Source: Oscillospiraceae bacterium (GTDB taxonomy: Bacteria > Bacillota > Clostridia > Oscillospirales > CAG-272). Taken from it: 64,000 bases of DNA. Below the pieces are notes generated by a model. The model did no database searches. It saw only the letters and a program-made list of their open reading frames with translations, and was not told the origin of the DNA. Positions 1-64,000 of this stretch are shown here, piece after piece. Numbering within the stretch: the stretch's first letter is position 1; the number at the start of each line of letters is the position of its first letter. A program made the position numbers and the translations under genes. Location: contig SVTT01000002.1 in the NCBI GenBank assembly GCA_015063625.1, positions 62,001 to 126,000 of the forward strand, given 5' to 3'.

Positions 1-23
1 ATTTGACCTTTTTGCACATTTAA

Positions 24-67
24 GCCATAACGAAAGGGCACCCGATCGGGTGCCCTTTCGTTATGGC
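24..67. terminator. 44-bp perfect, spacer-less palindrome (gccataacgaaagggcacccga|tcgggtgccctttcgttatggc), probable intergenic terminator
   Basis: Direct reading: the two 22-nt arms are exact reverse complements. It lies downstream of the minus-strand topoisomerase gene. No strong T-tract. Confidence 0.55.
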
Positions 68-166
68 GGCAGGATACCGTTTCCCCGTGCCCGGAGAGCT
101 GTTGCTTGCGCACTTGGGGGGCTCGCATACCATTGGCGCATCTTGCGCTCACGCTTGGGCGAGGAT

Positions 167-210
167 ATACAAAAATCGGCAGAGGAGCAACCCTGTGCCG
201 ATTTTTGTAT
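167..210 (-). terminator. Rho-independent terminator downstream of the topoisomerase B subunit
   Basis: 14-bp perfect stem atacaaaaatcggc / gccgatttttgtat with a T run on the minus strand. Confidence 0.7.
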
Positions 211-250
211 TACTTTTTAAGGATGAGTCTGCTTTCGTTTCCTCGGTCGG

Positions 251-2257
251 TCAGATATCCGCATCCTTGACGTACTCGCTGCCGTGCTCGGCGATAAAGA
301 CCTTGCGCTCGGCAAGATTGTCACCCATCAGTACGTCAAACATATATTCGGTGCGCTCCACGTCAGCGGGCTCCACCGAGATCAGACGGCGCGTGGCAGG
401 GTGCATGGTGGTCTTTTCCATCATTTCGGGCTCGTTCTCGCCAAGACCCTTGGAGCGCTGAAGGGTGTACTTTTTGCCTTCGGCATCCAGTTTTTTGAGG
501 ATCTCTGCCTTTTCAAACTCGTTGTAGGCAAAGAGGATATCGTCCTTGGTGGTGATCTCAAACAAGGGGGACTCGGCGATAAACACCTTTTTCTCACGCA
601 GCAGGGTGGGGAGGAGGCGGTAAAAGAGGGTGAGGAGCAGGGTGCGGATCTGGAATCCGTCCTCGTCGGCATCGGTGCAGATGATGATCTTGGACCAGCG
701 CAGCGCCGCGAGGTCAAAGCGTGCAATATCGCCCTTGATCTTGCCGTCGATCTCCACGCCGCAGCCGATGACGCGCAAAAGGTCGGTGATGATCTCGTTT
801 TTGAAGATGCGCTCGTAGCTCGCCTTCATGCAGTTCAGCGTTTTGCCGCGCACGGGGATAATGGCTTGAAATTCGGCGTTGCGCCCCAGCTTACAGGAGG
901 TCAGTGCAGAGTCGCCCTCCACGATATAAAGCTCGCGCACGTCGGGGTCCTTGGAACGGCAGTTGACAAACTTTTCCACGCGGTTGTTGATGCTGTCGAT
1001 GGTGCCGGTCAGCTTCTTTTTGAGATTAAGACGCGTGGTTTCCGCATTTTCCCTTGCGCGCTTGTTGACCAGCACTTGGTTCGCAAAGATCTCTGCCTCG
1101 GTGGGATGCTCCACCAGATAGATCGAGAGATTATCGCGCAAAAATTTGTTCAGTGCCTCGGCGATAAAGGCGTTGTTGATCGCCTTTTTGGTTTGGTTTT
1201 CGTAGGAGGTGAGCGTCGAGAAGCTGTTGATCACCAGGAGCAGGCAGTCTGCAACGTCCTGGAAGGTGATCCTTGCTTCGTTTTTATTGTATTTTCCGTT
1301 GGTGCGCAGGTAGTTGTCAAGCGCATAGACAAATGATGAGCGCACTGCCTTATCGGGCGAGCCGCCGTATTCGAGGTAGCTTGAGTTGTGGTAATATTCG
1401 AGCGACGTGACCGTGTTGGAAACGCAGAAGGAGATGTCTGCCTTAAGCTTGTAATCCTCCTTGTCGTCGCGGTCGCGACCCATGGTTTCAAGGTGCCAGA
1501 GCACGGGCTCGGTGCGTGCGGTGTCGCCTGCGCGCTCCAGAATATAGTCCGAGATACCGTTGGGATAAACAAAGGAGTGCTCGGTAAATTTGCCGTCCTC
1601 GCCCTCCAGGCGGAGCAGGAAGGTGATGCCGGGGTTGACCACTGCCTGGCGGTGCATGGTGTCGATAAAAAACTCATGGGGAATGCGGATGTCGGTAAAG
1701 ACCTCAAGGTCGGGACGCCAGCGGATCACCGTGCCGGTGCGGCGCTCCTTTTTCTCGAGAGGTCGGGAGGAAAGGTCGGTGACGGGTTCGCCCTTTGCAA
1801 AGGAGATCGCATGGACCTCGTTCCCGTCAAAGGACTGCACCGTCATGTACTCGGAGGAGTATTGTGTGGCGCAGGCACCAAGACCGTTCAGACCGAGCGA
1901 ATATTCGTACGCCGCGCCGCCGCTGTTGTTATCGTACTTTCCGCCTGCATAAAGCTCACAGTAGATGAGATCCCAGTTCCATCTCCCCTCCTTTTCGTTG
2001 TAGCCGAGGGGCACACCGCGACCGCGGTCATCCACCTCGATGGAAAGGTCCTTGAAGGCGGTGACGGTGATGACGCTGCCGTGTCCCTCCTTCGCCTCGT
2101 CCACCGAGTTCGACAGGATCTCAAAAAAGGAATGCTGACAGCCCTCAAGACCGTCCGATCCGAAAATAACGCTGGGGCGTTTTCTGACGCGGTCGGCACC
2201 CTTCAGTGCCGTAATGCTGGCGTTGCCGTATTGCTTTGCGGTGTTTTTTGCTGCCAT
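251..2257 (-). CDS. Type IIA DNA topoisomerase B subunit (ParE/GyrB family)
   Basis: 668 aa; GHKL ATPase motifs (EILSNSVDEA, DDRGRGVP, GLNGLGACA) and Toprim motifs (YIVEGDSA, DADEDG). Confidence 0.9.
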   Translation of the reverse strand: MAAKNTAKQYGNASITALKGADRVRKRPSVIFGSDGLEGCQHSFFEILSNSVDEAKEGHGSVITVTAFKDLSIEVDDRGRGVPLGYNEKEGRWNWDLIYCELYAGGKYDNNSGGAAYEYSLGLNGLGACATQYSSEYMTVQSFDGNEVHAISFAKGEPVTDLSSRPLEKKERRTGTVIRWRPDLEVFTDIRIPHEFFIDTMHRQAVVNPGITFLLRLEGEDGKFTEHSFVYPNGISDYILERAGDTARTEPVLWHLETMGRDRDDKEDYKLKADISFCVSNTVTSLEYYHNSSYLEYGGSPDKAVRSSFVYALDNYLRTNGKYNKNEARITFQDVADCLLLVINSFSTLTSYENQTKKAINNAFIAEALNKFLRDNLSIYLVEHPTEAEIFANQVLVNKRARENAETTRLNLKKKLTGTIDSINNRVEKFVNCRSKDPDVRELYIVEGDSALTSCKLGRNAEFQAIIPVRGKTLNCMKASYERIFKNEIITDLLRVIGCGVEIDGKIKGDIARFDLAALRWSKIIICTDADEDGFQIRTLLLTLFYRLLPTLLREKKVFIAESPLFEITTKDDILFAYNEFEKAEILKKLDAEGKKYTLQRSKGLGENEPEMMEKTTMHPATRRLISVEPADVERTEYMFDVLMGDNLAERKVFIAEHGSEYVKDADI

Positions 2258-2320
2258 AGCCGTTTCCTCTTTCCTGCTTGCTTAGCCCGATGCACAACGG
2301 GTGGTGGTTAAATCCTTTTC

Positions 2321-2349
2321 ATTATACCATATTTTGTGGATTTTGTAAA
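2321..2349 (-). promoter_or_regulatory. Sigma-A-type promoter for the topoisomerase gene (TTTACA-N17-TATAAT on minus strand)
   Basis: attata 2321-2326 and tgtaaa 2344-2349, 17-nt spacer. Confidence 0.55.
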
Positions 2350-2398
2350 GGGTAGCGAACATTTTTTTAAATATTCGGCAAAAAAATCGTGCATGCCC

Positions 2399-2427
2399 TT
2401 GCACAGGTGCGTGAAGATATGTATAAT
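2399..2427 (+). promoter_or_regulatory. Sigma-A-type promoter for murD (TTGCAC-N17-TATAAT)
   Basis: ttgcac 2399-2404, tataat 2422-2427. Confidence 0.6.
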
Positions 2428-2461
2428 ATACTACGGATAACTCTAAGTAAGGGGTGATCCA

Positions 2462-3793
2462 ATGCTTTTACAGGAAATCAATCGCGGTACGTCGGTGGCA
2501 CTGCTCGGCTTCGGGCGTGCCAACCGCGCCGTGGCAGACGTTTTGCTCAAGCGCGGCGCTCGCCTGTCGGTTTATGACGAGCATGCGGTGGACGAGGCTG
2601 CTGCCGCGCCTTACCGTGAAAAAGGAGTGTCCTTTGCTCCCGTCGGCTTTCCCCCGTCGTTTTCCGAGGAGGTGCTGGTGCGCTCACCGGGGCTTCGTCC
2701 CGATCTTGCCGCCATCCGCGCCTCAAGGGGGATCCTGACCTCCGAAACCGAGCTGCTGCTCGATGCCATTCCCGCCCATACTGTGGGGGTAACGGGTAGT
2801 GACGGAAAGACCACCACGGCAAATCTGATTGCCGTCCTTCTTCGCGCCGCGGGCTACCGCGTGTGGCTCGGCGGCAACAACGGTACCCCCCTGCTTCCCT
2901 TTCTTGGCGAGATGGAGAGGGAGGATATTGCCGTTGTCGAGCTGTCCAGCTTCCAGCTGATGACTCTGCAACGGCATCCCGATCGCGCCGTGATCACCAA
3001 CATTGTGCCCAACCACCTGAATTGGCATACCGATATGGCGGAATACGAGGGGGCAAAGCGTCGCATTGCGGGAAAGGATACGCATCTTGCTCTTAATGCC
3101 GATGATCCTCGCACCCGCGCGATCGGCAGGGGACGGGAGAACACCTGCTTTTTCGGCATGTTCCCCGAAGCTGAGGAAAGGGAGCACTTTGCTTACCGCG
3201 AGGGGGACGATGCGCTGGTCTTCGGTCGGCGCTTTCACGGCGTTTTTGAAGCGTTCCGCCTTGCGGGGAAGCACAACGAGCAAAATCTGCTTGCCGCGCT
3301 TGCCGCCGTCGGGGACCTTTTGGACGTGCAAGGTGCCCGTGCGGCGCTGACCGACTTTTGCGGTGTTCCGCACCGCCTGCAGTATGTGGCGACCGTGAAC
3401 GGTACAGACTATTATAACAGCTCCATCGATACCTCGCCCACGCGCACGGCGGCGGCGCTTTCGGCGATGCCGCGAAAGCCGTTGGTGATCGCAGGAGGCA
3501 GAGGAAAGGGGATCTCGCTGCTCCCGCTTGCCGATGCATTGGCAAAGGGCGCGAGGACGGTGCTGCTTTACGGCGAGACCGCGCGAGAGATCGAGGCGGC
3601 ACTTGGCGGTCGCGTGCCGTCGGTCTGCTGTCGATATTTTAAGGATGCCTTTGATGCCGCAGTGCGCGTGGCGGGAGTGGGCGATATCGTCCTGCTCTCC
3701 CCGGGGTGCACGGCATTTGGCGAATTTCGTGATTTTGAAGAACGCGGCAACGTATTTTGTGCCCTTGTGGCGGCGTTGCAGGGAAAGGAATGA
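2462..3793 (+). CDS. murD: UDP-N-acetylmuramoyl-L-alanine--D-glutamate ligase
   Basis: 443 aa; GVTGSDGKTTTANL P-loop, Mur ligase domain order, LSPGCTAFGEFRDFEERG C-terminus. Confidence 0.93.
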   Translation: MLLQEINRGTSVALLGFGRANRAVADVLLKRGARLSVYDEHAVDEAAAAPYREKGVSFAPVGFPPSFSEEVLVRSPGLRPDLAAIRASRGILTSETELLLDAIPAHTVGVTGSDGKTTTANLIAVLLRAAGYRVWLGGNNGTPLLPFLGEMEREDIAVVELSSFQLMTLQRHPDRAVITNIVPNHLNWHTDMAEYEGAKRRIAGKDTHLALNADDPRTRAIGRGRENTCFFGMFPEAEEREHFAYREGDDALVFGRRFHGVFEAFRLAGKHNEQNLLAALAAVGDLLDVQGARAALTDFCGVPHRLQYVATVNGTDYYNSSIDTSPTRTAAALSAMPRKPLVIAGGRGKGISLLPLADALAKGARTVLLYGETAREIEAALGGRVPSVCCRYFKDAFDAAVRVAGVGDIVLLSPGCTAFGEFRDFEERGNVFCALVAALQGKE

Positions 3794-3800
3794 TCAATAC

Positions 3801-4841
3801 TTGGAACTGACAGAATTCATCAAGGCGCTCTCGGGCGTGATGAGCATTACGGGCTATGAGGGCTATGCCGCCGACGAGGTCACCCGTCTGATGACGGGCT
3901 TTGGCGAGGATTGCACCGATGCGGTGGGAAATCGCATCTTCGTGCGTCGTTGCGGACGAGAGAACGCTCCCCGTATTCTTGTCGATACACATTTTGACGA
4001 GATCGGCATGTTGGTCACCGACATCAAGGAGGGCGGCTTTCTTTCGGTCAGTGCCGTGGGCGGACTTGACCTTCGCACCCTCCCCTCGGCAAGAGTTCGT
4101 ATTTACGGAAAGCGCGTCATTGACGGCGTGATCGCCTCCACCCCTCCGCACCTTTCGGCGGGCCAGGAGAAGAAACTGCTCGCAGTGGATGAGCTGCTGA
4201 TCGATACGGGCTACCCCCTTGATGAGCTGAAGGAGCTTGTCCGTGTGGGAACCCCCGTGGGCTTTTATCCCGAATACCGCATGCTGGCAGGTGACCGTAT
4301 GACGGGCAAGGGCTTTGATAATAAGGCGCCCGCTGCCATTGCGGCGGCGGCGCTTGCCGGCATCCCCTCCGAGGAGCTTGCGGGCGACGTTTATCTGGTC
4401 TTTGCCGCGCATGAGGAGACCGACCGCATCGGCGGTACGGCGGTGGGTGGCATGGCGGTCGATCCCGACTACGCCATGGTCATCGACGTCAATCTCGGCT
4501 TCATGCAGGGAGCAAAGAAGAGCGAAACGGTGGCAATGGGCAAGGGACCCTCGATCACCCGAGGCACCATCGTGGACCGCAGACTGACCGCCATGACCGA
4601 GGCACTGGCGGCAAGGGAGGAGATCCCTTATCAGATCTGTGTTTCTCCCAAAAGCACGGGTACCGATACCACCTCGCTTCATCTGGTGGGGGCAGGAATT
4701 CCCGTCGTGGACGTAGGGCTGCCCCTGACCTCTATGCACACCTATGTCGAATGTCTTGATATGCAGGATGCACGTGATCTGCTCCGCCTGATCCGCGCGT
4801 TCGTGACCGATCGTGAGATCGCGGAGGTGTATGGCAGATGA
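3801..4841 (+). CDS. M42 family metallopeptidase (copy 1)
   Basis: Translation from TTG 3801; THFDEIG and HEETD metal/catalytic motifs. The longer ORF 5' extension overlaps murD and is rejected. Confidence 0.8.
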   Translation: MELTEFIKALSGVMSITGYEGYAADEVTRLMTGFGEDCTDAVGNRIFVRRCGRENAPRILVDTHFDEIGMLVTDIKEGGFLSVSAVGGLDLRTLPSARVRIYGKRVIDGVIASTPPHLSAGQEKKLLAVDELLIDTGYPLDELKELVRVGTPVGFYPEYRMLAGDRMTGKGFDNKAPAAIAAAALAGIPSEELAGDVYLVFAAHEETDRIGGTAVGGMAVDPDYAMVIDVNLGFMQGAKKSETVAMGKGPSITRGTIVDRRLTAMTEALAAREEIPYQICVSPKSTGTDTTSLHLVGAGIPVVDVGLPLTSMHTYVECLDMQDARDLLRLIRAFVTDREIAEVYGR

Positions 4842-5902
4842 CAAGCGGAATCGAACTGATCAAAAAATTGGCACGCACATTTGGTCCCACGGGCTGTGAG
4901 GGCAACGTGGAGGAGGCGATCCGCGAGGAGCTTGCGGAAAGCCGCGCCGAGCTCTTTACCGACCGTATGGGCAATCTTGTGGCTCACCTGAAGGGCAAAG
5001 AGGGCGCGCCGCGCGTCATGCTCTCGGCACATATGGACGAGGTGGGCTTTATGGTCACCGAGATCTTGGATGACGGTACACTGCATTTTGATACGGTGGG
5101 GGGCATTGACGTGCGCGTCATGTGCGGCAGACCCGTGCTGATGGGCAACGAGCACAAGAAGGTGCCGGGTGTCCTGACGGCAAAGGGGATCCATCTGCAG
5201 GATGCCGAGGAGCGTAAAAAGCTGCCCAAGATCTCGGATATGTATATCGACGTGGGGACAAGCAGCCGCGAGGAAACCGAAAAGCTGCTTTCTCTCGGTG
5301 ATTTCGGCACCTTCGACACCGATTTCTTTACTTTTGGTAAGGATGACGCCTATTTTGCCTGTAAAGCGCTGGATGACCGCGTGGGCTGTGCCGTGCTGAT
5401 CGAGCTTTTGCGCGCGCTGGAGTCGTCGCCCGTGCCCCCCTCGCTTGATCTTTATTTTGCCTTTACCGTGAGAGAGGAGATCGGCATATCGGGCGCGACG
5501 GTGACGGCAAATCGCATCGCACCCGATATCGCCTTTGTGCTGGAAACCACGGCGATGGCGGATATTGCCGACGTTCCGCCCGAGAAACGGGTGGCAGATA
5601 TCGGCAAGGGCGGCGTGCTCTCGCTGCTTGACCGATCCACTATCTACGACAGGGCGCTGATCGATCGCGTGCTTTCGGTTGCCGAACGGGAAAAGATCCC
5701 CGTGCAGGTGAAGCGCTATGTTTCGGGCGGTAATGACGCGGGCAATATTCAGCGAACGGGTAGCGGCGTGCGTTGCCTTGCACTCTCCGCCCCCACGCGC
5801 TATCTTCATGCCCCCATTTCGGTGGGCGCGTGTGCGGACGTGACCGCCATGATCGCACTGCTTGGCGCGGTGCTCGGCGAGCTTGGAAAGGAAGGGAAAT
5901 GA
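4838..5902 (+). CDS. M42 family metallopeptidase (copy 2)
   Basis: 354 aa; AHMDEVGF, ALDDRVGC, REEIGISGA motifs; ATGA overlap with the upstream gene. Confidence 0.88.
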   Translation: MTSGIELIKKLARTFGPTGCEGNVEEAIREELAESRAELFTDRMGNLVAHLKGKEGAPRVMLSAHMDEVGFMVTEILDDGTLHFDTVGGIDVRVMCGRPVLMGNEHKKVPGVLTAKGIHLQDAEERKKLPKISDMYIDVGTSSREETEKLLSLGDFGTFDTDFFTFGKDDAYFACKALDDRVGCAVLIELLRALESSPVPPSLDLYFAFTVREEIGISGATVTANRIAPDIAFVLETTAMADIADVPPEKRVADIGKGGVLSLLDRSTIYDRALIDRVLSVAEREKIPVQVKRYVSGGNDAGNIQRTGSGVRCLALSAPTRYLHAPISVGACADVTAMIALLGAVLGELGKEGK

Positions 5903-6909
5903 CCATGTATACGACCCTGAAAAAATTATTGCCTCAAACACCCTCTGTGTCGGGCAGGGAGCACGGGATCCGTGAAGTATTAAAGGAGCTGATGGCACCG
6001 CTTTGCGATGAGATCACCGTCGATGCCATGGGCAATCTGATCTGCCTAAAAAAGGGAAGCGCCGCAGCGCCTGCAAAGGTCATGCTGGCAGCGCACATGG
6101 ATGAGATCGGCTTTATCGTAAACTTCATTGATGACAACGGCTTTTTGCGTGTCGCCCCCATCGGCGGCATCAGCTATACCGCGGCGGCATTCTGCCCGGT
6201 CGAATTTGAAAACGGTACACGCGGTGTGCTCGCCGTCGACGCCGACAAAAAGGCAGGCGACGTGCTGCGACCGGAGCATTGCTATGTTGATATCGGTGCA
6301 AGGAGCCGTGCCGCCGCCGAGAAAAAAGTCAAGATCGGTGATTGCTGTGCGCTTTTGCCGAGCATTACCAGGCTTCAGGGCGGGCGCGTTGCGGGCAGAC
6401 CGCTTGACGACCGCGCGGGCTGTGCGGTGCTCGTGGAGATCGCGCGCCGTATGGCAGCGCCCGCTGACGATATCTATTACGTGTTTTCGGTGCAGGAGGA
6501 GGTAGGCTGCCGCGGTGCGCGTCCCGCCGCCTACTCCATTGCACCCGATCTCGCACTCATCTTTGATGTGACCGCTACGGGGGATGTCCCTTCGGCAAAG
6601 CCCATGGCAGTCAAGCTCGGTGCGGGCGTGGCGATCAAGATCAAGGACAGCTCGGTGATCTGTCATACAGAGCTCGTGGAGGAGCTGATCGAAGCTGCAA
6701 GAGCCGAGAAGATCGCCGCCCAGTGCGAGATCCTGACATTTGGGGGCACCGACACCTCTGCGGTGCAGATGACGGGCTTTGGCTGCCGTGCGGGCGCACT
6801 CTCCATCCCTTGCCGCTATATTCATACGGGCAGTGAGATGATCGATCTTGCCGACCTTGAGGCAGCAGTGGCACTGGCGGTCGCCTATCTTAAAGGAGAA
6901 AAGAAATGA
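5899..6909 (+). CDS. M42 family metallopeptidase (copy 3)
   Basis: AHMDEIGF, PLDDRAGC, QEEVGCRGA motifs; start ATG 5899 overlaps the previous stop. Confidence 0.88.
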   Translation: MTMYTTLKKLLPQTPSVSGREHGIREVLKELMAPLCDEITVDAMGNLICLKKGSAAAPAKVMLAAHMDEIGFIVNFIDDNGFLRVAPIGGISYTAAAFCPVEFENGTRGVLAVDADKKAGDVLRPEHCYVDIGARSRAAAEKKVKIGDCCALLPSITRLQGGRVAGRPLDDRAGCAVLVEIARRMAAPADDIYYVFSVQEEVGCRGARPAAYSIAPDLALIFDVTATGDVPSAKPMAVKLGAGVAIKIKDSSVICHTELVEELIEAARAEKIAAQCEILTFGGTDTSAVQMTGFGCRAGALSIPCRYIHTGSEMIDLADLEAAVALAVAYLKGEKK

Positions 6910-8171
6910 CGTTTTCCAAGGAGCTTCTTGCGCTGGCAGACAAGGCGGAGGCGGCGCTTGCCCCGCAGTTCACAAGGCTTGAGCGCATCTCGCGTTATCA
7001 TACCGCACGCATCATGGAGGCGTTTTCCGCGCACCACGTGGATACCGCCTGCTTTAACGGCACCAGCGGCTATGGCTATGACGATCGGGGCAGGGACGTG
7101 CTTGACCGTGTCTATGCCGACGTTTTTGCCGCCGAGGCAGCCTTCGTCCGCCCCCATATCGTCAACGGTACACACGCCCTGACCATCGGTCTTTTCGGGC
7201 TTTTGCGGCCGGGAGACATCATGCTCTCCATCGCGGGCAAACCCTACGACACGCTGGGAGAGGTCATCGGTATCACGGGCGAGGCGGGAAACGGCTCGCT
7301 TGCCGATTTCGGCATTGACTATCGGCAGATCGAGCTCAAGGACGGCAAATGCTTTGATCTTGAGGCCATTGAGGCGGCGCTTCGCTCAAGGGAGGGCGAG
7401 CGCGTCAAGGTCTGCTTTATCCAGCGCTCCAAGGGTTATCTCGATCGCCGTACTCTGACAGTCGAGGAGATCGGCGAGGCGGTGCGTCTTGTCAAGTCGG
7501 TTCGCCCGAATGCTTACGTCGTGGTGGATAACTGCTACGGCGAGTTTGCCGAGGAGAGGGAGCCCACCGCCGTAGGTGCCGATCTCATCATCGGATCTCT
7601 GATCAAGAATCCGGGTGGCGGCATGGCGGAAAGCGGCGGATATCTCGCAGGCACGGCACGTGCCGTTGAGCTGTGCTCCTATCGCCTCACCTGCCCCGGG
7701 ATCGGACTTGAGGTGGGTGCCTCGCTCGGACAGAACAAAAATCTTTATCGGGGACTTTTTTATGCGCCTCACACCGTGGCGGAGTCCCTGAAAACGGCAC
7801 ACTTTGCCGCATACATTTTCGAGGCGCTCGGCTATGGCGTCGAGCCTCGCTACGACGAGCCGCGTTCGGACATCATTCAAGCCGTCAGGACCGGCTCTGC
7901 CGAGGGGCTTTGCGCCTTTTGCCGCGGCATACAGGCAGGCTCGCCCATCGATGCCTACGTGACCCCCGAGCCGTGGGGAATGCCCGGCTATCAGGACGAG
8001 GTCATCATGGCGGCGGGCACCTTTGTGCAGGGCGCGTCGATCGAGCTTTCGGCAGACGGACCTCTCAGACCCCCTTACATTGCGTTTATGCAGGGAGGAC
8101 TGACCTTTGACAGCGGAAGGATCGGCATTCTTTCGGCGGCGGCAGAGATGCTGGCGGCGAGCAATAAATAA
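6906..8171 (+). CDS. Methionine gamma-lyase family protein (aluminium-resistance/YnbB-like PLP enzyme)
   Basis: 421 aa; FNGTSGYGYDDRGRDVLD, HALTIGLFGLLRPGD, PNAYVVVDNCYGEF, SLIKNPGGG. Confidence 0.85.
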   Translation: MTFSKELLALADKAEAALAPQFTRLERISRYHTARIMEAFSAHHVDTACFNGTSGYGYDDRGRDVLDRVYADVFAAEAAFVRPHIVNGTHALTIGLFGLLRPGDIMLSIAGKPYDTLGEVIGITGEAGNGSLADFGIDYRQIELKDGKCFDLEAIEAALRSREGERVKVCFIQRSKGYLDRRTLTVEEIGEAVRLVKSVRPNAYVVVDNCYGEFAEEREPTAVGADLIIGSLIKNPGGGMAESGGYLAGTARAVELCSYRLTCPGIGLEVGASLGQNKNLYRGLFYAPHTVAESLKTAHFAAYIFEALGYGVEPRYDEPRSDIIQAVRTGSAEGLCAFCRGIQAGSPIDAYVTPEPWGMPGYQDEVIMAAGTFVQGASIELSADGPLRPPYIAFMQGGLTFDSGRIGILSAAAEMLAASNK

Positions 8172-8186
8172 TTGATAGGAAGAAAA

Positions 8187-8714
8187 ATGATGAAGAAACT
8201 GGTTTGTATGCTGCTGGCAGCGGTGCTGCTCTGCTGCTTTGTGTCCTGCAACAAGGACGGTACGCCGGAGGGCATGAAAAACGTTGCCGTCGAGTCGGCA
8301 TCCTTCTATCTCTACGTGCCGGAGGCGTGGATCCCTACCTCCACGTCGGGCATCTCGGGTGCAAAGGTGTTTGAGTCGGGGGACACCTCCAACGTCACTG
8401 CCACCGCCTGTTATCCCGACGAGATCTTTACGCCCACGACCTATTGGGAGCAGAAGTGCCTGCCCGAATACCGCAAGGTGTTTTCGGATATCGCGATGAT
8501 CGAGGATCAGTGCGGTGATACCACTCTGGGCGGTCGCGATGCCAAGCGCTACGTCTTTACATACACCCTCGGAGAGGTGCAGTATGAGATCATGCAGGTC
8601 ATTGCGGTCTACGATGTCATGGTGTATACACTGACTTATACCGCCGAGGGCACCAAATACCAAAGCCACCTTGAGGATGTGAACAGCATCGTCGCCAACT
8701 TTACCTTCCGTTAA
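8187..8714 (+). CDS. Putative lipoprotein
   Basis: Signal peptide with lipobox-like LLCCFVSC; RBS gaagaaaa before ATG ATG. Confidence 0.65.
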   Translation: MMKKLVCMLLAAVLLCCFVSCNKDGTPEGMKNVAVESASFYLYVPEAWIPTSTSGISGAKVFESGDTSNVTATACYPDEIFTPTTYWEQKCLPEYRKVFSDIAMIEDQCGDTTLGGRDAKRYVFTYTLGEVQYEIMQVIAVYDVMVYTLTYTAEGTKYQSHLEDVNSIVANFTFR

Positions 8715-8717
8715 ACG

Positions 8718-9878
8718 ATGAACGCTTATTTTGATAACAGTGCTACCACGGCGCTTTGCAACGAGGCAAGGGAGGCAATGCTGGAGGCGATGGACCGCTT
8801 CGGAAACCCTTCCTCGCTTCATCAGCTCGGTGCGGATGCCGCCAAGCTGCTGCGGCAGTGCCGCTGCACGCTGGGCGAAGCGCTCGGTGAGCGATTTCTG
8901 AAGGACGGACAATTGATCTTTACCTCCTCGGGGACTGAGGCGACCGCGCTGGCGCTTCTCGGAACGGCACGCGCCAAGGCGCGTCGCACAGCCGCGACCA
9001 TCCTGACCACCGACTCCGAGCACCCCTCGGTCGAAAACAATCTTCGCCTGCTGGAGAAGGAGGGCTTTCGCGTGGTGCGCGTCCCCACCAAGGGGGGAGA
9101 GCTTGATATGGCGACTGTCATGGCGCACATGAACGAGCAGCTGTTCATGGTCAGCATGATGCTGGTCAATAATGAGACAGGCGCACGCTATCCCGTGGAG
9201 CAGGTCTTTGCCGCCGCGCACGCTGCCAATCCCGCGTGCCTTTGCCATTGTGATGCGGTGCAGGGATTTTTGAAGGTGCCCTTTACCTTCAAAAGCCTTG
9301 GTGCCGATCTTTTGACGGTCAGTGCACATAAGATCCACGGCCCGAAGGGTGTGGGCGCTCTGCTTGTGGCAGAGCGCGTGCTGAAGACCCGTGCGATCGT
9401 TCCCGTGCTGGCAGGTGGCGGGCAGGAGTTCGGACTGCGCTCGGGCACCGAGAACACCGTGGGGATCGCGGGCTTTGCCGCCGCCGCGAAGCGCGGGGCA
9501 ATGCGTGCACGCACCGATATGGCGCACATGGCAGAGCTTTCGGAGCGCCTGCTTGCAGGGCTTTCGGCATCTGATATCCGTGTGAACCGTCCCGCCGTTG
9601 CCGCCCCGCATATCATCAATATCACCATGCCCGATCTGAAGAGCGAAACCGTGCTGCACTATTTGTCGGCACGCGGATTTTCGATCTCCAGCGGCTCTGC
9701 ATGCTCGTCGCACGCCAAGGGACCGAGTGGCGTGCTGCTTGCCTTTGGCTTGACGCCGAGAGAGGCTGATTGCTCGCTTCGTATCAGCCTTTGCCCCGAA
9801 AACACCGAGAACGAGGTGGATGAACTGCTTGCGGCACTGCGCGATGCCGTCAGGGAGTTGGTTCATATCCGCCGTTAA
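8718..9878 (+). CDS. Cysteine desulfurase family protein (NifS/IscS-like)
   Basis: 386 aa; SAHKIHGPKGVGAL PLP lysine motif, SSGSACSS cysteine loop. Confidence 0.9.
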   Translation: MNAYFDNSATTALCNEAREAMLEAMDRFGNPSSLHQLGADAAKLLRQCRCTLGEALGERFLKDGQLIFTSSGTEATALALLGTARAKARRTAATILTTDSEHPSVENNLRLLEKEGFRVVRVPTKGGELDMATVMAHMNEQLFMVSMMLVNNETGARYPVEQVFAAAHAANPACLCHCDAVQGFLKVPFTFKSLGADLLTVSAHKIHGPKGVGALLVAERVLKTRAIVPVLAGGGQEFGLRSGTENTVGIAGFAAAAKRGAMRARTDMAHMAELSERLLAGLSASDIRVNRPAVAAPHIINITMPDLKSETVLHYLSARGFSISSGSACSSHAKGPSGVLLAFGLTPREADCSLRISLCPENTENEVDELLAALRDAVRELVHIRR

Positions 9879-9892
9879 GAGAGGGAACCGTT

Positions 9893-10162
9893 ATGATGAA
9901 TTTGAGGTTATGGAGAGGTGCCTCCCTGGCGCTCAGCAGCGGAAAGCTACTGGTCGGAGGCTTTGTGGTCGCGTTTATCGTGCTGTTCACCGTGGTCATG
10001 CTGATCACCGCACCTCTTCGCGCCCGCAAGCAAAAAGAGAACACCGTGAGGCAAGCGGAGTCCGCACCCGAAGTGAAACCCGAGCCGACACCCGATGTCG
10101 CTGTCGAGGCGGTATCAGAGTGCGGCACCCGGTCGCCCGAGGGCGAGGAAAGACCCGAATAG
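9893..10162 (+). CDS. Small membrane protein of unknown function
   Basis: 89 aa with one hydrophobic segment; its TAG stop overlaps the left end of the 10160-10437 repeat element. Confidence 0.45.
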   Translation: MMNLRLWRGASLALSSGKLLVGGFVVAFIVLFTVVMLITAPLRARKQKENTVRQAESAPEVKPEPTPDVAVEAVSECGTRSPEGEERPE

Positions 10163-10437
10163 GCAAGAGGGAGTGATCCGAACCCGCCCGAAAGCCCTGA
10201 TTTTCAGCGCTTTCGGCGGCAAGTGCGCTTGTAAAGTCCGCACTTGACTTCGCGTCCTTGCCACCAAAATCATCTTAAAATCAAGGCTTTGAGGGTCATC
10301 CGAGTTTTGAGAGAGCAAATATTTGCAGACGCAAGGGAAATTCTTGCAGTCATATGCGGATATGACAAGGGAATTCCCCGATGCGGATGCGGATATCTGC
10401 CTCTCAAAACCGAGTTCGGATCACTCCCTCTTGCCTA
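10160..10437. mobile_element. MITE-like 278-bp element with perfect 23-bp terminal inverted repeats bounded by TA
   Basis: Left taggcaagagggagtgatccgaa (10160-10182), right ttcggatcactccctcttgccta (10415-10437), exact reverse complements; internal nested palindromes; no ORF of note. Confidence 0.65.
10183..10228 (+). repeat. 46-bp hairpin-forming dispersed repeat, copy 1
   Basis: cccgcccgaaagccctgattttcagcgctttcggcggcaagtgcgc; 44/46 identical to 30225-30270. Confidence 0.75.
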
Positions 10438-10454
10438 AGAGGCTGACCCAAGTA

Positions 10455-10495
10455 ATATGCACCTCCAAAAGTGTCTGACTTTTGGGGGTGCATAT
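10455..10495 (+). terminator. Long hairpin terminator candidate
   Basis: atatgcacctccaaaagt / acttttgggggtgcatat, 18 bp with one G-U, 5-nt loop; T-rich stretch shortly downstream. Confidence 0.5.
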
Positions 10496-10566
10496 CATAT
10501 TGGAGCTTCTTTTTTTATTTCTCAGGTCATTTTCGGTTGCACCTGAATGCGCCGTCTCCTTTTGTC

Positions 10567-10593
10567 ATATCCGTGTTTGCTGCCGCATACGAT
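10567..10593 (+). promoter_or_regulatory. SigE-like sporulation promoter for spoIVA (ATA-N16-CATACGAT)
   Basis: ATA 10567-10569, CATACGAT 10586-10593, 16-nt spacer; matches the known SigE consensus. Confidence 0.6.
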
Positions 10594-10624
10594 ATAGCGA
10601 TATTGAAAGCGGAGGAGAAATCAT

Positions 10625-12103
10625 ATGGCAGAACGATCGATCTACAAGGACATTGCCGAGCGAACCGGCGGTGACATCTATATCGGGGTCGTGGGGCCCG
10701 TGCGAAGCGGAAAATCCACCTTCATCACCAGATTCATGCAGGAGCTGGTGCTGCCCAACATGACCGAGGAATACAAGAGAGAGCGCGCAAGAGATGAAAT
10801 GCCCCAAAGCGCGGCGGGCATGACTGTGATGACCACCGAGCCGAAGTTTGTGCCCGACGAGGCGGTGGGACTCACGCTTGAGGAGGGGGTAGAGCTTCGG
10901 GTCAAGATGATCGACTGCGTAGGCTATATGATCGAGGGGGCGCTCGGGGGCGAGGAGAACGGCGAGGTGCGGATGGTGCGCACACCCTGGCGCGAGGAGC
11001 CCATGCCCTTCGGTGAGGCGGCAGAGCTCGGCACGCGCAAGGTCATGGAGGAGCACGCCACCATCGGCGTTCTGGTCAGCACGGACGGGAGCATCGGCGA
11101 GCTTCCGCGCACTGCCTACGAGGAGGCAGAGGAACGACTGGTGCGGGAGCTGAAGCAGCTTGGAAAACCCTTTTTGCTGTTGCTCAATTCCGCAGATCCC
11201 GCAGGCGAGAGTGCTGTGGCGCTGGCGTCCGAGCTGGAGAAGCGGTATGGCATTCCCGTGGCGGTCGTCAACTGCCTGACGCTTGGTAAGGAGGATATCT
11301 GCGGTATCCTTTCAATGATCCTGAATGAGTTTCCCGTGACCTCGGTGGGAATCGATATGCCGCGCTGGATGCGCGCGTTGGATGCTGAGCATCCCATCAA
11401 AAAATCGGTCATGGAGGATATCTGTCGCCTTGCAGGACGCGTCTTCCGCATGGGTGAGGTGATCGGGATCCTCGGAGGACTTTCACAAAACGAGTGCGTG
11501 GAGTCGGTGTGCGTGCAGAACCTTGATATGGGCACGGGCCGTGCCGAGCTTTCTGTCGCGCTCTGCCCGGAGCTTTACTATCAGGTGCTCAGCGAGATCA
11601 CGGGAGAGGAGATCGGAAGCGAGGAGGCGCTCTTCAGACTGGTTGCCGATCTGAGCGAGAAGGGAAGGCGCTACGATCGCGTCAGCGAGGCGCTCGCGAC
11701 CGCCGAGGAACGCGGCTACGGCATCGTCATGCCGAGCGTGGAGGATCTGCGACTTGAGAAGCCTGCCATCGTCAGACAGTCCGGTGGCTTTGGCGTGCGA
11801 CTTCGCGCTGCGGCGCGCTCCATCCATATGATCCGCGCCGACATCGAAACCGAGCTCAATCCCATCGTGGGCACCGAGCAGCAATCCGAGGAATTTCTCA
11901 AAAGCATTCTTGCCGAGCTTGAGGAGGATCCCAAAAAGCTCTGGGAGTCCAACATGTTCGGAAAGAGCCTGTACGAGCTGGTGGGCGAGGGCATTCGCGG
12001 AAAGCTTGCCAATATGCCCGAGGAGGCGAGAGGTAAGCTTTGTGAAACGCTGGAGCGCATCGTCAACGAGGGCAGCAACGGGCTGATCTGCATTCTTCTT
12101 TGA
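10625..12103 (+). CDS. spoIVA: Stage IV sporulation protein A
   Basis: 492 aa; MAERSIYKDIAERTGGDIYIGVVGPVRSGKSTFI N-terminus. Confidence 0.95.
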   Translation: MAERSIYKDIAERTGGDIYIGVVGPVRSGKSTFITRFMQELVLPNMTEEYKRERARDEMPQSAAGMTVMTTEPKFVPDEAVGLTLEEGVELRVKMIDCVGYMIEGALGGEENGEVRMVRTPWREEPMPFGEAAELGTRKVMEEHATIGVLVSTDGSIGELPRTAYEEAEERLVRELKQLGKPFLLLLNSADPAGESAVALASELEKRYGIPVAVVNCLTLGKEDICGILSMILNEFPVTSVGIDMPRWMRALDAEHPIKKSVMEDICRLAGRVFRMGEVIGILGGLSQNECVESVCVQNLDMGTGRAELSVALCPELYYQVLSEITGEEIGSEEALFRLVADLSEKGRRYDRVSEALATAEERGYGIVMPSVEDLRLEKPAIVRQSGGFGVRLRAAARSIHMIRADIETELNPIVGTEQQSEEFLKSILAELEEDPKKLWESNMFGKSLYELVGEGIRGKLANMPEEARGKLCETLERIVNEGSNGLICILL

Positions 12104-12148
12104 TCCGTCCACTTGCAGACGACTTGGTTAAAACGACGGAAAAGAAAC

Positions 12149-12186
12149 AAAAAATCGCAGAAAACAATTGTTTTCTGCGATTTTTT
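12149..12186. terminator. Bidirectional terminator between convergent spoIVA and alcohol dehydrogenase genes (38-bp perfect palindrome)
   Basis: aaaaaatcgcagaaaacaa|ttgttttctgcgatttttt. Confidence 0.8.
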
Positions 12187-12202
12187 TGTGCAAGATGACA
12201 TG

Positions 12203-13315
12203 TCACTTCTTGAAAAAGTGCGCGCGATAGATGTCGTAGATCTCTTCCTTATTAAGGACATAAGGGCTGTTGACGTAATTTTTCGCCCCGACGATCAGCT
12301 CAACGCGTTCCCTGATCTCCTCCTCGTTAAAGGAGAGATCGACGGCGGCAAGCGCGGGCAGATAGGTCTTCAGCACGGCGGGCTTCGCACCGATGGCTGC
12401 CGAGAACGCGGCAATGCGCGCTTTGCCCTCGGGTGTTTTCTCGTTGTAGGTGAGGTAGTCGGCGGCAAAGGCGGCGCAGGCTCTGCCGTGCGGAATGCCG
12501 TCAAGCAGCGTGATGCTATAGCCGAGTGGGTGGGGAAAGCCCGTTCCCGTTACGCTGATCGCCATGCCTGCGGCAGTTGCGGCAGCCGAAAGGCGCTCTC
12601 GCATCTCGCTGTCAAATTGCTCGGGGTAGAGCGAAAGCACGTCAAAGATCTCGGTGGCGGCAAAGAGTGCGGCTCGCTCCGAAAAGACGGTGGATCGTGG
12701 GGAAAGATAGGATTCCATGGCGTGTGCAAAGGCGTCAAGTGCAGTGCTCACGGTAAGCTCTCTTGACATCGTGGCGGTGTAGCGCGGATCGACAAAGGCG
12801 GCGCGGGGCCAGGTATCATCTGCCTTAAAGGTCTTTTTCTGACGTCCTCCCGGAAGGGTCAGCACGCTGTAGGGGTTGACCTCGCTGCCCGTGCCCGCGG
12901 TGGTAGGAATGGCAAAGAGGGGAAGCGTGGAGTGCACGCGCTGCTCGCTGTCGTAAAGAGCCTTTGGTGAGATCGTGGGATTGGCGGCAAAGGCGGCAAT
13001 TGCCTTGGCGGCATCAAGGGGAGAGCCTCCACCGACGCCGATCACAAAATCGACGCCCTGCTCATATGCAGCCTTGCCCGCCTCGCAGCAAAGGAGGAGC
13101 GGAGGATTCTCGGTCACACGATCAAACAGAGTGTGGGTGATCCCAAGGCGGTCAAGAAGCGCGCAGAGCTCGTCAAGTGCGCCGCACGCTCTTGCGCTTG
13201 TGCGTCCCGTTACGATCAGCGCGTGCTTGCCCGCTGCAAGAAACAGCGGCGCACCGTTTTGTAAGGCACCGTCCCCGAAAAAGACGCGTGTGGGAAGATA
13301 AAAGGAAGCGTTCAT
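12203..13315 (-). CDS. Iron-containing alcohol dehydrogenase
   Basis: 370 aa; GVGGGSPLDAAKAIA and PTTAGTGSEVNPYSV motifs. Confidence 0.9.
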   Translation of the reverse strand: MNASFYLPTRVFFGDGALQNGAPLFLAAGKHALIVTGRTSARACGALDELCALLDRLGITHTLFDRVTENPPLLLCCEAGKAAYEQGVDFVIGVGGGSPLDAAKAIAAFAANPTISPKALYDSEQRVHSTLPLFAIPTTAGTGSEVNPYSVLTLPGGRQKKTFKADDTWPRAAFVDPRYTATMSRELTVSTALDAFAHAMESYLSPRSTVFSERAALFAATEIFDVLSLYPEQFDSEMRERLSAAATAAGMAISVTGTGFPHPLGYSITLLDGIPHGRACAAFAADYLTYNEKTPEGKARIAAFSAAIGAKPAVLKTYLPALAAVDLSFNEEEIRERVELIVGAKNYVNSPYVLNKEEIYDIYRAHFFKK

Positions 13316-13511
13316 GGGATTCTCCTTTCGCGTGTGAGATGCGTTTTTTGCGCTTTGCGGAGCTTCAAAAAAAGCGAATTATCCGCTACCAGTATACCAC
13401 ATATTCATCCTTGTGGCAAGAAAAACAGGTAAAAAAATCCTTTTTTTCGCTCAGGTGTGCAAAAAAAGTGTTTTTTTGTGAAAAAAAAGCGAAAAAATAT
13501 CGCAAAACCAT

Positions 13512-13540
13512 TTGCAATTTCAAAAAAAGCGTGTTATAAT
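13512..13540 (+). promoter_or_regulatory. Sigma-A promoter upstream of cdaA (TTGCAA-N17-TATAAT) preceded by multiple A/T tracts
   Basis: ttgcaa 13512-13517, tataat 13535-13540. Confidence 0.7.
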
Positions 13541-13677
13541 AAAGATATGAATAAGCTCTCACTTCGAGGGCACTCTTTGCCCCCGCTTGCTTGCGGGTCG
13601 AGGCTTTTGCAATTTTGCGCGGGCAGCCCCCGCTTTGATCGCGCCGCTGCGGCGGTGACGGAATATACATACAGGCG

Positions 13678-14529
13678 GTGAACGCTATGAAAGAATTATT
13701 GGACAGACTGTTTTGCGGCAGCTCCTTATCAACATATTTTTCCGAACCCTTCCATACCTTCGGCTGGCGGGATATTCTTGATATTCTGTGCCTTTCCTTG
13801 CTCTTCTTCGCGCTTTACCTTTTCGTGCGCGACAGGCGCGCGGGTAAGCTCCTGACGGGTGTGGCACTGGTGGCGCTGCTCTTTGTGGTTAGCGAGGTGC
13901 TTGACATGTATGCCATTCGCTACCTGCTCGGCAGCTTCTTCGGGTACGGTCTGATCGTGCTTGCCATCGTCTTCCAGCCCGAGCTTCGTGCGGCAATGGA
14001 GCGTGTGGGCTCGGTGCCCTTCAAGGGGTTGACCACGATCGGTGCGGAGTCGCGAGACCTTTCGGTTTCTCCCGCGGCGGTGGATGCCATCGTGGACGCG
14101 GCAAAGAATATGTCCTTCTCCAAGACCGGCGCGCTCATCGTCATCGAGCGCTCCACCAAGATCGGTGAGTACATCAGCACGGGCACGCTGCTGAACGCCG
14201 ACCTGACCCCCGAGCTGCTCCGCGCCATCTTCTTCGATAAGGCGCCGCTTCATGACGGAGCCGTAGTGGTTCGGAACGGCAGGATCTATGCGGCGGGCTG
14301 CTACCTTCCGCTTTCCGAGCGCACCGACCTCTTCAAGGAGCTCGGCACTCGCCATCGTGCGGCGATCGGACTTTCCGAGCAAAGTGACTCCATCGTCGTC
14401 GTGGTCTCCGAGGAAACGGGTACCATCTCCATTGCCTACAAGGGAGAGCTTTACCGTGAATTTACCTCTGTTTCGCTGCGTCGCAAGCTCTTCGAGCTGC
14501 TCCGCAAGCAGGATCAGGATGAAGAGTGA
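13678..14529 (+). CDS. cdaA: Diadenylate cyclase (DisA_N/DAC domain; GTG 13678 or ATG 13687 start)
   Basis: 283 aa; N-terminal TM helices, HDGA and GTRHRAA catalytic motifs. Confidence 0.93.
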   Translation: MNAMKELLDRLFCGSSLSTYFSEPFHTFGWRDILDILCLSLLFFALYLFVRDRRAGKLLTGVALVALLFVVSEVLDMYAIRYLLGSFFGYGLIVLAIVFQPELRAAMERVGSVPFKGLTTIGAESRDLSVSPAAVDAIVDAAKNMSFSKTGALIVIERSTKIGEYISTGTLLNADLTPELLRAIFFDKAPLHDGAVVVRNGRIYAAGCYLPLSERTDLFKELGTRHRAAIGLSEQSDSIVVVVSEETGTISIAYKGELYREFTSVSLRRKLFELLRKQDQDEE

Positions 14530-14545
14530 GAAGGGAGCGCGTGAT

Positions 14546-14941
14546 ATGAACCGTAAGCATCAGAATGTGACGGCGGTTGAGAGTGGCGAATACGCCGTTC
14601 ACCGCAACCGTCGCAATGATATTATCGCCGCCGTCGTTTGCCTGTTCCTCGCCTTCCTGGTCTGGCTGTTCGTGATGAACACCGAGGATACGGCGTTCGT
14701 CGCTCTGGAGATCACCGATCCCGCAAGCGGCTACACCTTCGTGCTCTCTGATAGCATGATCGAGGTGAAGGGGAGTGTGCTTTCCCTGAAGCGAGCCGAT
14801 CGGGTCGAGATCGTGCTTCCTCCCGAGGCGGTGACCGAGGGAACCTATCGGATCGAGCTTGAGGATCTTGTTCTCCCCGCAGGTACGACGCCCGCAGGCG
14901 CGCTGGAGCTGATCGTGACAGTAGAGAAGAGTGGCTCATGA
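14546..14941 (+). CDS. Short YbbR/CdaR-like membrane protein
   Basis: Directly after cdaA; one TM helix then one YbbR-like segment, about 131 aa. Confidence 0.6.
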   Translation: MNRKHQNVTAVESGEYAVHRNRRNDIIAAVVCLFLAFLVWLFVMNTEDTAFVALEITDPASGYTFVLSDSMIEVKGSVLSLKRADRVEIVLPPEAVTEGTYRIELEDLVLPAGTTPAGALELIVTVEKSGS

Positions 14942-16569
14942 AAAGGAGCAGTACCGCCTTTCTGATCTCCGATCTGCGTGCTCCGTTCGACGCACCCGAG
15001 GGCGAGATCATCAGAATAGCAAAAACGAAAATGAAGCGCGTGTGCAGTTCTGCCGCGGGGCTTCATTTTCGGCTTTATAAAAAGTCTTTTGACGCGAGAA
15101 AACGAAATGCCATCCTGCAGGTCTGCACCGTGCTTGTCACGTCGAGCGAGCCGCTTTCTGTGGCGGACGAGGCATTGCACAGGGTGGGCATACGCCCCTT
15201 TCACGAGGAGAAGCCGGTCGTCCTGCGCGGCACCGAGCCGCTTGATGCACCTCCTCTTGTGGTGGGCATGGGACCTGCGGGTCTTTTTGCGGCGCTGCTG
15301 CTTGCAGAGGAGGGGTATCGTCCCGTTATCATCGATCGGGGTGACGACGTGTGGACACGTGCGGTTGCCGCCGAGCGCTTTCGGCTGGAGGGCGTGCTGG
15401 ATACCGAATCCAATATTCAGTTCGGTGCGGGGGGTGCGGGTACCTTTTCAGACGGGAAGCTGGTCACCCGTGTCAACGATCCTCTTTGTAATTACGTGCT
15501 GTCGCGCCTGGTGGAATTCGGTGCCCCCGAGGAGGTTCTTGTAAGGGCAAAGCCGCACGTCGGAACCGACATTCTCCGCCGCGTCGTCAGTGCCGTGCTT
15601 TGCCGCATCGAGGCGCTTGGCGGCAGCGTTCTTTATCGCACTCGTATGACGGGACTTGACGAGTGTGAGCGCGGTGTCACGGTGAGGACCGATCGCGGCG
15701 ACATTGCCGCAGGTGCGGTGCTTCTTGCCGTCGGTCACAGCGCGAGGGATACCTTTTCTATGCTCATGGAAAAAGGGCTTTTGATGGAACCGAAGCCCTT
15801 TTCGGTAGGCGTTCGTATCGAGCATCTGCGTGCGGATATCGACCGTGCACTGTACGGAGATGCCGCAGGGCATCCGTTGCTCGGTGCGGCGGAATACGCG
15901 CTTTCGGATACCACGGGTGCAAGGGGCGTTTACACCTTTTGCATGTGCCCGGGCGGCGAGGTCGTTGCCGCCGCCTCCGAGGAGGGGGGCGTGGTGGTCA
16001 ACGGAATGAGCTACCACGCAAGAGAGGGCGTCAACTCCAATTCCGCCCTGCTCGTCACAATCACCCCCGAGGATGTCGGAGGGAGCATCGAGGCGTCGAT
16101 CGCCTTTCAGAGAAGGCTGGAAAAGGCAGCGTTCGGTGCGGGAGGCGTAGATTACTGTGCACCCGTCATGACCGTGGGGGATCTGCTCAGCGGCAAGCGG
16201 GGAAGCGAGCCGTCGCGTGTGTTGCCTACCTACGGTGGGGGGCGTGTTCGCGTGGCGGATCTTCGCGAGGTCCTGCCCGACTTTGTCACCGATACGCTTG
16301 TATCGGGGCTGCGCGCCTTTGACCGCAGGCTTGGCGGCTTTGCCGCAAGTGATGCCGTGCTGACGGCGGTCGAGAGCCGCACCTCCTCCCCCCTTCGCAT
16401 GCTGCGCGGCGAGTCAAGGACCGCCACGGGACACGACCGTCTTTACCCCGCAGGGGAGGGCGCAGGCTATGCGGGAGGCATCACCAGCGCCGCGCTTGAC
16501 GGGCTGAGGAGTGCATTGGCGCTGATCGGGCGCTTTGAAAAACCGCGATCAACAAAGGAGCAAACGTAA
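14938..16569 (+). CDS. FAD-dependent NAD(P)-utilizing dehydrogenase family protein
   Basis: 543 aa; VVGMGPAGLFAALLLAEEGYRPVIIDRG dinucleotide fold, FGAGGAGTFSDGKL. Confidence 0.85.
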   Translation: MKRSSTAFLISDLRAPFDAPEGEIIRIAKTKMKRVCSSAAGLHFRLYKKSFDARKRNAILQVCTVLVTSSEPLSVADEALHRVGIRPFHEEKPVVLRGTEPLDAPPLVVGMGPAGLFAALLLAEEGYRPVIIDRGDDVWTRAVAAERFRLEGVLDTESNIQFGAGGAGTFSDGKLVTRVNDPLCNYVLSRLVEFGAPEEVLVRAKPHVGTDILRRVVSAVLCRIEALGGSVLYRTRMTGLDECERGVTVRTDRGDIAAGAVLLAVGHSARDTFSMLMEKGLLMEPKPFSVGVRIEHLRADIDRALYGDAAGHPLLGAAEYALSDTTGARGVYTFCMCPGGEVVAAASEEGGVVVNGMSYHAREGVNSNSALLVTITPEDVGGSIEASIAFQRRLEKAAFGAGGVDYCAPVMTVGDLLSGKRGSEPSRVLPTYGGGRVRVADLREVLPDFVTDTLVSGLRAFDRRLGGFAASDAVLTAVESRTSSPLRMLRGESRTATGHDRLYPAGEGAGYAGGITSAALDGLRSALALIGRFEKPRSTKEQT

Positions 16570-16602
16570 ATCGGACGGCGTTCCCGTCGGAAAGGAAGAA
16601 GC

Positions 16603-18801
16603 ATGATCGACCCAAGCATCAGAGAAAAAATATGGCTGTTGCCCGCCTCGGATGTGAACGAGGAGCAGGGGGTTGCGGCACTGGTGGCGGATGCGGGGCT
16701 TTCCCCGATCACGGCGCGATTGCTGTATCGCCGCGGCTACAAAACGGCGTCGGCAGTGCGCCGCTTCCTTTCCTGTGAGGATACCCTGCTTCACAGTCCC
16801 TTTTTGATGAAGGACATGGAAAGGGCGGAGCAGCGCATCCGCACCGCCATCGAGCAGCGGGAAAGGATCGTGATCTACGGTGACTACGACGTAGACGGTG
16901 TGACCGCGGTCAGCTTGCTTTATCTTTATATTGCCGGTGAGGGGGGGAACGTCGAGTATTATATCCCCAGCCGCAGCGGCGAGGGCTACGGGCTTTCCAC
17001 CCTTGCCATCGACCGATTCCGCGAGGACGGCGTGACGCTGATCGTCACCGTCGATACCGGTATTACGGCAAACGAGGAGGCGGCACACGCCGCCTCACTC
17101 GAGATCGACATGGTGATCACCGATCACCACGAGTGCCGCATGCCTCTGCCCGAGGCGGTGGCGGTGGTCAATCCGCACCGCCCCGACTGCGAGTATCCCT
17201 TCAAGGAGCTTGCAGGCGTCGGAGTTGTCTTCAAGCTGGTTGCGGCGCTTGAGAGCCGTGCAGCATGTCGGCGCGGAGAGAAGGAGATCGACGGCGTTCG
17301 CCGTGCCTATCGCAAATATGCCGACCTTGCCGCCATCGGTACGATCGCCGACGTGATGCCCATTGCCGACGAGAATCGCGTGCTCGTCAAGGAGGGGCTT
17401 TTGCAGATCGCTGATACCGACCGTGCAGGGCTTGCCGCGCTGATCGAGGAGGCGTCGCTCGGTAACCGTGCCGCAGGTGACGCGCGTCCCGTGCGGCGCA
17501 AAAAGATCACGGCGTCCTTCATTGGCTTCGGCCTTGCACCGCGTCTGAACGCCGCGGGGCGCATGAGCGAGGCGTCAAGGGCAGTCGAGCTGCTGCTCGC
17601 CGACAACGGTCGGGATGCGAGCGCGCTGGCGGTCGAGCTTTGCGAGATCAACCGCGCAAGACAGGTGGAGGAGAACCGCATTGCGGAGGAGGCATATGCC
17701 CGCATAGAACGTGATTTTGACCTTTCCGAAACGCACGTCATCGTGCTGGAGGATGACGCGTGGCGCCAGGGCATCATCGGTATCGTGGCGTCCCGCATTA
17801 CCGAGCGCTACGGCAGACCCTCGATCCTTATTTCCTTTGACGGCTCGGTCAACGGCTTTGACAGTCCCGATGATCTTGGAAAGGGCTCGGGTCGCAGTGT
17901 CAAGGGCATGAATCTGGTGGAGGCACTGACCGACAGTGAGGATCTTTTGGTCAAATTCGGTGGACACGAGCTGGCGGCGGGCTTGACGGTGCGGCGTGAC
18001 CGCATTGACGATTTTCGCCGCCGTATCAACGCCTATGCGGCAAAGCATCTTCCCAAGGGGGGCGCGACGATCAGCCTTTCCGCAGATCTTGAACTGCGGC
18101 TTCCCGAGGCGACGCTGGCACTGGCGGAGGAGATTTCGCGGCTGGAGCCCTTTGGTGTATCCAATCCCATGCCGCAATTTGTGATGCGCGATCTGCGCAT
18201 TGAGCGCATCAGTGAGCTCGGCGGCGGCAAGCACCTGAAGCTGACGGTGTCGGACGGTGACATGTCGCTTTACGCGCTCGCGTTTTCCACGCCGCGCTCG
18301 GCGCTCGGCTTCCGTGAGGGAGACCGTATCGATCTGCTTTGTACGCTGGATATCAATGAGTACCAGAGCATTCGCTCGGTGCAGCTGATCGTACAGGATA
18401 TCAAGCCCTCTGCACACTTTGAGGGTGAGTATCTGGCGGCGCGTGCGCGCTACGCCGAGATCCGCGCGGGCGCGACCTTCACGTCGGCCGAGGAGGTTTT
18501 GCCCACGCGCGACCTGTTTGCGCGTGTCTATACCGCCATTCGCCGTGAATTCAGACAGGGAAATTCCGTGTTTCGCGAGAGGGATCTGCTCTCGCTTGTC
18601 AATGTCGGTGCCACCCGACCCATCAATTACATTTGCCTGAAATACATCATCGAGATCTTTCACGAGCTGCAGATCTGCGGCGTGGAGGAGCTCGAGGAGG
18701 GTGTTTACCGCTTTGATGTCTACTTCCACAGCGGTAAGACCAACATTGAAAAATCCTCGATTCTGAAGCGGCTGCGCAGTCGCTGTCGGAATGAAAAGTA
18801 A
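16603..18801 (+). CDS. recJ: Single-stranded-DNA-specific exonuclease RecJ
   Basis: 732 aa; YGDYDVDGVTA, VTDHHE, GGHELAAG. Confidence 0.92.
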   Translation: MIDPSIREKIWLLPASDVNEEQGVAALVADAGLSPITARLLYRRGYKTASAVRRFLSCEDTLLHSPFLMKDMERAEQRIRTAIEQRERIVIYGDYDVDGVTAVSLLYLYIAGEGGNVEYYIPSRSGEGYGLSTLAIDRFREDGVTLIVTVDTGITANEEAAHAASLEIDMVITDHHECRMPLPEAVAVVNPHRPDCEYPFKELAGVGVVFKLVAALESRAACRRGEKEIDGVRRAYRKYADLAAIGTIADVMPIADENRVLVKEGLLQIADTDRAGLAALIEEASLGNRAAGDARPVRRKKITASFIGFGLAPRLNAAGRMSEASRAVELLLADNGRDASALAVELCEINRARQVEENRIAEEAYARIERDFDLSETHVIVLEDDAWRQGIIGIVASRITERYGRPSILISFDGSVNGFDSPDDLGKGSGRSVKGMNLVEALTDSEDLLVKFGGHELAAGLTVRRDRIDDFRRRINAYAAKHLPKGGATISLSADLELRLPEATLALAEEISRLEPFGVSNPMPQFVMRDLRIERISELGGGKHLKLTVSDGDMSLYALAFSTPRSALGFREGDRIDLLCTLDINEYQSIRSVQLIVQDIKPSAHFEGEYLAARARYAEIRAGATFTSAEEVLPTRDLFARVYTAIRREFRQGNSVFRERDLLSLVNVGATRPINYICLKYIIEIFHELQICGVEELEEGVYRFDVYFHSGKTNIEKSSILKRLRSRCRNEK

Positions 18802-18812
18802 AGGAGCGGACC

Positions 18813-21041
18813 ATGCCGCACGACGTACACACTGATGTGACAAGATTGCTTGAGGTGCTGGAGGCATCGGGCAATAACTATAATCTTGAAAAAATCAAAC
18901 GGGCATACGAATATGCCGCAATGCTGCACGAGGGGCAGATGCGCCAGAGTGGAGAGGCGTATATCTCGCATCCCATCGCGGTTGCCGAGATCGTGGCGAC
19001 CCTCGGGCTTGACTCGGATTCGATCTGCGCGGCGCTCCTTCACGATACGGTGGAGGACTGCGCCGATAAGACTGACCTCAGAGAGCTGGAAAAGCGCTTT
19101 GGCAAGGATGTGGCACTGCTTGTGGACGGGCTGACCAAGATCGTGATGCTTCAGGTCGAGGACAAGGAGGAGGCGCACATTGAAACGCTTCGCAAGATGC
19201 TGCTTGCCATGTCGAAGGACGTGCGTGTCATCTTCATCAAGCTTTGCGACCGTCTGCACAATATGCGCACGCTGGATGCGAAATCCGATCTGAAGCAGCG
19301 CACCACGGCGCTTGAGACCATGCACGTTTATGCGCCTCTTGCACACCGCCTCGGTATGCAGCGCATCAAGCAGGAGCTTGAAAATATCGGTCTGCAATAC
19401 CTTGATCCTTACGGCTATGCCGAGGTCAAAAACGATATCGAGAAGAAATACGGTGCCCACACCGATTTTGTCGAGCAGATCCGCACCGAGGTTGACAAAA
19501 AGATGCGCGAGAACAACATTCACTTCACGCTGGAGGGGCGCATCAAATCGGTTTACAGCATCTACAAAAAGATGTATACCCAAAACAAGAGCTTTGATGA
19601 GATCTATGACTTTTACGCGCTCCGCCTGATCGTGAACACCGAGCTTGAGTGCTATACGGCGCTCGGCATCATCCATGAGATGTACAATTCGATCCCGGGT
19701 CGCTTTAAGGACTATATCTCCACCCCCAAGCCCAACCTGTACCGTTCGCTGCACACCACGGTGATCGGGCGCTACGGCATCCCGTTCGAGGTGCAGATCC
19801 GAACAAGGGAGATGCACGAGATCGCCGAGTACGGTATCGCCGCGCATTGGAAGTATAAGTCGGGTGAGAAGAGCAAGGAGGATATGGACAAAAAGCTCGC
19901 CTGGGTCTCCCGTCTGATCGAGAACGAGGAGGAGAATCACGACCCCGACGAGTTCATCCACGCCTTCAAGACCGATATCTTCCAGGATGAAACCTTTGTG
20001 TTTACCCCCAAGGGTGACGTGATCACGCTGGCAAGAGGTGCCACCGTGATCGATTTTGCCTATGCCATTCACTCGGCGGTCGGCAATAAAATGGTGGGCG
20101 CCAAGATCAACGGTATGATCGTGCCCATCGACCGCGTGCCCCAGAACGGCGAGATCGTGGAGATCATCACCTCCAATTCCTCCAAGGGACCCTCTCGCGA
20201 CTGGCTCAACATCGTCAAGACAGGCGAGGCGCGCAGCAAGATCCGACAGTGGTTCAAGAAGGAAAAGCGCCCCGAGAACATCCTCGTGGGCAAGTCGTCG
20301 GTCGAGCTGGAGCTGAAAAAGCTCGGCAGACCCACCAACGAGGCACAGCGGCAGGAGATCTTTGCCGCGACGGCACAGCGCCTAGGCTATGCCTCCTCGG
20401 ACGACCTGTTTAACATCATCGGCTATGGCGGCATCGCCATGTCCAAGGTGCTGCTTCGCCTGCGCGAGGAGTTTGACCGTGTCGTCAAGCCCGAGCAGGA
20501 AATACCTGCGGTGCAGGCGCCCATCGAGGCGGAGCAGATCCGCGTGGCGGCAAAGCCGCGCCACATGCGGCATAACAGCGGCATCGTGGTAGACGGTGAG
20601 CGCGGCTGTCAGGTCAAGTTTGCCAAGTGCTGTAACCCCTTGCCGGGTGACGGCGTGGTCGGCTTCATCACCAAGGGCTTCGGCATCTCCATCCATAAGG
20701 TGGATTGCCCCAACGTGGTCGACGGCATGAAAAAGCTGGAGAACGCCGATCGCTGGGTCGAGGCTCACTGGGAAAAGGGAGAAAAGGAAGGGCAGAACGA
20801 CGTCTACGAGGCGCTGGTGCAGATCTATGCTTACAGCAGTCTGACCATCCTTGCCGAGATCACCATGGCGCTTGCCGATATGAAGGTGCTGCTCTTGCAG
20901 GTCAATACGCAGAAGAAGAACGACGGAAGAATGATCATCAATCTGAAGATCAGCTGCAAAAACGTCGATCATTACCATTCCATCGTGTCCCGCCTGAAGG
21001 GGCTTCGTGACGTCATCGATATCGGCAGGGGGTTCTCATGA
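18813..21041 (+). CDS. RelA/SpoT bifunctional (p)ppGpp synthetase/hydrolase
   Basis: 742 aa; HD domain (ALLHDTVEDC), synthetase domain, TGS, ACT. Confidence 0.95.
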   Translation: MPHDVHTDVTRLLEVLEASGNNYNLEKIKRAYEYAAMLHEGQMRQSGEAYISHPIAVAEIVATLGLDSDSICAALLHDTVEDCADKTDLRELEKRFGKDVALLVDGLTKIVMLQVEDKEEAHIETLRKMLLAMSKDVRVIFIKLCDRLHNMRTLDAKSDLKQRTTALETMHVYAPLAHRLGMQRIKQELENIGLQYLDPYGYAEVKNDIEKKYGAHTDFVEQIRTEVDKKMRENNIHFTLEGRIKSVYSIYKKMYTQNKSFDEIYDFYALRLIVNTELECYTALGIIHEMYNSIPGRFKDYISTPKPNLYRSLHTTVIGRYGIPFEVQIRTREMHEIAEYGIAAHWKYKSGEKSKEDMDKKLAWVSRLIENEEENHDPDEFIHAFKTDIFQDETFVFTPKGDVITLARGATVIDFAYAIHSAVGNKMVGAKINGMIVPIDRVPQNGEIVEIITSNSSKGPSRDWLNIVKTGEARSKIRQWFKKEKRPENILVGKSSVELELKKLGRPTNEAQRQEIFAATAQRLGYASSDDLFNIIGYGGIAMSKVLLRLREEFDRVVKPEQEIPAVQAPIEAEQIRVAAKPRHMRHNSGIVVDGERGCQVKFAKCCNPLPGDGVVGFITKGFGISIHKVDCPNVVDGMKKLENADRWVEAHWEKGEKEGQNDVYEALVQIYAYSSLTILAEITMALADMKVLLLQVNTQKKNDGRMIINLKISCKNVDHYHSIVSRLKGLRDVIDIGRGFS

Positions 21042-21520
21042 TCGCGGTGCTACAAAGAGTCAGCCGTGCCGCCGTGCGCGTCGGAGGAGAGGTTACGGGC
21101 GAGATCGGGGTGGGACTTCTGGTCCTGCTCGGTGTGCGAAAGGGTGACGGAGAGCAGGATGCCGCGCTGCTTGCCACCAAGATCGCGCGCTGCCGCATCT
21201 TTACCGATGAGGCGGATAAGATGAACCTTTCGGTGAATGATATGGAGGGCGGCGTTCTGGTCGTTTCCAATTTCACGCTGCTTGCCGACTATCATCACGG
21301 CAACCGCCCCGCCTATTTTGATGCCGCACCTCCCGAGGAGGCGGATCGGCTCTATCGGTATTTTGTCAAGGAAATCTCGACGCAGGTGCCCCGTGTGGCA
21401 ACGGGTGTTTTCGGTGCGGATATGAGGATCGCCATGGAGGCAGACGGCCCCGTAACGATCGTCATGGACAGTGAGGTCTTAAAAAAGGGAAGGAGGAAGG
21501 AACATGAAGCTGCACATTGA
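21038..21520 (+). CDS. dtd: D-aminoacyl-tRNA deacylase
   Basis: 160 aa; MIAVLQRVSRAAV, VSNFTLLAD, NRPAYFDAA, TGVFGADM. Confidence 0.93.
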   Translation: MIAVLQRVSRAAVRVGGEVTGEIGVGLLVLLGVRKGDGEQDAALLATKIARCRIFTDEADKMNLSVNDMEGGVLVVSNFTLLADYHHGNRPAYFDAAPPEEADRLYRYFVKEISTQVPRVATGVFGADMRIAMEADGPVTIVMDSEVLKKGRRKEHEAAH

Positions 21521-22991
21521 GGGCAACATCAATACCTATTACGTGCAAACGCTTTGCATGATCTTTTTTCCGGGAGAAAGGTTTTCTGCGGACGGTGAGG
21601 AGGATGAGCACGAGCTTCATCTGACCGTCACCGAGGATGAAGCGGGTATTACCGCCTGTGTGCATATCAGGGTCGACGGCAAGGAGGCAAGGGCAGAGAA
21701 AACGCTTGCTTACCGCGAGGATCTGACAGTGGACAGACTGCGCAAGATCGTCATCGGCAGAGTGGTGCTCAGTGCGGCGGGCGAGCTGGTGCATTACCGT
21801 CCCTCCTGGGGCATGCTGACCGGCGTGCGCCCCTCCAAGGTCGCCACAGAGCTGTTGCTTTCGGGGCTTTCCAAGACCAAGGTGCGCCGTGCGCTGACCG
21901 CCGATTATATGGTGATTCCCAAAAAGGCGGCGCTTGCCACCGACGTGGCGCTCTTTGAGCAGCAGCTGATCGGCGATCCCGATCCGCGTGATTGCAGTGT
22001 CTATATCTCGATTCCGTTCTGTCCCACGCGCTGCTCCTATTGCTCCTTCGTGTCCTATACCTCAAAGCGGCTTCTGTCGCTCATTCCCGACTATCTTGAG
22101 CTTCTCAAAAAGGAGGTCGCGGAAAAGTTCCGTGTGATCAGAGAGCTGGGGCTTCGTGTCAAGACCGTCTACATCGGAGGGGGAACTCCCACCATTTTAG
22201 AGGCAGGTCAGCTTGCCGAGCTGCTTGAGGTCGTTCAGCGCGGAACCGATGTGTCGGCGCTGGAGGAATTCACGCTGGAGTCGGGCAGACCCGATACCAT
22301 TGATGCCGAAAAAATGCGCATTGCTAAGCAATACGGCGTCACGCGTGTCTGCGTCAATCCCCAGACCCTGTGCGAGGAGGTGCTCTGCGGCGTCGGACGG
22401 GGACATTCGGTCAAGGATTTTTACCGCGCCTATGATATTGCGCGTACCTCGGGCATAAAATGTATCAATACCGATCTGATCGTTGGCTTGCCCGGTGATA
22501 CCTTCGGCACCTTTTCTGCCACCTTTGATGAGATCATCCGTCTTGATCCCGAGAATATTACGGTCCATACCTTCTGCGTCAAGCGCGCGGCAGAGATCTT
22601 AAGACAGGATCACCGCGTGTATAATCTGCGCGGCGGTGATGCCGGTAAGTGCGTGGATTATTCGCAGATCCGATCTATGGAGGCAGGCTACCGTCCTTAC
22701 TATATGTACCGCCAGAAGAATATGGTGGGCAACTATGAAAACGTGGGCTTCGCCAAGGACGGAACCGAGGGACTTTATAATATTTATATGATGGAAGAGG
22801 TTCATTCCATTTTTGCGGCGGGTGCCGGTGCAGTGACCAAGCTGGTGGACTACGCCGCACCGCTTACGGGCAAAAAATCGGTGATTCGCCGCTTGTTCAA
22901 CGCCAAGTACCCCTACGAGTATCTGGCGTCGGACGGAGGCGTCGAGCAGAGCGATCAGATCGCGGCATTCTATCGGGAGCGAGATCTTTAA
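21504..22991 (+). CDS. hemZ: Coproporphyrinogen dehydrogenase HemZ-like radical SAM protein
   Basis: 495 aa; CPTRCSYCSF radical SAM motif, YIGGGTPT. Confidence 0.88.
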   Translation: MKLHIEGNINTYYVQTLCMIFFPGERFSADGEEDEHELHLTVTEDEAGITACVHIRVDGKEARAEKTLAYREDLTVDRLRKIVIGRVVLSAAGELVHYRPSWGMLTGVRPSKVATELLLSGLSKTKVRRALTADYMVIPKKAALATDVALFEQQLIGDPDPRDCSVYISIPFCPTRCSYCSFVSYTSKRLLSLIPDYLELLKKEVAEKFRVIRELGLRVKTVYIGGGTPTILEAGQLAELLEVVQRGTDVSALEEFTLESGRPDTIDAEKMRIAKQYGVTRVCVNPQTLCEEVLCGVGRGHSVKDFYRAYDIARTSGIKCINTDLIVGLPGDTFGTFSATFDEIIRLDPENITVHTFCVKRAAEILRQDHRVYNLRGGDAGKCVDYSQIRSMEAGYRPYYMYRQKNMVGNYENVGFAKDGTEGLYNIYMMEEVHSIFAAGAGAVTKLVDYAAPLTGKKSVIRRLFNAKYPYEYLASDGGVEQSDQIAAFYRERDL

Positions 22992-23047
22992 CAGACGGTG
23001 CGCGCATAGCGCGCGTCGGTGCTCGCTCCCGTCAAAAGGGGTGAGCG

Positions 23048-24733
23048 ATGTTGGGCTGCTCGCAGGAAAAGCGGGAGCAGAGGTTTATGCGCGGCGTGCT
23101 GGTGCTGGTGCCTGCCACGCTGTTCGCCAAGATCATCGGGCTTTTTTATAAGATCCCGCTTCTTCACATCGTGGGCGTGGAGGGAATGGCGTATTTTCTC
23201 TCGGCGTATCACGTATATTCGTTGCTGTTTGTCCTTTCGGCATCCGGCTTGCCGACCGCGCTTTCACTGCTGATCTCTCGGGCGGTGGCAGGCGAAGAAC
23301 GGCGAGGGGCACTGCGGATCCTCCGCGTGGCGATGCTGGTTTTCTTAACGCTGGGTATGGGCGGAACGGCGTTGCTTGCGCTCTTTGCCACGTCACTTGC
23401 CTCGCGCCTTGCCATGCCGGAGGCGGCTGCGGCGCTTGTCGCCATTGCGCCCGCCCTGCTCCTGTCGGCGTTCAACGGTGGGGCGAAGGGCTACTTTCAG
23501 GGAAGGGGGAACATGCTTCCCACGGCACTCGCCGAGGTGCTTGAGGCGGGCGGAAAGCTCGGCTTCGGGCTTTTTTTTGCCACGCTGGCAAAAAAACATA
23601 ACGCAACGGTTGCCGAGATCGCTGCCGCTGCGATCCTCGGTATCACAGCAGGCGTCTTTTTGTCTGCCCTTTTGCTTCTCGGCGCGCTTTTGATCTCAGT
23701 TCTCAGAGAAAAGAGGAAAGAGGTGTATCGGGCATCGGGTGCCACGCACCGTGCGCTGTTTGCCGAGCTCTTCCGTGTGGCATTCCCCATTACGGTCAGC
23801 GCCTCGGTCATGAGCCTTGTCAGCCTGATCGATACGGCACTGATCTCGGCGCGCTTGCAGGCGGCGGGCTTTGCCGCAGGTGTGGCAAACGCCATGTACA
23901 GCAGCTACGGTAATCTTGCCGTGCCGCTTTACAATCTGGTTCCGTCCCTTTTGTCGCCCCTGGCGCTTTCGCTGACCCCCACGCTCGGTGCGGCGTTCGT
24001 GACGCATGACCGCGAGGGGGCAAGAACGGTGTTCTCGTCGGGTGTGCGCATCGCCGCGCTGGTGTCGATTCCCGCATCGCTCGGACTGTGTGTCTTTTCC
24101 TCGCCCATTCTGTCGATGATCTATGTGGGGCAGGATGCCGCCGTTTCGGTGGCGGCGCCGTTGCTTTCACTCCTGGCGCTCGGCATTCTTCCCGCTGCGC
24201 TGATCTCGCTTTCGGGGGCGGCATTGCAGGCCTCGGGACATGCGGCGGTTCCCGTGCTCTCCATGCTGACGGGTGCCTGTGTGAAGCTGCTCGGTGAGGT
24301 GATCCTTCTTCGTGTGCCCACCGTCCATATTTACGGTGCGCCGATCAGCACGCTTGCCTGCAATCTGGCGGTGCTGATCATCAATTTTGCCGTTTTGTCC
24401 CGTGTCCTGCCGTTTCGGCTTTTTGCGGGCAGAGATCTTTTCCGTCCCCTTTTTGCTGCCGTTCTTTCGGTGCTTGCGGGAGGTTGCGGCTACGTTTTGG
24501 CGGTTCGCCTCGGTGCGCTTGCACTTTCCATGCCTCTCACGCTGGTGCTGGCAGTGCTTGCTTTCGTTCCGTTGGCGCTTCTGCTTCATGCGGTGGAGGA
24601 GTCGGATCTCGCGGCGCTTCCCGCAGGGGAGAAGATTTGTGCGATCCTAAAAAAATGCATGCTGTTAAAAGAGGTAAAGCAAGATGACAAGAGAGGAAAA
24701 ATTGCAGATGATCCTGCAAAAGAGCGCATATGA
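23048..24733 (+). CDS. Polysaccharide biosynthesis/SpoVB-like MVF flippase
   Basis: 561 aa polytopic membrane protein; gene order spoVB-mazG-rqcP-yabP-yabQ as in Bacillus yabM-yabQ. Confidence 0.82.
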   Translation: MLGCSQEKREQRFMRGVLVLVPATLFAKIIGLFYKIPLLHIVGVEGMAYFLSAYHVYSLLFVLSASGLPTALSLLISRAVAGEERRGALRILRVAMLVFLTLGMGGTALLALFATSLASRLAMPEAAAALVAIAPALLLSAFNGGAKGYFQGRGNMLPTALAEVLEAGGKLGFGLFFATLAKKHNATVAEIAAAAILGITAGVFLSALLLLGALLISVLREKRKEVYRASGATHRALFAELFRVAFPITVSASVMSLVSLIDTALISARLQAAGFAAGVANAMYSSYGNLAVPLYNLVPSLLSPLALSLTPTLGAAFVTHDREGARTVFSSGVRIAALVSIPASLGLCVFSSPILSMIYVGQDAAVSVAAPLLSLLALGILPAALISLSGAALQASGHAAVPVLSMLTGACVKLLGEVILLRVPTVHIYGAPISTLACNLAVLIINFAVLSRVLPFRLFAGRDLFRPLFAAVLSVLAGGCGYVLAVRLGALALSMPLTLVLAVLAFVPLALLLHAVEESDLAALPAGEKICAILKKCMLLKEVKQDDKRGKIADDPAKERI

Positions 24734-25499
24734 CGCAAGGGATCTGGTTACGATAGTAGAGCTGCTGCGCTTGCCGGGCGGATGCCCGTGGGATATGGAG
24801 CAGACCCACACCACACTGCGTCCCGATCTCATTGAGGAAACCTATGAGGTCATTGAGGCGATCGACAGTGCCGATCCCGTTTTGCTGCGCGAGGAGCTGG
24901 GCGATCTTTTATTGCAGGTCGTCATGCACGCGCGCATCGAGGAGGAGGAGGGAAGAGCCACCTTTGACGAGATCGCGGGGGACGTTTGCCGTAAAATGAT
25001 CCATCGCCATCCGCATGTGTTCGGCGACGTGCACGTTGAGAGCTCGGGCGAGGTGCTTGCCAATTGGGAAGTGATCAAAAGCGAGGAAAAGAGCCGCACC
25101 ACCGTCACCGACAAGCTCCATGCCATTCCGCGCCAGCTGCCTGCGCTCATGCGCGCGGCAAAGGTGGGAAAAAAAGCGACGGACATGGATTTCCCCGATG
25201 CTGCCTCGGCGCTTCTCAAGCTGCGAGAGGAAACTGACGAGGTGGAGGAAATGTTTGTCGCGGGGGACCGTGATGGGCTGACCGAGGAGATCGGAGATCT
25301 CTTGTTTGCCGCAGCAAATCTTGCGCGGAAGGCAGGTATCGATCCCGAGGAGGCGCTCACCGGGGCAACCGACAAATTCATTGCCCGCTTCGTTGCCGTG
25401 GAGCAACTGGCGGCGGAACAAAACCAGCCGCTTTACGGTATGAGTGAGGAAAACAAGGAAATTTTATGGCAAAAAGCGAAAAAAATTGCAAAAAAGTGA
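24684..25499 (+). CDS. mazG: Nucleoside triphosphate pyrophosphohydrolase MazG
   Basis: LPGGCPWDMEQTHTTLRPDLIEETYEV; EEEEG metal site; overlaps the upstream CDS by 50 nt. Confidence 0.92.
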   Translation: MTREEKLQMILQKSAYDARDLVTIVELLRLPGGCPWDMEQTHTTLRPDLIEETYEVIEAIDSADPVLLREELGDLLLQVVMHARIEEEEGRATFDEIAGDVCRKMIHRHPHVFGDVHVESSGEVLANWEVIKSEEKSRTTVTDKLHAIPRQLPALMRAAKVGKKATDMDFPDAASALLKLREETDEVEEMFVAGDRDGLTEEIGDLLFAAANLARKAGIDPEEALTGATDKFIARFVAVEQLAAEQNQPLYGMSEENKEILWQKAKKIAKK

Positions 25500-25617
25500 T
25501 AAAAGTTGCCAATTTATTTGTTGATTGCTCTTGATTTTTTGTATCAAATCTGGTAAAATACAGGTAGTGGCAGAGATTGCTGCTGAATCGTTCGTTAATG
25601 AGAAAGGAAGAACTAGT

Positions 25618-25890
25618 ATGAATAAGGCAGAATTGATCGAGGCGATCGTTGCGAAAAGCGGGCTTTCCAAGAAGGACGCAGAGGCAGCGCTGGTTGCTAC
25701 CCTTGACGCAGTGAAGGATGCAATGAAGGCAGGCGAAAAGGTACAGCTCGTCGGCTTTGGCACCTTTGCCGTAAAGGAAAGAGCTGCAAGAACCGGTCTG
25801 AATCCCAAAACCGGTGAGAAAATCGAGATCCCCGCATCCAAGGTTCCCGCTTTCGCGGCAGGCAAGGCTCTCAAGGAAGCGATTCAGTAA
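25618..25890 (+). CDS. HU-family DNA-binding protein
   Basis: MNKAELIEAIVAKSGLSKKDAEAAL...GFGTFAVKERAARTGLNPKTGEKIEIPASKVPAF. Confidence 0.96.
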   Translation: MNKAELIEAIVAKSGLSKKDAEAALVATLDAVKDAMKAGEKVQLVGFGTFAVKERAARTGLNPKTGEKIEIPASKVPAFAAGKALKEAIQ

Positions 25891-25947
25891 TGAAATCAGC
25901 TCGCGGCGAGTTATCTCGCCGCGGCTTTTTTTGCATAGGAGTAAAAA

Positions 25948-26190
25948 ATGAGACTTGATAAATATTTAAAGGTGTCACGTATCATCAAGCGCCGCACGGT
26001 AGCAAACGATGCGTGTGATGCCGCACACGTCACGGTCAACGGCAGACCCGCAAAGGCGTCCTACGACGTGAAGGAGGGTGACGTCATCGAGGTCGGCTTT
26101 GGTGCACGCACCCTGAAGGTTCGTGTGCTCTCGGTCAAGGAAACGGTCGGGAAGGCGGACGCCTCGGGACTTTATGAGGTGTTAGAATAA
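25948..26190 (+). CDS. rqcP: S4-domain RNA-binding protein, RqcP/YabO family
   Basis: MRLDKYLKVSRIIKRRTVANDACDAAHVTVNGRPAKAS. Confidence 0.92.
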   Translation: MRLDKYLKVSRIIKRRTVANDACDAAHVTVNGRPAKASYDVKEGDVIEVGFGARTLKVRVLSVKETVGKADASGLYEVLE

Positions 26191-26240
26191 TCCTTTTTCG
26201 AATGCATATACTGTACCAAGGCTTTTTAGGAGGTGCGGAT

Positions 26241-26519
26241 ATGAACGAAAAAGGGAACGGCGGTGCGCGCCACACCCTCTCGTTGCTCACGCGCGAGAAG
26301 GCGGAGATCACGGGGGTCGTCGAGGTTGAGAGCTTTGATGAGGAGACCGTGGTCTTAAAGACCGATTGCGGCGAGATGACGGTGGAGGGCAGAGGACTTC
26401 ATGTCGGCACGCTGGATATCGAACGGGGTGTTGTTGTCCTTGACGGCCGCGTCAATGCCGTTTATTATACCGATGTCGCACCCAAGCGGCAGGGGCTTCG
26501 CGCAAAGCTGTTCGGCTGA
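26241..26519 (+). CDS. yabP: Sporulation protein YabP
   Basis: HTLSLLTREKAEITGVVEVESFDEETVVLKTDCGEMTVEGRGLHV; conserved gene order. Confidence 0.9.
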   Translation: MNEKGNGGARHTLSLLTREKAEITGVVEVESFDEETVVLKTDCGEMTVEGRGLHVGTLDIERGVVVLDGRVNAVYYTDVAPKRQGLRAKLFG

Positions 26520-27127
26520 TGGAGATTTATCCCTTAAGGCAGCTCACCATGCTTGTCGCCGCCCTTCTCGCGGGGCTTTTTCTCGGTGCGCTTGCCGATC
26601 TCGGCAGGGCGTTGCGTATTTTGCTTTGTGCCTATCGTCCCCCTTCCTTCATGCTTCGGCACTATCAAAGCGAGCTGCCCCTTCTCGGGCGTGCGGTGGG
26701 CGAGCGACGGGAAAGAAGGCTCTCTGTCTTTTATCGCGGTACGGTGCTTTTTTTCGGTGATCTTGTCTTTTGTCTTGTGGCGGTGCTCTTGACAGAGCTC
26801 CTGCTTTTCCGCTATAATAACGGTGGATTCCGCGTGGCGGTGCCCCTGTTGCTTTTGTTGGGGCTGTTCTTCTGGAGCAGTACGGTGTCGCGCCTGTTGG
26901 CGCATCCTGTGGCGTGGCTTGCGTTTTTCTTTGCCGCAGGTGCACTTTATCTGGCGGCGCTTTGCCGTCTGCCCTTTCGCATCATGCGGCACTTTGCCGT
27001 CAAATTTCTGATCACGCCGTCAGCGGCGCTTGCCCGTCACTGTCGGGAACGGAAACTGCTGCGTTGCTCGGCGGCGCTTTGCCGCAACCAGCTTGCTGCC
27101 GCGCGAATGGGCTTTTTTAGGCAGTAA
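26519..27127 (+). CDS. yabQ: Spore cortex biosynthesis protein YabQ
   Basis: Polytopic membrane protein directly after yabP (conserved order). Confidence 0.8.
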   Translation: MEIYPLRQLTMLVAALLAGLFLGALADLGRALRILLCAYRPPSFMLRHYQSELPLLGRAVGERRERRLSVFYRGTVLFFGDLVFCLVAVLLTELLLFRYNNGGFRVAVPLLLLLGLFFWSSTVSRLLAHPVAWLAFFFAAGALYLAALCRLPFRIMRHFAVKFLITPSAALARHCRERKLLRCSAALCRNQLAAARMGFFRQ

Positions 27128-27149
27128 TATCAAGAAGAGGGAAGTACAT

Positions 27150-27344
27150 ATGTCAAAAAAAAATCAGAAGGGAACGACCACGCCCTTGATGTGGACGATC
27201 CGTATTCTCGTGATCGTGATCTTTCTTGTTTCGCTCGGCATTACCGTATCGCGAGTGGTCGAGTTCTCGGAAAAGCAGAAGCAAAAGGAGGAGCTTGAGC
27301 AGTCGGTTGCGTTCCTGCCTGTGGCGGATGGCATCGAACGGTAA
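27150..27344 (+). CDS. Short DivIC/FtsB-like septum protein
   Basis: 64 aa: cytoplasmic Lys-rich tail, TM helix, short coiled coil; divIC position after yabQ. Confidence 0.55.
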   Translation: MSKKNQKGTTTPLMWTIRILVIVIFLVSLGITVSRVVEFSEKQKQKEELEQSVAFLPVADGIER

Positions 27345-27445
27345 AATCTTCTTGTCCTGTGTATAAAATTTCCCCGATCTGCAAAAAATGGAGTCAGTGA
27401 CACGCAGGGCTGCCCCGTGTCAGAATGAGCAAGGGGGATGAAAAC

Positions 27446-27655
27446 ATGTCGAAATTGCTGATGGAGCTTACAGGACACCGTTGCAGTATTCAGAATGACC
27501 GCGCGGAATATCTCGGCGGCAACGCCGACGCCGTGTGTGACGTGTTGGATGTGGATGCCGAATGGATCAAATATGCCTATACGGATCAGTACGGAAGGCA
27601 GGTCACGCGTCTGGATCGGTTGGACATCATTGACAGTGTGGAGATACTGTCCTGA
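27446..27655 (+). CDS. Hypothetical protein
   Basis: 69 aa with RBS aaggggga upstream; ends at a strong terminator. Confidence 0.55.
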   Translation: MSKLLMELTGHRCSIQNDRAEYLGGNADAVCDVLDVDAEWIKYAYTDQYGRQVTRLDRLDIIDSVEILS

Positions 27656-27699
27656 AAAAGGACGGGGAGATCACTTTTGGTGATCTCCCCGTCCTTTTT
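27655..27699 (+). terminator. Rho-independent terminator
   Basis: aaaaaggacggggagatcac / gtgatctccccgtccttttt. Confidence 0.85.
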
Positions 27700-27797
27700 C
27701 AAAACTTGTCAAATTTTGTTGACTTTGCAAAATGGGAATGCTATAATGAGGTCAATGGGAGCAGAGACGATACGCTTCCAAAAGAAAAGGAGAAAAA

Positions 27798-29210
27798 ATG
27801 GAGAAATTTTTTAAGCTTTCCGAGCGCGGTACGACCGTGAGGACCGAAGTGATTGCCGGCATTACCACCTTTATGGCAATGGCGTATATCCTGATGGTCA
27901 ACCCGGGTATGTTTTCCGAGCTCGGCACCGTTTCCTTCGGTGCAAATTACATTGCCACGGCGCTTTCCGCAGTGGTCGGCACGGTCCTGATCGGTCTGCT
28001 TGCCAATCTGCCCCTCGCGCAAGCATCGGGCATGGGACTCAACGCATTCTTCGTTTACACCGTTTGCTTCGGGCTCGGCTTCAGCTATGCCAACGCGCTT
28101 CTGTTCGTGCTGGCTGACGGCTTGATCTTTATCCTTTTGACGCTGACGGGTCTTCGCCGCCTGATCTTCGAGGCAGTTCCCGCCGCTGTCAAGGCAGCGA
28201 TCCCCGCAGGTATCGGTCTTTTCATTGCCTTTCTCGGCTTCCAGAGCTCGGGACTGGTGGTGAAGGATGCCGCCACTGGCGTCAACCTTGCCTCCTTCAA
28301 TCTGCTCGGCTCTGCGACCTGGGGCTCGATCATGCCCTTGCTCGTTACGGTTGCGGCAGTGATCGCCATTGCCGTTCTTTCCAAGAAGAATGTCAAGGGT
28401 GCGATCCTCTGGAGCATCCTCGGCGCCGCTGTGCTCTACTATGCGCTCGGCTTCACCGTAAAGGATTTCTATGTCGGTTTCCTTGACGGTGTTTCGCTCA
28501 ACCCTATCGATTCCTTCCGTGAATTCGGCACGCAGGCATTCGGTAAGGTCTTTACCGAAGGCTTTAATTTTGACGCATATCTTGCGAAGGAGGGCAACAG
28601 CGTCGGCAGCCTGATCGTTGCCTTCGTCACCACCGCACTTGCATTCTGTATGGTGGATATGTTTGATACCATGGGCACGCTTTACGGTGCTTGCCGCGGC
28701 GGCAATCTGCTCGTGAAGAACGAGAAGGGAGAGGACGAGGTTCCCAACATGAATCGCGCCATGCTTGCCGATGCCGTTGCAACCTGCACGGGTGCTGTCT
28801 GCGGCACCTCCACCGTCACCACCTTTGTGGAGTCGGCGTCGGGTGTCGGCGCGGGAGGCCGTACCGGTCTTGCCGCCCTGGTCACCGCTGCCATGTTCTT
28901 CATCTCGCTTTTCCTCTCGCCCGTTGCGGCGCTCATCCCTGCCTGCGCATACTGCGCGGCTCTCATTTACGTCGGTATTCTGATGATCATCTGCGTCAAG
29001 GATATCGATTGGGCAGATCCCACCGTGGCACTGCCTTCCTTCCTGACCATCACGATGATGCCCTTTACCTATAACATCTCCTATGGCATTGCGTTCGGTC
29101 TGATCTCTTATATTGCCGTCAAGGCATTCTCCGGTAAGATCAAGGAGATCAACGTTGGAACCTGGGTCATCGCCGTGCTGTTTGCCGCGATGTTCTTCCT
29201 CACCCACTGA
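27798..29210 (+). CDS. NCS2 family purine (guanine/hypoxanthine) permease
   Basis: 470 aa; FFKLSERGTTVRTEVIAGITTFMAMAYILMVNPGMF; QASGMGLNAFF. Confidence 0.93.
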   Translation: MEKFFKLSERGTTVRTEVIAGITTFMAMAYILMVNPGMFSELGTVSFGANYIATALSAVVGTVLIGLLANLPLAQASGMGLNAFFVYTVCFGLGFSYANALLFVLADGLIFILLTLTGLRRLIFEAVPAAVKAAIPAGIGLFIAFLGFQSSGLVVKDAATGVNLASFNLLGSATWGSIMPLLVTVAAVIAIAVLSKKNVKGAILWSILGAAVLYYALGFTVKDFYVGFLDGVSLNPIDSFREFGTQAFGKVFTEGFNFDAYLAKEGNSVGSLIVAFVTTALAFCMVDMFDTMGTLYGACRGGNLLVKNEKGEDEVPNMNRAMLADAVATCTGAVCGTSTVTTFVESASGVGAGGRTGLAALVTAAMFFISLFLSPVAALIPACAYCAALIYVGILMIICVKDIDWADPTVALPSFLTITMMPFTYNISYGIAFGLISYIAVKAFSGKIKEINVGTWVIAVLFAAMFFLTH

Positions 29211-29220
29211 TCACCAAATC

Positions 29221-29263
29221 AAAAGGAGCTGTCTCAAATGCGAAATTTGAGACAGCTCCTTTT
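29221..29263 (+). terminator. Rho-independent terminator after the NCS2 permease gene
   Basis: aaaaggagctgtctcaaat / atttgagacagctcctttt, 19-bp stem. Confidence 0.75.
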
Positions 29264-29507
29264 GCTATGTTGAAGGGGCTCGGCAGATTTAGGCGAGAAG
29301 CGTTGATCGCGAGGCGTGAGGCGTACAAAGGTACGTCGAGCCTCGGGAGCGACGGTAGAAAAAGTCCGATTATAAAATATGAAATCCCCAGGATTTCTAC
29401 CTTAAAACTGTCTCATTTACGGCTTTTGCTATATTTGAGATCGTTTTTTCTTTCCTTTCGGACTTTTTCGGTCTCGTCAAATGTGACAGCCCCTTTTTAA
29501 TTTGAAA

Positions 29508-30116
29508 TTATACGAGCAGCCCCTTGATGAAGATCTCGATTCCGATGACGATGAGGATCGAGCCGCCGAGGATGGTTGCCCTTCCCGAAAGACCGGCACC
29601 GAATTTTTTGCCGAGCAGTACGCCGGCAAGGCAGATCACGAAGGTGACGGTGGCGATGATCAGGGCGGCAAGCAGCGCCTCGATGATGCCGTACTCTGCG
29701 ATGGTAAAGCCGACCGAAAGTGCGTCGATCGAGGTGGCGATGCCCTGTACGAGCAGGGCGCCGATCCCGAGCCTTGCGGGGGTGCCCTTACAGCATGTGC
29801 AGTCGGGCGAGCCCGCCCTGCATTCGCGAATGCCCTCGATCAGCATTTTGCCTCCGATAAACAGGAGCAAAAACAGGGCGATCCAGGGAATCAGGTTGTG
29901 AAATGCGTGGAACTGCTCGGCAACCGTCCTGATGCAGATCCAGCCGATCAAGGGCATGATCGCCTGAAACAGGGCAAAGGTCGCCGCGATCAGCAGCATG
30001 CGCCGCCTTTTCATACAGTGGTCGCCAAGACCGTTGGCAAGCGAAACCGAAAATGCATCCATTGCCAGTCCCGCGCCGAGCAACACGTTGGTAAAAATAA
30101 AGGCAAAGTCGATCAT
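29508..30116 (-). CDS. mntP: Manganese efflux pump MntP family
   Basis: MIDFAFIFTNVLLGAGLAMDAFSVSLANGL; DAF and SIDALSVG motifs. Confidence 0.9.
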   Translation of the reverse strand: MIDFAFIFTNVLLGAGLAMDAFSVSLANGLGDHCMKRRRMLLIAATFALFQAIMPLIGWICIRTVAEQFHAFHNLIPWIALFLLLFIGGKMLIEGIRECRAGSPDCTCCKGTPARLGIGALLVQGIATSIDALSVGFTIAEYGIIEALLAALIIATVTFVICLAGVLLGKKFGAGLSGRATILGGSILIVIGIEIFIKGLLV

Positions 30117-30224
30117 AGTTACCTCGTTCTCTTGTCCCCGGGGCACCCGGTAGGGGTCAGCGCCTCGACGACCCGTCCATGGGCACCGTTCGTTTGTAGC
30201 AGGCCGTCCTACCATGTATGATGT

Positions 30225-30270
30225 CCCGCCCGAACGCCATGATTTTCAGCGCTTTCGGCGGCAAGTGCGC
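30225..30270 (+). repeat. 46-bp dispersed repeat, copy 2 (inside the mntP 5' leader)
   Basis: cccgcccgaacgccatgattttcagcgctttcggcggcaagtgcgc; two mismatches to 10183-10228. Confidence 0.75.
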
Positions 30271-30284
30271 CTAAACACTCAAGC

Positions 30285-30313
30285 ATTATAGCACGGCAGG
30301 GTGGTTTTGTCAA
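30285..30313 (-). promoter_or_regulatory. Consensus sigma-A promoter for mntP (TTGACA-N17-TATAAT on minus strand)
   Basis: attata 30285-30290, tgtcaa 30308-30313. Confidence 0.75.
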
Positions 30314-30377
30314 GCGAGGGGGTCAAAAACTGTGATCCTTTTTTTGATAGAATGCGATAGAAAATGCGGTTTTGCGC

Positions 30378-30406
30378 TTGACAAACTCATTATTATATGT
30401 TAATAT
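30378..30406 (+). promoter_or_regulatory. Sigma-A promoter of the pur operon (TTGACA-N17-TAATAT)
   Basis: ttgaca 30378-30383, taatat 30401-30406. Confidence 0.7.
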
Positions 30407-30423
30407 AATAATGTTCTTATATA

Positions 30424-30518
30424 CGGTTTCTGTAACTGACGGAGTAGTGGAGGGCATTGCCAAACCACGGGGGAGCAGAAATAATAGTGGGGGGAACCCC
30501 TCGCCGACCGTCTGGGCA
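30424..30518 (+). promoter_or_regulatory. ZTP (pfl) riboswitch aptamer upstream of purE
   Basis: aactgacgg ... gtgg ... accacgggggagcag ... cgccgaccgtctgggca matches the pfl core; gene context is de novo purine synthesis plus glyA. Confidence 0.8.
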
Positions 30519-30554
30519 CGCTTGTTCCGCAGGAATCAGTGTGTCTTTTTTTAG
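30515..30554 (+). terminator. Riboswitch expression-platform terminator
   Basis: cacgcttgttcc-gca-ggaatcagtgtg (imperfect stem) followed by a T7 run. Confidence 0.6.
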
Positions 30555-30582
30555 TTTGTTTGAATTTACGGAGGTAGCAAGG

Positions 30583-31083
30583 ATGAAAAAGAAGGTTGCG
30601 ATCATCATGGGCAGCGACAGTGATCTGCCGATCATGAAAAAAGCGGCGGATACGCTTGCGGCATTCGAGGTGCCCTTTGAGGTGCACGTGATGTCCGCGC
30701 ACAGAACGCCCGATGCGGCGGCGGCATTCTCCAAAAATGCCAAGGAAAACGGCTTTGGCGCGATCATTGCGGCGGCAGGCATGGCGGCACACCTTGCGGG
30801 CGTGCTGGCGGCGTACACCACGCTTCCTGTGATCGGCGTGCCCTGCAAGTCGACCAATCTTGATGGCATGGATGCACTGCTTTCGACGGTGCAGATGCCC
30901 TCTGGCGTGCCCGTGGCAACGGTCGCCATCAACGGTGCGGTCAATGCGGCACTGCTTTGCTGCCAGATGTTTGCTCTCTCGGACGATGCGCTTGCCGCGC
31001 GCCTTGCCGAAAAAAAGCAAAAGGATGCCGAGGCGGTCATGACAAAGGACGCCGCCGTTTATGCCGAATTTGCAAGGGCATAA
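30583..31083 (+). CDS. purE: 5-(carboxyamino)imidazole ribonucleotide mutase
   Basis: IIMGSDSDLPIMKKA, VMSAHRTP, AAAGMAAHLAGV. Confidence 0.95.
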   Translation: MKKKVAIIMGSDSDLPIMKKAADTLAAFEVPFEVHVMSAHRTPDAAAAFSKNAKENGFGAIIAAAGMAAHLAGVLAAYTTLPVIGVPCKSTNLDGMDALLSTVQMPSGVPVATVAINGAVNAALLCCQMFALSDDALAARLAEKKQKDAEAVMTKDAAVYAEFARA

Positions 31084-31191
31084 CTCGGCAGGACGCGGCG
31101 CGACAAAAATGCAAGCGGGATCGCTGTGAGCCATCCCATTCGGTTTGCTGAAACTGTTATAAAAAATTTCAAATAAAAAGGAGAAACTACC

Positions 31192-31878
31192 ATGAACAAG
31201 ACGCTTGTTTACACCGGAAAGACCAAGGACGTATTTGCACTCGACAACGGCAACTATCTGCTGAAATTCAAGGATGACTGCACGGGCAAGGACGGCGTGT
31301 TCGATCCGGGCGAAAACTCTGTGGGCCTTACCATTGACGGCGTGGGCGACGTCAATCTGCGCATGTCAGTTTATTTCTTTGAGAAGGTCAATGCCGCGGG
31401 CATCAAGACGCACTATGTGAGCGCCGACCTTGAAAACACCACCATGGAGGTGCTTCCCGCAAAGGTATTCGGCAAGGGGCTTGAGGTCATTTGCCGTCAC
31501 AAGGCGGTCGGCAGCTTCTTCCGCCGCTACAGCGACTATATCGAGGAGGGTGCCGATCTTCCCGCATATGTGGAAACCACCTTCAAGAATGATGCAAAGG
31601 GCGATCCGCTTGTCACCAAGGACGGCCTTGTTGATCTCGGCGTCATGACCTCCGAGCAGTATGACGATCTCAAGGCAATGACCCAGCAGATCACGGCGAT
31701 CGTTGCCGACGATCTGAAGGAAAAGGGGCTTGTGCTTTATGACATCAAGTTCGAGTTTGGCTATGACAAGGACGGAAAGGTCATGCTGATCGATGAGATC
31801 GCATCGGGTAATATGCGTGTTTATAAGGACGGCGAGTACGTCGATCCCATGACGCTCAACAAGCTGTTCTTCGCATAA
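31192..31878 (+). CDS. purC: Phosphoribosylaminoimidazole-succinocarboxamide synthase
   Basis: [55 protein letters not shown]. Confidence 0.93.
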
Positions 31879-31914
31879 GCCACGCACCGCAAGAATATTT
31901 GAAAGGGAGAAACC

Positions 31915-33339
31915 ATGGGCGGTTTTTTTGGAGTCACCTCGAAAAGGGAATGCTTGTCTGACGTGTTTTTCGGCACCGACTATCATTCGCACCTTGGAAC
32001 GGCACGCGGCGGTATGGCGGCGTACGACCGTGAGATCGGATTGCAGCGCGAGATCCATAATATCAAGAACGCACCCTTCCGTACCAAGTTTGAGCACGTG
32101 TTTGATGAGATGCGGGGCACCGCGGCGATCGGCTGCATCAGTGATGCCGAGCCGCAGCCCCTGCTCATTCGCTCGCACCACGGCACCTATGCCATTTGCT
32201 TCACGGGCATGATCAATAACGCGGACGAGCTGATCGAGCGTTATTTCAATGCGGGCGGCGGACATTTTGACGCCATGACGGGCGGCGCGGTCAACTGCAC
32301 CGAGCTGATCGCGGCGCTCATCGATCAGAAGGATACCATCGTAGAGGGCATCCGCTTCGTGCATGAAACGGTCAACGGCTCTGCCACCATTCTGATCCTT
32401 AAGGATGATGGCAGCATCATTGCGGCGCGTGACAAGATGGGCAGATTGCCGGTTCTGATCTATCGGGATGAGGACGGATATTGCGTGACCTTTGAGTCCT
32501 TCGCTGCCGAAAAGCTCGGCTACGAAATGGAAAAGGAGCTCGGCCCCGGCGAGGTGGTGCAGCTTACGCCCGAGAGCATGTCTGTGCTGATCGAGGCGGG
32601 TGAGGAGATGCGCATCTGCTCCTTCCTTTGGTCCTACTACGGGTATTCCACCTCGACCTATGAGGGTGTGAACGTCGAGGTCATGCGCTACCGCAACGGC
32701 GAGATCATGGCGGAGAACGACAAAAGGGAGAACAAGGTCGCAGACCTTGACTACGTGGCGGGCGTTCCCGATTCGGGCACACCGCACGCCATCGGCTATG
32801 CCGCAAAAAGCGGCGTGCCCTTTGGCAGACCCTTTTTGAAGTATACGCCCACCTGGTCGCGCAGCTTCACGCCTACCAAGCAGGTGGAGCGCCAGCGCGT
32901 GGCAAGAATGAAGCAGATCCCCGTCAAGGAGCTGATCCACGACAAGAATCTGCTTTTCGTGGACGACTCCATCGTGCGCGGCACGCAGCTGAAGGGAACC
33001 GTTGATTTTCTTTATGACTGCGGCGCCAAATCGGTGCACATGCGCTCGGCGTGCCCGCCCATTATGTACAGCTGCAAATATCTTAATTTCTCTCGCAACA
33101 ATAACGATCTTGATCTGCTCGCCCGTCGCACCATTATGGAGCTGGAGGGAGAAGAGGGCTTTGCCCATATCGACGAATACAGCGATGGAGGAACCGAACG
33201 CGGCAAGAATCTGCGCCGCGTCATCAGTGAGAAGCTGAATTTTGCCTCGCTTGACTTTCAATCTCTTGAGGGTGTGATCAAGGCGATCGGACTCCCCCCT
33301 TGCAAACTTTGCACATATTGCTGGAACGGAAAGGAATAA
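31915..33339 (+). CDS. purF: Amidophosphoribosyltransferase family protein with degenerate glutaminase domain
   Basis: [15 protein letters not shown] motif; [14 protein letters not shown]; Fe-S-type cysteines CKLCTYC; N-terminus [10 protein letters not shown] lacks the catalytic Cys. Confidence 0.88.
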
Positions 33340-33343
33340 GACT

Positions 33344-34393
33344 ATGCATAATCAATCGAAATCTGAAAGCTACGCAGCCGCAGGTGTGGATATCACTGCG
33401 GGCTACCGCGCCGTTGAACTGATGAAGAAGCATATTGCACGCACCAAAAACGAGGGCTGCCTTGATGATGTGGGCGGCTTTGGCGGCTGCTTCGGCTTAA
33501 ACCTTGCAGGCATGGAGGAGCCCGTGCTGGTTTCGGGCACCGACGGTGTGGGCACGAAATTAAAGCTTGCCATTCTGATGGACAAGCATGATACCATCGG
33601 TATCGACTGCGTTGCCATGTGCGTCAACGACGTCATTTGCTGCGGCGCAAAGCCTCTGTTCTTCCTTGATTACATCGCATGCGGCAAAAACGTGCCCGAG
33701 CGCATCGCAGAGCTGGTGGCAGGTGTTGCCGAGGGCTGTGTGCAGTCGGGCAGTGCACTTATCGGCGGCGAAACCGCAGAGCATCCCGGCATGATGCCCG
33801 AGGACGAGTACGACCTTGCCGGCTTCAGCGTGGGTATCGTGGATAAGAAAAAGATCATTGACAACACCAAGATGAAGGAGGGTGACGTGGTCATTGCGCT
33901 TGCCTCCTCGGGCGTGCATTCCAACGGCTTCAGCCTGGTGCGCAAGGTGTTTGATATCGACAACAATAACCCCGCGCTTTATGTGGCGCGTGAGGAGCTT
34001 GGCGGCAAAACGGTTGCCGAGGCACTGCTTGCTCCCACCAAGATCTATGTCAAGTCCATCCTTGCACTGATCGAAAAGGTCAACGTCAAGGGCATCTCGC
34101 ACATCACGGGCGGCGGCTTCTACGAGAATATTCCGCGTATGATCCCCGCAGGTCTGACGGCAAAGATCGATAAGAGCGCCGTGCGCGTGCTTCCCATCTT
34201 TGATCTCATTGCCAAGGAGGGCAATATTCCCGAGCGCGATATGTTCAATACCTACAATATGGGTGTCGGCATGAGCGTGGTGGTTCCCGCCGCCGAGGCA
34301 GAGAAGGCACTGGAGATCCTTCTTGCACACGGAGAGGACGCCTATCTCATCGGCGAGATCGTCAAGGGTGACGAGCAGGTGATCCTCGCATGA
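33344..34393 (+). CDS. purM: Phosphoribosylformylglycinamidine cyclo-ligase
   Basis: [40 protein letters not shown]. Confidence 0.95.
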
Positions 34394-34998
34394 GTAAAAC
34401 GCGGATCGCAGTACTGGTATCGGGTGGCGGCACCAACCTTCAGGCGCTGATCGATGCCGAGAAAAGCGGTATCATCAAGAATGGTAGCATTGCGCTTGTC
34501 ATTTCCAATAATACGAATGCTTACGCGTTGGAGCGCGCACGCACTGCCGGTATTGAAACTGCCGTGGTGCTGCGAAAGGAGCTTGGGAGCGCCGAGGCGT
34601 TTGAGGCAGAGCTGAAGCGCATTCTGACCGAGCATGGCATTGAGCTGATCGTGCTGGCAGGCTTTATGGCGATCCTCGGTAAGGGCTTTACCGATGCCTA
34701 TCCCGAGCGCATCATCAACGTGCACCCCAGTCTGATCCCTTCCTTCTGCGGAAAGGGCTTTTATGGGCTGCATGTGCACGAGGCGGCGCTTGCCTACGGC
34801 GTCAAGGTGACGGGGGCTACGGTGCATTTCGTCAATGAGATTCCCGACGGCGGACGCATCATCCTGCAAAAGGCGGTGGAGATCAGGGAGGGTGATACCC
34901 CCGAGGTGCTTCAGCGCCGTGTCATGGAGGAGGCGGAATGGCAGATCCTTCCCCGTGCGGTCGAGCAGGTCGCAAAAGAGATCAAAGAACTGAAATAG
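34390..34998 (+). CDS. purN: Phosphoribosylglycinamide formyltransferase
   Basis: [35 protein letters not shown]. Confidence 0.95.
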
Positions 34999-35011
34999 AA
35001 AGGGAAGCGCA

Positions 35012-35722
35012 ATGGCTTTATTTGATATCAAAAAACTTCTTTCGGAAAATTCCTATCCGGGCAGAGGCATCGTGGTCGGCAAGTCCGCCGACGGCAAGAA
35101 TGCCATGATCGCCTATTTTATCATGGGTCGCAGCGAGAACAGCCGCAACCGCGTATTTGAGCGCTTTGAGGGCGGCATGCGCACCCGCGCGTTTGATGAG
35201 TCCAAGCTCTCCGACCCCAGCCTGATCATCTATAACCCTTATCTTGCCACCGAGAATGCCGACATCGTCACCAACGGTGACCAGACCGATACGATCTACG
35301 ACCATATGATCAAGGGTGCCGGCTTTGAGGATGCGCTGATGACGCGTGAATTCGAGCCTGACTGCCCCAACTATACCCCCCGTATCTCGGGTGTGCTTTA
35401 CTATGGCAAGGGAGATTTCTCCTACTCGCTTTCGATCCTCAAGAGCGCGAACGGTGATCCTGCCGTTTGCAACCGTTATTTCTACCGTTATACCCCCCGT
35501 GCGGGTATCGGACATTTCATCCATACCTACAAGTGTGACGGAAACCCCATCCCCTCCTTCTACGGTGAGCCCGAGGAGGTCGCACTTCCCAATACGGCAC
35601 AGGAGCTTTCGGATCTGATCTGGAGCAATCTGAACGCCGACAATAAGGTCTCGCTCTTCGTGCGCTGCGTTCCGCTTGACGGCAGCGCCCCCACCGAGAT
35701 CATCACCAACAAAAACGTATAA
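35012..35722 (+). CDS. IMP cyclohydrolase (PurO-like fold)
   Basis: 236 aa; YPGRGIVVGKSADGKNAMIAYFIMGRSENSRNRVF; position in the pur operon. Confidence 0.8.
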   Translation: MALFDIKKLLSENSYPGRGIVVGKSADGKNAMIAYFIMGRSENSRNRVFERFEGGMRTRAFDESKLSDPSLIIYNPYLATENADIVTNGDQTDTIYDHMIKGAGFEDALMTREFEPDCPNYTPRISGVLYYGKGDFSYSLSILKSANGDPAVCNRYFYRYTPRAGIGHFIHTYKCDGNPIPSFYGEPEEVALPNTAQELSDLIWSNLNADNKVSLFVRCVPLDGSAPTEIITNKNV

Positions 35723-35734
35723 GGAGAGGGAAGC

Positions 35735-36919
35735 ATGAAAGAATTTGAACTCAAATACGGCTGTAACCCCAATCAGAAGCCCGCAAGGATCTATATGCAC
35801 GACGGCAGTGAGCTGCCCATCAAGATCCTTTGCGGCAGACCGGGCTATATCAATTTTCTGGATGCCTTTAATTCCTGGCAGCTGGTCAAGGAGCTGAAGG
35901 AGGCATTGGGGCTTCCCGCCGTCACCTCCTTCAAGCACGTCAGCCCCACCTCGGCGGCAGTTGGCATCAAGCTTTCCGAAAAGCTGAAAAAGGCTTGCTT
36001 CGTGGATGATATCGAGGGGCTTGACGATTCGCCTCTTGCCTGCGCCTATGCACGTGCACGCGGTACGGACAGAATGTGCTCCTTCGGCGACTGGGTGGCG
36101 CTTTCCGACGTGTGTGATGTCACCACCGCGCTGATGATCAAGCGCGAGGTGTCGGACGGTATCATCGCTCCCGGGTACACGCCCGAGGCGCTGGAGATCC
36201 TGAAGTCCAAGCGCAAGGGCAACTACAACATCGTGGAGATCGATCCCGATTACGTTCCCGATGCCACCGAGCGCAAGCAGGTCTTTGGCATGACCTTCGA
36301 GCAGGGCAGAAACAATTTCCGCATCGACCGTGAGCTGCTTCAAAATCTGGTCACCGCCAACAAGGAGCTTCCCGAGGATGCCGTGCGCGATCTGATCATC
36401 GCGCTCATCACGCTGAAATATACCCAGTCGAACTCGGTGTGCTACGCCGTCGACGGCCAGGCGATCGGCGTGGGTGCAGGTCAGCAGTCGCGCATCCATT
36501 GCACCCGTCTTGCAGGCAGCAAGGCGGACACCTGGTTCCTGCGTCAGCATGACAAGGTGCTCTCGCTTCCCTTCAAGAAGGAGCTTGGCAGACCCGACCG
36601 CGATAACGTGATCGACGGCTACATCAACCGCAACGAGGAGGATGTCTGCGCCGAGGGCATCTGGCAGAACTACTTCACCGCCCGTCCCGAGCCTCTCACC
36701 GATGAGGAGATCAAGGCGTATCTCGCCTCGATCGACGGCGTGGCGCTCGGCTCGGATGCCTTCTTCCCGTTCAGCGATAACATTGAGCGCGCAAGGAAGA
36801 GTGGCGTCAAGTACATCGCACAGCCCGGCGGTTCGATCCGCGACGATGCGGTGATCGATTGCTGCAATAAGTACGGTATGGCAATGGCGTTTACGGGCAT
36901 GCGCCTGTTCCACCATTAA
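35735..36919 (+). CDS. Stand-alone AICAR formyltransferase (PurH transformylase domain)
   Basis: 394 aa; [42 protein letters not shown]. Confidence 0.9.
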
Positions 36920-36938
36920 TAAAGAGAGGGAAACAGTC

Positions 36939-38177
36939 ATGAATTTTTTTGATGAGCTTTCCATGTTTGATCGGGAGGTCTACGATGCCTGCTCGCTGGA
37001 GCTTGGCAGACAGCGTGCCAACATCGAGCTGATCGCCTCCGAGAATATTGTTTCCAAGGCAGTGCTGCTTGCCGCAGGCACGGTGCTGACCAACAAGTAT
37101 GCCGAGGGCTTCCCCGGTAAGCGTTATTACGGCGGCTGCCAGTACGTCGATATCGTCGAGGATCTCGCACGCGACCGCGCCAAAAAGCTGTTCGGTGCCG
37201 AGCATGCCAACGTGCAGCCCCATTGCGGCGCCTCCGCCAACCTTGCCGCCTTCTTTGCACTGGTACAGCCCGGTGACACGGTCATGGGGCTGAACCTCGC
37301 GCACGGCGGTCATCTGTCGCACGGCTCTCCCGTCAATATTTCGGGCAAATACTTCAATATCGTACCGTACAGCGTTTCGGATGAAACCGAGATGCTTGAT
37401 TATGAGGAGATCCGCCGCGTGGCACAGGAGTGCCGCCCCAAGCTGATCATTGCGGGAGCCAGCGCGTATTCGCGCAGCATCGACTTCGAGGAGATCGGCA
37501 AGATCGCCAAGGAGGTCGGCGCCTACTATATGGTCGATATGGCACACATTGCGGGCCTTGTTGCGGCAGGGCTTCACCAGAGCCCCGTGCCCTATGCCGA
37601 TGTGGTCACCACCACCACGCACAAGACGCTTCGCGGTCCGCGCGGCGGCATGATCCTTTGCCGCGAGGAGCTGGCAAAGCAGATCGATAAGGCGGTGTTC
37701 CCGGGCACGCAGGGCGGTCCCCTCATGCACATCATCGCCGCCAAGGCGGTGGCGCTCGGTGAGGCGATGACCGAGGACTTCCGCACCTATCAGCAGAACG
37801 TGGTAAAGAATGCCAAGGTGCTTTGCAACGCACTCAAGCAGGCGGGCTTCCGCATCGTGTCGGGTGACACCGATAACCATCTGATGCTCATTGATCTGCG
37901 CCCCTTCGGCATCACGGGCAAGGAGATGGAAAAGCGCCTTGACGAGGTGCATATCACCGTCAACAAAAATGCGATCCCCAACGACCCCGAAAAGCCCTTT
38001 GTCACCAGTGGGATCCGCGTGGGAACGCCCGCTGTGACCACGCGCGGCTTCGGGGAGGCGGAAATGATCAAGATCGCGGAGTGGATGCGTGATGTTGCCG
38101 CCGATTTCGAGGGTAACCGCGAGCGTGTCACGGCAGAGGTGACGGCGCTTTGCGAAAAATTCCCCATTTACAATTGA
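36939..38177 (+). CDS. glyA: Serine hydroxymethyltransferase
   Basis: [41 protein letters not shown]. Confidence 0.97.
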
Positions 38178-38209
38178 TAGGCTCTCGCCTCAGAAAAGGA
38201 GCTTTACAT

Positions 38210-39484
38210 ATGAAGATCATGGTTGTTGGCGGTGGTGGCAGAGAGCATGCCATCATCAGCTCAATTCGCAAAAACCCTGCCGTAGAGTGCGTATATGCGC
38301 TTCCCGGTAACGGCGGCATTGCCGCCGATGCGATCTGTGTGCCGATCGGCGCCACCGAGATCGATCGGATCGTTGATTTCGCCGTTGAAAACAAGATCGA
38401 CTATTGCGTGGTCGCACCCGATGACCCGCTGGTGCTCGGTGCGGTCGATGCGCTGACCGAAAAGGGAATCCCTTGCTTCGGTCCCAATAAGGCTGCCGCG
38501 ATCATCGAGGGCAGCAAGGTCTTTTCCAAAAATCTGATGAAGAAATATGGGATCCCCACCGCTGCCTACGAGGTCTTTGAGAATCCCGCCGATGCACTGA
38601 CCTATCTTGAACGTTCCGAGTATCCCATCGTCATCAAGGCGGACGGTCTTGCACTCGGCAAGGGCGTCATCATTGCCACCACTAAGGAGGAGGCATTTGA
38701 TGCCATCCACTCCATCATGGAGGACAAGGTGTTCGGCAAAAGCGGTAACCGTGTGGTGGTTGAGGAGTTCCTCACCGGTCCCGAGGTTTCGGTGCTTGCC
38801 TTTACCGACGGTAAGACCATGGTTCCGATGGTTTCTTCCATGGATCATAAGCGCGCCCATGACAATGATCAGGGGCTTAACACGGGTGGCATGGGCACCA
38901 TCGCGCCCAACCCCTATTATACCAAGCAGATTGCCGAGGAGTGCATGAGGAGCATCTTCCTGCCCACCATGGCGGCAATGAATGCCGAGGGCAGAACCTT
39001 TAAGGGATGCCTTTACTTCGGCTTGATGTTGACCCCCAAGGGTCCCCGCGTGATCGAATATAACTGTCGCTTCGGTGACCCCGAAACGCAGGTCGTGCTT
39101 CCTTTGCTCGAAAGTGACCTCCTCGAGGTCATGCAGGCAGTGACCGAGGAGCGCCTTGCCGAGGTCGAGGTCAAGTTCTCCGAGGGGGCCGCCTGCTGCG
39201 TGGTCATGGCATCCGAGGGCTATCCCGCGAAGTACGAAAAGGGCTTTGAGATCACCATGAGCGAGGCGGTGCGCCCCCACGTGTTTGTGGCAGGTGCGGC
39301 ACTTCGTGACGGCAAGCCTGTCACCTCGGGCGGTCGCGTGCTGGGTGTGACTGCTGTGGCGGATACGCTGCAGGAGGCGATCAAGACCGCCTATGCCCGT
39401 GTCGGAGAGGTCCATTTCGAGAATGCCTATTACAGAAGTGACATCGGCGGCAGAGCACTGAAGGCACTGACGGAGGAGAAATAA
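38210..39484 (+). CDS. purD: Phosphoribosylamine--glycine ligase
   Basis: MVVGGGGREHAI; PIVIKADGLALGKGV; EYNCRFGDPETQ. Confidence 0.96.
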   Translation: MKIMVVGGGGREHAIISSIRKNPAVECVYALPGNGGIAADAICVPIGATEIDRIVDFAVENKIDYCVVAPDDPLVLGAVDALTEKGIPCFGPNKAAAIIEGSKVFSKNLMKKYGIPTAAYEVFENPADALTYLERSEYPIVIKADGLALGKGVIIATTKEEAFDAIHSIMEDKVFGKSGNRVVVEEFLTGPEVSVLAFTDGKTMVPMVSSMDHKRAHDNDQGLNTGGMGTIAPNPYYTKQIAEECMRSIFLPTMAAMNAEGRTFKGCLYFGLMLTPKGPRVIEYNCRFGDPETQVVLPLLESDLLEVMQAVTEERLAEVEVKFSEGAACCVVMASEGYPAKYEKGFEITMSEAVRPHVFVAGAALRDGKPVTSGGRVLGVTAVADTLQEAIKTAYARVGEVHFENAYYRSDIGGRALKALTEEK

Positions 39485-42400
39485 ATGGTTTACAGAGTAT
39501 ACGTAGAGAAAAAGGCTGAGCTGGCACATGAGGCAAACGGTCTGTTTGGTGAGCTCAAAAATCTGGTCGGCATTTCTGCCCTGACCTCGGTGCGTGTGAT
39601 CAATCGCTATGATGTGGAGAACATCGCCCCCGAGCTGTTTGAGAAGGCGGTGCAAACCATCTTCTCCGAGCCTCAGCTCGATATCGTATCAGATACGCTC
39701 GATGCCAAGGAAGGCACCGTTTTTGCCGTAGAGCCCCTGCCGGGTCAGTTTGACCAGCGTGCCGATTCCGCCGCGCAGTGCATTCAGCTGCAAAGCCGAG
39801 GCGACCGTCCCACGGTTCGCTCGGCAAAGGTCTATATCCTTGGCGGCGCGCTTTCCGAGAGCGATATTGCTGCGATCAAGAAATATGTGATCAATGCCGT
39901 CGAGAGCCGTGAGGCATCGCTCGAGAAGCCCGAAACGCTTGCCGTCGAGTATGCGATTCCTTCCACCGTAGCAACGGTTGAGGGCTTTATCGGGCTGGAC
40001 GATAAGGGACTTGCCGCACTGCTGGATACGCTGGGACTTGCCATGGACCTTGACGACCTCAAGTTCCTGCAGGGCTACTTCCGTGACGAGGAGCAGCGTG
40101 ACCCCACCATCACCGAGATCCGCGTGGTGGATACCTATTGGTCCGACCACTGCCGTCACACCACCTTCTCCACGCACATCGATAACGTGAGGATCGACGA
40201 TCCTGCCGTGCAGGCTGCGTACGAGCGCTACCTTGCCTCCCGCGTAGAGGTCTATGGCGAGGAAAAGGCTGCAAAGCGTCCTCAGACGCTGATGGATATT
40301 GCCACCATCGGAGCCAAGGTCCTCAAGAAGCGCGGACTTCTGCCCGAGCTCGACGAGAGCGAGGAGATCAATGCCTGCTCCATTCATGTGAATGCCACCG
40401 TCAACGGTGAGGAGCAGGATTGGCTGTTGATGTTCAAGAACGAAACGCACAATCACCCTACCGAGATCGAGCCCTTCGGCGGCGCGGCGACCTGTATCGG
40501 CGGATGCATCCGCGATCCGCTTTCGGGTCGTGCTTACGTCCATCAGGCAATGCGCGTGACGGGCGGCGGAGATCCTCGCAAGGCTCTTTCCGAGACCCTG
40601 GCAGGTAAGCTGCCGCAGCGCAAGATCGCAACCACTGCCGCCGCAGGCTATTCCTCCTACGGCAATCAGATCGGTCTTGCCACGGGTCACGTTGCCGAGA
40701 TCTATCACGAGGGTTACGTTGCCAAGCGCATGGAGTGCGGCGCCGTTGTGGCGGCTGCCCCTGCCTCCAACGTTCGCCGTGAGCGTCCCGCCCCCGGTGA
40801 CGTCGTGATCCTGCTTGGCGGCAGAACGGGCAGAGATGGCATCGGCGGTGCCACCGGTTCGTCGAAGAGCCATAACATGAAGTCGCTCACCACCATGGCA
40901 TCTGAGGTCCAGAAGGGCAATGCTCCCGAGGAAAGAAAGATCCAGCGCCTGTTCCGCAATGCCGAGGTCACGCGCCTTGTCAAGCGTTGCAATGACTTTG
41001 GTGCAGGCGGTGTTTCGGTCGCCATCGGCGAGCTTGCCGACGGGCTTGCCATCGATCTGGATGCCGTTCGCAAGAAATATGACGGACTTGACGGGACCGA
41101 GCTTGCCATCTCCGAATCGCAGGAGCGCATGGCAGTCGTGGTCGCCGCCGAGGATGCAGATCGGTTCATTGCCTTTGCTGAGGCAGAGAACCTTGAGGCA
41201 TATCGCGTCGCGATCGTAACCGAGGCGGCGCGCATGGTCATGACCTGGAAGGGACAGACCATTGCCAACCTTTCCCGCGCCTTCCTTAATACCAACGGCG
41301 CGGACAAGCATACCACTGTCAAGGTCGATCAAAAGGATCTTGCCGTGCTTTCCCGTCCGCTTTACAGCTCGCTGCGCGAGATGGCGGGCGATCTCAAGAC
41401 CGCAGGGCGCCGTGGACTTGTCGAGCGCTTTGACGGCTCGATCGGTGCAGGCTCGGTGCTTATGCCCTTCGGCGGAAAGACACAGAGAACGCCTGCGCAG
41501 GTCATGGCGGCATTGCTGCCCGTCCTGCCCGGTGAGGAGACCGATCAGGCAAGCGTAATGGCTTGGGGTCTTGATCCCGATCATATGTGTATCGATCCCT
41601 ATACGGGCGCATACGCCGCCGTGTATACCTCTATGGCAAAGCTGGTGTCGGCAGGTGCCGACTATGGCAAGGCATATCTCACGCTCCAGGAGTTCTTTGA
41701 AAAGCTTCGCCAGGAGCCCTCGCGCTGGGGCAAGCCCTTTGCGGCACTGCTCGGTGCGATGGATGCGCAGCTTGAGCTTTCTGCGGCTGCCATCGGCGGC
41801 AAGGATTCGATGTCGGGCACCTTCCTTGATATGGATGTTCCCCCCACACTCATTTCCTTTGCCATTGCTCCCATCAAGGCGCATCACGTCATCACCCCCG
41901 AATTCAAGGAGGCAGGTCATCCCGTCTATCTGATCGCACCGACCGAAAAGGGTGCCGATTCGGTAAAGGCGGCATGGAATCTCTACCATGATCTGCACAA
42001 GGCAGGCAAGGTCAAGGCAGGCTATGCCGTAGAAAACGGCATCGCAGAGGCAGTCATGAAGATGTCCTTCGGTAACAGTGTGGGCTTCAAGTCTGCGGGG
42101 ACTGTGCAGGATGCGTGGTATCAGCCCGCCATGTACGGCTTTCTGGTCGCAGAGCTTGCCGAGGAGATCGATTCGCCTTACGCGATGAAGATCGGCGAGA
42201 CCACCGCAGCTCCCGAGATCGTGCTGGATGGCGATTCTGCCACCATTGCCGAGCTCCTTTCGATCAATGAGGGCGTGCTGGAGGATGTTTATCCCACCAA
42301 TGCTCCCACCAAGGAAACCACCGCGCCGACCTACGGCTATACGGGTGGCAGCACGGCAGCTCCTGCCGTCAAGTGCGCACGGCCCAAGGTGCTGATCCCC

Positions 42401-43180
42401 GTGTTCCCGGGCACCAACTGCGAGTATGATTCTGCCCGTGCGATGGAAAGGGCAGGCGCCGAGGCGGATATCGTTGTCATCCGCAATCTGACTGCCGATG
42501 ACGTGGCAAAGAGCGTTGATCTTGTGGCAAGCAAGCTTGCCGAGAGCCAGATGGTCTTTATTCCCGGTGGCTTCTCGGGAGGCGACGAGCCAGATGGCTC
42601 TGCCAAGTTTATCACGGCCTTCTTCCGCAACCCTGCCATCAAGGAGGAGGTCACCGGGCTGCTTGATCGTCGGGACGGTCTGATGCTCGGTATCTGTAAC
42701 GGCTTCCAGGCATTGATCAAGCTGGGTCTTGTGCCCTACGGAAAGATCATCGATACCGATGCCTCCTGCCCCACTCTGACCTATAATATCATTGGCCGCC
42801 ATCAGTCCAAGCTGGTGCGTACCCGTGTTGCCACCAACAAGTCGCCCTGGCTTGCCGCAACCAACGTCGGTGATATCTATACGGTGCCGATTTCTCACGG
42901 TGAGGGTCGTTTCCTTGCCTCCGACGAGCTGGTGAAGCAGCTTGCCGCAAACGGGCAGATCGCCACGCAGTATGTCGATCTTGCAGGCAATCCCTCCATG
43001 GATACCGCCTTTAATCCCAACGGCTCGATCTCTGCAATCGAGGGCATCATCTCGCCCGACGGTCGCGTGCTCGGCAAGATGGGTCACAGCGAGCGTATCG
43101 GCAAAAACCTTTACCGCAATGTCGTCGGCGAATACGATATGAAGCTTTTCGAATCCGCCGTGAAATATTTTAAGGGTTAA
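39485..43180 (+). CDS. purL: Phosphoribosylformylglycinamidine synthase, long single-chain form
   Basis: 1231 aa; N-terminal, synthase and C-terminal glutaminase domains (FPGTNCEYDSA, GICNGFQALIKLG). Confidence 0.95.
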   Translation: MVYRVYVEKKAELAHEANGLFGELKNLVGISALTSVRVINRYDVENIAPELFEKAVQTIFSEPQLDIVSDTLDAKEGTVFAVEPLPGQFDQRADSAAQCIQLQSRGDRPTVRSAKVYILGGALSESDIAAIKKYVINAVESREASLEKPETLAVEYAIPSTVATVEGFIGLDDKGLAALLDTLGLAMDLDDLKFLQGYFRDEEQRDPTITEIRVVDTYWSDHCRHTTFSTHIDNVRIDDPAVQAAYERYLASRVEVYGEEKAAKRPQTLMDIATIGAKVLKKRGLLPELDESEEINACSIHVNATVNGEEQDWLLMFKNETHNHPTEIEPFGGAATCIGGCIRDPLSGRAYVHQAMRVTGGGDPRKALSETLAGKLPQRKIATTAAAGYSSYGNQIGLATGHVAEIYHEGYVAKRMECGAVVAAAPASNVRRERPAPGDVVILLGGRTGRDGIGGATGSSKSHNMKSLTTMASEVQKGNAPEERKIQRLFRNAEVTRLVKRCNDFGAGGVSVAIGELADGLAIDLDAVRKKYDGLDGTELAISESQERMAVVVAAEDADRFIAFAEAENLEAYRVAIVTEAARMVMTWKGQTIANLSRAFLNTNGADKHTTVKVDQKDLAVLSRPLYSSLREMAGDLKTAGRRGLVERFDGSIGAGSVLMPFGGKTQRTPAQVMAALLPVLPGEETDQASVMAWGLDPDHMCIDPYTGAYAAVYTSMAKLVSAGADYGKAYLTLQEFFEKLRQEPSRWGKPFAALLGAMDAQLELSAAAIGGKDSMSGTFLDMDVPPTLISFAIAPIKAHHVITPEFKEAGHPVYLIAPTEKGADSVKAAWNLYHDLHKAGKVKAGYAVENGIAEAVMKMSFGNSVGFKSAGTVQDAWYQPAMYGFLVAELAEEIDSPYAMKIGETTAAPEIVLDGDSATIAELLSINEGVLEDVYPTNAPTKETTAPTYGYTGGSTAAPAVKCARPKVLIPVFPGTNCEYDSARAMERAGAEADIVVIRNLTADDVAKSVDLVASKLAESQMVFIPGGFSGGDEPDGSAKFITAFFRNPAIKEEVTGLLDRRDGLMLGICNGFQALIKLGLVPYGKIIDTDASCPTLTYNIIGRHQSKLVRTRVATNKSPWLAATNVGDIYTVPISHGEGRFLASDELVKQLAANGQIATQYVDLAGNPSMDTAFNPNGSISAIEGIISPDGRVLGKMGHSERIGKNLYRNVVGEYDMKLFESAVKYFKG

Positions 43181-43185
43181 TTCAC

Positions 43186-43220
43186 AAAAGCCCGACGGAT
43201 CACTGATCCGTCGGGCTTTT
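43186..43220 (+). terminator. Terminator of the pur operon
   Basis: aaaagcccgacggat / atccgtcgggctttt plus downstream T run. Confidence 0.85.
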
Positions 43221-43320
43221 GCTTTTTCGGTCGGTTCACACAAAAAACATTGACAAAATAAGCTTTTTGGGGTACCATATATCATATGTATTACATAAAT
43301 GTAGAAAAGGAGCCGAAAGA

Positions 43321-43845
43321 ATGGAAGAACTCGTATTGAAATGCTTGAAGGAGCGCCGCAGCGTGCGTGCTTTTCGTACCGAGCAGGTCGGCGAGGCAGA
43401 GCTTGCCGCCGTGCTTGAGGCAGGCACCTATGCCGCCACGGGCAGAAATAAGCAAGCCCCCATCATCATTGCCGTGCAGGACAAGGGGGCGCGCGAGAAG
43501 CTGCGCCGCATGAATGCAGAGATCCTCGGCACCCCCGACCAAGATCCCTTTTACGGTGCGCCCACCATCCTTGTGGTGCTCTCCGATCCCGCGGTCAGCA
43601 CACACGTCGAGGACGGAGCGCTGGTGCTTGGCAATCTGATGAATGCCGCGCATGCCGTGGGACTTGCCTCATGCTGGATCCACCGTGCAAGGCAGGAATT
43701 TGAAAGCGAGCAGGGAAAAGCGCTTTTGAAGGAGTGGGGAATCGAGGGTGAATACGTTGGTATCGGTCATCTCGCACTTGGCATCGCCGCCACTGAGCTG
43801 CCCGCACCCACACCCCGAAAAAAGGATTATATCTACCGTGTGTGA
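43321..43845 (+). CDS. Nitroreductase family protein
   Basis: LKERRSVRAFRTEQV; GTYAATGRNKQ; LASCWIHRARQ. Confidence 0.88.
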   Translation: MEELVLKCLKERRSVRAFRTEQVGEAELAAVLEAGTYAATGRNKQAPIIIAVQDKGAREKLRRMNAEILGTPDQDPFYGAPTILVVLSDPAVSTHVEDGALVLGNLMNAAHAVGLASCWIHRARQEFESEQGKALLKEWGIEGEYVGIGHLALGIAATELPAPTPRKKDYIYRV

Positions 43846-43855
43846 GTCAGAAAAC

Positions 43856-44404
43856 ATGACACTGCAGGAGGGAAGACCCACCAATACGCAGGGGCGTGCG
43901 CAAAAGGAGCTTGAGGCATACGATTTTTTGGATGCGCTCGGTGTATCTTACCAGCGTATTGATCACGCCGCGGCAAACACCATGGAGGTCTGTGCCGAGA
44001 TCGATGCCGCACTCGGTGCCACCATCTGTAAGAATCTCTTTCTTTGCAACCGCCAATGCACCGATTTTTATCTTTTGATGATGCCGGGCGATAAGGTCTT
44101 TAAGACCAAGGATCTCTCACACCAGCTGGGAACGGCTCGCCTGTCCTTCGGTGCACCCGAGAAGATGGAGGAGTATCTCCATACGCTCCCGGGCTCCGCC
44201 AGTGTGCTGGGACTGATGCACGATGGGGAGCAGCGCGTGCAGCTGGTGATCGACAGAGAGGTTCTGGAGGGTGAATTTGTGGGCGCGCATCCTCTGGTCA
44301 ATACGTCAAGCATCCGTATTGCGACGCGCGACCTGATCGAAAGGATCATTCCCGCGATGGGGCATGATTACCGCGTGGTAGAGCTTGTGCGCTACGAGAG
44401 CTGA
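43856..44404 (+). CDS. Prolyl-tRNA deacylase/YbaK-family protein
   Basis: ICKNLFLCNRQCTDFYLLMMPGDKVFKTKDLS; VGAHPLVNTSSIRI. Start could also be GTG 43838. Confidence 0.85.
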   Translation: MTLQEGRPTNTQGRAQKELEAYDFLDALGVSYQRIDHAAANTMEVCAEIDAALGATICKNLFLCNRQCTDFYLLMMPGDKVFKTKDLSHQLGTARLSFGAPEKMEEYLHTLPGSASVLGLMHDGEQRVQLVIDREVLEGEFVGAHPLVNTSSIRIATRDLIERIIPAMGHDYRVVELVRYES

Positions 44405-44424
44405 AAAAAAGAAGGGAGCGCTGT

Positions 44425-45354
44425 ATGCTTTTTACCGTAGATGAACAAAATAACGGCAAAACGGTACGCGATTTTTTGCGTATCAAGGGCGTTTCTGCGG
44501 CTCTCGCGTCAAGGCTGAAGCAAAAGGAGCAGGGAATTTTGTTAAATGGCACACGCGTGACCGTGCGTGCTGTCCTGAAAGCAGGCGACCTGCTTTCACT
44601 TGCCATTGAGGACGAATCCTGCAATGAGCATATTCCGCCAAGTGACATTCCCGTGGTAGCGGTGTTTGAAAACGAGGATTTTGCCGTGTTCAATAAGCCT
44701 GCGGATATGCCGACCCACCCTTCGCACGGTCATCGGACCGATACGCTTGCCAATGCGCTTGTTTATCGCTATCAACAAGCGAACTCTCCGTTTCGCCCGC
44801 GCTTTATCAACCGCCTTGATCGTAACACCACGGGTGCGGTCCTGGTGGCAAAGCACGCACTTTCTGCCGCCGTGCTTTCGGCGCATATGGCAAGGGGCGG
44901 CTTTCAAAAGACTTATCTTGCCGTAGCGGTCGGTGAGATTTTTGAACCCACCGTGATCGAAACAGGCATTCGGCGCAGACAGGAGAGCATCATTTTCCGT
45001 GAGGCGTGTGAGGTCGGCGAAGGAGAGCTTGCCGTGACGGATGTGATCCCGCTTGTCACAAAAAACGGATTTACGCTGGTAAAGCTGATTCCAAAGACGG
45101 GGCGCACGCACCAGCTTCGGGTGCACCTTGCCTCGCTGGGCAATCCCCTTGTCGGTGACGATCTTTACGGCAGCGCGGATGCGCATATTGCACGTCATGC
45201 GCTACATGCCGCTTCGCTTTCCTTCACCCATCCTACCACGGGAGAAAGAATGCGCTTTTTCGCCCCCGTTGCCGAGGATATGCGGGCGCTGATCCTCACA
45301 CTTTTTTCAAAGGAGGCACTGCTTGATGCGGAAAACGTCTGCCGCAACGCGTGA
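44425..45354 (+). CDS. RluA-family pseudouridine synthase
   Basis: NRLDRNTTGAVLVAKHA catalytic motif; S4-like N-terminus. Confidence 0.92.
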   Translation: MLFTVDEQNNGKTVRDFLRIKGVSAALASRLKQKEQGILLNGTRVTVRAVLKAGDLLSLAIEDESCNEHIPPSDIPVVAVFENEDFAVFNKPADMPTHPSHGHRTDTLANALVYRYQQANSPFRPRFINRLDRNTTGAVLVAKHALSAAVLSAHMARGGFQKTYLAVAVGEIFEPTVIETGIRRRQESIIFREACEVGEGELAVTDVIPLVTKNGFTLVKLIPKTGRTHQLRVHLASLGNPLVGDDLYGSADAHIARHALHAASLSFTHPTTGERMRFFAPVAEDMRALILTLFSKEALLDAENVCRNA

Positions 45355-46459
45355 AAAGGCCGCGCGACAAGGCGGAGAAAAACAGGGCATGCCCCTGTTT
45401 GCTCGGATATTCTATCTGATCGCAGCGCTTTCGCTTGCGGTCTATCTGATCGCCGTATTCAGTCCGCGCTTTGCCGCCTTTTTCACCGGTACCGTCGGAG
45501 CATTTCTTCGTTCGCTTCTGGCACACCTGACCTCTTTTTTGCCCTTTTCTCTGGCAGAGGTGCTGTTGCTCGCTTCGCCGCTGCTGGTGGTCGGTGTCGG
45601 CATCCATGCATGGCGTCGGCAATTTCCCACCTGGCGCGATGTCTTTTTGTATCTCGGCAGCGTGGTTTCGGTATTCGCCCTGCTGTTTTCGGTTTTCGTG
45701 TGTTCCATCGGCACGGCTTATCATACCCCGACGCTGTTTGAACGAATGGAGCTTGCCGAGGAGTCGGTGAATGCCCAAGCACTCGGCGAGCTTGCCGAGG
45801 AGCTTGTGCCCCTTGTCAATGATGCCGCGCATGAGGTCAGCTTTGGAGAGAACGGCTTTTCGCGGATGCCCTACGGTCTCGACGGAATGAACGACCGTCT
45901 GTTGCTCGCCTACGACCGTGTTTGTGGGGAATACGACTTTATTCAATCATTGCAAAGCCGTGTCAAGCCGGTGCTCGTCAGCAAGCTGATGTCCTATACG
46001 CATATCACGGGCGTCTACTCCTTTTATACGGGAGAGGCGAATCTCAACACGTATTTTCCCGACTATACGCTTCCGTTCACGGCGGCGCACGAGCTGGCAC
46101 ATCAGCGTGGCATCGCAAGAGAAGAGGAGGCAAATTTCGTGGCATTTCTGGTCGCAGCCGCCTCGGATGACGCCTATATCCGCTATTGCGGATACCTGAA
46201 CCTCTTCGAATACGTGGCAGGTGCTCTCTACCGTGCCGACCGTGATGCGTATGCGAAGGTTCTGGGCACGCTGGACCCCCTCGTGCTCGGCGAGCTTGCG
46301 GCATTTTCGGATTTTTTTGAGGAGTTTCGTGATTCCGCCATTTCCGACGTGTCGGATAAGGTCAACGACACTTATTTAAAGCTGCACGGCAACGAGGCAG
46401 GCAGCGCCTCCTACGGGCTTGTCGTCAGACTTGCCGTTGCCTATTTCAAGAAGAGCTGA
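45326..46459 (+). CDS. DUF3810-type membrane protein with HExxH-like motif (HELAH)
   Basis: TM helices in N-terminal third; AAHELAHQRGIAREEEANFVAFL. Confidence 0.75.
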   Translation: MRKTSAATREKAARQGGEKQGMPLFARIFYLIAALSLAVYLIAVFSPRFAAFFTGTVGAFLRSLLAHLTSFLPFSLAEVLLLASPLLVVGVGIHAWRRQFPTWRDVFLYLGSVVSVFALLFSVFVCSIGTAYHTPTLFERMELAEESVNAQALGELAEELVPLVNDAAHEVSFGENGFSRMPYGLDGMNDRLLLAYDRVCGEYDFIQSLQSRVKPVLVSKLMSYTHITGVYSFYTGEANLNTYFPDYTLPFTAAHELAHQRGIAREEEANFVAFLVAAASDDAYIRYCGYLNLFEYVAGALYRADRDAYAKVLGTLDPLVLGELAAFSDFFEEFRDSAISDVSDKVNDTYLKLHGNEAGSASYGLVVRLAVAYFKKS

Positions 46460-46467
46460 TTCGATCG

Positions 46468-46498
46468 GGAGCGCACCGCTTCACAAGCGGTGCGCTCC
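46468..46498 (+). terminator. Rho-independent terminator
   Basis: ggagcgcaccgctt-cac-aagcggtgcgctcc. Confidence 0.75.
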
Positions 46499-46567
46499 TT
46501 TCATATACTGCTACCGTGAATCATTTGGTGGAGAGTGATGCTCTCTCTCCTCAAAAAGGGGTGCTCT

Positions 46568-47836
46568 ATGAACAAGATCATGGTGGTTGGAGGAAAACGT
46601 CTTTTTGGTGAGGTGAAGATCGGGGGGAGCAAAAACGCCGCACTGCCCGTGCTGTTTGCAGGCATCCTGACGGGGGAAAGCTGTGTTTTTGAGAATCTTC
46701 CTCGCATCGGAGATGTGTTGCTTGCCCTTGAGATTTTGCGCGATCTCGGCGCGCGCATCCGTTTTCTTCACGGCGGCGACGTCGTGGTGGATTACAGCAC
46801 CGTTCGTCCCGTTCTGCCTCCGCGACAGCTGACCGAGGCAATTCGCGGTTCGGTCTATCTGCTTGGCTCCATGCTCGGCAGATTCGGCAAGGCAATGCTC
46901 GCAGGTGCGGGAGGGTGCGATTTCGGCTCCCGCCCGATTGATCAGCATTTGCGCGGCTTCGGGCTGCTTGGCGCGCGAGAGGAGAGAGAGGCGGATGTGC
47001 TTCATCTTTTTTTGCCGCAAGGTGAATGCCTGCGCGGTACACGCATTGCGCTTGCCATGCCGTCGGTAGGGGCAAGCGCCAATCTTTTGATGGCGGCAAG
47101 CGTTGCTGTGGGCATGACAGTCATCGAAAACGCTGCCATGGAGCCTCACGTGCTCTCGCTCGTGGCTTTTTTGCGCGAGGCGGGCGCGAGGATCGATATG
47201 GGGCGCGGACGCCGCATTTCCGTTTTGGGGAAGGAAAGACTGCACGGCTGCCGCTTCCGTGTGATCCCCGATATGATCGAGGCGGGGACCTATCTTTTTG
47301 CAGGCATGGCAACGGGGGGCGAGGTGCGGCTGCTTGAGGTGGATCCCTCTCATCTCGGTGCGGTGCTTGAGGTGCTTCGGGAAATGGGCGCTGAGATCCG
47401 CGTCGGGAACGAGGATATTCTGCTGAAGGCCCCCGAACGGTATCGGAACGTTTCGGTTCGGACAGGACCGTATCCCGCCTTTCCTACCGACCTTCATCCT
47501 CAGCTTGCCGCGCTTTTTTGTATCGGCGGGCGCGCCAAGGGGAGGGGAGAGATCCGCGAAACGGTCTGGCAGCAGCGCTTTCGTTATACGGAGGAGCTTG
47601 TACGGATGGGGGCACGGGTCGGGATCGAGGAGGACCGCGCGACCTTTCTTCCAGCGATGCTGTCGGGCACGGCGGTCCGATCGCCCGATCTGCGCGGCGG
47701 TGCGGCACTGCTTCTTGCGGCACTTGCCGCAAGCGGCAGAAGTGAGATCACCAATGCTGCCACCGTGGGACGGGGGTATGAGCACCTTGAGCAAAAGCTT
47801 CGTGGGCTTGGTGCCGAGGTGCGGATCTTTGGCTGA
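46568..47836 (+). CDS. murA: UDP-N-acetylglucosamine 1-carboxyvinyltransferase
   Basis: GSKNAALPVLFAGIL; AGGCDFGSRPIDQHLRGF catalytic-Cys loop; VRTGPYPAFPTDLHPQ. Confidence 0.92.
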   Translation: MNKIMVVGGKRLFGEVKIGGSKNAALPVLFAGILTGESCVFENLPRIGDVLLALEILRDLGARIRFLHGGDVVVDYSTVRPVLPPRQLTEAIRGSVYLLGSMLGRFGKAMLAGAGGCDFGSRPIDQHLRGFGLLGAREEREADVLHLFLPQGECLRGTRIALAMPSVGASANLLMAASVAVGMTVIENAAMEPHVLSLVAFLREAGARIDMGRGRRISVLGKERLHGCRFRVIPDMIEAGTYLFAGMATGGEVRLLEVDPSHLGAVLEVLREMGAEIRVGNEDILLKAPERYRNVSVRTGPYPAFPTDLHPQLAALFCIGGRAKGRGEIRETVWQQRFRYTEELVRMGARVGIEEDRATFLPAMLSGTAVRSPDLRGGAALLLAALAASGRSEITNAATVGRGYEHLEQKLRGLGAEVRIFG

Positions 47837-47864
47837 GCAGCGTTCTTTTCTGATTTTGATAAAA

Positions 47865-47904
47865 ACAGCAACGGCACCGCGAGATCTCGCGGTGCCGTTG
47901 CTGT
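47865..47904. terminator. Bidirectional terminator: 40-bp perfect palindrome between convergent murA and peptidoglycan-binding genes
   Basis: acagcaacggcaccgcgaga|tctcgcggtgccgttgctgt. Confidence 0.8.
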
Positions 47905-47908
47905 CTTC

Positions 47909-48436
47909 TCATTGAGGCTGGTAGCCTCCGAATTCTCGGTTGTAAACGCTTGCCAGCGCATCCCACGTCGCTCGGTCCACCTCGCCCGTTTCGGGCAGCG
48001 AATGCCGTTTTTGAAAGCCTCTGACTGCTTCAACCGTTGCGGCGTCATAGATGCCGCTTTGCGGAATGCTTTCAAAGCCCTCGTAGATCAGCTCAAGCTC
48101 GCCGAGTGCATATTGGATCAGCCGCACGAGAAAGCTTTCATCTCCCTCGCGAAGCGTGTAGTCAGCCGAGAGCCTCGGGAAGGCAGCGAGGGGCACGGGG
48201 GCACTCCGTTCGCGCAGAGATTCCTCATAGCGGCGAAAGAGAAGATCAAAGGTGGTGCGGTCGACAACGCCTGTTTGAGGCACGCCCTCCTTGGCTTGAA
48301 AGGAACGTACGGCTTGGGCGGTAGCGGTATCGTATATGCCGTCAATGGGTGGTGCGGGAATGTTCTCGCCGGTATAGGAAAGCTGCCGCAAATACCGCTG
48401 TATCATGATAATTGCTTCCTTGTTGCGATCGGGCAT
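47909..48436 (-). CDS. Protein with two peptidoglycan-binding-like domains
   Basis: Two repeats: IDGIYDTATAQAVRSFQ...VDRTTFDLL and SGIYDAATVEAVRGFQ...VDRATWDAL. Confidence 0.8.
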   Translation of the reverse strand: MPDRNKEAIIMIQRYLRQLSYTGENIPAPPIDGIYDTATAQAVRSFQAKEGVPQTGVVDRTTFDLLFRRYEESLRERSAPVPLAAFPRLSADYTLREGDESFLVRLIQYALGELELIYEGFESIPQSGIYDAATVEAVRGFQKRHSLPETGEVDRATWDALASVYNREFGGYQPQ

Positions 48437-48439
48437 CGG

Positions 48440-49840
48440 TCAGGCACCTCCCACGTCAAAGCCGGGGTATTGACCCTCGGTCGTTCTGTTGCCGATAAAA
48501 AGATCACTGTAAAGATCGATGATGGCGTTCCATGTGATCGCTCCCACCGTGCCGCTTACAGGCAGCTCCGAAAGCTCCTGAAAGGCGATCACTGCCTCTC
48601 GGGTGCGCGGACCGAAGTAGCCTGTCACACTGACAGTCGGGATCTCGGGATAGCTTGCGGCAATGTAATTGAGGTATTGCTGCAAAAGACGGACGTCCTC
48701 GGAGTCAGAGCCGATGCGGAGCACCACCCCCGGAAAGGGGATCACCTCGCCCTCCACATATTCGCGAGGTATGGTCGATACGATGCCGAGATAGGCGTCA
48801 TAAATGGCATCCCACGTGACCTCGCCCACAATACCGTCAGCCACAAGCCCAAAGGTGTTCTGCGCGTCCACCACAGCGGCACGCGTTGTGTTGCCGAACA
48901 CACCGTCAATGGGCAAGGAGGGAATGGTGTTGTAATAATCCGAAAGGTAACTGAGATAGTATTGCAGATTGGCAACGGCGTTTCCCGTGTCCCCCTCGCG
49001 GAGCACGCCGGGATATTGCTGCGTGACCTCCTCAAGGGTGATCCCCTCCGAGTCAAGCTCGTTGAGACGCTTGACCCCATTGTAAATGCGGCGGATGTAA
49101 TACCATGTGGATTTTCCCACAATGCCGTCCTGTGTCAAACCGAAGATGCGTTGGAATTCGCGCACCGCCGCCTCGGTATCGGTGCCGTAGATGCCGTCTG
49201 TTTCCAGGATTTTGGGAATGGCAGGATAGTTGTTGCCGATGCGGTTGAGGCGAAGCTGCACCGTGCGCACGTCGTTGTTGACCGATCCGATGCTCAGAGG
49301 AACCACGGGCGCCGTGTCACTCATGCCGATCACAGGGGCGTTTTCCACGATGTCGATGTCATCACCGTAGTAGTAACGCAGGATCTCGTAAGGGGTCAGC
49401 CCCTGCTCGGCAAGCTCGACCGTTCCCCATTGGGAAAGTCCCTCGCAGCTGACCTCGCGACCGTCACAGTAGGCGGTAAAGAGGGGCTCCACGTTGCCGC
49501 GCCGACTGACATAGTCGTTAAACAATTCTCCCGCCAGCTCCCTGATGTTTTCAAAAATATCGCGTCCCTCCACGAAATACTGGTCGATCGAGGTGGAGCT
49601 TGTGATATCAAAATCGTAGCCTCTTGAACGGTAGAATTCGGTATAGATACGATTTAAGGCAAAGGAGATCTGCGCGTACATATTTGCGCGGATGGCGTTT
49701 TCGGGCCAGGTGGGATAGATCTCACTGGATGCCACGTTTGCCACGTAATCCAGAAAGGGGAGCGTCACGTTTCGTGCATTCTGCTCGGGTCTGCCGAGAT
49801 GCACGGTGATGTTTTCGGGGATGAAGGGTGTTGTGGGCAT
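48440..49840 (-). CDS. SpoIID-like domain protein with three peptidoglycan-binding-like domains
   Basis: FLDYVANVASSEIYPTWPENAIRANMYAQ and GLSQWGTVELAEQGLTPYEILRYYYGDDI are SpoIID-like; three PG_binding repeats follow. Confidence 0.75.
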   Translation of the reverse strand: MPTTPFIPENITVHLGRPEQNARNVTLPFLDYVANVASSEIYPTWPENAIRANMYAQISFALNRIYTEFYRSRGYDFDITSSTSIDQYFVEGRDIFENIRELAGELFNDYVSRRGNVEPLFTAYCDGREVSCEGLSQWGTVELAEQGLTPYEILRYYYGDDIDIVENAPVIGMSDTAPVVPLSIGSVNNDVRTVQLRLNRIGNNYPAIPKILETDGIYGTDTEAAVREFQRIFGLTQDGIVGKSTWYYIRRIYNGVKRLNELDSEGITLEEVTQQYPGVLREGDTGNAVANLQYYLSYLSDYYNTIPSLPIDGVFGNTTRAAVVDAQNTFGLVADGIVGEVTWDAIYDAYLGIVSTIPREYVEGEVIPFPGVVLRIGSDSEDVRLLQQYLNYIAASYPEIPTVSVTGYFGPRTREAVIAFQELSELPVSGTVGAITWNAIIDLYSDLFIGNRTTEGQYPGFDVGGA

Positions 49841-49853
49841 AAGAGCTCCTTTC

Positions 49854-50279
49854 TCAAAGCGCAGGCGGGGTATTTTCAAAGAGCTCCGGGCGCTCTGTGG
49901 TAAAGGAATCGGGGGTGCCGTTTTCGGGGACGGGAATGAGATCTGCCTGCTGAATGGCGGTGATGCCGTCAAAGATAGGTACACGGTTGTAAACGGCACT
50001 CCGATATCCTTTCAGGGATACGGCAATCGTGTAGGTGGCAAACGGGGGAGCGCCACCGGGCCGCTGTGAGTCGGCTCGTGCAGGGGCAGGAAGCGCCACA
50101 CGGGGCGTTTTTCCGTCCCGATCGGTGCGTAGCTCGAAGATGACGTCACTTTGCTCATCGTTGCTGTAGGATACGGTAACCTGTGCATCACGCAAGGGGA
50201 TCGCAGAGCTTGCGGTGGTGGCATGAACCACCAAAAAGCCCGTGCCCGAGGGGCGAGGAATTTCCATCGGTTCGTTCAT
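49854..50279 (-). CDS. Hypothetical protein with carboxypeptidase-regulatory/beta-sandwich-like domain
   Basis: 141 aa from ATG at 50279; TGFLVVHATTASSAIPLRDAQVTVSYS...GYRSAVYNRVPIFDGITAIQQADLIPV; operon-like with the next two genes. Confidence 0.6.
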   Translation of the reverse strand: MNEPMEIPRPSGTGFLVVHATTASSAIPLRDAQVTVSYSNDEQSDVIFELRTDRDGKTPRVALPAPARADSQRPGGAPPFATYTIAVSLKGYRSAVYNRVPIFDGITAIQQADLIPVPENGTPDSFTTERPELFENTPPAL

Positions 50280-50396
50280 GGTTTGCCTCCTTTCGGTTTC
50301 TAATGAGCAGTGTATGCCATGCCGAAAAAAGAGTGAAGAAAATCTCAAAAAGGGGGTTGATTTTTGATACCCTTTATGATATAATAAGCGCGTTAC

Positions 50397-50483
50397 GCCG
50401 GAATGATGGAATTGGCAGACGTGCTGGACTCAAAATCCAGTGGTAGCGATACCGTGCGGGTTCGACCCCCGCTTCCGGCACCA
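50397..50483 (+). tRNA. tRNA-Leu (anticodon CAA), CCA encoded
   Basis: Acceptor gccggaa/ttccggc, anticodon arm ctgga-ctcaaaa-tccag, long variable arm, T-arm gcgggttcgacccccgc. Confidence 0.95.
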
Positions 50484-50500
50484 AAAAAGGGGCGCCCGCA
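50473..50500 (+). repeat. 28-bp direct repeat, copy A (tRNA-Leu 3' end plus downstream)
   Basis: ttccggcaccaaaaaaggggcgcccgca. Confidence 0.85.
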
Positions 50501-50515
50501 GGGCAGCCCCTTTTT
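50489..50515 (+). terminator. tRNA-Leu terminator
   Basis: ggggcgccc-gca-gggc(a)gcccc-ttttt. Confidence 0.7.
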
Positions 50516-50538
50516 CGGTGCACACAGTGGGGGGCTGC
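50505..50538. repeat. 34-bp hairpin repeat, copy 1
   Basis: agcccctttttcggtgcacacagtggggggctgc; two mismatches to 51973-52006. Confidence 0.7.
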
Positions 50539-50671
50539 GGAAAGACATATTTCAGATCAGCGCCGAGCAGGAGATCCGCAGGGAAGAACGCCGTCAAACA
50601 AGATTTGGGGAGACGGTTAGGCGCTGAGGCGTTCTTCCGATCTCGGGTTAAAAACCCGAGATGGACACGCA

Positions 50672-50699
50672 TTCCGGCACCAAAAAAGGGGCGCCCGCA
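50672..50699 (+). repeat. 28-bp direct repeat, copy B (duplicated tRNA-Leu 3' end)
   Basis: Identical 28 nt to 50473-50500, offset 199 bp. Confidence 0.85.
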
Positions 50700-50730
50700 C
50701 GGCGACCTGCGATAAAGCAGGTCTGCCGAA

Positions 50731-50905
50731 CGATGTTTGCCCTTACGGGCAAGTGATGTTGCCTTCGGCAATGATGTTTACTGCGTAAGTGATGTTACGC
50801 CTGACGGCGTAGTGGGCAAACATCACATCACTGCGAGCCTTGGCGAGCAACATCATTACGAACGAAGTGAGTAACATCACTTTTGCGCAAGCAAAAACAT
50901 CACGC
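50731..50905. repeat. Mirror array of four GATGTT and four AACATC motifs separated by small hairpins
   Basis: GATGTT at 50732, 50755, 50773, 50791; AACATC at 50819, 50849, 50873, 50896. Confidence 0.8.
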
Positions 50906-50967
50906 CTTTACCACCCGAAAACAGCATACGGTATAACACACTATACCTTGCAAGCAAGGAAGCGTGC

Positions 50968-50996
50968 AAAAGGGACGAGAAAACCTCGTCCCTTTT
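50968..50996 (+). terminator. Hairpin terminator
   Basis: aaaagggacgag / ctcgtccctttt. Confidence 0.65.
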
Positions 50997-51214
50997 GATA
51001 TTGATAAAAAACTGCTTTACGGTAGGCGCCCATGGGGTTGTATCCTAAAGGACAGTTCTAATAGCACATAATCTACCGACAGGAAAAGCAGAAACTACAG
51101 ATTGATTTTCTGTGATTTTTGTGCTATATTAAGGGTGTGGGCTTAGCCCCATGCATAAGGCGAAACCGGTGCGATAAATGCGAATGATGAATAAGAATTT
51201 GACGGAGGCATACT

Positions 51215-51424
51215 ATGAGAAAATGTTTAAGATGTGAAACGGAAATGGTTGAAGATTTAACCGTTATGGTAACTAATGGCGGTTACGGCGTAGATGTAAG
51301 ACAAAAGGGTATGTTTAAAGGCTCTTTAGGTAAAATCAAATGTGCCGTATGCCCCCAATGTGGATATACGGAAACCTATATTGATGACACGGAAAACATA
51401 AAAAGGTTGATCGAAAAGAATTAA
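51215..51424 (+). CDS. YgiT-like zinc-ribbon protein
   Basis: 69 aa; CLRCETEM...CPQCGYTETYI, two CxxC pairs; AT-rich relative to surroundings. Confidence 0.65.
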   Translation: MRKCLRCETEMVEDLTVMVTNGGYGVDVRQKGMFKGSLGKIKCAVCPQCGYTETYIDDTENIKRLIEKN

Positions 51425-51438
51425 TCAAATTCCAATTT
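51425..51438. repeat. 14-bp palindromic post-gene motif CAAATTCCAATTTG, copy 1
   Basis: Immediately after the stop codon of 51215-51424. Confidence 0.55.
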
Positions 51439-51476
51439 GAAGCATTCGAGCATATAGAGGCAAAGGAGAAATAAAA

Positions 51477-51887
51477 GTGAAAAAATTATCTTTTATATTG
51501 ATAATGGCTTTATTGACGATAAGTCTTTTTGGTTGTGGAAATGGATATGTAAACAAATACGCCGCAAAAATGATGCAAACATCATGTTGGGAAGATGAGG
51601 CGAGTATGAAGTTTTCTGATTTTGAGGGTATATACCATTTCAAGTTAAAAGGGGAAAATGATAGCGATCATACCCTTGAATACGAAGCGAGTCTTGACGA
51701 AGGCGAGGTAAATGTGTATGTTGGTGTAAACGGAGAAAACGAGCTGATATTTACAATCAAGGGCGGCGAGTCATACGATAATACAATCGCTTTAGACGAT
51801 AAATATGACGATGTGAAAACGATATACGTTATTGTTGAATCTGAAAATAAAAGTTCAAACGGCGATTTTGAATTCGAATACAACTAA
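51477..51887 (+). CDS. Putative lipoprotein of unknown function
   Basis: 136 aa, GTG start after aaaggag; lipobox-like LLTISLFGCG. Confidence 0.65.
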   Translation: MKKLSFILIMALLTISLFGCGNGYVNKYAAKMMQTSCWEDEASMKFSDFEGIYHFKLKGENDSDHTLEYEASLDEGEVNVYVGVNGENELIFTIKGGESYDNTIALDDKYDDVKTIYVIVESENKSSNGDFEFEYN

Positions 51888-51897
51888 AAAGGATGAA

Positions 51898-51911
51898 CAA
51901 ATTCCAATTTG
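51898..51911. repeat. 14-bp palindromic post-gene motif CAAATTCCAATTTG, copy 2
   Basis: 11 nt after the stop codon of 51477-51887; identical to 51425-51438. Confidence 0.55.
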
Positions 51912-51938
51912 TCAGAGAACATTGAGGTGTGATCGATA

Positions 51939-51970
51939 AAAGGCTCCCTTTACACAAGGGAGCCTTTTCT
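51939..51970 (+). terminator. Hairpin terminator
   Basis: aaaaggctccctt-tacac-aagggagcctttt. Confidence 0.7.
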
Positions 51971-51972
51971 TT

Positions 51973-52006
51973 AGCCCCTTTTTTGGTGCACACAGCGGGG
52001 GGCTGC
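51973..52006. repeat. 34-bp hairpin repeat, copy 2
   Basis: agccccttttttggtgcacacagcggggggctgc. Confidence 0.7.
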
Positions 52007-52124
52007 CAAAGCAGAATCCCACGTCGCCGTTTTTGCCACACTGCTTGACTTCCTTCTTTTCTTGTGTTACAATTGGACTTGGTAGCAATCGGATTGTTTG
52101 TAAGCCTGAAAAAGGAGAGCAGTG

Positions 52125-52931
52125 ATGAGTGTCTGGACACAAAGTGAAAAGAACATCTGGGTCGCGGCGCACCGTGGATGGTCTGCCGCGTATCCCGAAA
52201 ATACAATGCCGGCGTTTCGGGCGGCGGCGGAGCTGGGCGTCGATCAGATCGAGATCGACGTGCGCGTGACGCGTGACAACGAGCTTGTTGTCATTCACGA
52301 CGCGACGGTGGATCGGACCACTGACGGTACGGGTAAGGTGTGTGACAAGCTGCTTTCCGAGCTGAAAGCACTTGATGCAGGCTCTCACAAGGGAGCGCAA
52401 TTTTCTGGCACGAGGATCCCGACCTTCAAGGAATTTATGGACTACGTCAAGGATCTCCCGGAGATGACTCTGGACATCGAGCTCAAGGAGTATCCCACCG
52501 AAGGGCGCGAGATGCTCGCCTTTGACGTTTGTGACCGCGTGCTTGCCATAGTGGATGCATACGGTTATACCGACCGTGTGGTCATCAACACCTTCAGCGG
52601 CAAGCTGCATGAGTACATTCGGAATAAGTATGGCAAAAAGTACCGTCAGCACGTCTATTATCCGATCAGCCATCTCGGTGCCGTTACGCGCGATCCTTAC
52701 GAGTACGGCTATTGCTGCTGTATGTTTAAAACGACATACAGCGAGCTGAATATGGCAGAACGGTGTGAATTTGACCGTATGCGCAGCTATGGCGTGCAGC
52801 CATGGGCGGGTGCGTGCGTGAAGGATGAAAAGGGAGTGGATCTTGCCATTGCCAACGGTGCTGCCCTGATCACCTGTAACAACCCCGACACGGTGCTCCG
52901 TTTGCTCCGTGAAAAGGGATATCATTCATAA
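52125..52931 (+). CDS. Glycerophosphodiester phosphodiesterase family protein
   Basis: VAAHRGWSAAYPENTMPAFRAAAELGVDQIEIDVRVTRDNELVVIHD. Confidence 0.93.
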   Translation: MSVWTQSEKNIWVAAHRGWSAAYPENTMPAFRAAAELGVDQIEIDVRVTRDNELVVIHDATVDRTTDGTGKVCDKLLSELKALDAGSHKGAQFSGTRIPTFKEFMDYVKDLPEMTLDIELKEYPTEGREMLAFDVCDRVLAIVDAYGYTDRVVINTFSGKLHEYIRNKYGKKYRQHVYYPISHLGAVTRDPYEYGYCCCMFKTTYSELNMAERCEFDRMRSYGVQPWAGACVKDEKGVDLAIANGAALITCNNPDTVLRLLREKGYHS

Positions 52932-52990
52932 GGCTCTCAAAGCTTTTATGCGTGATATGATAATAACGGTCAATCCCTCGGAGGCATGCT

Positions 52991-53128
52991 ATGAAAAAAC
53001 TTTTCGGATTTAACGTTGAGTCGGATGAGTCGACACTTGACGGCGAGGAATTTGAAACGGCGGTTTTGGAATGCGACATTGCGCCTGTTCTTTCGCTGAC
53101 CGGCATTTCTCTTGCCGAGAAAGAATGA
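52991..53128 (+). CDS. 45-aa acidic small protein (below ORF-track cutoff)
   Basis: MKKLFGFNVESDESTLDGEEFETAVLECDIAPVLSLTGISLAEKE; RBS cggaggc; ATGA overlap with the next gene. Confidence 0.45.
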   Translation: MKKLFGFNVESDESTLDGEEFETAVLECDIAPVLSLTGISLAEKE

Positions 53129-54057
53129 GAGAGGAAAGCGCCTTGCAGATCAAATCAAATCCCGGTCGCCGTGTTGCCGTAGGGCGTGGCATGCTGATCC
53201 TTGCCATGTCGATCTTCGGTACCATCGGCATTTTCAGACGCCTTATTCCGTTGCCGTCCGGTCTCGTGGCACTGGTGCGAGCCACCATCGGTGCGATGTT
53301 CCTTCTTGCGCTGATCCTTGTCCGTCAAGGGGGATTTTCCCTTGCTACGGTCAAGAAGCATTGGCTGCCTCTTCTTTGCTCGGGCGCATTTCTCGGCTTT
53401 AATTGGGTGCTGTTGTTTGAGGCGTATAAGTATACCTCGGTCGCCACTGCCACGCTCTGCTATTACATGGCGCCTGTTCTGCTCATTTTCGCCGCCCCCT
53501 TGTTTCTCGGGGAACGTCTGACGGTCAAGCGCGTGCTTTGTGCCCTTACGGCACTGGGGGGGATGGTGCTGGTGTCGGGCGTCGCAGAGGTCGGATTTTC
53601 GGGACTTTCCGAGTGGAAGGGCATGCTTCTGGGGCTTGCGGCGGCGGTGCTTTACGCCGCGATCGTGACGGTCAATAAGAGAATGACCGACGTGCCTCCG
53701 CTTGATAAGACGCTGGTGCAGTTTCTTGTTTCGGTGGCGGTGCTTTTGCCCTATGTGCTGCTTTCCGAGGAGCTTTCATTTGCCCCCCTCTCGTGGCAGT
53801 CTGCGTTGCTGTTGATCGCCGTGGGCGTGGTACATACGGGGCTTGCATATGCCCTTTATTTCGGTGCCATTCCAAGACTTTCTGCGGGAACGGTGGCGAT
53901 CTACAGCTACATCGACCCCATCCTTGCCGTGGTGCTTTCGGCAGTTTTTTTGAAGGAATCCATGACCCTGTACGGTGTGATCGGTGCGGTGCTGATCCTC
54001 GCCTCGGCGCTGATCGGTGAATATCGGAGGGAAGAAAAACAGGAGGATCCAATATGA
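53125..54057 (+). CDS. EamA/DMT-family transporter
   Basis: Ten-TM pattern, two EamA halves; start at ATG 53125. Confidence 0.88.
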   Translation: MREESALQIKSNPGRRVAVGRGMLILAMSIFGTIGIFRRLIPLPSGLVALVRATIGAMFLLALILVRQGGFSLATVKKHWLPLLCSGAFLGFNWVLLFEAYKYTSVATATLCYYMAPVLLIFAAPLFLGERLTVKRVLCALTALGGMVLVSGVAEVGFSGLSEWKGMLLGLAAAVLYAAIVTVNKRMTDVPPLDKTLVQFLVSVAVLLPYVLLSEELSFAPLSWQSALLLIAVGVVHTGLAYALYFGAIPRLSAGTVAIYSYIDPILAVVLSAVFLKESMTLYGVIGAVLILASALIGEYRREEKQEDPI

Positions 54058-54890
54058 AAAAAAGAGCTTTGATCGTTTCAGATACACATTATTGTCACGT
54101 GGACTGGTATGGTGTCGATTCTGCCGAGCGCATGAGACGCTTGATGCGGCATATCAACGAGGAGTATGAGAAGGACCCCTTTGAGGTCATTCTGTTTCTC
54201 GGCGATCTGTCACTTGACCATTGGCGTTGGCAAACAAAGGGCTGCTATCTGAAGGAGGGCAGAAGCCGCACCGGGGAATTCGTTAAGGAATTTTGCCCCG
54301 AGCTGCCCGATGTCCCCGTCTATATGATCGCGGGCAACCATGAGCAGTACGGTGAGGAGATGTGGCGCAGCCTTACGGGCTGTGGGAGAAGTGCCGTTGT
54401 ACCGTTTGGCGACGTGTTGCTGGTTCTTTATGACAGCTACTGTGCCGATCTCGATCCTACCGAGCACAGCGACGGCACCTATACACCGATCCCCGTGGCA
54501 CAGATCCGCGCGGTGATGGACGCGCACCCCGACAAAAGGATCGTCCTCGCCTCTCATCATTTCGATATTGCCAAGGAGGGGGACGAGGCGCGGGAGCTGC
54601 TGCTTGATCCGCGTGTGCTCTGTCTGTTTTGCGGCCATTCCCACGCAGCAAATGTGACCGTTTTGCCGGAGGAATGGGGAGAAAAGCGGGTGATCCGCAC
54701 GGGCAACTATTCCTATTACGGGAAAAGTGACCGCGACATACTGAAATACATGTGGGGCTTCCGCGATCTGTATCTGGATGAGGGCGTGCTTTGGTCGCGC
54801 TACATCGTGCCCGAGAACGAGGTCGTTCTTGATGGCGAGCGCGTGCAGGTCCCCGCTGCATATCAGAACGGTGTCGAGATCCGATTTTAA
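54054..54890 (+). CDS. Metallophosphoesterase
   Basis: VSDTHYCH, FLGDLSLDH, AGNHEQ, ASHHF, CGHSH. Confidence 0.9.
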   Translation: MKKRALIVSDTHYCHVDWYGVDSAERMRRLMRHINEEYEKDPFEVILFLGDLSLDHWRWQTKGCYLKEGRSRTGEFVKEFCPELPDVPVYMIAGNHEQYGEEMWRSLTGCGRSAVVPFGDVLLVLYDSYCADLDPTEHSDGTYTPIPVAQIRAVMDAHPDKRIVLASHHFDIAKEGDEARELLLDPRVLCLFCGHSHAANVTVLPEEWGEKRVIRTGNYSYYGKSDRDILKYMWGFRDLYLDEGVLWSRYIVPENEVVLDGERVQVPAAYQNGVEIRF

Positions 54891-54892
54891 GC

Positions 54893-54929
54893 AAGAGGCA
54901 CCGCAGGGCTCAGCCCTGCGGTGCCTCTT
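54893..54929. terminator. Bidirectional terminator between convergent genes
   Basis: aagaggcaccgcagggct-c-agccctgcggtgcctctt. Confidence 0.75.
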
Positions 54930-54941
54930 TTGGTCTGATGA

Positions 54942-55724
54942 TCAATTCTGCAAGGGGACCAGCCTCGGCTCACCGATGTAGTTGAGTCCGTAGCGCTTGA
55001 CCATCTCCATCGCAGTGGGCAGGGAGGCAATGTCACCCGCAGCCCTTGCGTTGTGTGCGTCAAAGCCGAAGGTCACGGGGGCGCCCATCTCGCCCGCGAT
55101 CTGCCAGAAGCGTGTCATCTTGAGGGGGTAGTGACGCCCCTCGCGGATGCCGAGAAAATTGATCTCAAGAGGGGTGTTGGTTTCGATTGCTGCGCGGCAG
55201 GTGCGTTCGACCTCGCGACGGTAAATGTTGTCATCTCTTGTGTAGCGCATCAGATCGGGGTGCGCGATATAGGTGAATACACCGCGCTTCATCGCGGCGA
55301 CCAGGCAGTCGGTGTATTCGATCAGGCGCGCGGGATCCTCGGTGGGTAGAGAGGGGCGCGTGTCTGTGACCTGCTCGTTTGCGATGAAATGCTGTCCGAG
55401 GATGAGATATTCTGCCCCTGCCCTTGTGGCGATGTCAAGCATTTCATCAAAATAGGCAGGGTAGTATTCCATCTCAAAGCCGATGTGGATCGAGATCCGG
55501 TCGCGAAATTCCTCGCGCAGAGCGCAAAGGGTGTCAAAATAATCCTTTACAAGACGCATGGGCACGCGGTAGAAGGACTCATGCCCGTCGGGAAAGATAA
55601 AGGGGGCGTGGTCCGAAAAGCCAAGGTGACGGATGCCCGCCTCGATGGCTTTTTGGATATAGCTGCGCTCGTTGTCCGTGGCGTGCATGCAGCGAAAGGT
55701 GTGGGTATGATAATTATAGTCCAT
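54942..55724 (-). CDS. PHP-domain histidinol-phosphatase family protein
   Basis: MDYNYHTHTFRCMHA; GFSDHAPF; FDAHNARAAG. Confidence 0.88.
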   Translation of the reverse strand: MDYNYHTHTFRCMHATDNERSYIQKAIEAGIRHLGFSDHAPFIFPDGHESFYRVPMRLVKDYFDTLCALREEFRDRISIHIGFEMEYYPAYFDEMLDIATRAGAEYLILGQHFIANEQVTDTRPSLPTEDPARLIEYTDCLVAAMKRGVFTYIAHPDLMRYTRDDNIYRREVERTCRAAIETNTPLEINFLGIREGRHYPLKMTRFWQIAGEMGAPVTFGFDAHNARAAGDIASLPTAMEMVKRYGLNYIGEPRLVPLQN

Positions 55725-55870
55725 ATAAGACCTCTTTTCAATGTTACTCTCAACATTATAGTATACCCCGCAGAAAAAGTCAATCGGAATTGACTTTTTG
55801 ATTATTTTAACAAAAGTGCGACGGAAAGGGGGGATCGGTTTGCGAAAATCGTGAAATTTGTGATTTGCTC

Positions 55871-55899
55871 TTGCAAAAAGTATTTTTATGTTGTATAAT
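55871..55899 (+). promoter_or_regulatory. Sigma-A promoter of guaB (TTGCAA-N17-TATAAT)
   Basis: ttgcaa 55871-55876, tataat 55894-55899. Confidence 0.7.
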
Positions 55900-55965
55900 A
55901 ATAGAAATATCACGCGCGACGGGGATAGCGCCGCACGGAGCGATGAAAGCAAAGGAGATTTAGCA

Positions 55966-57468
55966 ATGGCATTTTATTATGCAGAACCCTCTCATACCTT
56001 TAACGAATATCTGCTGGTTCCCGGGTATTCCTCCAGTGAGTGTATTCCTGCCAATGTTTCTTTGAAAACACCCCTTGTTCGTTATAAGCGCGGAGAGGAA
56101 GCGGCGATCTCCCTGAACATTCCGCTTGTGTCTGCCATTATGCAGTCGGTGTCGGGTGACCGCCTTGCCGTGGCACTCGCACAGGAGGGTGGCGTCTCCT
56201 TCATTTACGGCTCGCAATCCATCGAGGATGAGGCGGCAATGGTTGCCAAGGTCAAGGGCTTTAAGGCGGGCTTTGTGCGCAGTGACTCCAATCTGCGTCC
56301 CGATCAGACCCTTGCTGACGTGCTGGCACTCAAGGAGGCAAGCGGTCACTCCACCGTTGCCATCACCGAGGACGGAACTCCCAACGGCAAGCTGCTCGGC
56401 ATCGTGACGGGCAGAGATTACCGCGTGAGCCGCATGTCCACCGATGAAAGGATCGCCACCTTCATGACCCCTCTTGAAAAGCTGATCACCGCACCTGAGG
56501 GCACCACGCTGAAGGAGGCAAACGATATCATCTGGGATAACAAGCTCAACTCCTTGCCCATCGTGAGCAAGGATGGCAAGCTTTGCTATTTCGTGTTCCG
56601 TAAGGATTACGATCAGCACAAGAAGAACCCCATGGAGCTTTTGGATGCACAAAAACGCTATATCGTGGGCGCGGGTATCAATACCCGTGACTATGAAACG
56701 CGTATTCCCGCACTGCTGGAGGCGGGTGCTGACGTGCTTTGCATCGACTCCTCCGAGGGCTATTCCGAGTGGCAGAAGCGCACCATTGCCTTCGTCCGCG
56801 AGAAGTACGGCGACAGCGTTAAGATCGGAGCAGGCAATGTTGTTGACGGTGAGGGCTTCCGCTTCCTTGCCGATTGTGGTGCTGACTTTATCAAGGTCGG
56901 TATCGGCGGCGGCTCGATCTGTATTACCCGTGAAACCAAGGGCATCGGCCGCGGTCAGGCTACGGCGCTGATCGACGTGTGCCGCGCCCGCGACGAATAT
57001 TTCAAGGAAACCGGTATTTACGTTCCCGTCTGCTCGGACGGTGGCGTCGTTCATGACCATCACATGACGCTTGCACTTGCCATGGGCGCCGATTTCATCA
57101 TGCTGGGTCGCTATTTCGCTCGCTTTGACGAAAGCCCCACGGCGAAGGTCAATGTCAACGGTACGCTGATGAAGGAGTACTGGGGCGAGGGCAGCAATCG
57201 CGCTCGTAACTGGCAGCGCTACGACCTCGGCGGCAGCGCCAAGCTCTCCTTTGAGGAGGGTGTGGATTCCTATGTGCCTTATGCAGGCAAGCTGTCGGAC
57301 AACGTGCAGCAAAGCCTTGCCAAGGTGCGCTCCACCATGTGTAACTGCGGTGCACTCTCGATTCCCGAGCTGCAGGAGAAGGCAAAGCTGACGCTTGTTT
57401 CCTCTGTCAGCATTGTGGAGGGTGGCGCGCACGACGTGCTCCTCAAAACCAGTAATAAGCAGGTATAA
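55966..57468 (+). CDS. guaB: IMP dehydrogenase
   Basis: CBS domains; [20 protein letters not shown] active-site loop. Confidence 0.93.
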
Positions 57469-57527
57469 GCCTGTGCAAAAGGTCGGGCGTATGCCCGACT
57501 TTTTGATATGAAGGAGGCTTGATTTTT

Positions 57528-58100
57528 ATGAAATTGCTTGAAGATAAGATCCTTTCCGATGGAAAAATACTTGAGGGTGACGTGCTGAAGGTGGATCATT
57601 TTCTCAACCATCAGATCGATGTGCTGCTTCTTGATGAGCTCGGTCAGGAGCTTTCCCGTCGCTTTCTCGATGCGGGCGTGACCAAGGTGCTCACCATCGA
57701 AGCCTCGGGCATTGCTGTCGCCTGCCTTGTGGCACGGCAATTAAGGGTGCCGATGCTTTTTGCCAAAAAAATGAAGCATGGCGCTGCCCAAGAACATTTG
57801 CTCTCCTGCTCGGTCGAGGCATCTGCCGGCAAGCACCCCTATGATGTTGTGGTGTCAAGGGAATATCTTCGTGCAGAGGATAAGGTGCTGGTGATCGATG
57901 ATTTTCTGGCAAAGGGGGACGCCCTCCGTGCCTTGATCGGGCTGATCGAGCAGTCGGGCGCAGAGCTTGTCGGCTGCGGCATCGTCATTGAACGGGCTTT
58001 TCAGGGCGGAGGTGACGATCTGCGCGCAAAGGGTGTGCGCATTGAGTCGCTTGCCAAGATCGCCTCTATGAGCGTGGCAGAGGGCATTACCTTTTGCTGA
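57528..58100 (+). CDS. xpt: Xanthine phosphoribosyltransferase
   Basis: KVLVIDDFLAKGDAL PRPP motif; VDHFLNHQID; VTKVLTIEASGIA. Confidence 0.93.
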   Translation: MKLLEDKILSDGKILEGDVLKVDHFLNHQIDVLLLDELGQELSRRFLDAGVTKVLTIEASGIAVACLVARQLRVPMLFAKKMKHGAAQEHLLSCSVEASAGKHPYDVVVSREYLRAEDKVLVIDDFLAKGDALRALIGLIEQSGAELVGCGIVIERAFQGGGDDLRAKGVRIESLAKIASMSVAEGITFC

Positions 58101-58124
58101 ATCGTATGCGTGCAAATGTACAAC

Positions 58125-58169
58125 AAAAGCAGACACGGTGGCTGAATGAGTCTCTGTGTCTGCTTTTTT
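58125..58169 (+). terminator. Rho-independent terminator after xpt
   Basis: aaaagcagacac ... gtgtctgctttttt. Confidence 0.75.
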
Positions 58170-58280
58170 GTCCAAATTTTTTATTGGCAGGGAAGGAGCG
58201 ATCGGACCAGAGGGGTATTGTTGGAATGCATGCGCAGAAGGGTAAAAAAGCAAGAACCATTCGGTCTTGTCGGATGTCGT

Positions 58281-58308
58281 ATATGTCTGTCGAAAATACG
58301 CATATAAT
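58281..58308 (+). promoter_or_regulatory. SigE/SigK-like mother-cell promoter for the collagen-like gene (ATA-N17-CATATAAT)
   Basis: ata 58281-58283, catataat 58301-58308. Confidence 0.45.
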
Positions 58309-58350
58309 GGAATGGTGTTTCACCCCAAATCCGAAAAAGGAGGAAATGAT

Positions 58351-59199
58351 ATGAACAAGCAAAATCCATTGATGAGAAACGCCGATCGCCACTGCTGCAA
58401 ATGTAGCTCCAATGGCTGTAACGGTCAAAAGTTCAGCTGTGATAACGATAAAGAGAAGGATCGGTGTGAGGTCTGTCCGCCGGGCCCGCGAGGACCACAG
58501 GGTCCACGGGGACTTCAAGGTCCTGCAGGTCCGCGAGGACCACAGGGCCTTGCGGGAGAGAGCGGTCCTATGGGTCCGCAGGGTCCCGCCGGCGAAAGGG
58601 GCTTCACGGGTCCTCGAGGTCCTGTCGGCGCCACCGGTCCTATTGGACCCATAGGCCCCGCAGGACCTCAAGGACCTGCCGGTGAAGCAGGTCCCGCAGG
58701 AGAAGCAGGCCCCACAGGACCGCAAGGTCCTGCCGGCGAAGCAGGTCCCGCAGGACCTCAAGGCCCTGCCGGAGGTGTATTGAGCTATGCCGACTTTTAT
58801 GCGTTGATGCCGCCCGATAACGCGGCAACGGTTGCTCCTGGTACGGACGTCAGCTTCCCGCAGAATGGGCCGATCGCCAATACAAATATCGGGCGACTCG
58901 GTCCGTCCTCGTTCAATCTTGGTCCGATCGGCACCTATCAGGTCCTGTTTCAGGTGGGTGTGGCCGAGGCAGGACAGTTGATCCTGACCTTGAACGGTCA
59001 GGACCTGCCCCAAACCGTGGTAGGGCGTGCCACAGGAACGTCACAGATCGTGGGAATGGCGATTGTGACGACCGCGACGGTCAACTCAGTCCTCACGGTT
59101 CGCAACCCTGCGGGAAACGCTGCCGCGCTTACCATCACGCCCCTCGGAGGGGGAACGCGCCCCGTTTCCGCGCATCTGGTGATCACACAGATCCAATGA
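58351..59199 (+). CDS. Collagen-like (Gly-X-Y)32 BclA-like spore-surface protein
   Basis: Cys-rich N-terminus, 32 uninterrupted GXY triplets (58483-58770), C-terminal beta-rich domain. Confidence 0.85.
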
Positions 59200-59431
59200 G
59201 GCAAGTGCGTTTACGGTGCTCCTGCTTTTAACAGATGATAAAGAAGCTGTACCGCTCTGCTTTTGCGGAGCGGTACAGCCTTTTGATAGCTAATGCTGCT
59301 TTTGGGGCTTTGACCGGTCATGTATCTTGGCTTGGTCGAGAATCTTCTGCGACATGGTGGCATTGCCCAACCTTGTAGTGTGTCTGTCAGATCGCACGGA
59401 CGGCATCTTTCTATTGTATTTCGGTGCTATC

Positions 59432-59631
59432 TGCGGTATAATGTAGTAGGAGTGACGCAACGCGGCATAAGCCGTAGCAGGTACGGGTATTTGCCGAGAG
59501 AGCGGCGGGCCCTCCCGTACGGGGGAAGCCGATTGCGACGCACGGGCAAAGCGACCGTGCAAAGGAGAAGGTGCCACTGTGCGCGAGAATCGGACAGAAG
59601 CACTTGGTGAGAGCGAAAAAGGGGGAAGAGT
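59432..59631 (+). promoter_or_regulatory. Promoter (TTGTAT-N17-TATAAT) and structured 5' leader of the ADP-ribosylglycohydrolase gene
   Basis: Stems GTACGGG/CCCGTAC, GCACGG/CCGTGC, CCGATT/AATCGG and a crossing GTGC..CTGT/ACAG..GCAC. Confidence 0.45.
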
Positions 59632-60618
59632 ATGGAGGAAATGGTTGAAAAGCTGAAGGCGGTCATGCTGGGGCACGCCGTGGGGGATGCACTGGGTGTT
59701 CCCGTGGAATTTTGCACCCGTGAAGCATTGGATTCTGATCCTGTCACCGATATGCGCGGATTCGGGACTCATTCGGTTCCTGCCGGTGCGTGGTCAGACG
59801 ATACCTCGATGTCCCTTGCCGCACTGGACGCCCTGTGCGAGGGCGAGGTGGATTACGATGCGATCATGCAAAATTTTGTGCGCTGGCATCTGGATGCGAA
59901 ATACACCTCAACAGATTCGGTTTTTGACGTTGGCAGATGCTGTAGCTGTGCCGTCATCAATTATTTCGCTGCCACCGACGGTGTATCGGGCGCCATGGAG
60001 CGCTCGCGAGCCTTTGATTTTGGCTTTGAGGGCGAGGGCTCGAACGGAAACGGATCGCTGATGCGCATCCACCCCTTCGTGCTTTATGCACACGCAAGGC
60101 AACTGCCGTTTGTAACGTGGCGTGAGCTGATAGATAACGGCTCTCGCCTCACCCACGCACACGAGCGCTCCCGTGTAGGATGTCTGATCTATGCCTTTGT
60201 GCTGATGCACCTGTTGAACGAGCCGCGTAAGGATACGATCGACCTCGCGCTGCGCCGTGCCGAGTGCGAGCTGTGCGATCACCCGGAGCTTGCTCATTAC
60301 AAGCGCATTTTTGATCCGGGCTTTGCGAAAATACCCCGAAGCGATATCAAAAGCAGCGGTTACGTAGTAGATACACTGGAGGCGGCGCTTTGGTGTCTGC
60401 TCACCACCGATAGCTATCGGGAATGTGTTTTGAAAGCCGTCAATCTCGGTGCAGATACCGATACGGTCGCTGCCGTGGCAGGTGGCGTTGCAGGTGCACT
60501 CTATGGCTATGAAGCCATTCCACAGGAATGGCTTGGGACGCTCCTTCGCCGTGATGATATCACGGCGCTGTGCACCCATGCCGCCGGGTGTTGGATGGGA
60601 TTCGCAGACCGATCATGA
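59632..60618 (+). CDS. ADP-ribosylglycohydrolase (DraG-like) family protein
   Basis: GHAVGDALGVPVEF; WSDDTSMSLAALDAL; GSNGNGSLMRIHP; NLGADTDTVAAVAGGVAGALYG. Confidence 0.92.
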   Translation: MEEMVEKLKAVMLGHAVGDALGVPVEFCTREALDSDPVTDMRGFGTHSVPAGAWSDDTSMSLAALDALCEGEVDYDAIMQNFVRWHLDAKYTSTDSVFDVGRCCSCAVINYFAATDGVSGAMERSRAFDFGFEGEGSNGNGSLMRIHPFVLYAHARQLPFVTWRELIDNGSRLTHAHERSRVGCLIYAFVLMHLLNEPRKDTIDLALRRAECELCDHPELAHYKRIFDPGFAKIPRSDIKSSGYVVDTLEAALWCLLTTDSYRECVLKAVNLGADTDTVAAVAGGVAGALYGYEAIPQEWLGTLLRRDDITALCTHAAGCWMGFADRS

Positions 60619-60730
60619 AGAAGCAAGCTTTTGTGTTTGAGATCTTTTGTACCCTGCTATAGCGAAAAAAGGCACGTAACGGGTGCAGGGAATCTATGTG
60701 CGATAGAGATTTGTGGGAGGAGAGATCGTT

Positions 60731-61507
60731 TTGATCACATTTGTGGAATTTATCGTTTGCTTTTTTGCAGGGGTCGGGGCAGGACTTGGCACCGGCTTTG
60801 CCGGCATGAGTGCGGCGGCTGTAATTACGCCGATGCTGGTGACTTTTCTTCATATTCCCGCGTACAGTGCCGTCGGGATCGCTTTGACGTCCGATGTGCT
60901 GGCAAGCGCGGTGTCCTCCTATACCTACAAGAAAAACGGGAATCTGGACGTTCGTAACGGACTGATCATGATGATCAGCGTTCTGGTGTTTACGACCGTG
61001 GGTAGCTATGTGTCCAGCCTTTTGCCAAATACCGCGATGAACAGTCTTTCCGTGGTAATGACCGCCCTTCTCGGTATCAAATTTATCGTAAAGCCCGTGA
61101 TGACGACGAAGGAGGCCATGCAGAATGTGTCGAGGGTCAAGCGCGCCGTGCAGTCGGTCCTTTCGGGATGCCTTGTCGGCTTTATCTGTGGCTTTGTCGG
61201 CGCGGGCGGCGGTATGATGATGCTGCTGATTTTGACTTCCGTTTTGGGCTACGAGCTGAAGACTGCTGTGGGCACCAGTGTGTTTATTATGACCTTCACG
61301 GCACTGACAGGCTCACTCTCGCATTTTGCCATCGATGGATTGCCCGACCTGCAGATACTGATGCTTTGCGTTCTCTTTACCTTTGTCTTTGCGCGGATCG
61401 GCGCACGTATTGCCAACAAGGCCTCCCCCAAGGCATTGAACCGTGTAACGGGACTGATCCTCTTGGTGCTGGGAATCGTGATCACTGCAGTGACCTTGTT
61501 TTCATAA
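60731..61507 (+). CDS. TauE/SafE-family sulfite exporter-like membrane protein
   Basis: TTG start after ggaggag; GTGFAGMSAAAVITPML and GFVGAGGGMMMLLIL repeats. Confidence 0.88.
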   Translation: MITFVEFIVCFFAGVGAGLGTGFAGMSAAAVITPMLVTFLHIPAYSAVGIALTSDVLASAVSSYTYKKNGNLDVRNGLIMMISVLVFTTVGSYVSSLLPNTAMNSLSVVMTALLGIKFIVKPVMTTKEAMQNVSRVKRAVQSVLSGCLVGFICGFVGAGGGMMMLLILTSVLGYELKTAVGTSVFIMTFTALTGSLSHFAIDGLPDLQILMLCVLFTFVFARIGARIANKASPKALNRVTGLILLVLGIVITAVTLFS

Positions 61508-61731
61508 CCGATGCTCGTCATATCACTGCGAAGAATAACAATCTTGAAAAACGGACGTTTGCGCTGAGAAATGCCCGATCTCTGTGAGTGTATGACTCGG
61601 ATGAGAGCAGAGGGTGTTTGATGATCATAGTAAAATGCTTATACCGAAAAAACGTGTGTGTCAATGGGCATACTTCAAAACGTATCACTAACGGATATCT
61701 TCTCCGATCGTGAAACGTGTACTTTGCCTTA

Positions 61732-62109
61732 TTACCGCCGATGCTTGCGGATCCATGCAAGCAGCTCGCCGTAGTCCATTTCGCCTGCGGCAACGGCAAG
61801 TCCCACGTGGGCAATGTCGGCATTGTCAACGTCCAGGCGAATGCCGTTGACCTCCAGGAAGGTCAGCAGAACGCACATGCCAATGCGCTTATTCCCGTCC
61901 ACAAATGCATGGTTGGAGATAAGGGAGAAGCCAAGGTGTGCGCCCTTTTCCTCCTTGGTGGGATAAAGCTCTGTGCCGCCAAAGGTCTGAAATGCGGATT
62001 TTAACGCGCTGTCCAGCAAATTGGCGTCACGGAGCGCGGGATCGCCGCCCGTTTCCTCTGTGATCAGCTTGTGCAGCATAAGAACCTTGTCTTGACTGAG
62101 CTTGATCAT
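61732..62109 (-). CDS. doc: Doc (death-on-curing) Fic-family toxin
   Basis: 125 aa; Fic core HAFVDGNKRIG. Confidence 0.9.
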   Translation of the reverse strand: MIKLSQDKVLMLHKLITEETGGDPALRDANLLDSALKSAFQTFGGTELYPTKEEKGAHLGFSLISNHAFVDGNKRIGMCVLLTFLEVNGIRLDVDNADIAHVGLAVAAGEMDYGELLAWIRKHRR

Positions 62110-62348
62110 TTTGCCAGCTCCTCAAATGCAGCTCTGTATTTTTTCAGAACGCGTGCGGCAACAAAATCGATCTTTTCATCGTCGGTCATCTCGATGGTGG
62201 TATCCTGTTCAAGATCCACCAGCTTGTATTTGGGACGATTGTTTTTGAAAATAAAGATAGTACCGCTTTTATCGCAGCTGCGTGCCACGTGGGAAAAATT
62301 TTGATTTGCCTCCGTGATCGAAACGATCTGATCGGTGTTAATGGTCAT
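62106..62348 (-). CDS. phd: Phd/YefM-family antitoxin
   Basis: 80 aa; ITEANQNFSHVARSCDKSGTIFIFKNNRPKYKLV; ATGA overlap with doc. Confidence 0.85.
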   Translation of the reverse strand: MTINTDQIVSITEANQNFSHVARSCDKSGTIFIFKNNRPKYKLVDLEQDTTIEMTDDEKIDFVAARVLKKYRAAFEELAK

Positions 62349-62575
62349 TGTGGCGCCTCCTGTTTGAAATCTGGTCTTATTTTACAGCAAGATTAGGATA
62401 TTGTCAACCTAAAATTTGGGGGAGAGTGGAAGGGGAAGGTCGTTTTTTGTCGTATCCATCAGAACCGAGCCAAGCCAAGCAGCTGGCGCTCGGCAGATAT
62501 TGATAGCCGTGCCCCTTGCGTGCTACGGTATTTGGTGGTATAATGATGACGATCGGAGAAAAGGAGGCTTCATAA

Positions 62576-63082
62576 ATGAAATACCTTATTGTCGTAGATA
62601 TGCAGGTGGATTTTATCACGGGCAGCCTCGGCAGTGATCTCGCCGCGGCGATCGTGCCGAATGTGGTAGAGAAGGTTAGGAATTTTGACGGCAAGATCAT
62701 CTTTACCCGTGACACCCATTTTGCGGATTATAGAGCCACGCAGGAGGGGAGAAATCTGCCCGTGCCCCATTGCATAAAAGGTAGCGACGGCTGGCAGATC
62801 TGTGATGAGCTGAAGCCCTTTGCCGAAACCGTGTTAGATAAGCTCACCTTTGGTAGCATCGACCTGCCCCAACTGCTCGAAAGCTACGGTGAGTCCATTG
62901 AGAGCATCGAGCTTTGCGGACTTTGCACCGATATCTGCGTGATCTCCAACGCGATGGTCTTGAAAGCCGCATTTCCCGAGGTGCCGATCGCGGTGGATGC
63001 CGCCTGCTCCGCAGGCGTGTCGGTGGAAAGTCATAACACCGCCCTCAATGCCATGCGTGCCGTTCAGATCGAGATCGTATGA
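62576..63082 (+). CDS. Isochorismatase/nicotinamidase-family cysteine hydrolase
   Basis: LIVVDMQVDFITGSL; CGLCTDICVISNA. Confidence 0.9.
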   Translation: MKYLIVVDMQVDFITGSLGSDLAAAIVPNVVEKVRNFDGKIIFTRDTHFADYRATQEGRNLPVPHCIKGSDGWQICDELKPFAETVLDKLTFGSIDLPQLLESYGESIESIELCGLCTDICVISNAMVLKAAFPEVPIAVDAACSAGVSVESHNTALNAMRAVQIEIV

Positions 63083-63113
63083 TCATAAGCAGATAGGAGA
63101 AGGGGTGTACAGC

Positions 63114-64000
63114 ATGAAGATTGTAATCGTTGGAGGCGTGGCTGGCGGTGCCACCGCCGCAGCACGCATCCGCAGACTTGACGAGCAGGCCGAGATCGTG
63201 GTGTTCGAGCGTTCGGGCTTTATGTCCTATGCCAACTGCGGCTTGCCGTATTATATCGGGGACGTGATCGCCGACGAGGAGGAGCTGACGCTCCAGACTC
63301 CGGAAAGCTTCTTTTCGCGCTTTCGCGTGAAGGTCAAAACACATCATGAGGTTACGGCTATTCACCCCGACCGCAAGACCGTCACGGTCAAAAAACTGTC
63401 AGACGGTACGAGTTTTGAGGAAAAATACGACAAATTGCTTCTTGCCCCCGGCGCGAAAGCCGCCTTGCCGCGGGTGCAGGGGATCGATAGCGAAAAGCTC
63501 TTCACGCTCCGCACCGTAGAGGACACGCTACGCATCAAAAACTATATCAAAACGCATCGCCCACACTCCGTTATTCTCGCGGGCGGCGGCTTTATTGGCG
63601 TGGAGCTTGCCGAGAATCTTTGCGAGCTTGGCATGGATGTGACCATTATACAACGTCCGCGGCAATTACTCACCCCGTTTGACGAGGATATGGCGGCGTT
63701 CTTCCACGCGCAGATGCGCCGCTACGGCGTCAAGCTCCTGCTCGGCAGGACTGTCACAGGGTTTGTCGAGGCAGATCGGGGCGTAGCCGTGCAGCTTGAT
63801 CGTGACGGAACGCTCCGTGCGGATATGGCGATCCTTGCTCTTGGTGTCACACCCGACACTGCGCTTGCCGAGGAGGCAGGGATCGCCCTCGGCATCAAGA
63901 ATAGCATCCTCGTAAACGACAAAATGGAAACCTCCGTGCCCGATATCTATGCCGTGGGTGATGCCGTACAGGTGAAGCATGCCGTTTCGGGCGAGAATGC
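63114..64000 (+). CDS. FAD-dependent CoA-disulfide reductase/NADH oxidase-like protein (truncated by window end)
   Basis: Translated by eye: MKIVIVGGVAGGATAAARIRRLDEQAEIVVFERSGFMSYANCGLPYYIGDV; open at the window edge so absent from the ORF track. Confidence 0.88.
   Translation, partial: MKIVIVGGVAGGATAAARIRRLDEQAEIVVFERSGFMSYANCGLPYYIGDVIADEEELTLQTPESFFSRFRVKVKTHHEVTAIHPDRKTVTVKKLSDGTSFEEKYDKLLLAPGAKAALPRVQGIDSEKLFTLRTVEDTLRIKNYIKTHRPHSVILAGGGFIGVELAENLCELGMDVTIIQRPRQLLTPFDEDMAAFFHAQMRRYGVKLLLGRTVTGFVEADRGVAVQLDRDGTLRADMAILALGVTPDTALAEEAGIALGIKNSILVNDKMETSVPDIYAVGDAVQVKHAVSGEN

Follow-up and report, generated by a model that had tools for sequence, protein, structure and literature searches.

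A mirrored hairpin array in gut Clostridia, its element family, and its association with PF05635 proteins

In the whole 64,000-nt stretch of the Oscillospiraceae genome analysed here (the window), a mirrored array of eight short tags and interspersed hairpins forms the core of a small, gene-less repeated element. This feature is genuine and occurs widely. It is matched in part by an Rfam model and has an unexpected partner gene, which encodes a PF05635 protein; our best reading is that array and protein make up a mobile system related to the intervening sequences (IVSs) of 23S rRNA. The data establish the limits of the element, its repetition between unrelated flanks, its insertion into terminator stems, its architecture, the linkage to PF05635 genes, and the match between the tag class of an array and the clade of the linked protein. 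That the array is the cis recognition region of this family of small mobile elements in gut Clostridia, acting with the PF05635 protein, is a proposal to which we give about an even chance of being right, as recognition and movement are both inferred. No earlier description of such a two-component system was found in the literature searched, and a search of the open-access literature returned no paper that connects PF05635 with arrays of this kind, although this does not prove that none exists.

The mirrored array and its distribution

The core of the array (50732..50901, + strand; 193 bits with covariance model R1) consists of four direct GATGTT tags (50732..50737, 50755..50760, 50773..50778, and 50791..50796, + strand) followed by four inverted AACATC tags (50819..50824, 50849..50854, 50873..50878, and 50896..50901, − strand). 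A motif search recovered all eight tags at the positions given by the original prediction, and the small hairpins between them likewise lie where it had placed them. On the + strand these include h1 (TTGCCC-ttac-GGGCAA, 50737..50752), which rests on the sequence and the pairing alignment, and h2 (TTGCC-ttc-GGCAA, 50759..50771), h3 (TTAC-tgc-GTAA, 50778..50788), h4 (TACGCC-tgac-GGCGTA, 50796..50811), and h7 (TTTTGC-gcaa-GCAAAA, 50881..50896), which rest on arm covariation. The 11-bp pair said to join the two halves is also present, between the array start, GATGTTTGCCC (50732..50742, +), and the array centre, GGGCAAACATC (50814..50824, +). In addition, the first AACATC is followed immediately by a further inverted tag, the ninth in all, which is shortened (ACATCAC, 50825-50831).

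GATGTT alone is not enriched in the window (30 found vs. 32 expected), and the signal resides in its clustering and mirror order, not in its frequency. The array folds better than 200 of 200 shuffles on both strands (z −4.2 and −5.1). A motif-free scan, which accepted any 6-mer with at least three direct and then at least three inverted copies within a span of at most 260 bp, returned 75 arrays (many of them overlapping) in 1.06 Mb of collected loci and none in block-shuffled sequence. We uphold the view that the array is not a plain terminator, and also that it is not a CRISPR: its intervals are palindromic hairpins conserved between genera and its repeats invert in mid-array, so that the criterion of unique spacers between identical direct repeats is not met. 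Elsewhere in the window, a ZMP/ZTP riboswitch was matched at 30422-30524 (48.3 bits).

Similar repeats had been suspected in other gut Clostridia, and the covariance model of the array indeed has matches in 97 of 146 genomes of the source family, belonging to 52 of its 71 genera, so that the absence of homologous arrays from related genomes, which would have refuted the prediction, does not apply. Outside the family, 2 of 299 genomes sampled across the phylum were matched, and the named contigs derive mostly from ruminant-gut Clostridia and Oscillospiraceae metagenome-assembled genomes (MAGs).

The conserved architecture comprises seven hairpins, the 4+4 tags, and a start that is complementary to the centre. 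In alignment A1, hairpins and tag pairs are 95.8% paired (85.2% when shuffled) and the covariation score is 0.272 (0.086 when shuffled); the covariation of hairpin arms that was to be looked for is evident in 19 pairs changed on both sides, vs. 11.9 in shuffled alignments. The partner of the array start is the centre and not the last tag, as the first array column is complementary to the centre in all 25 copies but to the last tag in just 17 of 23. Between tag classes the start covaries with the centre, and in arrays tagged GAAGTT the changed first base is in every case accompanied by a change in the centre, not in the last tag. The stems, including the start/centre pair, vary freely across genera and yet stay complementary (TTGCCC/GGGCAA, GTTCCGC/GCGGAAC, CCACCC/GGGTGG, AAATCCC/GGGATTT). 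Hairpins enlarged by loop insertions, with the stems kept, were seen at three loci (L091 near 1424, L098 near 3298 on the reverse strand, and L071).

The expectation that GATGTT/AACATC would stay fixed while the arms covary holds in part: the tag is uniform within one array, but from one array to another all its copies switch together. Arrays tagged GATGTT and GAAGTT have homologous hairpins h1, h3, and h7, yet all eight tags differ together, and other tag classes are TGAAAT, TGATAT (with GCGATAT), TGAAGC, GCTAAAT, and TGAATTG. As far as sequence comparison can tell, uniform tags among changing hairpins suggest either that the tag is read in trans or that the copies are kept alike by conversion; the former is favoured because of the PF05635 linkage and the tag/protein match described below.

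The PF05635 gene behind the array

Loci in other genera typically run from a tRNA gene through a terminator, the array, and a −10 box (promoter) to the gene. The tRNA gene ends 33-66 nt upstream on the same strand in about 25 distinct loci of 60 scanned (distances worked out by hand), and the gene after the array often belongs to PF05635, the 23S rRNA-intervening sequence protein family. Such a gene lies 29-84 nt downstream, on the same strand, of at least 24 of the 148 arrays listed, none of which has a PF05635 gene in any other nearby placement. One PF05635 subfamily in the source family has an array upstream almost without exception, with array scores mostly of 11-20 and a maximum of 9.8 for shuffled upstream regions. 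Diverged PF05635 members within the same host family have no upstream array, and none was accepted at 30 PF05635 loci from the rest of the phylum; two of these (L308 and L317) exceeded the null in k-mer score and were rejected, as their tag counts are unlike 4+4. The same order, with a PF05635 gene after the array, was found outside the family in genome G053. Separately, a type I restriction operon on a Monoglobus pectinilyticus plasmid (L378) has an unannotated PF05635-like open frame between its hsdS and hsdR genes.

When tag class is mapped onto a tree of 61 PF05635 proteins linked to arrays, it changes seven times, where the minimum is six; with shuffled labels the mean is 35.9 changes, and 0 of 200 shuffles came as low as 7. 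A few tag labels with weak automatic support (L301, L306, L342, L346, L349, L354-L356, and L371) were assigned by eye, and the TTATAT variant of L355 and L371 was counted as TGATAT. Because array and gene are neighbours, this congruence could come from co-inheritance alone. Three further facts stand beside it. Several tag classes coexist in one genome (e.g., G034 and G027), and host phylogeny therefore fails to explain the match between tag and protein. The eight tags change together. Finally, the source genome has two intact PF05635 genes (C2:41336-41641 and C5:416-730), whose arrays have precisely the two tag classes to which most of its gene-less copies belong.

The original prediction named a match to an Rfam model as a possible refutation. 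This condition is partly fulfilled: RF01706 (Gut-1 RNA) aligns over its full length (model positions 1-77) with the left half of the window array (50728..50800, +), including its three hairpins separated by a repeated UGA-tag. However, the score (41.4 bits, E 5.6e-7) is below the gathering score of 50, and RF01706 is not itself functionally characterised. Arrays above the gathering score were found at L364, L248, L288, and L045. Gut-1 was introduced as a likely noncoding RNA restricted to the human gut and not cis-regulatory (Weinberg et al., 2010; PMC2864571). With its consensus of UGAAAU tags and three hairpins, Gut-1 is the left half of an array of the TGAAAT class. The Rfam entry covers half an array of one tag class only; its description includes neither the mirror half nor the other tag classes, and it leaves out the terminal repeats, the PF05635 gene, and the sites at tRNA genes and terminators.

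It is possible that the array is a regulatory or structured RNA, either a Gut-1 RNA in the original sense or an operator through which the PF05635 gene regulates itself, and that it was spread by unrelated transposition. The array lies just upstream of the promoter of the gene, with little variation in distance, similar spacing is seen between arrays and other small genes behind them, half of the array is modelled as RNA by Rfam, and the start arm can pair with either h1 or the centre in a switch-like manner, all of which this explanation would accommodate. However, the array is located upstream of the apparent −10 box and is therefore not in the leader of that transcript, tags and hairpins are kept in copies that lack the gene, and a sigma-70-like promoter was looked for in front of the window array and not found. 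G-U wobble is also scarce, at about 1% (~14 G-U vs. 9 A-C in ~1,600 hairpin pairs), although the balance of the two mispairs differs by data set (3 G-U vs. 6 A-C in alignment A1; 11 vs. 3 in gene-linked arrays). We regard an RNA or operator role as unlikely, but it remains a serious alternative to a tag read by the PF05635 protein.

Element limits, copies, and insertion sites

The array predicted for the window is real, but the limits proposed for the feature were too narrow, as the unit that is repeated spans 50701-51031. Copies can be aligned over their whole length between imperfect terminal repeats and thereby delimit a whole gene-less element of about 331 bp (50701..51031, +), which we term type B. 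Its ends are imperfect inverted repeats, ACCTGCGATAAAGCAG and, from the opposite side, a variant of ACCTACCGTAAAGCAG. The left end is a terminal hairpin with ACCTGCGATAAAGCAG (50701..50728, +) that is paired with a right end 286-323 bp away at seven places in the source genome, and the right end, ACTGCTTTACGGTAGG (51011..51026, −), is an imperfect terminal repeat identified by end-to-end comparison of copies. The right module contains an internal terminator-like hairpin, CAAAAGGGACGAG/CTCGTCCCTTTTG (50967..50997), in which the stem sequence varies between copies and complementarity is kept. Other copies are of type A, about 350 bp long with ends GTGATGTCCTTAACGGA. The window copy carries no PF05635 gene and is a gene-less, MITE-like derivative; it meets the criteria for a MITE in being short and gene-less, with terminal inverted repeats, multiple copies, and unrelated flanks.

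Sequence searches of the source genome (a 1.76-Mb draft) identified about 25 related copies; at least 16 arrays are tagged GATGTT, and further arrays have other tags. Nineteen type-B copies from several genomes gave 104 well-aligned pairs with identities up to 99.7% (84-99.7% in the best 40 of the 104), and none of the 104 pairs shares its flanks. Because these near-identical copies have no flanks in common, we conclude that the element moves or has moved. Complementary A-rich arms enclose 14 of the 19 type-B copies, a few bases outside the ends, compared with 10% when flanks are swapped, and these arms are the stem of a rho-independent terminator that the copy has split. The window copy keeps only a weak remnant of such a stem, a 7-bp pair between GGGCGCC in the left flank (50689..50695, +) and GGCGCCC at 51025-51031, which was read from the sequence and missed by the arm search. 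The split-terminator target is clear for types A and B, which have terminal repeats; most arrays in other genera have an intact terminator upstream, and their target is not clearly split.

The suggested check for copies beside tRNA genes or mobile elements showed that arrays adjoin tRNA genes and also sit in terminators. The sites of the family are terminators and tRNA 3′ flanks, and the window element sits in no rRNA helix loop. Plain BLASTN found no match in plasmids and phages, and no match was obtained in viral contigs with the array pattern and the PF05635 protein as queries.

Several further observations concern these sites and ends. In front of the window element, about 27 nt consisting of the 3′ end of tRNA-Leu(CAA) and the first terminator arm (TTCCGGCACCAAAAAAGGGGCGCCCGCA) occur twice, about 200 bp apart (50473-50500 and 50672-50699), as at attachment sites or after local duplication. 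In related MAGs, the short end hairpin ACCTGCGATAAAGCAGGT stands alone in the loop of many terminators (L064, L069, L082, L105, L106, L112, L113, L124, and L131), which are either minimal elements or excision scars. Elements of ~1.5 kb with window-type ends also occur (L077 1267-2816, L104 205-1859, and L121 6481-7955), and in these the place of the array is taken by a helix-turn-helix gene of XRE type, recognised by inspection of its translation.

The terminal repeats on gene-less copies suggest an ordinary transposase, and to this extent they count against the PF05635 protein as the mover. The element might then be an ordinary MITE whose terminal inverted repeats are read by a DDE transposase, with the array a passive passenger or folding aid. 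The existence of two kinds of terminal repeats and of same-end elements with XRE-type genes in place of the array would agree with this, as would the terminator targets without evident target duplication, which recall IS1272, an element that inserts blunt into terminator hairpins without duplicating its target (PMC4923244); a terminator-targeting transposase of the IS1182/IS1272 kind would fit. Nevertheless, no transposase was found between such terminal repeats, and the terminal repeats of IS1272/IS1182 elements differ from those of the array element. IS1182 as the mover was rejected, as its family marker PF05598 is found neither in the source genome nor in any of 20 members sampled from the genus, and the IS1182-like loci in relatives have other ends. 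An ordinary MITE would moreover leave both the concerted tags and the PF05635 linkage unexplained, and we consider it distinctly improbable.

The genes behind arrays vary (PF05635, NUDIX, lipoprotein-like, and unknown), and tandem array-gene-array-gene layouts (L234/L241, L242, L243, and L227) suggest that cassettes behind terminators are exchangeable. The window element is followed by two small genes (51215-51424 and 51477-51887; a weak zinc-ribbon match and a lipoprotein-like product) that resemble the small genes behind arrays of other genera and may be cassette cargo. Besides the tandem layouts and the diversity of genes, the conservation of structure over sequence, as in integron attC sites, would allow the arrays to be recombination sites that border exchangeable small-gene cassettes behind tRNA terminators, and in places arrays do separate small genes. 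However, no integrase was identified, the architecture differs from that of attC, and close relatives were not shown to differ by the presence of one cassette; the likeness is an analogy only, and this explanation seems to us very unlikely.

Movement as REP/BIME-type repeats by a RAYT (Y1) transposase can hardly be upheld and was rejected: a tag beside a hairpin in inverted sets is a REP-like design, and RAYT-like proteins are present in relatives, but the source genome has no Y1 protein, no arrays lie within 1.5 kb of RAYT-like genes, the RAYT gene of one relative is followed by ordinary GTAG repeats, and the array differs in its tags and in its 4+4 order with a start-centre helix. GTAG-tagged REP-like repeats do occur in the genus, downstream of a RAYT-like gene at L200 and in the source genome at L042 and L048.

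A putative PF05635-driven system and its significance

PF05635 proteins are four-helix bundles of the S23/Avd fold; they are widespread, and we know of no function or catalytic activity for them. A structure of the family has been solved (2rld), and homology to Avd, a protein of diversity-generating retroelements, has been reported (PMC10053308). According to one account (PMC4990558), they are known from the IVSs of 23S rRNA, e.g., in Coxiella burnetii, the S23 protein of Xanthomonas is a pentamer, IVSs replace rRNA tetraloops with complementary arms at their borders, and mobility of IVSs with the help of the encoded protein was once suggested. To the extent covered there, IVSs and the array family are alike in being small elements with a PF05635 gene, the one replacing the tetraloop of an rRNA hairpin and the other splitting a terminator hairpin. 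In contrast to IVSs, the array family is not found in rRNA, has a 4+4 array with a promoter behind it, and commonly includes gene-less copies; the available part of that account does not mention a hairpin array.

In the mechanism we propose, a PF05635 oligomer would bind the eight tags, probably on single-stranded or extruded DNA. The hairpins would space the tags regularly and keep them in register, and the start-centre helix would close the left half. Once bound, the complex could move the element into other hairpins, much as IVSs replace rRNA tetraloops, either unaided or together with a nuclease of the host or of a transposon, and gene-less copies might be mobilised in trans by PF05635 proteins that share their tag class. 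In this scheme, binding, strandedness, the enzyme that cuts, and the direction of transfer are each a matter of inference. Against the model stand the unknown catalysis of S23 proteins, the unclear split-terminator target of most arrays in other genera, and the lack of arrays at PF05635 genes outside the family. Our confidence in the mechanism is moderate.

More tentatively, and with somewhat greater doubt than trust, we put forward a wider reading, in which PF05635/S23 four-helix-bundle proteins are sequence-specific recognisers of the mirrored array, each clade with its own tag, that cause elements and cassettes of small genes to insert into terminator hairpins or behind them. On this view, Gut-1 and the 23S rRNA IVSs would each be a piece or a relative of such an element.

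To our knowledge, the origin and movement of rRNA intervening sequences have been an open question since the early 1990s. The PF05635 family is here tied to a defined cis element whose tag changes with the protein, which makes for a testable system, and Gut-1, an orphan RNA motif from gut metagenomes, gains a context. The interest of the finding is high because a protein family without known function and an orphan RNA motif meet in this one system, which belongs to a large family of interspersed elements that shapes terminators and the flanks of tRNA genes in common gut Clostridia.
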